Made by a program: the position numbers and the translations under genes | Origin: a virus | Length of the DNA stretch: 35,539 nucleotides | Direction: 5' to 3' (one strand) | Virus record (IMG/VR): IMGVR_UViG_3300038435_000010 | Coordinates: 1-35,539 of that record | The notes under the pieces: generated by a model | Database searches by the model: none | What the model was told of the DNA's origin: nothing | What the model saw: the letters and a program-made list of their open reading frames with translations, nothing else | In this document: piece after piece, positions 1 through 35,539 of the stretch | Layout: each line of letters starts with the position of its first letter | Position numbering within the stretch: the first letter of the stretch is position 1

Positions 1-33
1 ACACTCTTTCCCTACACGACGCTCTTCCGATCT
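1..33. other. Illumina TruSeq read-1 adapter (artefact)
   Basis: The first 33 bases, beginning ACACTCTTTCCCTACACGAC and ending GCTCTTCCGATCT, match the universal Illumina TruSeq adapter/read-1 primer exactly. Phage sequence begins at base 34, in the middle of an open reading frame. This is untrimmed library sequence, not biology, and it marks the left edge as an assembly or read boundary. Confidence 0.98.
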
Positions 34-318
34 GCTGCCCAGCGTCGTGGCCTCCTGGGCCTCCTGGCGCATGCGGTCGACGCGCTTCTGGAGCTCGTCG
101 GCGCGCCGCGTCAGCAGTGGACCCTCGTTCTCGAAGTCCTTCCGACAGAGGCCGATGTGAATCTTCGGGTCGTGGTCGGCCGGGTAATCCTTGAGCTTCG
201 TGGTCGTCTTGCCGTCCTTGTCGGGGTTGAGGCCGGGGTACGGGACCCGCTTCGGTTTCTCGGGCTTCTTCGCGGCGGCGACCGGCTCGCCTGGCTTCGT
301 GGACTGTTCCTTCGCCAT
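34..318 (-). CDS. Small Lys-rich phage protein, 3' truncated; paralogue of the 2156-2563 gene
   Basis: ATG at 318 opens 95 codons that run without a stop into the adapter at base 34, so the C-terminus is missing. The start follows GAGAGGACAAGAGTC, a good ribosome site. The N-terminus is rich in Lys, Pro and Ala, followed by YPGLNPDKDGK, KLKDYPADHD, RKDFENEGPLL and a helical RRADELQKRV segment. The same blocks occur in the same order in the 135-residue protein at 2156-2563 (YPGIQVGPDGK, KLKEWPADFD, RSDFENEAPWL, RAERLEK), so the two are paralogues and about 40 residues are lost here. Even the leaders match (ACGAGAGGA, then TC-ATGGCGAAG). Function unknown; the C-terminal part is probably coiled coil. 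Confidence 0.85.
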
Positions 319-408
319 GACTCTTGTCCTCTCGTACTGCGTGTATAGATACTGGATTCCAGTCAGGATACCGTCGGTACGCTACCGGCTGCTGGATCAT
401 CAGATCTA

Positions 409-437
409 ATTGTATCAAAGTCATGATCGGTTGTACA
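409..437 (-). promoter_or_regulatory. Promoter candidate TGTACA-N17-TACAAT
   Basis: On the minus strand TGTACA (432-437) is followed by exactly 17 bases and then TACAAT (409-414). It lies in the 180-bp gene-free stretch between 319 and 498, directed at the truncated gene starting at 318, which would give a leader of about 84 nt. The downstream flank of the -35 box (TGTACAACCGATCA) nearly repeats that of the copy at 22010-22038 (TGTACAAACGATCA). It belongs to a six-member family in this window. Confidence 0.7.
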
Positions 438-498
438 TCCATAAATCGAAGAATTTCAGAACTTGTGCGGTCTGATCATATACACGATCGTTTATGAG

Positions 499-687
499 TC
501 ATGCTGGCTCGAACCGGACCGAGAAGTCAGCCCGGTCCCAGACCTGCATGTGATGCCGGGACAGTAACGCCTCCAGTATCTCGTCAATGTCATCGCTCTC
601 GATGACAGTCTCGTCCTCCTCGCTATTGAGCATAGTCAACCTGTACGGTCCGGGTCCCAGCACCGACACGACGTATTCCTTAGGCAT
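499..687 (-). CDS. Small acidic hypothetical protein
   Basis: A 62-residue protein starting MPKEYVVSVLGPG, with an acidic middle (EEDETVIESDDIDEILEALL) and ending FSVRFEPA. It overlaps the end of the zincin-like gene by 8 bases; the ribosome site GAGGAG lies inside that gene's last codons, so translation is probably coupled. I recognise no family. It is the last gene before the promoter-bearing gap at 319-498 and belongs to the run of small early-type genes at this end of the contig. Confidence 0.7.
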   Translation of the reverse strand: MPKEYVVSVLGPGPYRLTMLNSEEDETVIESDDIDEILEALLSRHHMQVWDRADFSVRFEPA

Positions 688-1429
688 TGTGAAAGTTCTC
701 CTCGACGTAGTCTATTCGTTCCTGTGATCCGTCCAGAATCTCGCGCCAGGTCCTCTTCTCAGTCGGTTGGTACTTCAGCGTCTCCGTGAACAACTCGTGG
801 CGCATCGGGCAGATGACCCGCAGCAGGTCAGGGTTCGTGATGAACAGCCTGAGGCACTCCGCGAAGTCCTCCGAGCGCGACTGCTTGGCGTACTTCGAGA
901 CCGGAGACTCCTGCATGTACGAGTTATACATTATGCGGCCGACCCGTTTCCAACCGCGCAGGTTCTGCACGTGGTGAGCGAGCTCGTGACATAGCGCGCC
1001 CAGCACCGTGAAGTCCTCTATCCACCCTGGCCACGTGAGCTTCGGGTCGATCGAAGGAGGCCGCGCGCAGTCGCAGTAGACGTCTATGCCGCGAGTCGCG
1101 CGGTCATACGTCGCTATCGTCACGCCGCTTTGGTTACTCGCGGCGTATCCGTCGCAGCGATTGATGTACAGCGGTGGGTCGATCGCGTTGAGTGACATGA
1201 ACGTGCTCGCCGACTTCATAGTGGCCTCCCAGTCGTACGCAAGCACCGGTGATACGGTCGGTTCCGGTGGAGGCGGTATGAATACCCGTGGCTCGACTGC
1301 CTGTTTAATGAACTCCTGCTCGCGCAAGATCGCCTCGCGAGTCTGCTTCAGCAAGTACTCGATGGATGGCCAGCTCGGCGATGGCCGCAGCAGATCGACG
1401 TGCCACTTAGGATCGATGTTAACGTGCAT
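680..1429 (-). CDS. HEXXH zincin-type metallopeptidase-like protein
   Basis: 249 residues from ATG 1429. I prefer this to the TTG at 1450 because AGGAGACTAGAC lies directly upstream of the ATG. It has an HELAHH motif at about residues 148-153 within LGALCHELAHHVQ, which gives the two zinc-binding His and the catalytic Glu of a zincin. A downstream SEDFAECLRLFITNP segment (about 186-200) holds acidic residues that could be the third zinc ligand, as in gluzincins. The layout, with an FAE..RLF..NP segment after HEXXH, resembles the lethal-factor-like peptidase domains of phages and mobile elements. There is no signal peptide, so it should act in the cytoplasm. The substrate is unknown; inactivation of a host protein early in infection is possible but unsupported. 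Confidence 0.8.
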   Translation of the reverse strand: MHVNIDPKWHVDLLRPSPSWPSIEYLLKQTREAILREQEFIKQAVEPRVFIPPPPEPTVSPVLAYDWEATMKSASTFMSLNAIDPPLYINRCDGYAASNQSGVTIATYDRATRGIDVYCDCARPPSIDPKLTWPGWIEDFTVLGALCHELAHHVQNLRGWKRVGRIMYNSYMQESPVSKYAKQSRSEDFAECLRLFITNPDLLRVICPMRHELFTETLKYQPTEKRTWREILDGSQERIDYVEENFHNA

Positions 1430-1439
1430 GTCTAGTCTC

Positions 1440-1736
1440 CTATGTGTCAATGACGCGACCGTCGAGTGCTGCCTTCTTGGCTAGATTACACCTATCGGTA
1501 CCGAGCTCGTAAGCTCGCGTGACCTCTTCCAAGGACATGTATCGCGTGCGAAAGGTACTCGCGGTAGGGCTCTCGTACAAGAGCTTGTGCATGATGGTTG
1601 GCGTGACACGCTTGAACTCGGCGATCCACCGCTCATAGTCTCCGAGCGTGGGCACGTACGCTTTGCCGCTGTCCTTGACGCGCAGCCATATCCAGTGAGC
1701 TAGCATATCGGACTGCTGCGGACATTTCTTAGGCAT
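1440..1736 (-). CDS. Hypothetical protein (98 aa)
   Basis: Starts MPKKCPQQSDMLAHWIWLR with AAGGACTAGAAC upstream of the ATG, the same leader style as several neighbours. It ends VIDT and its stop lies 10 bases before the start of the zincin gene, so the two are probably cotranscribed. The protein is basic, soluble and mostly helical by composition. I recognise no domain. A 13-bp-stem hairpin sits just upstream at 1765-1796. Confidence 0.72.
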   Translation of the reverse strand: MPKKCPQQSDMLAHWIWLRVKDSGKAYVPTLGDYERWIAEFKRVTPTIMHKLLYESPTASTFRTRYMSLEEVTRAYELGTDRCNLAKKAALDGRVIDT

Positions 1737-1764
1737 GTTCTAGTCCTTAGTGCAACTATGTTGA

Positions 1765-1796
1765 TAGCGACGCTGGAAGTAATTCCAGCGTCGCTA
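1765..1796 (-). terminator. Perfect 13-bp hairpin in an intergenic gap
   Basis: TAGCGACGCTGGA (1765-1777) and TCCAGCGTCGCTA (1784-1796) are perfect inverted repeats around a 6-base loop. The element lies between the stop of the 1810-2046 gene and the start of the 1440-1736 gene. No U tract follows on the minus strand, so it may be a partial terminator, an RNA-processing hairpin or a 5' stabiliser rather than a classic rho-independent terminator. Confidence 0.65.
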
Positions 1797-1809
1797 CGCC
1801 TCAAGTCAG

Positions 1810-2046
1810 CTACTCCTCAACAGGAACCGTAACCTCAGACTTCAGCTTTGCGACGCGAGCGTTGAGCGCGTCGATTTGCTTCAGCTTCTTCATGTCCTCT
1901 TTGCTGGCGCCGGACGTGAGCAAACGCAGCTCACGGGTGTCCTTGGCGATGCGAGTGCGGAGGATGTCCGCCAGCTCCTCCTGGGTCTTCGGCGCAGGCT
2001 TTGCCTTGGGCTTCTTGGGCTTCTTCTCGGGTTGATCAGGCGGCAT
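1810..2046 (-). CDS. Pro/Lys-rich N-terminus plus coiled-coil small protein
   Basis: A 78-residue protein with a very strong ribosome site (AAGGAGAGCTACG-ATG). The first 22 residues are a low-complexity Pro/Lys tract (QPEKKPKKPKAKPAPKT). The rest is a charged helix with heptad-like spacing (KKLKQIDALNARVAKLKSEV), probably a short coiled coil. The basic disordered head could bind nucleic acid, but that is only inference from composition. Like the two paralogues nearby, it is a small Lys-rich helical protein, and all three may be abundant early products. Confidence 0.75.
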   Translation of the reverse strand: MPPDQPEKKPKKPKAKPAPKTQEELADILRTRIAKDTRELRLLTSGASKEDMKKLKQIDALNARVAKLKSEVTVPVEE

Positions 2047-2107
2047 CGTAGCTCTCCTTCATAGTAAGAGGTGACAGTCATCTCCGCGACAGCGCGGGCC
2101 CTCAGCG

Positions 2108-2134
2108 GCCGAGCACCGGGAGACTAGGCTCGGC
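2108..2134 (-). other. Intergenic hairpin, 7-bp stem
   Basis: GCCGAGC (2108-2114) and GCTCGGC (2128-2134) are inverted repeats in the gap between the 2156-2563 stop and the 2046 start. No U tract is obvious. It is one of a series of hairpins that separate the small genes in the first 5 kb. Confidence 0.45.
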
Positions 2135-2155
2135 GTCGACCGCCTCGGGTTCGTG

Positions 2156-2563
2156 CTATTTCGGCGCGACCATGTTCGAGAGGAACATGGCGGGGTCGAG
2201 ACCCTGCGCCTGGAGGTCCTTCATCATCTCAGCGACCTTCTCGTTCATGTGCTGGAGCTTCTTCGCCATCTGGCGCTGCTCCTTGTTGCCGAACTTCGTC
2301 GCGAGGTCGGCGTCCTTACGGCACTTGGCGGCCATCTTCTCGAGTCGCTCGGCGCGCGCGATGAGCCACGGGGCCTCGTTCTCAAAGTCGCTACGAGCCA
2401 GCGGCTGGTGCTTCCGGTGGTCGAAGTCCGCAGGCCACTCTTTCAGCTTGACGGTACCCTTACCGTCCGGACCGACCTGGATGCCGGGGTACGCGACCCG
2501 GGCGACCTTCTCGGACTTCTTATCCTTCGCTTTGACGTCCTTCTTCTCAACTGACTTCGCCAT
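2156..2563 (-). CDS. Small Lys-rich coiled-coil protein; paralogue of the truncated gene at 34-318
   Basis: A 135-residue protein from the ATG at 2563, preceded by ACGAGAGGAATCATGTC. The head is Lys-rich and low complexity (SVEKKDVKAKDKKSEK). A conserved core follows (YPGIQVGPDGK, KLKEWPADFD, RSDFENEAPWL), then a charged helical region (RAERLEKMAAK; KEQRQMAKKLQHMNEKVAEMM). The core is shared block for block with the broken gene at 34-318, so this family is duplicated in the phage. There are no membrane segments. I know no family to assign. The abundance of Lys and Glu suggests a soluble helical protein, perhaps a nucleic-acid or protein-binding factor. Confidence 0.8.
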   Translation of the reverse strand: MAKSVEKKDVKAKDKKSEKVARVAYPGIQVGPDGKGTVKLKEWPADFDHRKHQPLARSDFENEAPWLIARAERLEKMAAKCRKDADLATKFGNKEQRQMAKKLQHMNEKVAEMMKDLQAQGLDPAMFLSNMVAPK

Positions 2564-2593
2564 GACATGATTCCTCTCGTTGATTACTACGCT

Positions 2594-2623
2594 TCGACGA
2601 CTCGTTGATCCGGCCGTCGTCGA
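2594..2623 (-). other. Intergenic hairpin, 8-bp stem
   Basis: TCGACGAC (2594-2601) and GTCGTCGA (2616-2623) form an inverted repeat with a 14-base loop, between the stop of the 2639-2791 gene and the start of the 2156-2563 gene. Its role is unknown. Confidence 0.45.
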
Positions 2624-2638
2624 TGGCCGCTGTGGACT

Positions 2639-2791
2639 TCAGTCCACGTAGTCTTCGATGCTTACCTTCTGACCGTTCACGACGACCCATAACTCGTCGT
2701 CGCGGTACTGCGACCAATGCTTCGGCTCCGCCCACGCGTCTCTTACGCAGAGAACGATAGATCGATCATTCATGAGCTGTTCACGTGTCAT
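2639..2791 (-). CDS. Very small hypothetical protein (50 aa)
   Basis: ATG at 2791 opens a 50-codon frame ending ..VSIEDYVD and a TGA at 2639. The ribosome site AGAGGT lies 7 bases upstream of the ATG, and the TGTACA-N16-TACAAT promoter candidate at 2811-2838 lies just ahead. The protein is rich in charged and aromatic residues (RDAWAEPKHWSQYRDDELWVVV), unlike a random frame. Function unknown. The good start context and its own promoter make it a credible early gene. Confidence 0.68.
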   Translation of the reverse strand: MTREQLMNDRSIVLCVRDAWAEPKHWSQYRDDELWVVVNGQKVSIEDYVD

Positions 2792-2810
2792 TTGATTGAC
2801 CTCTGGTGAA

Positions 2811-2838
2811 ATTGTAACCCTTTCATCGAGAATGTACA
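2811..2838 (-). promoter_or_regulatory. Promoter candidate TGTACA-N16-TACAAT
   Basis: On the minus strand TGTACA (2833-2838) is followed by a 16-base spacer and TACAAT (2811-2816). It overlaps the 3' end of the HTH gene and points at the 2639-2791 gene, whose ATG lies about 20 bases downstream of the -10 box. It is the same box pair as at 409-437 but with a one-base-shorter spacer. Confidence 0.65.
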
Positions 2839-3065
2839 GCCTGAATCTTTCCGGTTTCCAGAAGATGAATTCCGGCGGCGAGGCCGACAGACTCGATGGT
2901 ACGGTAGTGGCACTGCATCGTCACGCCGCCTCGGGCCAACTTGCGGACCGTCGAGATGCAGAGTCCAGTGCGGTTAGCGATCTCCTTTGGATCGGTCTCG
3001 TCGATCAATCCGAGGGCGAGCGCGACGAACGCGCGGAGGTTTGCTAGTCTTGATGACTGTCTCAT
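2823..3065 (-). CDS. Helix-turn-helix DNA-binding protein
   Basis: 80 residues; the ATG at 3065 follows GAGGACTACCAA. Residues of about 26-45 (DPKEIANRTGLCISTVRKLA) fit a helix-turn-helix: a first helix ending IANRTG, a turn, then the recognition helix STVRKLA. The rest is helical with no other domain, so this looks like a minimal regulator. Its start overlaps the stop of the preceding frame (ATGA), so translation is coupled. A promoter of the TGTACA family overlaps its 3' end, so it may act on this region. Whether it activates or represses cannot be told. Confidence 0.72.
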   Translation of the reverse strand: MRQSSRLANLRAFVALALGLIDETDPKEIANRTGLCISTVRKLARGGVTMQCHYRTIESVGLAAGIHLLETGKIQAVHSR

Positions 3066-3304
3066 TTGGTAGTCCTCATCTTGAGCAGTGCTTCCTTGAT
3101 CGGTTCTTGGAACTCACACCACCTGTAGCCCTCCTTCTTGCCGAACTCGATCAGTGCCTCGCGGGTGTCGGCGGTCCAGCGCGACAGGTAGTTGCCGCCG
3201 CCTGGGCCGCGGAGGCGGAGGATGACGACCTCGATACCGGCCGCTGCGGCGCATCGCGCCAGGTCCTGTAACGAGTGGTCACCGAGATGTACAGCGAATC
3301 CTCT
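3062..3304 (-). pseudogene. Open frame without a start codon, +1 to the gene upstream
   Basis: This frame encodes about 80 residues (LGDHSLQDLARCAAAAGIEV; FGKKEGYRWCEFQEPIKEAL) and ends at a TGA that overlaps the HTH start (ATGA). The composition and coupling look genuine, yet the frame holds no ATG, GTG or TTG before its conserved-looking part. It is exactly +1 to the 3279-3458 gene and overlaps its end. The upstream gene ends in the context CGG-TGA-C; a +1 slip at the UGA would read GAC and join the frames into a protein of about 131 residues, as in release factor 2. A single-base assembly or sequencing error is an equally good explanation. Confidence 0.6.
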
Positions 3305-3458
3305 CCGTGCTGATCGTGTGGACGTCCCACTCGCCGCAGGCGTAGTACACGAGGACCGACGAGACGTTCGCGGTCAGGTCGAGCGCGTCGCCCAGCGCTT
3401 GCTGGAAGCTGTCATAGCACAGGATCTTGTTGTCCTTGCCGTAGATGACGTAGAACAT
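3279..3458 (-). CDS. Small hypothetical protein (59 aa), possibly the 5' half of a frameshifted gene
   Basis: ATG at 3458 opens MFYVIYGKDNKILCYDSFQQ..., ending RIRCTSR and TGA at 3279. The ribosome site GGAG sits inside the last codons of the previous gene (VMEI stop), nine bases before the ATG. The protein reads like a small alpha/beta domain (alternating hydrophobic strands SSVLVYYACGEW). No family recognised. The next frame downstream has no start codon of its own, so this may be the N-terminal half of a single 131-residue product. Confidence 0.65.
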   Translation of the reverse strand: MFYVIYGKDNKILCYDSFQQALGDALDLTANVSSVLVYYACGEWDVHTISTERIRCTSR

Positions 3459-3461
3459 GTG

Positions 3462-3647
3462 CTAGATCTCCATCACGGTGACCATCTGACCGAGCCGGAC
3501 GATCTTGTTAGCGGTCAAGAAGCGGTCAAGCGCCGCCACGTCGGTCGAGAGGAAGACTCCGATCTCGTCCTCGAGAGGCGTGAACCAGATGTCGTCGGGC
3601 AGTACGATGCCATACTGACCCATCTGCACAGCGATAGCTACGATCAT
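3462..3647 (-). CDS. Small hypothetical protein (61 aa)
   Basis: Starts MIVAIAVQMGQYGIVLPDD and ends VRLGQMVTVMEI. The ATG at 3647 follows AGGAGACTAGACA, the leader also seen at the 1429 and 4657 starts. The next gene begins 4 bases after its stop. Several beta-strand-like stretches are visible; no motif is recognised. Confidence 0.7.
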   Translation of the reverse strand: MIVAIAVQMGQYGIVLPDDIWFTPLEDEIGVFLSTDVAALDRFLTANKIVRLGQMVTVMEI

Positions 3648-3789
3648 TGTCTAGTCTCCTGTATGTACACATCTTCCACCGCTCTCCAGAGACCACCTCA
3701 GGAGTCGGGGCCAAGACCCGGGCGCGGCGTCTCACGACGTTAGCGGCCGGGCTATGGTCCTGATTCCAAATCAGCCAGACTTCCGAGTC

Positions 3790-4377
3790 CTAGCCGCGAG
3801 CGTTCTCGCTGGCGTTCTTACTGCCGATGATCGTCAGGCTGCAGCCAACCTGGCACTTGACGCGGTCCTTCCAGCCGTCGGTCTCCTTGCTCTTCACGAC
3901 GTAGACGCCGAAGCTCACCTGGCAGCGTACGATTTGCTCGCCCACCTTGGTGTTCCACTTATCACCCAGGTACCAGCCGACCGTGCCAGAGCTGAACACC
4001 TTGGGCTCCATCACCTTCTCCTGACCGTTCAGGGTGACCTTCAGCATCGGCTGGGTGGACTCCCAGTTCTCTCGGGTGGCGGCGCCTGTCACCGCCAGGA
4101 ACACCTGACCGTTCAGGTACCAGCCCCAGTTGCCGGAGTTGAAGTCCTTGACGTCAGCTAGGCAGAGCTGGCCGTTGATCTCCACCGGAATCGCCGTGGC
4201 CAGTCGCCAGAACGTGTCCTTGCTCATCTGCGGGCCAGTCAGGTGCTTGGCCAGGTCGTCGCCGAGGGAGAGGCTCCCCATGGCGTTGGCGTTCGACACC
4301 ATCTCTGGCAGCGTCGCCTTCGTGACTTCCTTGCGTTCCTGGGCGTTCTTGGGCTGCGTCTTGGTCTTGGTCTTCAT
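3790..4377 (-). CDS. Hypothetical protein with an internal duplication (195 aa)
   Basis: Starts with a Lys/Thr-rich head (MKTKTKTQPKNAQERKEV). Two related segments follow: INGQ..L.DVKDFNSGNWGWYLNGQV (about residues 67-92) and LNGQEKVMEPKVFSSGTVGWYLGDKW (about 117-142), sharing NGQ, the spacing to V.F.SG, and GWYL. This is an internal repeat of about 30 residues, probably two copies of a small beta domain. The C-terminus is also beta-rich (VRCQVSFGVYVV; VKCQVGCSLTII). There is no signal peptide. The ribosome site is weak; two hairpins precede the gene at 4410-4474. Function unknown; abundant structural or ligand-binding roles fit equally well. Confidence 0.78.
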   Translation of the reverse strand: MKTKTKTQPKNAQERKEVTKATLPEMVSNANAMGSLSLGDDLAKHLTGPQMSKDTFWRLATAIPVEINGQLCLADVKDFNSGNWGWYLNGQVFLAVTGAATRENWESTQPMLKVTLNGQEKVMEPKVFSSGTVGWYLGDKWNTKVGEQIVRCQVSFGVYVVKSKETDGWKDRVKCQVGCSLTIIGSKNASENARG

Positions 4378-4409
4378 GGTAGTGTCTTTCTGTAGTCAGC
4401 AGTAACCCT

Positions 4410-4474
4410 CTCGCAAGGAAATCCTGCGAGCAGGGACCAAGGCCCGGTGACACGTGTCACTGGGCTAAGGTCCC
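4410..4474. repeat. Two adjacent hairpins, one built on a 14-bp palindrome
   Basis: The first is CTCGCAAGG / CCTGCGAG (4410-4430) with loop AAAT and one bulge. The second is a 42-bp imperfect palindrome (4433-4474; 17 of 21 positions paired) centred on the perfect palindrome GTGACACGTGTCAC (4447-4460), with GGGACC/GGTCCC at its ends. It lies between the stop of the 4478-4657 gene and the start of the 3790-4377 gene. No U tract follows, so an operator or structured leader is as likely as a terminator. Confidence 0.65.
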
Positions 4475-4477
4475 GGC

Positions 4478-4657
4478 TCAGTCGGACAAGGCCTCCACGA
4501 GCGTCAGCGTGTCGATGGCCATCTCGATAGCGTACTGTATGGTCTGGCCTTTCGACAGATATATCCCGTTCGCAGCCTGGACGATGAACAGTTCGTCCTC
4601 CTCGTCCCATATCAGCTTGTGTCCTCCAGTCAGCGCTTGTCTCATCAGGTCGTCCAT
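4478..4657 (-). CDS. Small acidic hypothetical protein (59 aa)
   Basis: ATG at 4657 preceded by AAGGAGACTAGACG, the strong leader shared with the 1429 and 3647 genes. The protein starts MDDLMRQALTGGHKLIWDEE and ends TLTLVEALSD, with an acidic patch (DEEDELF) and a helical C-terminal half. The stop at 4478 abuts the large palindrome. It would be the first gene transcribed after the polymerase operon, and follows the long AT-rich gap. Function unknown. Confidence 0.7.
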   Translation of the reverse strand: MDDLMRQALTGGHKLIWDEEDELFIVQAANGIYLSKGQTIQYAIEMAIDTLTLVEALSD

Positions 4658-4918
4658 CGTCTAGTCTCCTTACCGGATCACTGACCGGTTCAGATCACGG
4701 TATACCGGGACTAGTCATCATCCCGTTTACCGTGACACAGTTATTATACTATATCGGGCCTGTCACGGAAATAAAATGCATAAGTAACGGTCCAGCCGTT
4801 AGTTAACCAGTATACATGTGTATATTATATAAACGGATTATTTATATATATACAGGTGTTCACTTAGTTCCTGAAGATCTACGTAGGCTACCGCGCAGAA
4901 GTACTTCTGCGCGGTAGC
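4658..4918. other. 261-bp intergenic region, AT-rich and palindrome-rich
   Basis: There is no gene here. By hand count, line 4801-4860 is 23% GC, against 55-60% in typical coding lines. It holds an imperfect inverted repeat (4695-4710 TCACGGTATACCGGGA against 4721-4735 TCCCGTTTACCGTGA), the palindrome CGGTATACCG, a TAACGG/CCGTTA hairpin near 4785-4801, and two minus-strand TATAAT boxes near 4743 and 4825 that lack a well-spaced TGTACA. A 40-bp palindrome borders it at 4883-4922. Promoter, operator or replication-origin roles are possible; nothing here decides between them. Confidence 0.6.
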
Positions 4919-4922
4919 CTAC
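4883..4922. terminator. 40-bp perfect palindrome at the end of the polymerase gene
   Basis: 4883-4902 and 4903-4922 are exact reverse complements with no spacer (arm GTAGGCTACCGCGCAGAAGT). In RNA this gives an 18-bp stem with a GUAC loop. It overlaps the polymerase stop codon (4919-4921), so it would fold at the very end of that message. No U tract follows immediately, but the AT-rich region does. I read it as a transcription end or RNA-stabilising element; a protein-binding cruciform is the alternative. Confidence 0.75.
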
Positions 4923-7669
4923 CGGAAGTACTTACGCTCCGCGTCGTCGCTCTTGGCCTCCGCCCAGTTGTTTCGTGAGAAACCGATGCCCCATCTGATG
5001 GGCACCTTGAGCGGGCGATCAGGCTCGTTGAGAACTGCGACGATCCGCTGTAGATTGTGGTCAGCGTCCGCGTCGGTCGCGACCATCTCCTCAGGCAGTA
5101 GTCCTACGATCTCGTCGTGAACCTGCGCGATCTGCAGGAACTCTGGGACCTCGCGCTGAAGGGCTAGCATGCGCTCCTTGACGAGGTCCCCGGCGCTCGA
5201 CTGGCACAGTGAATTGAACGCTACGTGAGACGCCTTCTGCGGCAGGTGTCGACGGCGACCGTAGTGGTTCTTCACGTAGCCACGCTCGTAGCATACGGCA
5301 GTCGCGTAGCGCGAGACGCGCTTCAGCTCCGGCATCTCTGCGTGATACTTCGCATACACGGCCTCGGCCCTCACGGTAGACTCGCAGTCGATCGCGGCGG
5401 CTCGTTCCTCCGGTCGGATGTTCGACTCGTCGACTCGCTTGATGACGTCGCCTACGAAGTCCTTGTTGATCTTCAGCATCTGGACGGTCTTCTTCTTACC
5501 ACCGCCGTAGCCCATCATGAAGTTCAGTGTCTTCGCCGGCTTGCGGCCGGTCGGGATCATGCCAGCGACCCACGAGTGGAAGTCCACCCACGGGTCGTTG
5601 TTGTACGCGTCGATGATCCGCTGGTTGCCGATGTAGTGGGCGATGAATCGATACTCGATCTGACTATTAAGATTTACGAGACCTTCGGCAGTCACGTAGT
5701 TGTGAGTCGAAGGATTCGTCAGTGAATACACTGGCATGACGCCTACGTATTCGACAGACACTACTTTGTGATTTTCGACAGATTCGGCGTGCTTGTCACC
5801 CCATCTTGACTTGATATGATCTCGACATCGCTTCTTAAGCTGAGACGGCCAGTACTCGCCTAGAAATTCACCACACACTTCACAGAAGCAATTTTGCTTA
5901 CCACCAGCATAGCGTCCGTTCTTCTCACCGGATAAGTCTCTGTACGCCATTGATAGTCGCAAGCGATCAAGTCGTAGCGTATGATCTTGTCGTGCGTAGC
6001 TCTCTACTCCATGATCTCTTTTATGATCGTGTTCAGATTTTAGTTCTATGTTATCAGCCGTCCAGTTTTCTTTATCTTCGTCGATATGGTGAAACTGATG
6101 TCCTTCTTTCCATTCATACTTATAAAGACCAGAACAGATGTGTTTCGGAATAAACGTCTCGTCTACTCGCCATTGAGGATACGCGAAGTTTCGCATCTCG
6201 TTGATGTGCTTTAAGCGATCGCCAGGTCTTAGATCTCTACAATCTACACGCGTACCGTCCAGTCTAATAAACCCATGATCACCTGTGCACTCAGTTGATG
6301 ATCCGTTTTCAAGATTCACGCGGTATACATGATCGTCTCGTATGTAAGCTGCGTCAGACAAGTCACAGAACTTAAGTCGTCGATTAGCGGGCGCTTCCGT
6401 GTCATAACCAAGAACTGGCAGTTTATTCGCGACGATCTCCGACATAGGCTTCTCGCCGTAAGCTGTGATGACTTTCACGTGTGCAGGTATACAGGCATCT
6501 GTACAGACGAGCACGTAACCCTTGGGACAGCGAATCAGCTTCTTGGCGACCGCGCTCAGCTGCTGCAGGTTCGGTCGGTTGCAGCTCATGCGACCGGTAC
6601 GGACCGCCTGGTTGTAGGTGGCGTGCATCACCCCGTTGATGTGCATCTCCTGCCACTTGCTCAGGAACAGCGTCTGGAACGTGTTCAGCTTCCTGAACTC
6701 GATCATGAGTGCTATCAGCGCGTGCGGCGCGCCTGGCAGGTTCTCGTACTTCGCCATCGCCGCCTTGTTGAACGACGGCCCTGGGACCTTCGGCTCGTCG
6801 TATCCCTCCTCGTCGTCCTCGTCCGACTTGCCCTTGTATGGGTCAGTCCACTCTACGATCGGCAGGCCATACTGGTTGATCAGCACCTCGTAGCAGTCGG
6901 CGTGTACGTTCGGTCGGAAGATGTGACCGACTATCGCCTCGAGCTCCTCGCTTATCTCGAGCAGCCGCCGTAATGTGGCGTACTCAGTCAGCTTGACCTG
7001 CTGAGGGTCCACGTGCACGCCGCGACGCTCCATGTCGAACAGCAGTGACGTGAACTGTCGCTCGGTCGACCAGACACTATACGACTCCTCCGGCATCTCT
7101 CGATCGATGTAGTCAGCGACCAATCGGTTGGACACGATGTCCATGCACGCGTACTCGGCGAGGATGTCCTCTGGGACGCGTCCGTAGTCCTTGTTCTGGT
7201 GGAGGTACGGCAGCATTCGGTCACCGTACGCGTCGATATTGAGTCCGCACCAGTCGTTCGACAGCACGTCGAGGCCGTAGCCTCCCTTGTACACGCGGTC
7301 GGAATCGATCAACTTCGCGCCGTTCAGCGTGCAGTCGTACTCGCCCTTGAACACGCACGACAGGTCGTTCGCGCTGACGTGGGCGTCGTACTTGACGTTC
7401 TGGTTCGTCCACCTCTTGGACACCTTCAGGACGTCGCGCCACCACCCGGTGACGAGCATACGCTTCGGTACCCAGTACACTGGAGCGTCTGCCCCGAACG
7501 CGACCGCCGCGCCGATGGCAGAGCAGTCTCGCCAGGGGTTGACGGACTTCTTGTCTGGGTGTCCTGACGCGGTTTCGAAGTCCGCAAACAAACGGGGGAT
7601 GACCTGCGGAATAGCCGGCAGGTCATCCCCGTCCTCGAGCATGGTCGCGCCGCACTCGAACTTGATCAA
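4919..7669 (-). CDS. Family A DNA polymerase with 3'-5' exonuclease, interrupted by an intein
   Basis: 916 residues including a 276-residue intein, leaving about 640 for the polymerase, a normal phage PolA size. The N-terminal proofreading domain has Exo I FADFETA (28-34), Exo II NVKYDAH (91-97) and Exo III YACMD (173-177). The palm has motif A DASQIE, split by the intein after DA (391-392) and resumed at SQIE (669-672); motif B RKPAKTLNFMMGYGGGKKK (709-727); and motif C QVHDEIV (849-855). All catalytic Asp and Glu are present. It should replicate the phage genome with the primase-helicase upstream. The start is TTG at 7669: GGAGG lies 8 bases upstream and the TTGA overlaps the kinase stop. 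A 40-bp palindrome covers its stop. Confidence 0.96.
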   Translation of the reverse strand: MIKFECGATMLEDGDDLPAIPQVIPRLFADFETASGHPDKKSVNPWRDCSAIGAAVAFGADAPVYWVPKRMLVTGWWRDVLKVSKRWTNQNVKYDAHVSANDLSCVFKGEYDCTLNGAKLIDSDRVYKGGYGLDVLSNDWCGLNIDAYGDRMLPYLHQNKDYGRVPEDILAEYACMDIVSNRLVADYIDREMPEESYSVWSTERQFTSLLFDMERRGVHVDPQQVKLTEYATLRRLLEISEELEAIVGHIFRPNVHADCYEVLINQYGLPIVEWTDPYKGKSDEDDEEGYDEPKVPGPSFNKAAMAKYENLPGAPHALIALMIEFRKLNTFQTLFLSKWQEMHINGVMHATYNQAVRTGRMSCNRPNLQQLSAVAKKLIRCPKGYVLVCTDACIPAHVKVITAYGEKPMSEIVANKLPVLGYDTEAPANRRLKFCDLSDAAYIRDDHVYRVNLENGSSTECTGDHGFIRLDGTRVDCRDLRPGDRLKHINEMRNFAYPQWRVDETFIPKHICSGLYKYEWKEGHQFHHIDEDKENWTADNIELKSEHDHKRDHGVESYARQDHTLRLDRLRLSMAYRDLSGEKNGRYAGGKQNCFCEVCGEFLGEYWPSQLKKRCRDHIKSRWGDKHAESVENHKVVSVEYVGVMPVYSLTNPSTHNYVTAEGLVNLNSQIEYRFIAHYIGNQRIIDAYNNDPWVDFHSWVAGMIPTGRKPAKTLNFMMGYGGGKKKTVQMLKINKDFVGDVIKRVDESNIRPEERAAAIDCESTVRAEAVYAKYHAEMPELKRVSRYATAVCYERGYVKNHYGRRRHLPQKASHVAFNSLCQSSAGDLVKERMLALQREVPEFLQIAQVHDEIVGLLPEEMVATDADADHNLQRIVAVLNEPDRPLKVPIRWGIGFSRNNWAEAKSDDAERKYFR
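5666..6493 (-). other. Intein with HNH homing endonuclease, in polymerase motif A
   Basis: 276 residues, C393 to N668. Block A starts CIPAHVKVITAYGEKPMSEI. Block B holds the TGDH motif (462-465). Block F is PVYSLTNPSTHNYV and block G is GLVNLN, followed by Ser+1 of the polymerase. The penultimate residue is Leu, not the usual His. In the middle is an HNH nuclease (H527-H528-I-D530, N540, H547/H549) and a C-x2-C...C-x2-H cluster (596, 599, 615, 618). The insert is AT-richer than its flanks: line 6001-6060 is 37% GC against 58% for 5401-5460 by hand count. That fits a recent arrival by homing. Splicing would restore DASQIE in the catalytic site. Confidence 0.95.
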
Positions 7670-8247
7670 CGAACAGTCCTCCGCCAGTCTTCGAAGTGGA
7701 TCACGTACGCGTCGACGACCGCCTTCGTCACGGCCTCTGGCGAGCGGTCGTCTGTCGTCGTGTGGAAGTCAATCCGCGGTCGGTAGTCAGCCCCACGCAT
7801 GACGAAGGCGTAGCCCTTGCGCGTGTGCTCACACAGCGAGTTGAACGTGTTATTCACGCTCTTCGCGTGCTCCACGTCATACATGTGCGTCTCGCCGGGC
7901 CGCGAGGCGCGGTAGCGCTCCTCGATCGTCTGCTCACGCTCGCACGTCAGGACGACCTGATAGCCACCGGCCTTTCGGCAAGCGGCCTCGACCAGCGAGT
8001 ACTTCATTGGCGTCAGCGAGCACTCACGGTCATCGTGCACGCGGTAAGGGATCGCATCAAGCATGAAGCGATCCCAGATGAGGTTGCTGTCGATCTTGTG
8101 CAGATACCCGCGGTAATAGTCGAAGTGTCGAGGCGGTCGCGTCAGGTGCAGCGGCATGTGGAGATAACCGCGCTCCTCGAGCGCCTTGTACGCGAGCCGC
8201 ACGACCGTCGACTTGCCGACGAGGTCGCCACCAGAGATGATCAACAC
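7666..8247 (-). CDS. P-loop deoxynucleoside monophosphate kinase (thymidylate-kinase-like)
   Basis: 193 residues. Walker A is GGDLVGKST (6-14). A WDRFMLDAIPY segment (59-69) matches the DR(Y/F) substrate-binding motif of dTMP kinases, and a basic lid (IEERYRASRPGE) lies near residues 108-119. The start is GTG at 8247 after AAAGGA. The likely reaction is ATP-dependent phosphorylation of a dNMP. It sits between a dCMP-type TS homologue and the polymerase and overlaps the polymerase start. By analogy with T4 gp1, which phosphorylates 5-hydroxymethyl-dCMP, it may phosphorylate the modified nucleotide; that is inference. It could equally be a plain dTMP kinase. Confidence 0.82.
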   Translation of the reverse strand: MLIISGGDLVGKSTVVRLAYKALEERGYLHMPLHLTRPPRHFDYYRGYLHKIDSNLIWDRFMLDAIPYRVHDDRECSLTPMKYSLVEAACRKAGGYQVVLTCEREQTIEERYRASRPGETHMYDVEHAKSVNNTFNSLCEHTRKGYAFVMRGADYRPRIDFHTTTDDRSPEAVTKAVVDAYVIHFEDWRRTVR

Positions 8248-8471
8248 TATGAATCCTTTCGTGTAAAAGATAAGGACATCTTGAACTCGACGCTAGTAGC
8301 GTTATCGAACCGCAACTCGCAGACGCCAGTACCATAGTTCATGATAATGATGGATACCGGGGTTCCAATCGGATACTCTCCGATTGCGCGCTTCAGTATA
8401 CAATCGTAGTACTGATGACACAGTACGTCGAGCTCGTCCCAGCCCTCGAACGTGAACCAGTCTTGCTCCAT
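8247..8471 (-). CDS. Small hypothetical protein (74 aa)
   Basis: Starts MEQDWFTFEGWDELDVLCHQ, with beta-like stretches (TPVSIIIMNYGTGVCELRF) and a basic end (FTRKDS). The ATG overlaps the stop of the preceding gene (TAATG) and the stop meets the kinase start, so it is embedded in the nucleotide-metabolism operon. No domain recognised. The location suggests an accessory role in nucleotide metabolism, but nothing in the sequence proves it. Confidence 0.72.
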   Translation of the reverse strand: MEQDWFTFEGWDELDVLCHQYYDCILKRAIGEYPIGTPVSIIIMNYGTGVCELRFDNATSVEFKMSLSFTRKDS

Positions 8472-8668
8472 TATACGAAGTCAACCTCCGTCCAGGCGTC
8501 CTGCGCGGTCTTCAGGTCGACTGACAGCCTCTCGAAGTTGCCGTCGTCGTTGACGCGCAGGACAGTCTTCTCGCGCATGAAGACCTCCTCGAACAAGTCG
8601 CCGTCGATTTTCTCAGCGACCAACTGGGTCAAGTCACCGGACTCATCGATTATCAAGTACTTTGGCAT
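8471..8668 (-). CDS. Small acidic hypothetical protein (65 aa)
   Basis: Starts MPKYLIIDESGDLTQLVAEK with AGGAGTGTTCG upstream, a strong site inside the end of the TS homologue. It is acidic throughout (DGDLFEEVF; NDDGNFERL) and ends WTEVDFV. It overlaps both neighbours by a few bases and so belongs to the same operon. No family recognised. Confidence 0.72.
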   Translation of the reverse strand: MPKYLIIDESGDLTQLVAEKIDGDLFEEVFMREKTVLRVNDDGNFERLSVDLKTAQDAWTEVDFV

Positions 8669-9569
8669 CGAACACTCCTGAGGTAAAGGGGCCTAGGTCA
8701 ACGGGTTGCTTCAGTTTGGTGTTGCACGCTCGCACGAGGTCAGTTCCCATGCTGCCGCACCCGCCATAGAGCATCGGGTGTCCTTCTCGAAGCAGGCGCT
8801 CGGCTGTTACGGCGGTCCTGACGGACTGTAGGTTATCGTCGTTGCTCCAGCCGTGCCCAACCTCGACCTGCGGGTTCTTCCATACACGCCAGAACGCGGC
8901 CTCATGAGCAGCCTCCATGTTGCGCTGGTAGAGGTGCATCGACCCCGCGTGGTGGTAGTACGGACCGACCTCGACGCCGAGCATATTGGCGATGATCCGC
9001 TGGAAGCACGTGAACGCGAACACGTCATACGGCAGTCCGAGCCACACGTCGTTCGACCGCATCGAGACGATCATGTGCAACTTGCACTGCCGTATCATGA
9101 ACTGCCAATGCAGCGTGCACGGCAAGTCCGGCACGGTGTTCGGCGCGACCGCCTTGTTGAGGTCATCGCGTCGCCATACGGAGACGACCGTCTGACGCGA
9201 CCGCGGTGAGTTCTGCAGGCACTTGATAACGTCAGGCAGCTGCTCCATGACTCGCGGACCGTAGGCCCCGTGTGCGTTACCGTTGGCGTCCGCGAACTTC
9301 TTATAGCTCGGCGCGTACGCCTGCAGCATCTCGACAGACGGCGTGTCTGACATGTACCACAGTGTCTCGGCGGCGGCGTATGCCATCGAGATGTTACGCG
9401 TCGGGTTTCGCAGGAACGTGCACTGCTTAGAGGCGTCGAGCGAGAACGAGTAGTCGAGGACCTCTAGCGCGACCGCTCCGTCGCGCGAGTCATCCGCGAG
9501 GTCCTTGCCATGCTGCATCAGGTATTCGAGTGTACTTACCCACGCCGAGTCGATGTTATGAAAGTGCAT
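8643..9569 (-). CDS. Thymidylate synthase family, dCMP-type (dCMP hydroxymethylase or methylase)
   Basis: 308 residues. Family motifs: nucleophilic Cys in PDLPCTLHWQF (C151), phosphate-binding MRSNDVWLGLP (170-180) and GSMHLYQRN (209-217). Where thymidylate synthases have Asn in GLPFNI, this protein has Asp (GLPYDV, D182). The same position is Asp in T4 dCMP hydroxymethylase, and that residue selects cytosine over uracil. Two more T4-like traits are MRSND and GS-H-Y in place of QRS-D and GD-H-Y. Predicted reaction: folate-dependent transfer of a one-carbon unit to C5 of dCMP, giving 5-hydroxymethyl- or 5-methyl-dCMP. The start at 9569 has GGAG upstream. A promoter candidate at 9902-9930, inside the previous gene, would drive it. 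Confidence 0.85.
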   Translation of the reverse strand: MHFHNIDSAWVSTLEYLMQHGKDLADDSRDGAVALEVLDYSFSLDASKQCTFLRNPTRNISMAYAAAETLWYMSDTPSVEMLQAYAPSYKKFADANGNAHGAYGPRVMEQLPDVIKCLQNSPRSRQTVVSVWRRDDLNKAVAPNTVPDLPCTLHWQFMIRQCKLHMIVSMRSNDVWLGLPYDVFAFTCFQRIIANMLGVEVGPYYHHAGSMHLYQRNMEAAHEAAFWRVWKNPQVEVGHGWSNDDNLQSVRTAVTAERLLREGHPMLYGGCGSMGTDLVRACNTKLKQPVDLGPFTSGVFDAKVLDNR

Positions 9570-10806
9570 TAAATCTCCAGGGTCTTTCTAGCTTGCCGGT
9601 GAGCGGGTTGACGTTATACTTGTGGCACTGCCGCTGACACTCCTCAGGATACCTCTCGATGTTGAAGCTGTGCCCGTAGTACTTCGAGACGTCGATCACC
9701 TTCTCGACCTGTCCGGTCGTGTCCTCGCCTTCAAATGTTCCCGTATGGTGATTGTAGCGAGTCGACCACTCGTCCTTGCCCCAGTTGTCCTTCTCACAGA
9801 GCACGATCTGCTGCGTGATCCACTCTCCGACCGCCGGCACGACTCCCTTAGCGATCTGAAGTGACGGGACAGGTCCTACAGGGTAGTTGCCAGACCAACC
9901 CATTATATCAGCCAGCTCGCCGATTGTACACGGGCGGTGGTGCCACGGGTGGATCAACCGGACCGAGGTACTCGTGAGGGTCGGGCATGGTCGCATCCAG
10001 TTTATGCGGCTGATGCAATGCATGCTGAACGGCATGTTAGAACCACGCCTGTCCCACATCCCTTGGAACTTCTCGTTCAGGTGCTCGTAGCCGTAGCGAC
10101 CGAGCTCGTTGAGGCACCAGCCGCTCGGCAGCGCGGCGACGGAGTACTTCTCGGCCGGCTCGAGGTCGATGTACGAGTCCTGGTCGTAGTCGGTGTCGCG
10201 CCACATGAACGGTCGCGTGTCACGGTTGCGGCGTTCCCAGATCGCGTCATGCAACACGGGATAGTACGGCGACACCTCGGGCACCGACACGTTGAACTTC
10301 TTATGCGCTGGATACGCAAGGTAGAAGTAGCGCTTGCGACACTGTGCGTTGCCGAAGGTGTGGCCGTTCACGAAGACGTGCGCGACGCGATAGCCCTCGG
10401 TCGCCGCGCGCTCAGTCCACAAGTCTAGCAGCGGCTTGCCGGTTGAGTACGCCTGCTGCACAGACTCCCACAGGATGTACGGATACTCCTGGCTGAGGCC
10501 GTACTCCATCAGGTCGTTGATGTCCTGACACTGCTTGGCGAACGGGCCATGCGCGTCCTTGCTGTAGCCGGCCGTCACGCAGCTGAACCCAGTGCAGCGC
10601 GGGTTGGAATAAAGAAGAACTTCGTCTTTTCTAGCTGGCCACGTATTCGGCGGGCCATGATAGACAGGAACATTCCATACTTTTTCTACGGTCTCGTGAC
10701 CAAGGTCGTGAGATTCCATCTGGCAAGTAACATCAAGGACTCGCTTGACGCCAGCAGTGAAACCACCTGCGAATACGTGTGCGCCTCTCGCTGTCATCCT
10801 AGACAT
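9556..10806 (-). CDS. Divergent DNA cytosine-C5 methyltransferase
   Basis: 416 residues. Motifs in order: I as GAHVFAGGFTAGVKR (8-22); IV as NPRCTGFS (68-75) with catalytic C71, an Arg replacing the usual second Pro; VI as WESVQQ (113-118), where ENV is usual; VIII as NAQCRKRYF (153-161), matching the Q-x-R-x-R type; and IX/X as RPCTIGELADIMGW with IAKGVVPAVGEWI near the C-terminus. It should transfer a methyl group from SAM to C5 of cytosine in DNA; no recognition sequence can be read. It sits just before the dCMP-type TS homologue and just after a homing endonuclease. A divergent motif IV could mean altered chemistry. ATG 10806 or 10797 could be the start. Confidence 0.8.
   Translation of the reverse strand: MSRMTARGAHVFAGGFTAGVKRVLDVTCQMESHDLGHETVEKVWNVPVYHGPPNTWPARKDEVLLYSNPRCTGFSCVTAGYSKDAHGPFAKQCQDINDLMEYGLSQEYPYILWESVQQAYSTGKPLLDLWTERAATEGYRVAHVFVNGHTFGNAQCRKRYFYLAYPAHKKFNVSVPEVSPYYPVLHDAIWERRNRDTRPFMWRDTDYDQDSYIDLEPAEKYSVAALPSGWCLNELGRYGYEHLNEKFQGMWDRRGSNMPFSMHCISRINWMRPCPTLTSTSVRLIHPWHHRPCTIGELADIMGWSGNYPVGPVPSLQIAKGVVPAVGEWITQQIVLCEKDNWGKDEWSTRYNHHTGTFEGEDTTGQVEKVIDVSKYYGHSFNIERYPEECQRQCHKYNVNPLTGKLERPWRFNALS
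9902..9930 (-). promoter_or_regulatory. Internal promoter candidate TGTACA-N17-TATAAT
   Basis: TGTACA (9925-9930), a 17-base spacer and a perfect TATAAT (9902-9907) on the minus strand, inside the methyltransferase coding region (codons for CTIGELADIM). It would start transcripts about 330 bases upstream of the dCMP-type TS homologue and carry on through the kinase and polymerase. It has the same boxes and spacing as the copies at 13313 and 22010. Confidence 0.72.
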
Positions 10807-11326
10807 GCTTATAAGTCTTCCTAGCGATTATACGCGAGATAGTCGGATGTGTCTCATCAAACATTCGGGCTAGCTCTCCGACGCGATGACCGGACTCGTA
10901 CAATTGACGAATTAGTATGACGTCCGCGTCTTGTAATCGAGCCATTCCGTTACGCTCGCCTATTTGCGCAGTTCCATGCAATCGCTTGTCTATCTCGTTC
11001 TCTGACTGAGTACCCCAGGACAAGTTATCTAGTCGATTATCGTTACGTTTACCGTTTCCGTGACGGCACTGTAATCCTGTAGGACAAGGACCTATGAATG
11101 ATAACAAGATAACACGATGAACTAAATCACGTCTATCATACATCCTGACAGTCACATAACCACTGTCCATTTCGTTAGTGTCAGCTGTGAACCACTCATC
11201 GCCTTGAATCCAGTTATGCTTGCGAATAGCCCGACCACGGTAAGTCCAATTGGTCAAGATCTTCCCGTCTTCCCGGGCTCGGAACCCTGGTTGGCCTGGG
11301 ACGTCGACTGCACGAAAACCTTCCAT
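10799..11326 (-). CDS. Free-standing HNH homing endonuclease
   Basis: 175 residues. An N-terminal NUMOD-like segment (EGFRAVDVPGQPGFRAREDG) precedes an HNH core (HRVILLSFIG at about 89-98, C-x-HGNGKRNDNRLDNLSWGT at about 108-126, then ENEID). The C-terminus is a small helix-turn-helix (ADVILIRQLYESGHRVGELA..THPTISRIIA), the usual DNA-recognition add-on. It should nick or cut a target and copy itself into it. The gene is AT-rich (line 11101-11160 is 35% GC by hand count), unlike its neighbours. Its 5' end overlaps the zinc-ribbon gene upstream by 73 bases and its stop overlaps the methyltransferase start, so it looks like a recent insertion between them. Confidence 0.92.
   Translation of the reverse strand: MEGFRAVDVPGQPGFRAREDGKILTNWTYRGRAIRKHNWIQGDEWFTADTNEMDSGYVTVRMYDRRDLVHRVILLSFIGPCPTGLQCRHGNGKRNDNRLDNLSWGTQSENEIDKRLHGTAQIGERNGMARLQDADVILIRQLYESGHRVGELARMFDETHPTISRIIARKTYKHV
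10827..10855 (-). promoter_or_regulatory. Weaker promoter candidate GAGACA-N17-TATAAT
   Basis: A perfect TATAAT (10827-10832) with GAGACA 17 bases upstream on the minus strand, at the 3' end of the HNH gene and ahead of the methyltransferase start. The -35 box shares only the last four bases of TTGACA and is not TGTACA, so I keep it apart from the main family. Confidence 0.4.
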
Positions 11327-11469
11327 GTTTCTCTCGCCTTCTTAAGACAACCGTCACATAGCCACAGGATCGACGTGTCGTGGCGTGTAGACATAGTAAG
11401 GGCGGTGCAACGATCATGGTGGTCGCCGCACCGCCCACAGTTAGTCCAACCTCCGAGGATCTTCTTCAA
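11254..11469 (-). CDS. Small zinc-ribbon protein, C-terminus possibly remodelled
   Basis: A 71-residue protein (TTG at 11469 overlapping the MazG-like stop as TTGA, with AAAGGA upstream). Two Cys pairs, CGRC (11-14) and CDGC (38-41), suggest a zinc ribbon. After KARETWKVFVQS the sequence becomes low-complexity polar (TSQANQGSEPGKTGRS), and this part lies inside the HNH gene in another frame. The original C-terminus may have been replaced when the HNH gene arrived. Function unknown; a small nucleic-acid-binding protein is plausible. Confidence 0.62.
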   Translation of the reverse strand: MKKILGGWTNCGRCGDHHDRCTALTMSTRHDTSILWLCDGCLKKARETWKVFVQSTSQANQGSEPGKTGRS

Positions 11470-12158
11470 TCGACTGAGTATCCTTTGCAGGTCACCTTGC
11501 CGTATCGATAGATCTGTCGATCTACCTCTTGAACCGACATGTTGCAGTTCGTGCAGTCCGCGCCGTTGACCATCATGTGCGGTCGTCGCTGCGACTCGCG
11601 GTACTTGTTCAAGACGACGTCGAGCGCCGGCGGTTTGTAGTTCGGTCCCTTGTCGCGCACGCGGTCTCCCAGCGGGTCGTCCTTCTGGCGCTCCTTCGAC
11701 ATGTTCGAAGCGTGCACCTCGCCGAAGGCCTCGTCGAGAGGCAGGTCGAGCATGACCGCGGTGCCGATGACTACGTACAGTAAGTCGGCTAGAGCGTCGA
11801 GCGTCTTGACCTCGTCCATGTCGTGCATCGCGCTCAGCAGCTCTGCGGTCTCCTCGATGATGAGGTGCGCGCGACCACCTCGCTCGTCGTCTCCTACTTT
11901 AAGCACTTGCGTCAGGTGTTCTGCACGCGTGGACATCTCAGCAGCTGTTCGCTCGAGCTCCTGCATCACCGTGTACTGCGACGTCAGGCGCGTGAGCTTC
12001 GTGCGCTTCGCGACGTTGTTCTTCTCATGAAACGCCAGAACGCCGCGCATAGCGTCATAGATACCAGGCACCGCTAGACCTGGCGACGCCTTGACCTGTC
12101 GGTCGATCTTATCGAGCTCTGCGGCGGCTTCGGTTAGAATCCTACGAAGTCTTTCCAT
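11466..12158 (-). CDS. MazG-like nucleotide pyrophosphohydrolase
   Basis: 230 residues from ATG 12158; the longer frame to 12203 has a poorer start. The central all-alpha NTP-PPase core has EETAELLSAM (102-111; the E-E-x-x-E metal-binding motif), LDALADLLYVVIG (120-132) with its Asp residues, then FGEVHASNMSK, the typical ending of phage MazG/PRA-PH-like enzymes. A C-terminal CTNC...C cluster may bind zinc. The reaction is hydrolysis of an NTP or dNTP to NMP and PPi. In phages that replace cytosine, such an enzyme can remove dCTP and supply dCMP; here it lies in the same block as a dCMP-type TS homologue. It overlaps the small gene upstream by 17 bases. Confidence 0.85.
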   Translation of the reverse strand: MERLRRILTEAAAELDKIDRQVKASPGLAVPGIYDAMRGVLAFHEKNNVAKRTKLTRLTSQYTVMQELERTAAEMSTRAEHLTQVLKVGDDERGGRAHLIIEETAELLSAMHDMDEVKTLDALADLLYVVIGTAVMLDLPLDEAFGEVHASNMSKERQKDDPLGDRVRDKGPNYKPPALDVVLNKYRESQRRPHMMVNGADCTNCNMSVQEVDRQIYRYGKVTCKGYSVD

Positions 12159-12381
12159 AGTGAGCGTCAGTCTCCTGCTTGAGGAACTTAGAAATGTCTG
12201 CAAGACAGGTCACGTCATAGACCGACTCGCCGACGGGAAAATACGCATACTTGCGCCAAGCGGCGTACCACTTGACGACGCCGATCACCTCGCCGTTCAT
12301 GAGGCTGCTGACGTTCCATAATTTCGTCTTGCCTGACGGGGACAGCGCTGTCATGTCGAACTGTACGTATGACTCGTTCAT
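12142..12381 (-). CDS. Conserved-type phage hypothetical protein (79 aa)
   Basis: Starts MNESYVQFDMTALSPSGKTK. The segment VVKWYAAWRKYAYFPVGESV followed by CLADISKFL matches a pattern I recall from many small phage and bacterial proteins (K-W-Y...WR.Y.FFP...cL..I..F). The fold is unknown to me. ATG at 12381 overlaps the stop of the nucleotidyltransferase gene (12378), so translation is probably coupled. It sits between the nucleotidyltransferase and MazG-like genes. Confidence 0.75.
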   Translation of the reverse strand: MNESYVQFDMTALSPSGKTKLWNVSSLMNGEVIGVVKWYAAWRKYAYFPVGESVYDVTCLADISKFLKQETDAHYGKTS

Positions 12382-12965
12382 CTATGTCCTATCGGAAGAG
12401 GAGACCAACCTCGTGGCCTAGCATCGCCGAATTCATCACTGATAGCGTCACTGCTTTGATTTTCCCAGCGTTTCTTGGCCGTACACCATCGTGCTGTGAT
12501 AATGACATCATCAATGCAGATGTAGCCACTGTCGACCTTAAGCAGTACGAAGGTGCCGTCAATCGGTGCATCGATCATAGGTTGCCAATAAATCTGTGCA
12601 GGCACAACCGGATCATCAACGACTTTGTTGTCGAGTACTTGTTCGTACATCTCACTGATACCGGCATGCTTGCGGCAGTGCTCGAACGTCGCAATCGCTA
12701 CATCGCGAGTGACCGGCTTGCATAGTCGAAGGACTTTGTTACCCTTGACCCAGGTATCGTAGTACGCGTCGTCTACGCAGACCATGATGTTGAGGTTACC
12801 GTACCTGCAACTATGATATAGCTCGTCATGCCGTATCGACATGTCGGCGTTCTCAAGCAGAGTCTTCGCGTCGTCAGGAGACATATAGACGACGAGGTCT
12901 ACGTCGGAGTCGACCTTAGGATTTCCGTAAGCGCGGCTACCGATCAAGAACGCTTCGTGACTCAT
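12378..12965 (-). CDS. Minimal nucleotidyltransferase domain fused to a DUF551-like domain
   Basis: 195 residues from ATG 12965, which has AAAGGA 9 bases upstream; the TTG at 12983 is less likely. The N-terminus carries the Pol-beta-type nucleotidyltransferase signature LIGSRAYGNPKVDSDVDLVV: GS, then the D-x-D metal ligands. About 110 residues later a second domain starts at YWQPMIDAPIDGTFVLLKVD and ends W-SPLPIGHR, the W-P...AP-DGT-LL...W-PLP pattern of small phage DUF551-like proteins. It may transfer an NMP to a protein, RNA or small molecule. A promoter candidate inside the primase gene (13313-13341) points at it. Confidence 0.78.
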   Translation of the reverse strand: MSHEAFLIGSRAYGNPKVDSDVDLVVYMSPDDAKTLLENADMSIRHDELYHSCRYGNLNIMVCVDDAYYDTWVKGNKVLRLCKPVTRDVAIATFEHCRKHAGISEMYEQVLDNKVVDDPVVPAQIYWQPMIDAPIDGTFVLLKVDSGYICIDDVIITARWCTAKKRWENQSSDAISDEFGDARPRGWSPLPIGHR

Positions 12966-12979
12966 GCTCGCTGATCCTT

Positions 12980-15817
12980 TCAAATAGTATCCTGAGGTTT
13001 CGAATCCTCTTGTATGTGCTTAGGTCGCTCTGCCAGTTCTGTCTTCTTCAGCCACGTTATGAAGTTCGCAGTCTTGTGGTACTTGTTACGGTCGCCTCTT
13101 TTGACGGCGCGCTTGCGAACCAGCAGTGACAGGAACCTCTGAGCGTTGTCTCTCTCCCACGAGCACCAGTCCTGTATGTCAATAAGATCAAACTCGTCTG
13201 AGTACAGTAGGTGATTCTTCACCTCGTTCGGATGCTCGAACGTCTGCATGAACGAAGCGATTGCTTCAGGATCGAGCAGATTGTCATGGGCCTTGACTGA
13301 GTCACTGTAGTGATTATATCCAAAATTCTTGGAATTGTACAGCCTCTCGATGAGGTCAACGATGTACTCTGCATGACACTTCCTCACCAGGATCGTCGAG
13401 TCGTCCTCTGACGCCGAGAACGTACGGGCGGCTAGCGCAGTCGCTAGTCTACTGATTTTGTGGCGAGTCGACCCGCCGTCTATTAACGGAATCAGCGGAC
13501 TGTAGCGGTCGCAGAGGCGCGACGACTCCGCTGAGATATGCTCCTGCGCCTCGGGCTCTACGACCACTTGGTTGACGCGACGGGTCCATGCCCACAGTAT
13601 GAGCTCCCTGCACAGGTCGGCTTCGTGAACGTGCTCAATGATCGGCGGGTTACGCACGATGTCATTGATGTCGCGCGGGCTTACGTCCTCAGCGCTCACG
13701 ACCATCGCCAGGTCTAGGCGGCGCAAATCCTCGGGTGCGCCCATGAGGTCACGGATCGCCTCGACTCCGAAGCTGTAACTGGACACCGTGCGGTTCTCGC
13801 GCGGGTTACTCACCCAGATTAGTCGCGCTCGTGACTGCGTGCGACGCTTCTCGATCTTTGGAATCTCCGCGACGCCGCTCGACCGCATGTCCGTCATGCT
13901 GCCGATGTCCTCGTGGCGGAGTCCCTTCGCCTCCTCGAGGCATACAAGCTTGCGGTCGTTGCACGGGATCACGCCCCAGGCGACGAACCATGCCGTGCCC
14001 ATCTGCTTAAGCCCGCCCAGCAGTCCAGCTACCGTCGCATTCTTGCAGTCGACCCGTTCGCCAAGTCCATAGTGTTGTCGTAGCGAGACGAACGTCTCTG
14101 ACTTGCCTTGCGACGAGTCTCCGATGATTGCTGTCTCGACCCATCCCTTGGTGACCTTGCCGTCTACGGTTACTAAGAGTGGCGAATGATACGCGAGGTC
14201 GACCAGCAGGTGGATGTCACGTCGCATGAATATCTTCGTGACGTTAGCCTCGAGGTCGGCGTACAACGTGTCTAGCTTCGCGTGAATGCTCGCAGCAGTC
14301 CAGGCGGTCGGTCGAAACAGCTGCAGCTCGTCAAGGCGCTGCGGCTCATACGTATCGAGCGAATCTGCGGTCGCCTTGCTCGCGGACAGCACCAGCGTCG
14401 ACTGCTGAGTCTTCGGGTGCGGATACATGCGACCCGTGAATTCGGAATTCACATTGAGCTCTGTCTCGCAGTCGATGATGATCGCCTGCTGCATCGCCTT
14501 GTTGCTGTCTCGACTTGTTATGTCGATAGATGGCCCGATGCGCACGTCCTCTGCGTTGTAGTGCTGCCGCACCTCGAAGTGGACGGCATTACATCGCTGC
14601 GGCACGCCGAGCGCGTTCTTGATCGCCTTGTCGATGTTCTCTGCGTTGACCTCGACCATCTGCAGGATGACTGGAGACTCTGACTGGATAGAGTGCTCTG
14701 TCTCGTCGGCCTGCGGAAAGATCGGACACACCGGACAAAATGTCTGCGACCGATCGCAGAATGACGCGACCACCTTGGGTACGATGAACGGAGCGTCGCG
14801 CGTCATCGCGATCATTCCGGGAAACCGCATCCGGCGTCCGACGTTATCTGAGTTGGTCGTCTCGCTAAACCGCAGCGCGAGCGGTTCCTCGTCGCCGCTG
14901 AACTTAGGCGCATGCGTCGGAGGCGTCCACTCCTGAGCTGACGTGATCACTGGCGGCAGATCACCGTGCTCGGCGGCGATGAAGTCGTTCACGTCGCCGT
15001 GTGGATACTTCTCGACGTCGAGCGGCAGCTCTACGATGTGCACGGACGTCGCGACCACCTTGAGTATCTGCGCCCACTTCTTCGCGCCCTTCTTGCCGGA
15101 CTCGTCCACGTCCAGCATGATGTAGACGTGCTTGCCCTTGAAGAAGGACGTCAGGGAGTGGTCCCAGTTGCCTTCACCGCCTGTCGGAGACACCGCGCCG
15201 AAGCCATGCGGGTTCATTATCCGCTTGGTCAGGATCGCCTTGAGCTCGCCGCCGCAGAGTACGATCTTGTCGTACTTCAGCTGCTCAGGCATGAACAGTC
15301 TGTTCTTGCCGCGGTACTTCGCGTTCAGCATCTTGTTTGCTGACGGACCGCCTGGCAAGTAATACTTGATGTTTACGTACAGTCCCGACGTGTTCTTGAT
15401 CGGGATCGTGATGCGGTTGCGCATGAATCCGAGTCGGTGCTCTCGGATGTCTGTGTCCTCGATCGCGCGTAGGTAGAGCTCCTTGAGCAGGTGAGGCTGC
15501 GACCAGATAGCCGTGTGGCAATCCTCGATCACCGAAGGCTCGATGATCTTGACCTGCTCGAGGTCATATCTCTTCGCCAGGTCAGCGTAGACAGTGCCGC
15601 GCTCGACTCGCAGGGCTCTCGCGAGGAACGTGAGGATGTCACCCTTGGCGCCGCAGGCTCCTGCCTTGCAGGAAAACTTTCCCTCGCGTATGTTCACCGA
15701 GCAGGACGGTGACTCGTCTTCGTGGAACGGGCATCTGCACTTGACGTGATCTTCGCCGGACGCCTCGTACACCCAGCCCATCCGCTCGAACTCAGCGAGA
15801 ACGTTGATCAGCCCCAT
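12980..15817 (-). CDS. Primase-helicase: CHC2 zinc finger, TOPRIM and MCM-like AAA+ ATPase
   Basis: 945 residues from ATG 15817; the GTG at 15874 lies in a hairpin arm without a ribosome site. Domains: CHC2 zinc finger CPFH...C...C (29-55); TOPRIM with GGE (189-191) and LDVDE (D235/D237); a linker with FC-x6-C-x2-C (354-364); then an AAA+ module with Walker A GDSSQGKS (566-573), Walker B LVCLEEA (624-630), sensor-1 Asn in IWVSNP (671) and arginine finger DLRRLDLA (697-704). The last four match the MCM pattern (GD-x-GxxKS, DE, NP, RxDL) rather than RecA-type DnaB or T7 gp4. It should prime and unwind at the fork for the family A polymerase. Its stop overlaps a possible TTG of the next gene. 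Confidence 0.9.
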   Translation of the reverse strand: MGLINVLAEFERMGWVYEASGEDHVKCRCPFHEDESPSCSVNIREGKFSCKAGACGAKGDILTFLARALRVERGTVYADLAKRYDLEQVKIIEPSVIEDCHTAIWSQPHLLKELYLRAIEDTDIREHRLGFMRNRITIPIKNTSGLYVNIKYYLPGGPSANKMLNAKYRGKNRLFMPEQLKYDKIVLCGGELKAILTKRIMNPHGFGAVSPTGGEGNWDHSLTSFFKGKHVYIMLDVDESGKKGAKKWAQILKVVATSVHIVELPLDVEKYPHGDVNDFIAAEHGDLPPVITSAQEWTPPTHAPKFSGDEEPLALRFSETTNSDNVGRRMRFPGMIAMTRDAPFIVPKVVASFCDRSQTFCPVCPIFPQADETEHSIQSESPVILQMVEVNAENIDKAIKNALGVPQRCNAVHFEVRQHYNAEDVRIGPSIDITSRDSNKAMQQAIIIDCETELNVNSEFTGRMYPHPKTQQSTLVLSASKATADSLDTYEPQRLDELQLFRPTAWTAASIHAKLDTLYADLEANVTKIFMRRDIHLLVDLAYHSPLLVTVDGKVTKGWVETAIIGDSSQGKSETFVSLRQHYGLGERVDCKNATVAGLLGGLKQMGTAWFVAWGVIPCNDRKLVCLEEAKGLRHEDIGSMTDMRSSGVAEIPKIEKRRTQSRARLIWVSNPRENRTVSSYSFGVEAIRDLMGAPEDLRRLDLAMVVSAEDVSPRDINDIVRNPPIIEHVHEADLCRELILWAWTRRVNQVVVEPEAQEHISAESSRLCDRYSPLIPLIDGGSTRHKISRLATALAARTFSASEDDSTILVRKCHAEYIVDLIERLYNSKNFGYNHYSDSVKAHDNLLDPEAIASFMQTFEHPNEVKNHLLYSDEFDLIDIQDWCSWERDNAQRFLSLLVRKRAVKRGDRNKYHKTANFITWLKKTELAERPKHIQEDSKPQDTI
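13313..13341 (-). promoter_or_regulatory. Internal promoter candidate TGTACA-N17-TATAAT
   Basis: TGTACA (13336-13341), a 17-base spacer and TATAAT (13313-13318) on the minus strand, within the primase-helicase coding region (codons LYNSKNFGYN). It lies about 350 bases ahead of the nucleotidyltransferase gene and would serve the 12.9-11.5 kb genes. Confidence 0.7.
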
Positions 15818-15873
15818 GCGACCGGCTTTCCGTAGCTGCTGCTGATTAAGAGTCAGGAATACCGACAATAACA

Positions 15874-15924
15874 CCGCGCAGCCGTGAGGCCTAACTGTAA
15901 AGTAGACCGATCACGACTGCGCGG
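15874..15924 (-). terminator. Intergenic hairpin, 14-bp stem
   Basis: CCGCGCAGCCGTGA (15874-15887) and TCACGACTGCGCGG (15911-15924) pair over 14 positions with one G-U in the minus-strand RNA and a 23-base loop. It fills the gap between the 15936-16763 stop and the primase-helicase start. No U tract is present. It may attenuate or process the transcript ahead of the primase gene. Confidence 0.6.
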
Positions 15925-15935
15925 AGACGGAGACA

Positions 15936-16763
15936 CTACATCGACGCGGCAGCGGAACTCGGAGGCGTGACCACCTCGTCGTCGACGTCCTCCTCGTAGT
16001 CGACCTCGATCAACTGGTTCTTGAGGTCCTCGACGAGCGCGAGGTGGACCTTCTTGAGCTCGCGGTACTCCTCCGCATTCTCGATCCACTGCGAGGGCGC
16101 GCCATCCGACTGCGGATTGGTCACGTCAAGACCGTACCACTGTCCCTGGTCGTTCTTACGCTGAGTCTCAGGTACGACGCCCTCGAACACGCAGGCATAG
16201 AGTGGCGCAGGATTTCTCATCATGATGAGCTGGGCGAGGTTACGACCCTTGCCGTGCTCTGCTCGCGCGAAGGACAGCACCGTCGGGATCGGCGCCTGTC
16301 CCATGATAAGACAAATGAACGTGAAGACCTCCTGATGCGTGAGAAACTCTTTACTGTCCTCCGGACAGGGATCTGCCTTACGTCGATCCTTGTCGCGCGA
16401 CTTTTGCGCGATCTCGCTCTCAGGGTCGAGCGACCTGGCGCGTACCATCGGAAGCGTCGCCTTGAGTTTCCACGGATTGGTTGTGAGGTACTCTGGGTAG
16501 TACAGCAGCGGCACGAACCAAAACGGTTGTCCGACCTCTGCGAGCTCGACGCCCGCGGGCGACAAGATGACTGAACCCTCCTTGAACTGCTTAAAATTCG
16601 ACCCGCGGTTGCTCTGCATGATCTTCACTCGCGGCGGACGGATGATCTTACCGAGACCCTCGGTACCTGCACCCCGGTCCTCCGCCTCGATGAAGTCCGG
16701 CATTTTTGCGCCGGCGATCATCCCACCGCCAAGAAATACTCTCTTCGATAACTCAGTACTCAT
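15936..16763 (-). CDS. Hypothetical replication-region protein with acidic tail
   Basis: 275 residues; ATG 16763 after GGAGAACTCTA. A Gly-rich start (FLGGGMIAGAKMPDF) is followed by a basic stretch (KIIRPPRVKIMQSNRGSNFK), a beta-rich region (SVILSPAGVELAEVGQPFWF; PLLYYPEYLTTNP) and a charged helix (EYRELKKVHLALVEDL). It ends in an acidic tail (VDYEEDVDDEVV) plus TPPSSAAASM. A beta domain with a basic patch and an acidic tail next to the primase gene suggests a single-stranded-DNA-binding or replisome accessory protein, but I see no diagnostic motif. Confidence 0.68.
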   Translation of the reverse strand: MSTELSKRVFLGGGMIAGAKMPDFIEAEDRGAGTEGLGKIIRPPRVKIMQSNRGSNFKQFKEGSVILSPAGVELAEVGQPFWFVPLLYYPEYLTTNPWKLKATLPMVRARSLDPESEIAQKSRDKDRRKADPCPEDSKEFLTHQEVFTFICLIMGQAPIPTVLSFARAEHGKGRNLAQLIMMRNPAPLYACVFEGVVPETQRKNDQGQWYGLDVTNPQSDGAPSQWIENAEEYRELKKVHLALVEDLKNQLIEVDYEEDVDDEVVTPPSSAAASM

Positions 16764-16826
16764 TAGAGTTCTCCAAGACCTGTGTCGTTAGTAAAGGCTT
16801 GCGCGCCCAGGTCAAAACAGGCTCGC

Positions 16827-17540
16827 CTAGAACATGTCTTCTTCGCTTTCCGATTCCATCGCTGCAAAGTCAGGCATTCCAGTTCGCGCGTTAACCGGTT
16901 GCGCGTTCGCGTCCCGCGATCGTTGCTCGAGTAGCAGCTCCTGGTACTTCTCGGGCGCGACCTCTCGAAGAGCTCGCGCGGCCAGCATGCAGAGGTCGGG
17001 GTCAGTGATGAACTGATCTACTGTCTCGTCATCGCACAGCACTGGCTGCTTCTTGCGAGTCGTCACCGAATACACCGACCACGTCGCGTTCGGGTCGCAG
17101 CCCGGAGGAATCGGCAATCCGTTGGCTAGGTCAGCAGAGACCCGTTTGAGTAGCGCAGGCCAGTGCGGTCGGAACGGCGTACCCTCAGGCACTCCGTAGT
17201 ACTTGATGAGCTGCGAGTATTCCTCGGTTCCCTCCTTCGGGGTCTTTGGAACCTCCTCCACGTTCGGGCTGCCGATACAGTAGTCCGTGCGGACCGGCTG
17301 GCCGTCTCCCTTCGTCACCCACCCGAGGCAGCAGAGCTTCTCTGCAAGTTTCTGGACCCGACCGATCTCCTTCTTGATGTGGTCGACGAACTTCAGGGCC
17401 TCCTTCATCGCGTAGACGGTGTCAGCGACTCCTTGGAGGTTGTTCTGGACGAGGTCGCGCTCAACGTCAGGGATCACCATGCAGAGTGACGCGTGCACCT
17501 TTCTCACGTGCGCATACACCGACTTGTCGCTAGACTTCAT
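16827..17540 (-). CDS. Hypothetical protein with SSB-like acidic C-terminal tip
   Basis: 237 residues; ATG 17540 with GGGAG upstream. The N-terminal half is helical (VYAMKEALKFVDHIKKEIGR; VQKLAEKLCCLGW). The middle contains GVPEGTPFRPHWPALLKRV. The protein ends DFAAMESESEEDMF: an acidic run with a terminal Phe, as in bacterial SSB and T7 gp2.5, where the tip recruits replication partners. A linker-like segment (SRDANAQPVNARTGMP) precedes it. With the adjacent primase-helicase, a replisome-binding or ssDNA-binding role is plausible; no OB fold is recognisable by eye. Confidence 0.68.
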   Translation of the reverse strand: MKSSDKSVYAHVRKVHASLCMVIPDVERDLVQNNLQGVADTVYAMKEALKFVDHIKKEIGRVQKLAEKLCCLGWVTKGDGQPVRTDYCIGSPNVEEVPKTPKEGTEEYSQLIKYYGVPEGTPFRPHWPALLKRVSADLANGLPIPPGCDPNATWSVYSVTTRKKQPVLCDDETVDQFITDPDLCMLAARALREVAPEKYQELLLEQRSRDANAQPVNARTGMPDFAAMESESEEDMF

Positions 17541-17859
17541 TGAGCTGAACTCCCATATTGACGGCGTGGTAACGGTTAGCTGCGCGGTCGTATACTAGCG
17601 TCTTTATCTCTCCGTACTCCGCGACCACCGTTGCCATCAGAGTGATCATAGCGAGAGTCTGCCCAGTCAGTATCACGTAGTCGGTGTCAGGGGCGAACTT
17701 CAACTCTCGCAGTCTCTCGATGACGTCATCTGCGAAGTCAGGATGCGTAGGAACAGCGTGATCCTTCCAGGACTTGAACATCCTGGTCACCACGCCGAAC
17801 CTGCTCGCGTCATCGACTGGTAAGGTCGCTGGCGCTAATAAGAACGCTCTGCTCCGCAT
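17530..17859 (-). CDS. Hypothetical protein (109 aa)
   Basis: Starts MRSRAFLLAPATLPVDDASR; the core has DDVIERLRELKFAPDTDYVI and TLAMITLMATVVAEYGEIKT, an alternating hydrophobic pattern suggesting a small alpha/beta domain. AGAGGACGG precedes the ATG at 17859, but the TATAAT of a promoter candidate overlaps that ATG (TATAATG). If that promoter is used, transcripts begin inside the frame and a downstream start such as the Met of MFKSWKDHAV may serve. It overlaps the next gene by 11 bases. Function unknown. Confidence 0.68.
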   Translation of the reverse strand: MRSRAFLLAPATLPVDDASRFGVVTRMFKSWKDHAVPTHPDFADDVIERLRELKFAPDTDYVILTGQTLAMITLMATVVAEYGEIKTLVYDRAANRYHAVNMGVQLNEV

Positions 17860-17886
17860 TATACCGTCCTCTAGTCCTTTAGTACA
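17858..17886 (-). promoter_or_regulatory. Promoter candidate TGTACT-N17-TATAAT
   Basis: TGTACT (17881-17886), a 17-base spacer and TATAAT (17858-17863) on the minus strand, in the short gap after the glycosyltransferase gene. It has one mismatch from the TGTACA consensus of the other copies. It is placed to start the replication block (17.9-12 kb) separately from the accessory operon upstream. Confidence 0.65.
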
Positions 17887-17888
17887 GC

Positions 17889-18752
17889 CTAGGAATCCTC
17901 TTGGCGGTTGACGAATCGCTGACGAATCTCCTCGACCATCTCCTTGTCAGCGATGTCGCTCCACTGGTAAGCGCCATTGCGAATGATCAAGTCCCGCGGT
18001 CGCTGACGACCGTGCTCCTCGCGTTGCTTGCGTCGATTGCGGTTCTTGTTAGTGCCATGAAACATGTGAAGCACAGTTCCGACGGCGAACGAGACTTCGA
18101 GCGCGCGGTCGAGCGGCGGAGCCCACGCCCTGAAGTTAGCTGTCATCTCAGGATTCAGAGTGGTCTCCGCGCGTGCTTGGTCACCGCAGAAGTAGAGTGC
18201 CATGACCGAGTCATTGATACCAGAGGCGATCTTGTCGTAGAGCAAGTGCTCTCGCAGCCAGTCTCCGTTTGCAGCCCATGCGAGTCCGGAGTGAGAAATT
18301 GAACAGTCATACCAGCGCGGTACCTCAGTGCTGCGCATCATCGCGAACGACTTCCATACATTGTCAGAGGCGACGCCGCATTCGTTGATCATGCGAGCCT
18401 CACTGAACAGCTGCAAGACCTTACCGCCCTCATCAAGTAAGTAGTCTTCGGCGCGCTCGACCCATCGCGGGTTCATGAACCACACGTCCGCGTCGATCCA
18501 AGCGACTACCTTCGCTGTCGAGTTAGCTATCAGCAGGTTGAGCAGTCGCTCCTTCTGCCATAACATCTGGTTCTCGCGGCGTCCGTGCACCTGAACGGCG
18601 TCCGATATCTGCGGCTGCTGCTCGTCAAACGTCATCTCGATCGTGCGCAGGTTCACGTCGAACGTCTGCATGTGACGCCTGAACGCCCAGTAGTTCTCGA
18701 GTGGCTTCTTGTAACCGCACGGATTGAAGTGGCAAGTGAGCACCTCGATCAT
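17889..18752 (-). CDS. GT-A-type glycosyltransferase
   Basis: 287 residues. It begins MIEVLTCHFNPCGYKKPLEN, a Rossmann-like first strand. The D-x-D metal/nucleotide-sugar motif is WIDADVWF (85-92), followed by NPRWVERAED. Near the C-terminus are LHMFHGTNKNRNRR, typical of the HG-x-NR ending of phage GT-A enzymes, and a basic helix. It should transfer a sugar from a nucleotide-sugar donor. The acceptor is unknown: DNA carrying a hydroxymethyl base, a virion protein or a cell-surface glycan are all possible. The ATG overlaps the preceding stop (ATGA) and AAGGAA lies upstream. It is the last gene of the accessory operon. Confidence 0.82.
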   Translation of the reverse strand: MIEVLTCHFNPCGYKKPLENYWAFRRHMQTFDVNLRTIEMTFDEQQPQISDAVQVHGRRENQMLWQKERLLNLLIANSTAKVVAWIDADVWFMNPRWVERAEDYLLDEGGKVLQLFSEARMINECGVASDNVWKSFAMMRSTEVPRWYDCSISHSGLAWAANGDWLREHLLYDKIASGINDSVMALYFCGDQARAETTLNPEMTANFRAWAPPLDRALEVSFAVGTVLHMFHGTNKNRNRRKQREEHGRQRPRDLIIRNGAYQWSDIADKEMVEEIRQRFVNRQEDS

Positions 18753-18985
18753 ACCAGTTCCTTCTTGGCAAGACGCGCGAGTTCAAGTGTCAAGTCATGT
18801 ACGATGTGGTCAATAGCACATCTTTGCTGATAGTGATCCAGCATAGCGAGGCGCTTCGTTCCGACGTCTTTGTAGACTACTAGACCGTCGAACCGGCTGA
18901 CTGCGTGTAGTGAGATTCGTGTTATGCGCGACACCTGATCGCTGCGCAGTCGTGTGTCGAACTCTAGCCAGCCCAATTTAATCAT
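18749..18985 (-). CDS. Small hypothetical protein between two glycosyltransferases (78 aa)
   Basis: Starts MIKLGWLEFDTRLRSDQVSR. It is overlapped by 4 bases (ATGA) at both ends, which locks it into the operon. It is mostly helical and basic (RCAIDHIVHDLTLELARLAK), with no recognised motif. A role as partner of one of the glycosyltransferases is possible. Confidence 0.72.
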   Translation of the reverse strand: MIKLGWLEFDTRLRSDQVSRITRISLHAVSRFDGLVVYKDVGTKRLAMLDHYQQRCAIDHIVHDLTLELARLAKKELV

Positions 18986-19743
18986 GGCAGGTACCCTGTG
19001 CTGTGGAACCCCGGGACCTCGACGTGCTCATTCAAGTTATCGTCGCGGCAGCCGCCCTTCCATCCTTTCTTCGCCGCATACGCCTGCATCTCGACGCCGG
19101 ACACCGCGGGTTGCTCTCCGTCGAGGCGGTCGGTAGCGCGACCGAACCAGTTGGCGTCTCGAGGTCCGAGATGGAGACATTGCGCGTCCAGCCACACCTT
19201 CTTGTCGTACTTATAGCGTGACTGAAAGTATCCATCGCAACCACCAGCGTGCGTAAATGTCACGTCATACCACGGTCGCGTGTCTCGAAGCCGGGTGTCT
19301 TCAGCACTGAACAATTGAAAGTAACCTGCGATGACGCGATCCGCAGACACCGGACACTGATTCCAATTCATGCCCGGGTGCCACTTCTTCACATCATGTA
19401 GTATCCTGCGGCGCATGCCGTAGAGACACCCAACCTCGAGCTTAGGTAGCTTGAGGTCATCAGGCATGATCGTGTCGGCATCAAAGATACAGATCCACCC
19501 GGTGCGACCCATGTGGTCGAGACCAAGCTCCATCGCAAGGCCCTTGTTAAACTTCGCGCCATGACGATAGAACGCATCTGTCAGGACAGGGATCGCATTG
19601 GGAACCGACTTGATGACCTCGAGTGTCCTTGCGTCATCTGGCGTAGTGATCACGTAGACCCGCGAGAAATGCCGCGCATTGCGCGGCAAGGTTATCGCTA
19701 GCAAGTCGTCGTAGTCGACGCATACAGTGATGCCGCGCATCAT
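18982..19743 (-). CDS. GT-A-type glycosyltransferase
   Basis: 253 residues from ATGATG at 19743; GGAGACGA precedes it and the ATGA overlaps the upstream stop, so I reject the longer frame to 19776. The D-x-D motif is CIFDADTIMPDD (86-97), preceded by GAKFNKGLAMELGLD, a donor-binding helix typical of GT-A folds. Later VTFTHAGGCDGYFQSRYKY and DAQCLHLGPRDANWFGR resemble acceptor and metal-binding loops. It differs clearly from the second glycosyltransferase in the operon, so they probably act on different acceptors or in sequence. Confidence 0.82.
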   Translation of the reverse strand: MMRGITVCVDYDDLLAITLPRNARHFSRVYVITTPDDARTLEVIKSVPNAIPVLTDAFYRHGAKFNKGLAMELGLDHMGRTGWICIFDADTIMPDDLKLPKLEVGCLYGMRRRILHDVKKWHPGMNWNQCPVSADRVIAGYFQLFSAEDTRLRDTRPWYDVTFTHAGGCDGYFQSRYKYDKKVWLDAQCLHLGPRDANWFGRATDRLDGEQPAVSGVEMQAYAAKKGWKGGCRDDNLNEHVEVPGFHSTGYLP

Positions 19744-20099
19744 TCGTCTCCGAGGTCTATCTTGAGATCGATACAAAAGCAGTCTCCGGCCATCGCGTAT
19801 CTGGAAGGTAAGCGCGCAGTCTGTGTAGTGCCGTCTCTGAACACAGCTACGACGTCTCCAGACTCACAAGGCTCGTCGATCTCTAGCATACACTTGAGTA
19901 TCTCGTCCTTGTTGCTGATGACAGTCATCCGACGGAGCGCGCCACCCTTGAGCGCCATATACACAGTACATGGGCACGGCTGCGCATAGTGAATCTCTGT
20001 CCCTAAGATATTTAGAGGCAGACCCCAGATAGTAGCGCGTGACGGCAGCATAGCTGGCACGAACAGCGCTTTCTGTAACACTTCTCGCCTATTGAGCAT
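19740..20099 (-). CDS. Hypothetical protein (119 aa), Tat-like N-terminus
   Basis: The start at 20099 is preferred because GGAG lies 6 bases upstream; a second ATG at 20111 is in frame. The N-terminus MLNRREVLQKALFVPAMLPS has a twin arginine followed by a hydrophobic stretch, reminiscent of a Tat signal, though short and without a clear cleavage site. The rest is beta-rich with several Cys (PCPC; CESGD; DCFCIDL). No family recognised. It overlaps the next glycosyltransferase by 4 bases. Confidence 0.65.
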   Translation of the reverse strand: MLNRREVLQKALFVPAMLPSRATIWGLPLNILGTEIHYAQPCPCTVYMALKGGALRRMTVISNKDEILKCMLEIDEPCESGDVVAVFRDGTTQTARLPSRYAMAGDCFCIDLKIDLGDE

Positions 20100-20100
20100 C

Positions 20101-20340
20101 TTAGTCTCCATGAACTGGCATGTACTCCATTTTATTCGCGCATGCGATGTTGAGCATCTCCTCGGGAACCACGAGTTCTGCGATGGGCATCGCAGTCCGC
20201 CTGTCGAGTGTCTTGAGCGTGATCACGCTCTCCTGTCCCACCGCGCCTAGGATCACAGCAGTTACTTGCCAGACACGAAAGTCCATGTCACCGTCGATGC
20301 ACCGCAGGATGTCACCGACTGAGAAGCTACGTCGAATCAT
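20101..20340 (-). CDS. Small beta-barrel-like hypothetical protein (79 aa)
   Basis: Starts MIRRSFSVGDILRCIDGDMD at ATG 20340, which overlaps the methyltransferase stop (ATGA) and has GAGGCGG upstream; the longer frame to 20466 lies inside that gene and is not credible. Short alternating strands (VGDILRCIDG; VWQVTAVILG; VITLKTL) suggest a small SH3- or KOW-like barrel. Function unknown. Confidence 0.7.
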   Translation of the reverse strand: MIRRSFSVGDILRCIDGDMDFRVWQVTAVILGAVGQESVITLKTLDRRTAMPIAELVVPEEMLNIACANKMEYMPVHGD

Positions 20341-21068
20341 TTCCGCCTCGCGCTGAAATAGATGAATCGCTCGCGCTCGATGCGCTGCTTCACGACCGTC
20401 TTGACATCCTCGTAGCGGTCGTTGCTCTCGAGTACTAGCTTGAGCGTCTCTTCCGTATAGAACCACTTATGGTCAGGATTCCATAAGTCGTCAATGCCCA
20501 TAGGCACAATGCCGATTAGGCGACCGCCCGGTTCAAGCATGAAAGACATCCGGTCGATGACACCCGGTGAGTCATCGAGGTGTTCGAAGACATGGCACGC
20601 GAGTATCACAGACTTCTCGGGGTCCGGCAAATCGACCGGCCAAGCGTTGACGTCTGAGCTTGCATTGAGGTCAGCCTTGAACGTGCGTACTCCGTACTTA
20701 TGCCAAAGTATCTGCAAGGCCCATGAGTCAAGATCGGTTCCGATGTAATCGTAGCCTAATTTCTTGACCCATTCTACGTAAGGCGAGATACCACAGCCGA
20801 CCTCGACGAGTTGACCGATACCCGGCTCGAGTGGCTCGCCCATCTCGTCAAGAGCCTCTGTAAGTTCTGCGACGTAACGCCGGCTCTCGACCATTCCGTC
20901 TTCAGCGATTACGCCGAGCTTGCGGTAGTATTCGTGCGGACTGACAGCACGTCGGCGGCGCTCTTCCTTCATGTACTCTTGATGGTCGCAGCACTTGAAC
21001 TTTGACACGATCACTTCAAATACCGGATCGACTGCACAGATACAATCACAGCCTTTGCTATGTATCAT
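20337..21068 (-). CDS. Class I SAM-dependent methyltransferase
   Basis: 243 residues. Motif I is LVEVGCGISPYV (87-98) and motif II ends YIGTDLD. SVILACHVFEHLDDSPGVI matches the ...HVFEHL... post-I signature of Methyltransf_11/23 enzymes, then LEPGGRLIGIVP. The N-terminus has a Cys cluster (CDCIC 7-11; KCCDHQ 25-30) that could bind a metal, unusual for this fold. GGGAG precedes the ATG and the gene overlaps both neighbours by 4 bases. Substrates could be a sugar, a small molecule or a modified base; the motifs are not those of base-specific DNA methyltransferases. Confidence 0.85.
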   Translation of the reverse strand: MIHSKGCDCICAVDPVFEVIVSKFKCCDHQEYMKEERRRRAVSPHEYYRKLGVIAEDGMVESRRYVAELTEALDEMGEPLEPGIGQLVEVGCGISPYVEWVKKLGYDYIGTDLDSWALQILWHKYGVRTFKADLNASSDVNAWPVDLPDPEKSVILACHVFEHLDDSPGVIDRMSFMLEPGGRLIGIVPMGIDDLWNPDHKWFYTEETLKLVLESNDRYEDVKTVVKQRIERERFIYFSARRK

Positions 21069-22003
21069 TTGAGTCTCCCGTTCTCGATGTAATCGGTGAC
21101 TCGAGGCAGCGGGTCGCTACCCAGTTCAGAGCGGTTGTGGACGAGTTGCACTTCTCGACCTTTGGTCTTCAGCTGGTATATGTCGAGATGTGTCTTCGAC
21201 ACCTGCTCGACCTTACCGAGCACAGCGAGGTCGCCACGACCCTTCAAAGGGATACCGCACTCATGGCAGTGCTTCTCGACTTGGTGCTCGAACGCGGCCG
21301 GTGCTTGCTGCCACCAGTTCGGAGTTACCACGAGACCCGTGTCCGGGTATTTCGGATCGTTCTGATGCAGCATCGCCTGGGCACCGGCGATCTCGCAGAA
21401 GAATGCGCGGAGCTCTTCGCGGAACACGCAGATCATCGAGGACCAGTATTTGTTGATGTCACAATCCTCGATAAGCCTCCAGCGTTCATCCCTGTCCGCA
21501 ACGACATCCTTAAGAGCAACGTACGGCGGCGAGTGTCTTGAATCTTGGTCAAGTCCTTTGAGAACTGGAGTACACTCTGGCCAGCTCGTTCTAAACTCTT
21601 CGTGAGCCTCTCGGTCGAGATGGACATTGAGGTTACTGACGAGTGGATTGAAGGTGATTCGTGCAACATTGCCTTTGCCTCTTGGATGATTGCACCACAG
21701 TCCGCGCTGGACAAACGGGACCTTGTCGCGCATGATCTCACATAGCTCGGCAAACTTCGGATGCGTCGCGGGGTTGCCACCGAACATTCCGATCACACCC
21801 CAGTAATCCTTGAGGGAGTCCAGGGCGGTCGCGAACTGATCTGGAGTGATCATCGTCGGCTTGCCCGCGAGGTTCGACCCCTGCGTGCAGCCGGTACAAG
21901 CCTTGTCACACGATCGCGTAACCCAGACCTGCATGACCCCAGTTCGCCAGATTCCCGGGCGATGATCACGCGGGAATTTCATCTTACTGATTGATGGATG
22001 CAT
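21065..22003 (-). CDS. Radical SAM protein
   Basis: 312 residues from ATG 22003. A GTG at 22039 is in frame, but it overlaps a promoter -35 box; ATG 21982 is also possible. The C-x3-C-x2-C cluster RSCDKACTGC (C32, C36, C39) binds the 4Fe-4S of radical SAM enzymes. MFGGNPATHP (73-82) matches the GGEP-type SAM-binding motif with Asn for Glu. A second Cys set (FCEIAGAQ; HCHECGIPLKGRG) near the C-terminus may hold an auxiliary cluster. It is the first gene of the accessory operon. The reaction is unknown: a C-H activation step on a sugar, peptide or base. Confidence 0.87.
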   Translation of the reverse strand: MHPSISKMKFPRDHRPGIWRTGVMQVWVTRSCDKACTGCTQGSNLAGKPTMITPDQFATALDSLKDYWGVIGMFGGNPATHPKFAELCEIMRDKVPFVQRGLWCNHPRGKGNVARITFNPLVSNLNVHLDREAHEEFRTSWPECTPVLKGLDQDSRHSPPYVALKDVVADRDERWRLIEDCDINKYWSSMICVFREELRAFFCEIAGAQAMLHQNDPKYPDTGLVVTPNWWQQAPAAFEHQVEKHCHECGIPLKGRGDLAVLGKVEQVSKTHLDIYQLKTKGREVQLVHNRSELGSDPLPRVTDYIENGRLK

Positions 22004-22009
22004 ACGCTG

Positions 22010-22038
22010 ATTATACCTATTCGCTGATCGTTTGTACA
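22010..22038 (-). promoter_or_regulatory. Promoter candidate TGTACA-N17-TATAAT
   Basis: TGTACA (22033-22038), 17 bases and TATAAT (22010-22015) on the minus strand, just after the last tail gene and just before the radical SAM gene. It would start the accessory operon as a unit. The expected start site lies near the ATG at 22003, so either the message is nearly leaderless or the ATG at 21982 is used. Confidence 0.75.
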
Positions 22039-22039
22039 C

Positions 22040-22825
22040 TTAGGAAATCAGGTCATCATCAGGACACGGGCGATTCGCCGCCCACCACTTCGCGTTGTGA
22101 AGCGTCTCGCCGGCCTCGCTGCTGAGCCCTGGACTGTTACGAACGACGATCACGAGGTCATCCTTTGACCCGCTACCCATGCCCATCCAAACCTTGCGCG
22201 TCTCTGTTCCGGACCCGACGCGAACAGGACACAGGGTGTCCTTGGCGTAGTCAGCGTCGGCGTAGCCTGACCATCCCGACACGACGTCGAGCATGATGGA
22301 CGTGATGTAGTAGTCAAACTTCGGCGTTGAGTCAGCTATCGCGACGACGTCACTGATCCTGGACTTCTTCGCCGCACTAAACTCGCCTGGGATGACGTAC
22401 TGTGTCTTCTGGATGTTGTCCTTAGACCGCACCAGATACGTCCTGAAGGGCGTGACTCTTCGAACCCAGCCAGGATAGTCCTTTATGAGCGGATACCGCT
22501 CGTTCACGGCGAACCAGATCGTGTCGGCGTCGCCCTTATCCACCTCGTAGGAGACCTCGCGATCGTCTATCATCCGTGACTCAGTGATCTCCAGCAGCGA
22601 GAACGGGTCGGCGTCTACGCGCGACGTCACCGGGATCCAGTCATCGAGCGCGCCCTTGACCTGGCGCATGTACGTACCGTAGGTGTCCTCGATCGCGCCG
22701 CGGCGCATCGGGATCTCGCGACCTGCGGTCGACTGCAGCAGTGCGCGCAGCTGGTCCTTCGTCGGGATGACATGATCCCGAGGCATCGACCCGCCCGGCA
22801 AGTACATGACGCTATTCTTGCTCAT
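22040..22825 (-). CDS. Distal tail / structural hypothetical protein (261 aa)
   Basis: Starts MSKNSVMYLPGGSMPRDHVI. The ATGA overlaps the stop of the previous structural gene. The composition is that of a soluble alpha/beta structural protein; VVAIADSTPKFDYYITSIML and RVGSGTETRKVWMG are beta-rich. It is second downstream of the tape measure, where tail-tip or baseplate proteins are encoded. Its C-terminus, DDDLIS, is identical to that of the major capsid protein in this window. Function unknown. Confidence 0.75.
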   Translation of the reverse strand: MSKNSVMYLPGGSMPRDHVIPTKDQLRALLQSTAGREIPMRRGAIEDTYGTYMRQVKGALDDWIPVTSRVDADPFSLLEITESRMIDDREVSYEVDKGDADTIWFAVNERYPLIKDYPGWVRRVTPFRTYLVRSKDNIQKTQYVIPGEFSAAKKSRISDVVAIADSTPKFDYYITSIMLDVVSGWSGYADADYAKDTLCPVRVGSGTETRKVWMGMGSGSKDDLVIVVRNSPGLSSEAGETLHNAKWWAANRPCPDDDLIS

Positions 22826-23595
22826 GTCATCAATGCAGTGTGGTCCATCGGGGTGTAACTCTCGTACGGCGTATTAGTGCCAGCGACGTAGATCTTGGCG
22901 TACTGCCCCGTCTTCTGGCGAAAGTATTTATTCCACCCGACTGGGTTATACGACCACTTCTTCACGACGTCGTACTGCTGGGCACCCAGCGCTGAGATCT
23001 TGCGGTTGATGGTCGGAGGCGCGAAGAGCAGTGTCTCCCTCGCGAACGACAACCCAAACAGCATCGTGCTAGTGATCGGAGCGTCGTTGCAGGTACCCAT
23101 CAGCGACAAGAGTGCGGGGTTCAGCGGCGGCTGCACGTATAACTCAGTACGCACGAAGTTAACATAGCGTATGAGTCGACCCGGCGCCTCCTCTTCTGTG
23201 AGGTGATCGCCGTTACCAGCGGCCCACCTGAACAAGCGGAAGTCCAAACCGACGAACTCGTTGGTCGGCTCGAGTGACTCCGTGATGATGTCTTCGTTCT
23301 TCGTCGAATAGTAGACTGTTACCAGCGCGTCTGCGGACAGAAGGATCTGTCCCTCGACCCCGCCGGCTGACATGTCCATGCGGATGGCTGCGCGGGTTGC
23401 GCGGGGTGTCAGTCCGAAGCCTCCCTTCGGCCAGGGCTTGCGGTTACCACAGACATCAGCAGCCAGCGCATGTCGGTCAGCGTATGCGCAACGCAGCGTG
23501 ACCTCCGCCGAGAGAAGCCCGGTCTCTTCGTCGTATTGTTCAGAGGCCGTGCCTTGTTCTTCAGCGCAAGGCACGTCTGAGTATTCAAATGACAT
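22822..23595 (-). CDS. Distal tail / structural hypothetical protein (257 aa)
   Basis: Begins MSFEYSDVPCAEEQGTASEQ, one base after the tape measure stop, with GGAGG upstream. It is mostly beta (LSADALVTVYYSTKN; LIRYVNFVRTELYVQPPLNP) and ends YESYTPMDHTALMT. The position directly after the tape measure is that of distal tail proteins. I see no motif that identifies it further. Confidence 0.75.
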   Translation of the reverse strand: MSFEYSDVPCAEEQGTASEQYDEETGLLSAEVTLRCAYADRHALAADVCGNRKPWPKGGFGLTPRATRAAIRMDMSAGGVEGQILLSADALVTVYYSTKNEDIITESLEPTNEFVGLDFRLFRWAAGNGDHLTEEEAPGRLIRYVNFVRTELYVQPPLNPALLSLMGTCNDAPITSTMLFGLSFARETLLFAPPTINRKISALGAQQYDVVKKWSYNPVGWNKYFRQKTGQYAKIYVAGTNTPYESYTPMDHTALMT

Positions 23596-25437
23596 CTACC
23601 ACTGACCTCCGCCTGCGAGCATCGGCGCGCCGACTGCTGACTGCTGGGCTATCGTCTTCTCCCGGTCTGCCCGGTCCTTCACGCGCTCGCTGTGCTTGCG
23701 AATACTCTCGAGCTCACGCAGCTGGCGACCCGCGATTGACGTCTGTTTCTGCAGCTCGGCCATCTCAGGTGAGCGAGCCGCCGCGCCTGTGATTCGTCGG
23801 TTAAGCGCCATCAGGTCCTCGAGGCCTCCGCCGTGACCTTTGCCGTCACCGCTGCGCTTGAACTTACCACTCTTGTCACCGTTGACGTCAGCATACGGAT
23901 CGCCGTCCATGATCTTCTTGATCTTGGCGTAGAAGTCCTCAAATGTCTGGGAGTTATTAGCGAGGTTCGCGCCAAACTTGGCTAAAAACGGCTCGAGGTC
24001 CTTGTCCATCCCGTCCCACAGATTCTTCGAACCGGCCTTGAACTTATCGAAGAAGTCCTGCATCTTTGCGCTAAGATCACCTTTCCAGTCCTTATTGTCT
24101 CCGGGACGCTCTGGGCGGTCACCGCCGAAGTCTGGCGTGAGTCCTTTCAGTTGCTTACCAAGGAGCTTAGTAAACACGTCAGTCTTAATGTCGCCTCCGC
24201 TAAAGGGGTCTGCTATGAAATTTGCAGCTATGTCCTTCATAGCGTCAATAGCATAGCCGAACCCCTTGACCATTGCCTCGAACGCCTTATTGAACTGCTC
24301 GTAGAGATACTTGGCCCAGTCGCCTGCGTACTCGAACGCGGACTTCGACATGTCCTTGATCGCGTCCCACGCGGCGCTCGCGCCAGTTCCGAGCATCTCC
24401 CATACGGGACCGAGTTGCTCGACCCACTTGACGATGACGTCGCTGATCTGCGCAAAGATCTCCTTGCTCGCCTTCGCGACGTAGTAGAACCCGCCGATCA
24501 GGAAAGACTGCCACTCTGCGACCGCCGTCTGTGCGATAGTGAACGCCATCACAGCCATGTCTGCGAATTTCTTGAGCCAATCTGTACTACCACCGAGTGA
24601 TTCCGTCATACCTTTCAATAGGTCGTCAAACCACTCTGTGATCTGTGCTTGGTAGTAGTCGAGCACGCGATTGACTTTCTCGATCGCGTCAATGAATGTA
24701 TTCAAAGCAGGTACTAGGAACCCGCCGAGCTTCTTCCAGGCAGAGTCATAGTACTCCTCAAGCTTGCGCATCTTCGCGCCGAATGTGTTCGCGGCTGCCT
24801 CGCCAGCTCCACCGTACGTGTCCTGCAGCTCCTTGAGGATGATCTGCTGGGCCTTCGCGCCGCGACCAGTGTCCTGCAGCGCAGCGATCATCTTCTTCTG
24901 CTGTGACGTGAACGTGATGCCGAGCTCGGCCAGTTCACTGAATGAGTTCTTCGGATCTTGTAGAGCCGCGCCCAGCGCGTCGACCGACGGGACGAGGTCC
25001 TTGCCGAGCGCTGCGGCCAGATCGCTGGCGCCCTTGATCGTCTGCTGGAAGATGTTTCCCTCGGCGCGCTGACGCACGTTCGTGTACTTGACCAATGCGT
25101 TCTGTGCCGCCGTGATCTCGTCCGTGGACGCGTCGACCACCTTACGGAGCTGGGTGTTCATCTCGCCCATCTGCTTGGTCGAGAACCCAGTAACGTCGCC
25201 AGTCGCCTTCATCGCGTAACCGAGGCGCTTGACCGCGGCCTCCGACGCCTCGAAGACCTCGACGACACCTTTGATCTTCGACCAGATCTCATCGAACGAC
25301 TGCGCACCGAGCAAGTCTTGTACGGTGTACTTGACGCGCTCGCCCCACTCTTGGAACATGCCGAAGGCGGCGTCCAGCGACTCCTTGAGCGGGTCGTTGT
25401 CGCCCTTGATCGTTATTTTTGAGAAGTCATTTGCCAT
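23596..25437 (-). CDS. Tail tape measure protein
   Basis: 613 residues, the longest gene of the tail module. It is helical throughout, with the phage tape-measure pattern near the start: AFEASEAAVKRLGYAMKATG-like helices, then a STDEITAAQNALVKYT segment and ELGITFTSQQKKMIAAL. A hydrophobic stretch lies at about 285-325 (DMAVMAFTIAQTAVAEW; FLIGGFYYVAKA). A Gly/Lys/Asp-rich linker near 525-545 precedes a C-terminal coiled coil (QKQTSIAGRQLRELESIRKH). It sets tail length and guides DNA ejection; the size suggests a short to medium siphovirus tail. It overlaps the end of the G/GT frame by 25 bases. Confidence 0.92.
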   Translation of the reverse strand: MANDFSKITIKGDNDPLKESLDAAFGMFQEWGERVKYTVQDLLGAQSFDEIWSKIKGVVEVFEASEAAVKRLGYAMKATGDVTGFSTKQMGEMNTQLRKVVDASTDEITAAQNALVKYTNVRQRAEGNIFQQTIKGASDLAAALGKDLVPSVDALGAALQDPKNSFSELAELGITFTSQQKKMIAALQDTGRGAKAQQIILKELQDTYGGAGEAAANTFGAKMRKLEEYYDSAWKKLGGFLVPALNTFIDAIEKVNRVLDYYQAQITEWFDDLLKGMTESLGGSTDWLKKFADMAVMAFTIAQTAVAEWQSFLIGGFYYVAKASKEIFAQISDVIVKWVEQLGPVWEMLGTGASAAWDAIKDMSKSAFEYAGDWAKYLYEQFNKAFEAMVKGFGYAIDAMKDIAANFIADPFSGGDIKTDVFTKLLGKQLKGLTPDFGGDRPERPGDNKDWKGDLSAKMQDFFDKFKAGSKNLWDGMDKDLEPFLAKFGANLANNSQTFEDFYAKIKKIMDGDPYADVNGDKSGKFKRSGDGKGHGGGLEDLMALNRRITGAAARSPEMAELQKQTSIAGRQLRELESIRKHSERVKDRADREKTIAQQSAVGAPMLAGGGQW

Positions 25438-26047
25438 CGCATGAACTCTTCGTCATCTGCGAAGTAGAGCAAGTTGTCGTCCTTGCCATGTCGCCGCACG
25501 AACAACGCGAGCTGCTGGTACGGCGTCATCGAGGCCACTTGGTCGGGCGTGTACTTATAGATCGAGATCAGCGCTTGATAGAGCTCTTCTTTGTTTGGTG
25601 GACCGTCGGTTCTTCTTTTGGGGACCCCGTCTCTTGGGTCGTGTCCTCCTTCAGCCCGCTGACGTTGAGCTCGTACCACCGCGACATCACGTCATCGATG
25701 GCCTTAGGCTTCATCAACGCCTTCTTGACGAAGGCGTACTGGATACCAGGATGACGTGCGAGGAGGCCTTGGTGGATCAGCTTGACCATCACGCCGTGGC
25801 GCTCGACCTTGTCGTTCTCGCCAGCGTTGGTGAAGTTCAACGGTCTGGCCGTCGCGATTGCTGCACGAAGTATCTCATCGCGCTCCTGCTGGCTCATCTC
25901 GTCGGTGAGCATGGCTCTCGCCATGTTGATCACCTGAGCCCTGATCCAGTTGTTGACCTCTTCGTAGTCCTTGTCGTCGAGCGGCGACATCCAGTACTCG
26001 GTACCATCAAGCTGAATAGGAGCTGCCGCCGCTGTCGCGTGCGCCAT
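25413..26047 (-). CDS. Tail assembly chaperone GT, -1 frameshift product
   Basis: Joins codons 26047-25616 (144 residues of the G frame) to 25616-25413 in the -1 frame (67 residues), 211 in all. The slip is at CCCAAAA. The extension begins RRTDGPPNKEELYQALISIY and ends FMRWQMTSQK. As in lambda G/GT, the extended form should bind the tape measure and bring tail tube subunits to it; the gene lies just between those two. The second frame has no plausible start of its own, which supports frameshifting over separate translation. Confidence 0.88.
25568..26047 (-). CDS. Tail assembly chaperone G
   Basis: 159 residues; ATG 26047 after AGAGGATCAGCG. It is Ala-rich at the start (AHATAAAAPIQLDG) and helical after that (DYEEVNNWIRAQVINMARAM), with KLIHQGLLARHPGIQYAFV and AIDDVMSRWYELN before the slip site. 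After the site the zero frame ends quickly (EEPTVHQTKKSSIKR). It lies between the tail tube and the tape measure, the usual place for lambda G-like chaperones. Confidence 0.85.
   Translation of the reverse strand: MAHATAAAAPIQLDGTEYWMSPLDDKDYEEVNNWIRAQVINMARAMLTDEMSQQERDEILRAAIATARPLNFTNAGENDKVERHGVMVKLIHQGLLARHPGIQYAFVKKALMKPKAIDDVMSRWYELNVSGLKEDTTQETGSPKEEPTVHQTKKSSIKR
25616..25622 (-). promoter_or_regulatory. -1 programmed frameshift slippery heptamer CCCAAAA
   Basis: In the G frame the message reads TCC-CCA-AAA-GAA, so C-CCA-AAA fits X-XXY-YYZ exactly. After a -1 slip the next codons are AGA AGA ACC, in phase with the downstream frame ending at 25413. The zero frame stops at 25568. Confidence 0.9.
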
Positions 26048-26084
26048 CGCTGATCCTCTTTCTGATTATAAACCAGTTCCGCTG

Positions 26085-26115
26085 ATTCAGAATTACATTC
26101 AGAATTACATTCAGA
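26085..26115. repeat. 12-bp tandem repeat, 2.6 copies
   Basis: ATTCAGAATTAC is repeated at 26085-26096 and 26097-26108, followed by ATTCAGA. It covers the tail tube stop codon and the gap before the chaperone gene. The repeat is AT-rich and may reflect replication slippage; it has no visible function. Confidence 0.8.
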
Positions 26116-26971
26116 TCGGCCAGACGGTATCGCCGCCCGGCTTCTTGATATGGCCAATCGATCCGTCATCGACATTGTTGGAGTTCATTTCGACGTTCAC
26201 GGTCTGCTGGTTGATGCGACCGCTCTCTCGATCATACACGATACCCGTGAAGTTCTTCACAAGCCCGGTCGCGAGCTCCCAGTAGTTCGAGCCTGTTGCG
26301 TCGAGGTGCAGTCGCACCCAGAGCTGTTGGCCCTTCTGAAAACGCGATCGATCGCTGTTCTGCTCGGTGATCGCGAGCGACCAGTCATAGTTGCCGGCCT
26401 TTCGTGCTGTCCATAGGTGCGGTGACACGTACGTGCTGGAGTTGACGGCGGTCTGCAACTCGTTGATGAATGTCCACAGGGCTTGAGCGACGTCGGTCCA
26501 CGTATTCCAAGTCGACCCGTCAGTCGAGTACTCAACGTAAGCGCCGCCGATCGGGTACAACTCCGGATCGGTCGAGTCGGTAATCTCAGCCCCGCCACTC
26601 GAGACAATCGCGAGAGCACCATTGCCGCCGAAATCGCACTGGCCGCTGATGATCTCGCCGCCAGCCCAGTTCATGTTCAGCGCGAACTGCTGCAGCAACC
26701 CGGACCCGGAGTATCGGTTACCAACGCCCGAGACGTCGTTGTCGGGTGCTCCGTAACCAATGAACGAGATTGCTTGCCCGGGCATGACCGGCGGAGTGAT
26801 GCCGAAGAGCGAGAAGCTCCCGGTCCAGTCGGACACACCTCGTCGACGCGCTTTCCCGAATCGCGTGTTTGACGCGACGCCAACGGCCGAGTTATGCTCG
26901 TCATTGATCGACCAGTTGCGAATCGTCGATACGCCGTTGACGGCCGCGTAGCGACCCGAGTGTAAGCTCAT
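26111..26971 (-). CDS. Major tail tube protein (probable)
   Basis: 286 residues; ATG 26971 after AGGAGAATTCCGA. It begins MSLHSGRYAAVNGVSTIRNW and is beta- and Gly-rich (FSLFGITPPVMPGQAISFIG; FALNMNWAGGEIISGQCDFG; LATGLVKNFTGIVYDRESG). The N-terminal G-RYA-VNG-S..R-W and the later alternating strands fit phage tail tube proteins. It lies between a tail-terminator-like gene and the G/GT chaperone, which is the standard tail tube position. There is no signal peptide. Confidence 0.78.
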   Translation of the reverse strand: MSLHSGRYAAVNGVSTIRNWSINDEHNSAVGVASNTRFGKARRRGVSDWTGSFSLFGITPPVMPGQAISFIGYGAPDNDVSGVGNRYSGSGLLQQFALNMNWAGGEIISGQCDFGGNGALAIVSSGGAEITDSTDPELYPIGGAYVEYSTDGSTWNTWTDVAQALWTFINELQTAVNSSTYVSPHLWTARKAGNYDWSLAITEQNSDRSRFQKGQQLWVRLHLDATGSNYWELATGLVKNFTGIVYDRESGRINQQTVNVEMNSNNVDDGSIGHIKKPGGDTVWPI

Positions 26972-26982
26972 TCGGAATTCTC

Positions 26983-27534
26983 CTACTGGATCACTAGGTC
27001 GTTGGCGGCGATAACGTCGGTGGTCTTATACCACATCTCAACCTCGCAGGCCCACACGCATCCCCACCCGGGAATACCTCGGTTCTGCTCAGGTCGCTGT
27101 AGTCCGAAGTTCGCGTCAACGAGGTCTATACGCTTAATATACTTCTGTCCGCGCCACTCAAGCGGTCGAGTGCCAGTCTCTTGTCGTTCAGGCCACGGTG
27201 TCATCGCGCAGTAAACCGCGAATGTGAGCGGCAATATCATATTCGCCACGCCAGGCTGCCCGGTCGCAAACCACCACTCGAGTCTCAGTAGTGCCTTCGA
27301 CGAGCTCGAGTTCTGCCGAATGCCTCCTTGCAGCGTCGTCGGGACGAGCGAGAGTTCTGGCAAGTCGTCTTCAGAAATCTCTGGCTTGTCTGGACTCTCA
27401 TCACTCTGCAGGTCGTAGCGAATTTGATTGGACGGTCGCACCAATGAGCAGACACGTTTACTCTCAGCGGCCATCGCCCACACGGCGGCGAAGCACTTCG
27501 AGAAAGGATCAAGTTCCAGGTCAGTCAGCGCCAT
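26983..27534 (-). CDS. Tail terminator / tail completion-like protein (probable)
   Basis: 183 residues starting MALTDLELDPFSKCFAAVWA. The N-terminal helix with a preserved Trp, a charged loop (DESPDKPEISEDDLPEL), then WWFATGQPGVANMILPLTFA and a C-terminal strand WACEVEMWYK match the size and shape of siphovirus tail terminators. It overlaps the virion-morphogenesis gene by 14 bases. The position just before the tail tube supports the call; no diagnostic motif is visible. Confidence 0.65.
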   Translation of the reverse strand: MALTDLELDPFSKCFAAVWAMAAESKRVCSLVRPSNQIRYDLQSDESPDKPEISEDDLPELSLVPTTLQGGIRQNSSSSKALLRLEWWFATGQPGVANMILPLTFAVYCAMTPWPERQETGTRPLEWRGQKYIKRIDLVDANFGLQRPEQNRGIPGWGCVWACEVEMWYKTTDVIAANDLVIQ

Positions 27535-28069
27535 TCATCTTTCTCGCGTAGCGACGCGTGGTCATGTCAAGCAAGCGTAACTTGGTCGGGTCGTCAGGCT
27601 GGACGAGGATCACGCGCTTCGGCGTGCCGAGTCCTTTGTCGTGCTTCGTGAGCAACTCTGCGATCGTGACTCGAGCGTCTGGGTGAATCGACGCGTTCTG
27701 AAACTGAAACGTCACCGAGTTGCGTGTAATCTCGATCTCTCTGACGGCGGTCGCTAGTCCAAGACGCATCACGCGGGTGTTCACGAGTATCGCGCTCGAC
27801 CCCTTCGCCAAGATCGTAGCTGGAGAGTTCTTCTTCCAGTCGCCTCCGCCGCGGGAGAAGTTATCAAACCGACGGATGATGAACCCGCGGTAGACGCGCT
27901 CGTAAGACCTCAGCACCTCGCGAACAGCACCGCCTCCGGTTTGTATGTCGCGCGACATCGCGACGTGGTGCGTCAGGTCATGGGTGACTACTGCGGTTAT
28001 CATAAAACTAGAGCTCGCCCCGGGTAAGCGGAGCGAGCTCCATTCGTCATCCAGACGATTCGCTCCCAT
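27521..28069 (-). CDS. Virion morphogenesis (gpG / HK97 gp10-like) protein
   Basis: 182 residues from ATG 28069, or 160 from ATG 28003 (MITAVVTHDLTHHVA). FIIRRFDNFSRGGGDWKKNS followed by ATILAKG..ILVNTRVMRLGL matches the F-x-x-G-x-W...T...L-x-x-TG-x-L pattern of phage virion-morphogenesis proteins that sit at the head-tail joint. A hairpin (28011-28040) lies between the two possible starts; if it is a terminator for the capsid message, the shorter start is right. The C-terminus is basic (TTRRYARKMNGAD). Confidence 0.75.
   Translation of the reverse strand: MGANRLDDEWSSLRLPGASSSFMITAVVTHDLTHHVAMSRDIQTGGGAVREVLRSYERVYRGFIIRRFDNFSRGGGDWKKNSPATILAKGSSAILVNTRVMRLGLATAVREIEITRNSVTFQFQNASIHPDARVTIAELLTKHDKGLGTPKRVILVQPDDPTKLRLLDMTTRRYARKMNGAD
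28011..28040 (-). terminator. Hairpin after the major capsid gene
   Basis: GAGCTCGC (28011-28018) and GCGAGCTC (28033-28040) flank a 14-base loop. On the minus strand the stem is followed by TAGTTTTATG, a short T-rich run. It lies 38 bases after the capsid stop and inside the longer reading of the next gene. A weak rho-independent terminator that limits transcription past the capsid gene would fit. Confidence 0.55.
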
Positions 28070-28077
28070 CCTGGACT

Positions 28078-29157
28078 CTAGGAGATCAGGTCATCGTCGG
28101 AGGGAATTCCGGTACCGGTCGCGGTCAACTTGATAAGGCAACCGGGACGAGTGCACATGAAGAGCCGATTGCTCTGGGTGTGCAGCTCGATACCCTTGTC
28201 CCAGTCCATCTTGCGCTGCTTGGCATACAACTCCTGGCCGCGCGTGTTCACGGTCTCGATGAAATCAGCGGGAGCCGGGACGTCGATGAAGATGTCGCGA
28301 GTACCTTCGGGATACACGATCGCCTCGGTCGCCGAGAAGAAGTTCGTCGTCCCAACGTAACCGCGGTAGTTCTCCCACGCGATGTCGCCGAACATGAACC
28401 CCTGCGGCTGCGACCCACCGGGGATCTGCAACTGCCGCGCGAACTGATTCTCCTGGTAGCGCTCGTAGGCCATTCGCACCGTACCGTGGTGCGTGAAGGC
28501 GTCAAAGAATCGACCACCACACAGGGCACGGATGCCCTTAAACGGCGTATCGCCGAGTTGCTTCTGCATCGTGCGCTGGATCTGACCGCAGATCGTCTTG
28601 AGGTCAACGGTCGGGTTCGGCAAGGCATATGTGCCGGCGTCAGTGAAGTCGACGGCCAGCGTGACCTGCGTGATTCCGAACTCGGTGAACCAGTTGACGA
28701 TCGTCGTCGACCCGTCATTGTCCAGCACGACTCCATGAAGCGCGCCGGCGCGGTGGTATTCCCACGTCGCCTCGTGATTCTGCTTCATGGACTGGAGACG
28801 ATCAGCCAGCACCTGGCTGAAGATCTCGGTTTGATCTTCGGAGCCGAAAGCTCGTTTGCCCTCCAGGTCCTCCGCGAGGACCTCGTCCCACTGCGGGACG
28901 TGAGGCACCATGAAGGCACGCAGCTTACGACGCTCGCTCGATCTGGTCGTCTGGTTCTGTGAACCACGCGGGACCGAGGGCAGCAAGCTAAGTTTCCCGA
29001 GCTTCTCTTCGACGACCGCGTGCCGGTTCGTCGAAGGTTTTGACTCGAAGATACTCAGCTCGGCGAGACGGTTCGGCAGGTATGGCAGCTTATTGACGGC
29101 TACCGTCAGGCTGAACATGTCGAACGCGCTCGACTCGAAGATGTCTAAGAGGGCCAT
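28078..29157 (-). CDS. Major capsid protein (lambda gpE-like)
   Basis: 359 residues; ATG 29157 after GGAGAAGCAAGA. It starts MALLDIFESSAFDMFSLTVA, like the F-x-x-F-x-x-x-x-LT-x-A/I-N-K-LPY-PNRL entry of gpE-type capsids. HEATWEYHRAGALHGVVLD, VDLKTICGQIQRTM, RALCGGRFFDAFTHHGTVR and the late YPEGTRDIFIDVPAPADFIE segment all occur in the order usual for this family. There is no N-terminal delta domain, consistent with a separate scaffold encoded upstream. The C-terminal DDDLIS recurs in the 22040-22825 protein. Confidence 0.9.
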   Translation of the reverse strand: MALLDIFESSAFDMFSLTVAVNKLPYLPNRLAELSIFESKPSTNRHAVVEEKLGKLSLLPSVPRGSQNQTTRSSERRKLRAFMVPHVPQWDEVLAEDLEGKRAFGSEDQTEIFSQVLADRLQSMKQNHEATWEYHRAGALHGVVLDNDGSTTIVNWFTEFGITQVTLAVDFTDAGTYALPNPTVDLKTICGQIQRTMQKQLGDTPFKGIRALCGGRFFDAFTHHGTVRMAYERYQENQFARQLQIPGGSQPQGFMFGDIAWENYRGYVGTTNFFSATEAIVYPEGTRDIFIDVPAPADFIETVNTRGQELYAKQRKMDWDKGIELHTQSNRLFMCTRPGCLIKLTATGTGIPSDDDLIS

Positions 29158-29215
29158 TCTTGCTTCTCCGTGACTCCGTGGACAGTTAGAAACAACATCC
29201 GTGTGACCACGGCGT

Positions 29216-29716
29216 CTACGTCGACTGCGTACCTGTGGCGGTCGAGACAGGCTCTTTCATCGTGACGATGTTCAGCGCAGCGAGTGCTGTGCAGACGGCG
29301 TCAACGTCGATCGTGCCACCGTCGCCGTCGGTCGTCGGGATGATACTGCGATTGATGATCGCGGGACCGCGCACCAGGATTTGGTACTTACCCGCGGTAA
29401 TCGCGTTCGCAGCCAGCGCCTCGTGAATTATCGAAGAGTCGGTGCCGAGGAACAACGCCTTGACGTTAGCTTCGTCGCCCGTCTGTAAGATACCGTACTG
29501 TCCTGCGGAGAGCGAGAGCGGTGTACCCACCGCGAGGGTGTTGGCGCCGATCGCGGCCGCGTTCAGATTCTTGATCGTCTGCGCGTCCCGGGTGAACCGC
29601 TGGTCGACCTCGTACTTGATGAGATCCTGAATACGGTTGCGGTCCGTGAAGGTGGTCAGCGCCAGCATCAAGCCCGAGCACAGCCACAGAACGATCGATG
29701 TGATTGTTGCGAACAT
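29216..29716 (-). CDS. Head decoration protein (lambda gpD-like), with odd hydrophobic N-terminus
   Basis: 166 residues. After about residue 50 the sequence is gpD-like: LAVGTPLSLSAGQYGILQTG, ANVKALFLGTDSS, AGKYQILVRGPAIINRSIIP and a Gly/Asp-rich loop. It lies directly before the major capsid gene, the usual place. GAGGATAAAC precedes ATG 29716, giving a hydrophobic N-terminus (ITSIVLWLCSGLMLALTTF) not expected in a decoration protein. A second ATG at 29668 (MLALTTFTDRNR) would remove most of it. Confidence 0.8.
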   Translation of the reverse strand: MFATITSIVLWLCSGLMLALTTFTDRNRIQDLIKYEVDQRFTRDAQTIKNLNAAAIGANTLAVGTPLSLSAGQYGILQTGDEANVKALFLGTDSSIIHEALAANAITAGKYQILVRGPAIINRSIIPTTDGDGGTIDVDAVCTALAALNIVTMKEPVSTATGTQST

Positions 29717-29742
29717 GTTTATCCTCGTGTGGCAGTGCTATT

Positions 29743-29760
29743 CGTAACGCAGGCGTTACG
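29743..29760 (-). other. Short intergenic hairpin
   Basis: CGTAACGC (29743-29750) and GCGTTACG (29753-29760) are perfect inverted repeats around two bases, between the protease/scaffold stop and the decoration protein start. In RNA the loop must open to four or more bases. No U tract follows. Confidence 0.5.
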
Positions 29761-29783
29761 CCCGCAGACAAGATGAATATACC

Positions 29784-30983
29784 CTATCGCTTGGAACGCT
29801 TCTCAGCTTCCACGACGATGGGAGACTTCTCCGCGCGATCAATCTGCGGACCAGTTCGGGCTCCAGTATGCGCGACCGAGCCTTCGGGGTTCAGCGACAG
29901 GGCCGCGATCACTTCGTCGAAGTCATCGCCAGCTGCGTCGAGATTCCCGTCCTGCTCGAGCGAGAGGGCGATGTTCACGTTCTCAACGCTGCAGTAGCGC
30001 TGCGAGAGTCGCTTGGCCGCTGCAGGCGAGACTCGACCCGTACGGACGAGTCCTCTCAGAACCTCGACACGGTTGCTGGCTTCGCGCCGAACGAGCGACG
30101 CGGCGATGGGTGCCTGGGACATGGCGGGAGGACCTCCTTGAGTCCGTTGTTCATCGTCGCCCTCGTCGGTGAAATCCCCACCGTCGTCAGCGCCGTAGTT
30201 GTCATCTTCGTCGATCGCCGGAACGTCATCGTCTTCGACGTCGATGTCATCACCTTCGGTTTCGGTGTCGCCGCCTTCGGTGTCGCCGCCCTCACCACCC
30301 GCATCCCAGGCCTGGAGCACGGCTTCCTTCGCAGCGTTGTCGTCTCCGCCCTCGGGCGCTTCGATACCAAGTTCTTGCGCGACCTGCGCCCAGGTGAGTC
30401 CGGCCATTTCTTCTTCCTCGTCTGCGAGTGAGAGTTCGAACGACGCAGCTATGTTCTGGAACGGTGATAACCCAGGTACGACCGGGTAATCCGTGATAGC
30501 GACGTGCCTGATAGGACGAATATACCGCCGACCCTTGCCGTCGTCAAACTTCGGCGGCATGAACAGCGACACGTTTGAATTTTTCAGTTTGGACGCGGTT
30601 TGCTCGTCGTTGAATGCGCAATACGCATACAACGAGAAACCACCGGGCCGGTTCGGGTTCTCCTCCTTGCGAAGGTCGACGACAGTTCCGCGTCGTCGTT
30701 CTGGTTCGGTCGTGTGACCGATGGGCATCGGAACCTCGATGCCGTTCTTCTTCATGACCCGAAACGTATTGACCCAGTGGTCGATCTGTGTCTCATCGAC
30801 GGGCAGTTCGAATTCAGGATCACGCGTACCGGGTTTGAACTTGACGAAGCGACCTTGGTAAGCGAGCTCTTTGCGAAACACTGGGCTCTTGACTTGATCA
30901 CCGCTCGCCAGCGTGAATGCCATCGAGACATCAACGTCCTCGAAGTCACCGATCGGCGCAAGTAGGCAAAGGTCTCTCGTCAT
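29784..30983 (-). CDS. Prohead protease / scaffold fusion (Mu I-like)
   Basis: 399 residues. The N-terminal half (EVPMPIGHTTEPERRRGTVV; FSLYAYCAFNDEQTA; SLFMPPKFDDGKGRRYIRPI; HVAITDYPVVPGLSPF) follows the Mu gpI-type protease layout, with the IGH His (about 93) and the S-L-F Ser (about 139) as likely catalytic residues. Then comes a very acidic stretch of Gly/Asp/Glu/Thr (residues 232-290) and a helical C-terminal region (SLVRREASNRVEVLRGLVRT), typical of a scaffold. It should organise the prohead and then degrade the scaffold. The leader is short; a promoter candidate lies at 31004-31031. Confidence 0.82.
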   Translation of the reverse strand: MTRDLCLLAPIGDFEDVDVSMAFTLASGDQVKSPVFRKELAYQGRFVKFKPGTRDPEFELPVDETQIDHWVNTFRVMKKNGIEVPMPIGHTTEPERRRGTVVDLRKEENPNRPGGFSLYAYCAFNDEQTASKLKNSNVSLFMPPKFDDGKGRRYIRPIRHVAITDYPVVPGLSPFQNIAASFELSLADEEEEMAGLTWAQVAQELGIEAPEGGDDNAAKEAVLQAWDAGGEGGDTEGGDTETEGDDIDVEDDDVPAIDEDDNYGADDGGDFTDEGDDEQRTQGGPPAMSQAPIAASLVRREASNRVEVLRGLVRTGRVSPAAAKRLSQRYCSVENVNIALSLEQDGNLDAAGDDFDEVIAALSLNPEGSVAHTGARTGPQIDRAEKSPIVVEAEKRSKR

Positions 30984-31003
30984 GCGTAGAATATACCCTA
31001 TAG

Positions 31004-31031
31004 AATATAAGCTATGCTGCTAATTTGTCTA
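31004..31031 (-). promoter_or_regulatory. Promoter candidate TAGACA-N16-TATATT
   Basis: TAGACA (31026-31031), 16 bases and TATATT (31004-31009) on the minus strand, each one mismatch from the sigma-70 consensus. It lies at the 3' end of the Mu F-like head gene and would transcribe the protease/scaffold, decoration and capsid genes. A second TATATTCT follows 15 bases later. It does not carry the TGTACA box of the other promoters, so it may belong to another temporal class. Confidence 0.5.
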
Positions 31032-31785
31032 GCAATATCCCAGGATTAAACCGAAACTCCTTCGGAATATCCGGTGTACCGACGTAAGGAATGACCTCGC
31101 CGTACCCGGGATCTCCGACGTAAATCGGATTTGCGGTGCAGCGACATCGCCATCCGTTCGGCGGGAAGTAGCTCTTCCAGAACGAGTGCTCCTTCGGATA
31201 CCTCACGCCGTCCATCATCTGGTGTGAGTGACGAACGCGCTCGTCCCCCGACGTAGACAGCTCCCAGCCCCAGAGCTCGTCCTCGTCCTCAGCTTCGTGC
31301 CAAATCGCGGCGTTATACGCCAGCGCGTTCTGCGTGCGAACGACTGTCTCAATCTCAGCGATGTTGCCGTCTCGCAGCGTTCGCAGTTTCTTGGAGTAAC
31401 CCTCATGATCACCCTCAGAAAACTCCTTGACACCACGAAGCATGCGGTCGCGCACACGAGCTCGCGTCGACGAGGTCACTGACTTAGCGATCTTCCCATA
31501 CAAGTTGTTGATCGCCTTGCGCGGTCGCTTCGGAAGTTTCCGAAAGTTTCGCCGCTCGGCCTCATAAGCCATGGCGACCGGCCTGAGCTCTCCGAAGGCC
31601 TTCTGGCCTCGCGCGTACGCGACCTGCAGTGCCAACGCGAGACTCTTCTCGAACGACTCCCAGTCCTCGTCTTGGTCAGGGTCGGCGAGCTTGTGCGCTT
31701 TGGCGTGGCACTTGTTTGCGACTCGGACGGCCGCGCGACGCCCGCGCATATCAGACAGACGTAGGTGCGCGTCGATGTTAAGCAT
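31012..31785 (-). CDS. Mu F-like / SPP1 gp7-like head morphogenesis protein
   Basis: 257 residues. After a helical N-terminus, ETVVRTQNALAYNAAIWHEA and WELSTSGDERVRHSHQMMDG, then FWKSYFPPNGWRCRCTA, give the phage Mu F/SPP1 gp7 signature: the R-T-x-x-x-x-A...H.....G....PPNGW-C-R-C block. These minor head proteins act in capsid assembly and DNA entry. It overlaps the upstream gene by 8 bases. The portal usually precedes this gene, but none is found here. Confidence 0.85.
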   Translation of the reverse strand: MLNIDAHLRLSDMRGRRAAVRVANKCHAKAHKLADPDQDEDWESFEKSLALALQVAYARGQKAFGELRPVAMAYEAERRNFRKLPKRPRKAINNLYGKIAKSVTSSTRARVRDRMLRGVKEFSEGDHEGYSKKLRTLRDGNIAEIETVVRTQNALAYNAAIWHEAEDEDELWGWELSTSGDERVRHSHQMMDGVRYPKEHSFWKSYFPPNGWRCRCTANPIYVGDPGYGEVIPYVGTPDIPKEFRFNPGILLDKLAA

Positions 31786-32335
31786 CGCCGATGAACTGCC
31801 CCTTGTTGCTCAGCAAGATGTCTGTCTCGTCAGCCATGTTCTGCTGCATCGTCTGTTCGGGTGTCAATAGCGAGCCATTCGGATGCCGAGTATAGGTCGG
31901 CACCACGAGCGGAGTAGTCGATGGACGCGAGACATTAGTAACTAGCGTGATCTGCCCGCTATGCACCATGCGCATGAAGGACTCGGATTCCTTCTTGTGC
32001 ACGAGCATTCGGTGGCGACCGTCTTTGTCATCAGTGGCGTCCTTGATCCCGCGGGCGGAGTACAGCCGATGTCCAGCGAGTTGCGTGACGGCGTACCGCA
32101 GGTCCTCTGGCGGATCGACGATCACACCAGCAGGCGAGCCATAGAGCCTCGACTTAGCCGAGATGGTCGCAAGCTTCACGAAGAAGTTAATGCGGCGCTC
32201 GGTCTTGTCCTTGTTACCGTCGTTCTCGATGCTCGCCCACCGCTTAACGTTGCCCTCTCCGAATACATCGAAGAGCTCTTGAGGCGATGTCCACATCGCG
32301 TCAGCTACGGTAGTACTGGCTACGATGGGAGGCAT
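31778..32335 (-). CDS. Head-tail connector-like hypothetical protein (185 aa)
   Basis: Starts MPPIVASTTVADAMWTSPQE. The segment TSPQELFDVFGEGNVKRWAS ... INFFVKLATISAKSRLYGSP resembles the entry of phage connector proteins (DUF1320-type: helix, F-G, then A..id..l..rY..P). The remaining half is charged and ends LSNKGQFIGDA. The TAATG overlap couples it to the preceding gene. The neighbourhood supports a head-completion role, but the call is tentative. Confidence 0.6.
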   Translation of the reverse strand: MPPIVASTTVADAMWTSPQELFDVFGEGNVKRWASIENDGNKDKTERRINFFVKLATISAKSRLYGSPAGVIVDPPEDLRYAVTQLAGHRLYSARGIKDATDDKDGRHRMLVHKKESESFMRMVHSGQITLVTNVSRPSTTPLVVPTYTRHPNGSLLTPEQTMQQNMADETDILLSNKGQFIGDA

Positions 32336-32991
32336 TACGGTACCGCGATCGGTGTGGAAGCGAACGTGTAAGACTCGTGGCTGACCCAGAGATAGTACGA
32401 GCCGTCATCAAGCATCAGTACGAACGTACCAGTTGAATCAGTCTTGACAGGACCGGCGACGATCGTCTCGCCGGCTGCGTCGGTGGTCGCCCACACAGTG
32501 GCATCGGCGATCGGTTCAGTTGAGTCAGGCGCTAGCACTGTGCTCGAGAATTCGTTCTCGCCAGTACCGGCGCCGACGGGTCCTAGGTACTTCTCGACGA
32601 GAATGAAGATCTTCTTGCGGCCAATCTTCTGGCTACCTTCCCACTTCCACTCGAACACAGCTTCATGCGTCTCGATCTCGCCATCGGCGGGCGGCGGGTT
32701 GACACGCAGGAACGGAACGTCGCCTGGCATGATCGTCCAGATGACACGACCCGTATCCATGTCGACCGCGACATTATTGGCGTTCAGCGCGTTTGCGCCG
32801 TTCTTGCTGTTGATGATCTTGTTCGTGCGCACGTCACGCAAGGTGATCGTCAACGAGTTCAGCACCGAACCAGGGATCGCGGTCTCGCCGTCCTCTTCGG
32901 TCAGCGTGCCGGAGTACTGCCCGGTGCCTCCCTCGGCCATCGGCCCGATGTTCGTGTAGATGATCGGGTCTGGGTCAACGCGGGCAGTCAT
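32335..32991 (-). CDS. Structural protein with a C-terminal carboxypeptidase-regulatory-like domain
   Basis: 218 residues; GGAGGGACT precedes ATG 32991. The first 140 residues are beta-rich (SVLNSLTITLRDVRTNKIIN; VDMDTGRVIWTIMPGDVPFL; HEAVFEWKWEGSQKIGRKKI), like phage immunoglobulin-like or baseplate-type modules. The C-terminal 70 (EPIADATVWATTDAAGETIV ... DSTGTFVLMLDDGSYYLWVS) fit the I-x-A-x-V......T-D-x-x-G-x-F...L-x-x-G-x-Y pattern of carboxypeptidase-regulatory-like (prealbumin-like) domains, often displayed on virions. It may be a head fibre or appendage that sticks to cell surfaces. Confidence 0.75.
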   Translation of the reverse strand: MTARVDPDPIIYTNIGPMAEGGTGQYSGTLTEEDGETAIPGSVLNSLTITLRDVRTNKIINSKNGANALNANNVAVDMDTGRVIWTIMPGDVPFLRVNPPPADGEIETHEAVFEWKWEGSQKIGRKKIFILVEKYLGPVGAGTGENEFSSTVLAPDSTEPIADATVWATTDAAGETIVAGPVKTDSTGTFVLMLDDGSYYLWVSHESYTFASTPIAVP

Positions 32992-33012
32992 AGTCCCTCC
33001 ATATTAAACAAT

Positions 33013-33046
33013 GAGAGCCCCGGGGTTGCTCAAGCCCGGGGCTCTC
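33013..33046 (-). terminator. Rho-independent terminator-like hairpin
   Basis: GAGAGCCCCGGG (33013-33024) and CCCGGGGCTCTC (33035-33046) form a perfect 12-bp GC-rich stem with a 10-base loop. On the minus strand it is followed by ATTGTTTAATAT. It fills the gap between the 33070-33969 stop and the 32991 start. It is the best terminator candidate in the window, separating the fibre-type genes from the head genes. Confidence 0.75.
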
Positions 33047-33069
33047 CGGCGGCGGGTTGCCGACTAGAC

Positions 33070-33969
33070 TTAGGTCGCAGTTGCGGTGCAGGTCACGGTG
33101 ACGTTAAGGGTATCACCGTTCGCCACTTGTCTGGCAATACCGCTGGAGTTCACGCCGCAGCCATACAAGCTGCCGGTCGTGCCACCCTTGGTGCTGTTGC
33201 TGTTCAGGAATGCTCCGAAGATGTAGTCTGAGGCGTTGATCGTGAAAGCCGCGACTGATGCGGAATTATCTACCGATCCAGCCGAAATGCTTCCGGGTGT
33301 CCACGCCACACGCGTCGAGTTTGAGTAACTCGTCGACTCGACGAAGGACGTATGAGACGACATTGTATCGGCCAGCCGACACTCGAACGCGTATCGAGCT
33401 CCCGAGACTGTCGTGCCGGCGTTTGCGCCCAGCGTGATGCTGGTTGTTGAACCCACCGCAGAGATCGTCGTATAGAGGTCAGCACCTGAGGCCCCGGCCC
33501 CCTGGACGATGATATATCGTCCAATGTCGCCAGAGACAAACGTTCCAGACGCGGACGTGAAGGTCGCGGCGCCTGAGGTGATCGCTCCGTCTGACGCGAC
33601 CTGCTTGATCAGCCCAACGTACCAAACCGGTGACGATGCGCCAGTCTTTAGCGTCGAGTCGAGTAGCAGGTTAAGCCCTACGGTCGTCACGCGCGCCAGA
33701 GGATACACGCATGGCGTCAGCAACGGCTGAAACCACATCGTGGTGAGTGTCACGCTCGCGAACAAGAACCAGCTAGCGAGCTTGATGCTATTCGGGAACC
33801 ACGACAGTCGTGGCGCTCGTACCTCGTCACGCCACTTGAGGTTGCCGTCCTTGTCACGGCATTCCGTCAGTACGCCCATCTTGATGTCGAACGCTGAGGG
33901 CGTCAAGTCCTTCAGCAAGCTGTGAAACAAGAGGTTAACGATCTGCAAGGCTCTTGCGAAAATGTGCAT
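33070..33969 (-). CDS. Phage structural protein with inserted beta domain (299 aa)
   Basis: ATG 33969 after AGGACTAGCTG. The end (LADTMSSHTSFVESTSYSNS; FTINASDYIFGAFLNSNSTK; GGTTGSLYGCG; VANGDTLNVTVTCTATAT) matches a recurring phage virion-protein type: DT-SH..-E..Y....R ... F-I-...I-GAF...-KGG-TG-LY ... GD-LNVTV. In that type the DT-SH block usually follows soon after the WYVGLI segment. Here a 75-residue beta stretch (SGAATFTSASGTFVSGDIGR ... TTVSGARYAFECR) sits between them, like a tailspike-type insertion. Two hydrophobic segments lie in the N-terminal third. Appendage or fibre protein, specifics unknown. Confidence 0.72.
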   Translation of the reverse strand: MHIFARALQIVNLLFHSLLKDLTPSAFDIKMGVLTECRDKDGNLKWRDEVRAPRLSWFPNSIKLASWFLFASVTLTTMWFQPLLTPCVYPLARVTTVGLNLLLDSTLKTGASSPVWYVGLIKQVASDGAITSGAATFTSASGTFVSGDIGRYIIVQGAGASGADLYTTISAVGSTTSITLGANAGTTVSGARYAFECRLADTMSSHTSFVESTSYSNSTRVAWTPGSISAGSVDNSASVAAFTINASDYIFGAFLNSNSTKGGTTGSLYGCGVNSSGIARQVANGDTLNVTVTCTATAT

Positions 33970-33972
33970 CAG

Positions 33973-35539
33973 CTAGTCCTCTTGAATGTGAAACTGTTCG
34001 TCTCTAATCGTTGCCTGCGTCCAGTCGCTGACTGGGTTAAAATACACCTGAGTCGGGTGATTGAGCCCAAGTAACTCGTCCATGATCGACTTAACAATCA
34101 GATCGACAGACTCTTCATGAGTCCGTGCGGGCGAGAAAGTAAGCTGAGTACCCGCGCTAAGCGTGACACCTGCGCTCTTCGTTCCCTGATAATATACTCC
34201 GACGCTGCCTGCAATCTGCGCCAGCATCGACACGACGTTAGCAACGGATAGCCCGCCGACCAATCGCGCAGCGACTTGTAATTGCGCCTCGATCTCACGG
34301 GCAGCATCGGAAGTCAGCGCGTTCTCGGCGTCGTCTGCGCTAGCACCTAGCGACGTAGCGAGCACTTTGCCGGTAGCAACGAGCGGCGCGGATTGTGCAG
34401 ACGCGCGAAGCAGCGACGCGATACCTAGCGTGACTTTAGCGCTGTCAACCAAGCTCGCAGCTGCTCGCAGTTCAATACCTAGTCCTGGCGACAGCCGTAT
34501 CAATTGACTTACAGTAGCTGCGATCGACAGCGCGACGGCCACCGAAGCGGTTCGAGACACTGTCCCAGTCGATGCAGCAGTGGCTCCGAGCGCTACTGAA
34601 AGCGCTCGTGTAGTTCCTAAAGCTGGCGAGACGGCAAGCGCAGCCGCAGACATAGCGATCGAGAGTGAGCCACTTCGGGCTAGCGCGTCAACGAAGCTAG
34701 CGATGACTGGATGACTGATAGCCACAGCTACTCGTTGTCTTAATTGTGGACTGACCGCGGCGGCCGCAGCGAGCATGACCGTCTCAATGTCTTGTGATAC
34801 CGTAACGCTCTGTACCGCCATCACATGCTTTGAGGCTAGCGTCACGGGCGCATGAACGTCATTTGTTAAGTTCGGTGAGGCTATGAACTGCGCCCGGACT
34901 AAAGCCTCAATGCGTGCGGCGTTGTTAACGGTCGGATCACAACTAAGTGCACTGCTAAGCAGGATGACTATATCGCGCGGAACGCTGTTGTTACCTGTCA
35001 TCAACGTCTGCACGCTGAAGACGACCGACAGCGGAAACCCGTACGCGTCGGCTAGCTGGGCGGCCGCGGCCAGCGTCATCGACGACGTGACGACGCGTCG
35101 GTCATCTAGGTCCGCAGAGTTTTGTGTAGGAAAAACAAGCGCATCAGCGAACGTGCGATTCAACAAGTTGCTGAATGACGTCACGACAGACATCGCGAGA
35201 GACTCATTGTATGTCTCGTTTACGCTTAGCTCGTTCTCAAGCTTAGCTGCTGCTGCGAGTAGTGTCGCAAGAGATGAATCGCGCACGGCTGCTGGCGTAA
35301 CTGTCACGCCGACCGCGTGGAGGACTGCAGTCGCGATTGTAGCGACCATAGAGACCGTTAGGCCTGCTCCGGCGCTTAGTGTAACGCTGATGCCGGTCGG
35401 CGGATCAGGCCAAGTGATATACACTGCGCCGTCGGCGCCGTTACCAGCCGTACTAAAGCTCGAGTTAGTACCGCCACCGCCGGCGCCGCCAGGCGAACTA
35501 CCGTCTGCTCCGTTCGTTAATCCCGGGCGGCTACCGCCG
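33973..35539 (-). CDS. Glycine-rich/Ala-rich tail or fibre protein, 5' truncated at contig edge
   Basis: The frame is open from the stop at 33973 to the edge at 35539, so the N-terminus is missing; the GTG at 35424 is not a real start. The first visible residues are Gly-rich (NGADGSSPGGAGGGGTNSSF, then AGNGADGAVYITWPDPP), a known end of glycine-rich phage tail proteins (GADG-V-I-I-Y). About 400 residues of low-complexity Ala/Ser/Val/Leu helix follow (RALSVALGATAASTGTVS; VAVALSIAATVSQLIRL), with three similar blocks but no exact repeat. It ends SDWTQATIRDEQFHIQED. Probably a fibre or appendage protein; at least 521 residues. Confidence 0.75.
   Translation of the reverse strand, partial: GGSRPGLTNGADGSSPGGAGGGGTNSSFSTAGNGADGAVYITWPDPPTGISVTLSAGAGLTVSMVATIATAVLHAVGVTVTPAAVRDSSLATLLAAAAKLENELSVNETYNESLAMSVVTSFSNLLNRTFADALVFPTQNSADLDDRRVVTSSMTLAAAAQLADAYGFPLSVVFSVQTLMTGNNSVPRDIVILLSSALSCDPTVNNAARIEALVRAQFIASPNLTNDVHAPVTLASKHVMAVQSVTVSQDIETVMLAAAAAVSPQLRQRVAVAISHPVIASFVDALARSGSLSIAMSAAALAVSPALGTTRALSVALGATAASTGTVSRTASVAVALSIAATVSQLIRLSPGLGIELRAAASLVDSAKVTLGIASLLRASAQSAPLVATGKVLATSLGASADDAENALTSDAAREIEAQLQVAARLVGGLSVANVVSMLAQIAGSVGVYYQGTKSAGVTLSAGTQLTFSPARTHEESVDLIVKSIMDELLGLNHPTQVYFNPVSDWTQATIRDEQFHIQED

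Follow-up and report, generated by a model that had tools for sequence, protein, structure and literature searches.

A viral cassette joining a predicted twitch-type radical SAM enzyme to glycosyltransferases as a candidate glycan-tailoring set

Classic Gtr seroconversion sets consist of a membrane flippase and bactoprenol-dependent membrane glycosyltransferases (GTs). In mycobacteriophages, GT-based virion glycosylation reportedly has an experimental basis, and we know of no described mycobacteriophage glycosylation set with a twitch-type radical SAM partner. The soluble GTs encoded by mycobacteriophages are regarded as likely modifiers of virion proteins (PMC11256854). For phage GTs, a role in altering host surface glycans has been proposed in work on pelagimyophages (PMC7029224). 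Among radical SAM enzymes, a four-cysteine twitch layout has been described for the dehydrogenase BtrN (PMC6231123, PMC9012708). Peptides are also substrates of some twitch radical SAM enzymes, such as EpeE and SkfB. Here, a viral gene cassette is described in which a radical SAM protein (rSAM) is encoded together with two predicted GTs. Literature searches for phage radical SAM enzymes with GTs returned pelagimyophage GTs and radical SAM cassettes separately, and the pairing was not found.

The cassette lies in a window of 35,539 nucleotides, the whole stretch of DNA analysed (IMG/VR virus record IMGVR_UViG_3300038435_000010), and comprises seven minus-strand open reading frames, with transcription running from 22003 to 17889 (Table 1). 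The original prediction of a seven-gene unit coupled through ATGA or near-zero overlaps was upheld as to the operon, which is judged real, and 4-bp overlaps occur at five of its six junctions; the s79/s123 junction differs, with an overlap of 11 bp, or a gap of 1 bp when the second ATG (20099) is taken as the s123 start. The start of rSAM was placed at the ATG at 22003, with a GTG at 22039 and an ATG at 21982 as alternatives. In six of the seven genes, codon usage scores highest in the annotated frame. Among the three small genes originally listed, s79 and s123 are backed by codon bias, and family searches returned no match for either, while the coding evidence for s78 is weak, its score being ambiguous (0.084 vs 0.106 for a reverse frame). 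The cassette was also said to have its own TGTACA promoter, and a putative one, TGTACA-N17-TATAAT, was indeed found in the interval that separates rSAM from the upstream gene, ending 6 nt before the ATG at 22003. The window contains exactly three copies, each on the minus strand and with the same 17-nt spacer, against 0.00 expected (100 shuffles), and the motif also occurs in relatives L029 and L076. A search for RNA elements and tRNAs found none.

Table 1. Positions of the cassette genes and adjoining features in the window
Feature	Description	Position	Strand	Evidence
rSAM	Twitch-type radical SAM enzyme, predicted sugar/cyclitol-type dehydrogenase (312 aa)	21065..22003	-	PF04055, AF2, Foldseek, conserved cysteines
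MT	Class I SAM methyltransferase, N-terminal CxC...CxxH motif	20337..21068	-	PF13489, cassette relatives
s79	Small protein, no family match	20101..20340	-	ATGA overlap with MT; codon bias
s123	Small protein, no family match	19740..20111	-	11-bp overlap with s79, 4-bp overlap with GTa; codon bias
GTa	GT-A fold glycosyltransferase, invariant D88-x-D90	18982..19743	-	AF2, Foldseek, alignment
s78	Possible small protein	18749..18985	-	ATGA overlaps on both sides; codon usage ambiguous
GTb	Predicted glycosyltransferase, invariant DAD motif	17889..18752	-	Sub-cut-off PF00535; orthologs
v261	Virion-like protein, candidate acceptor	22040..22825	-	Adjoins cassette
Promoter motif	TGTACA-N17-TATAAT (putative)	22010..22038	-	Three exact copies in the window

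The assignment of rSAM to the radical SAM superfamily, as first proposed, is confirmed by its motif, its match to PF04055 (1.4e-6; 29.1 bits, with a curated cut-off of 29.5) and its predicted fold (AF2 model with pLDDT 97.1 and pTM 0.93). The cysteines of the radical SAM motif are present in all 40 aligned sequences, with the spacing CX4CX2C in three divergent ones, and all seven predicted cluster ligands (CX3CX2C, C181, C203, C246 and C249) are kept in 39 of 39 full-length relatives. The extra C-terminal cysteine cluster noticed earlier is therefore a conserved trait: C181 is followed by strands 189-194 and 197-201, C203, and a helix (235-248) leading to C246-x2-C249. This arrangement corresponds to the BtrN twitch layout (PMC6231123), in which cysteines on either side of a beta-hairpin and a terminal cysteine pair form a four-cysteine auxiliary site, so that a twitch-domain enzyme with one auxiliary cluster is confidently predicted. 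By using Foldseek, the best solved match was SpeY, itself a twitch radical SAM dehydrogenase (7x0b; E 2.5e-8, TM 0.56 to 0.58, full-length), followed over the full length by BtrN (4m7t; 5.8e-4), which the sequence profile also matches over the core (1.3e-4). SpeY (PDB 7x0b, 7wzv, 7wzx) shares the radical SAM barrel and one-cluster twitch domain; however, the two are only about 14% identical, members of the phage family are joined to a GT or have one as a neighbour, and no common substrate has been demonstrated. At that identity, a TM of about 0.56 backs the fold class and not the substrate. BtrN oxidises a free aminocyclitol in the synthesis of the antibiotic butirosin, whereas the phage substrate, probably a sugar, is deduced from context. 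Fold and four-cysteine site agree in suggesting a SpeY/BtrN-type dehydrogenase activity, and the reaction would be a two-electron oxidation, which in enzymes of this type converts a secondary alcohol and sends an electron to the auxiliary cluster.

Such an enzyme could instead modify a side chain in a peptide or protein, by epimerisation, crosslinking or Ser/Thr/Cys oxidation, with the GTs glycosylating the same protein in the manner of ribosomal peptide pathways. The rSAM profile does match the peptide epimerase YydG/EpeE (6.4e-4), and GTa resembles the peptide S-glycosyltransferase SunS in Foldseek. However, rSAM lacks a peptide-binding (RRE) extension, no conserved precursor peptide accompanies it, and EpeE is a much poorer full-length fold match to it than SpeY or BtrN, which makes a peptide substrate quite improbable.

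The preference for a sugar draws on the company that rSAM keeps. A scan of viral loci starting from rSAM yielded 27, of which two run off their contig, leaving 25 assessable. GTa lies downstream on the same strand in 19 of the 27, and a GT2 is fused to rSAM N-terminally in four and C-terminally in two; in all 25 assessable loci a GT is adjacent or fused. In a second, independent scan starting from GTa, rSAM of the cassette type was found in 26 of 33 assessable loci. L002 and L034 carry fusions of rSAM to GTa itself, and L086 is a bacterial fusion of rSAM to a GT2. The fusions take three arrangements and are also seen in a bacterial genome. These fusions make the partnership between enzyme and GT explicit and provide small, expressible targets. 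Methyltransferases are also frequent companions of rSAM. The linkage of rSAM to GTs recurs in other viral genomes. Together with the fusions and the SpeY/BtrN-like fold, it strongly supports the core of the original prediction, in which a radical SAM enzyme beside GTs makes an unusual modified sugar or attaches it.

When all 32 pairs are taken together, the distances of rSAM and GTa correlate (Mantel r 0.39, a value reached in 1 of 5000 permutations); within the main clade r is 0.13, which 634 of 5000 permutations reach. Strict co-divergence was rejected on this ground as a demonstration that the two form a fixed pair; because the distances are uncorrelated within the main clade, the partners have been swapped.

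The remaining enzymes were assigned with differing strength. MT matches PF13489 (1.7e-12), in agreement with the methyltransferase originally proposed, and L029 and L046 have relatives with the same motifs in their own cassettes. A defence role was also considered for the cassette; the sole match, a generic methyltransferase resemblance to a MADS component (3.5e-6), was not counted as evidence. Two GT-A glycosyltransferases had been named, and both fall below the curated cut-offs of GT2 models (E 0.004 for GTa and 0.012, to PF00535, for GTb). For GTa, a GT-A fold with a DxD metal/nucleotide-sugar motif is confirmed by confident prediction: in Foldseek the AF2 model (pLDDT 95.8) matches several GT-A enzymes, among them the chondroitin polymerase K4CP (2z87, E 1.9e-7), and D88 and D90 are invariant in a 42-member alignment. 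For GTb, the call relies on the DAD motif, invariant in four sequences; orthologs stand at the corresponding position in L029 and L045, and Xanthomonas phage XaC1 encodes a relative. A sequence search of the PDB, profiles included, was empty for GTb, and a GTb-first viral scan with single-sequence patterns returned no relatives.

From gene order, linkage and fusions, conserved cluster-ligand cysteines and the absence of coupling to thymidylate synthase (TS)-like genes, the cassette is read as a phage glycan-tailoring set acting on a virion protein, an interpretation to which we give an even chance. Two soluble GTs would build a short glycan from host nucleotide sugars; rSAM would abstract a carbon-bound hydrogen atom of a sugar and use its auxiliary [4Fe-4S] cluster to take up the second electron, converting a hydroxyl into a ketone, and MT may cap the glycan or its precursor. 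The acceptor would most likely be a virion protein, foremost the v261-family product encoded just upstream, or another structural protein. If this is right, phages tailor glycans by radical SAM chemistry, probably on their own particles, for which no description was found.

Three acceptors had been offered, namely 5-hydroxymethylcytosine in DNA, a virion protein and a host glycan. For the first, the cassette would hypermodify virion DNA, 5-hydroxymethylcytosine being glycosylated and the sugar then oxidised or methylated. As in the glucosylation of T-even phages, a dCMP-hydroxymethylase-like gene is present: the TS-like gene of the window has the CMP hydroxymethylase MilA as best solved match (1.6e-25), carries the dCMP-type Asp (LGLPYD) and overlaps a C5-methyltransferase-like gene, and both are kept in two close relatives. 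However, across its range the cassette is uncoupled from such genes. A TS-like gene was absent from 25 of 30 rSAM-carrying virus records and present in five; the dCMP type is confined, among 31 records, to the window and those two relatives, three more distant carriers having the Asn of the dUMP type. The C5-like gene is likewise restricted to the close group, and the pair lies 7 kb from the cassette. A Tet/JBP search of the 31 records gave no match, a weak result, as the control also gave no match anywhere. Genomes with the operon but no TS-like gene had originally been named as evidence against this acceptor; with 25 of the 30 carriers in that state, DNA hypermodification was dropped as the primary reading, and it appears very improbable.

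The cassette could also alter a glycan on the host surface, be it O-antigen, capsule or the glycan of flagellin, by which competing phages would be excluded or receptors changed. Such modification is a known activity of phage GTs, and a bacterial rSAM homologue lies in a flagellin-glycosylation island. Against this, the cassette encodes no lipid-carrier enzyme and, differing here from Gtr-type O-antigen seroconversion sets, no likely membrane segment in any of its seven proteins (maximum 19-residue hydropathy 1.37); it also comes after the structural genes, and no sign of an integrase was seen in the window. We regard a host acceptor as unlikely.

A virion protein is the best-supported of the three acceptors, and its glycosylation is supported by gene context. 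The cassette comes after tail genes, and the flagellin-island homologue and the lack of a likely membrane segment in the seven proteins are in keeping with this reading. The v261 family adjoins the cassette in five genomes, and the window copy matches its L075 ortholog at 6e-11. In the close relatives G024 and G005, the orthologs next to the cassette carry mucin-like Thr-rich tracts, with maximum S/T fractions over 40 aa of 0.90 and 0.68, respectively (99th percentile of 766 ORFs, 0.425). The v261 of the window is shorter and has no such tract, the strongly Thr-rich copy being found in these two relatives only. The mycobacteriophage sets are alike in their soluble, phage-encoded GTs, but no sequence relative of GTa was found in the GenBank phage collection. 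A more specific reading, tentative and somewhat doubtful, is that of a new family in uncultured viruses, twitch radical SAM sugar oxidases that would work within GT complexes and install keto-sugars on mucin-like virion proteins. If true, reactive or antigenically distinctive glycans would be made by radical chemistry during infection.

The rSAM-GT association occurs in dozens of uncultured viruses. No full-length rSAM relative was found in 50,697 GenBank phage records (three rSAM queries), and therefore the family has been invisible to isolate work. The Chromatiaceae homologue, whose island joins flagellins, a Maf-like GT, two GT2s and a Methyltransf_24 protein in the manner of Maf-type flagellin glycosylation islands, ties the rSAM family to a cellular glycosylation process. 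The cassette-type rSAM is, however, rare in bacteria: a single close homologue was present among 369 genomes sampled from the class, and a single rSAM-GT fusion, of a more divergent kind, among 398 sampled from the phylum.

The seven-gene cassette is a real, recurrent unit whose distinctive part is a twitch-type radical SAM enzyme (rSAM). All seven ORFs lie on the minus strand of the 35,539-base virus record, and the tight packing described in the original prediction was borne out, with five 4-bp ATGA overlaps and one of 11 bp. Codon usage backs six of the seven; the exception, s78, is a doubtful coding ORF. The gap between the gene for the virion-like protein v261 and the rSAM start is filled by a TGTACA-N17-TATAAT motif, found in exactly three copies in the window where none is expected, each with a 17-nt spacer and on the coding strand. 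The copy overlapping the ATG of the gene after the cassette carries one mismatch. Since the motif also precedes the replication genes of a related phage, it probably represents a phage, or phage-specific, promoter class. Next to rSAM its TATAAT ends only 6 nt before ATG 22003; a leaderless mRNA is one possible consequence, translation from ATG 21982 another.

Features of the window and of related loci
Feature	Position	Strand	Remarks
TGTACA-N17-TATAAT sites	9902-9930, 13313-13341, 22010-22038, 17858-17886, 409-437	minus	some partly within coding regions
TS-like gene and C5-methyltransferase-like gene	8643-9569 and 9556-10806	minus	overlapping; the latter divergent, motif NPRCTGFS
DNA polymerase ORF	4919-7669	minus	apparent in-frame intein-like insert
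Gene after cassette	17530-17859	minus	Pam3 gp32-like family, PF23992, 2.8e-9
L019, L022	3986-4981; 3996-4979		SPASM-like radical SAM protein upstream of GTa, in place of rSAM
L003	11857-14511		three sulfotransferase-like genes in cassette with rSAM, methyltransferase and two GTa copies
L075	1890-3779	minus	virion-like protein just upstream of cassette
L045	2429-5452		virion-like protein just upstream of cassette

With Pfam alone, rSAM gave a borderline radical SAM match. Repeated scanning with alignments that grew from round to round recovered 27 viral loci plus a single bacterial one, and the seven cysteines of rSAM (CX3CX2C; C181, C203, C246, C249) are kept in every full-length member of a 40-sequence alignment. 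AlphaFold modelled the protein with very high confidence (pLDDT 97.1, pTM 0.93), and in the model C181 and C203 flank a beta-hairpin, the same twitch layout as reported for BtrN (PMC6231123, PMC9012708). Among solved structures, the top match over the full length was the twitch radical SAM dehydrogenase SpeY (E 2.5e-8, TM about 0.56), followed by BtrN, while none of the predicted viral structures in BFVD matched above TM 0.45. SpeY, in line with the title of its PDB entry, oxidises an alcohol on a sugar-like ring. The same has been described for BtrN (PMC9012708). We infer that rSAM would oxidise a sugar hydroxyl, and structural and genomic signs suggest that the cassette couples an enzyme of the radical SAM dehydrogenase kind to glycosyltransferases.

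The glycosyltransferase GTa has a confident GT-A model (pLDDT 95.8), its nearest solved structures being GT-A enzymes, among them chondroitin polymerase K4CP, and a DxD motif invariant in 42 sequences. For GTb, a predicted glycosyltransferase, there are orthologs in synteny and the DAD motif does not vary; a PDB profile search with it returned no match.

Scans begun from rSAM and from GTa agree on their linkage, some contigs being near-duplicates. Starting from rSAM, GTa lay downstream on the same strand in 19 of 27 loci, a GT2 domain was present in the same polypeptide N-terminally in four and C-terminally in two, and the remaining two stop at a contig edge. Starting from GTa, this rSAM was upstream in 26 of 33 assessable loci, and in two more (L019, L022) its position was taken by a radical SAM protein from a different subfamily, which suggests replacement. 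GTa-rSAM fusions occur in L002 and L034, and a bacterial copy, L086, is an rSAM-GT2 fusion. The module is mosaic: of 44 neighbourhoods, 25 contain methyltransferases belonging to one cluster, and further glycosyltransferases and sulfotransferase-like genes join in places (one such gene of L003, when tested, matched PF13469 at 7.3e-8). Distances of rSAM and GTa are correlated overall and uncorrelated inside the main clade; partners have therefore been exchanged.

Glycan tailoring is most likely the job of the cassette. As acceptor, DNA carrying 5-hydroxymethylcytosine had been proposed, and the window does encode a TS-like protein resembling dCMP hydroxymethylases, with the dCMP-type Asp and closest to the CMP hydroxymethylase MilA, beside the C5-methyltransferase-like gene. 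However, this pair is conserved in the two closest relatives only, no TS-like gene occurs in 25 of 30 cassette-carrying virus records (many possibly fragments, so that absence in a single record is not conclusive), and the three remaining TS-like genes are of the Asn type. Such a pattern argues against dependence on hydroxymethylcytosine, and the proposal was not supported; the pair may make a base modification of its own.

A virion protein was the second candidate. The cassette comes after tail genes, and members of the v261 family adjoin it in five genomes. In two close relatives, clearly syntenic with the window from the capsid gene to the replication genes, the v261 orthologs contain extended mucin-like stretches rich in Thr, and none of the other ORFs among the 766 checked reaches their S/T densities. 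At four other loci, Ser-rich repeats occur in another virion-like protein, likewise encoded upstream of the cassette. The v261 of the window is without a Thr-rich tract, so here the acceptor may be another site or another protein. The virion-like proteins of L075 and L045 combine mucin-like poly-Thr tracts with Cys-rich repeat units. The third proposal, a host glycan, could involve soluble enzymes acting on lipid-linked sugars, but the absence of membrane proteins from the cassette argues against the classic route.

By tblastn against 50,697 GenBank phage records, no relative of GTa and no full-length relative of rSAM was found, the latter giving a few partial, weak matches. In sampled bacteria rSAM is rare: 369 genomes from one class yielded a single close homologue, and 398 from the phylum a single, more divergent rSAM-GT fusion. 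The close homologue comes from what looks like a flagellin-glycosylation island in Chromatiaceae, where it is accompanied by flagellin genes, a gene resembling fliD, a Maf-like glycosyltransferase, two GT2s and a Methyltransf_24 gene. The cassette is probably a form of phage-encoded glycosylation, set apart by its twitch enzyme; the literature searched, of partial coverage and so not proving novelty, contained no description of the rSAM-GT pairing. Elsewhere in the window, the intein-like insert of the DNA polymerase ORF has an HNH endonuclease match.
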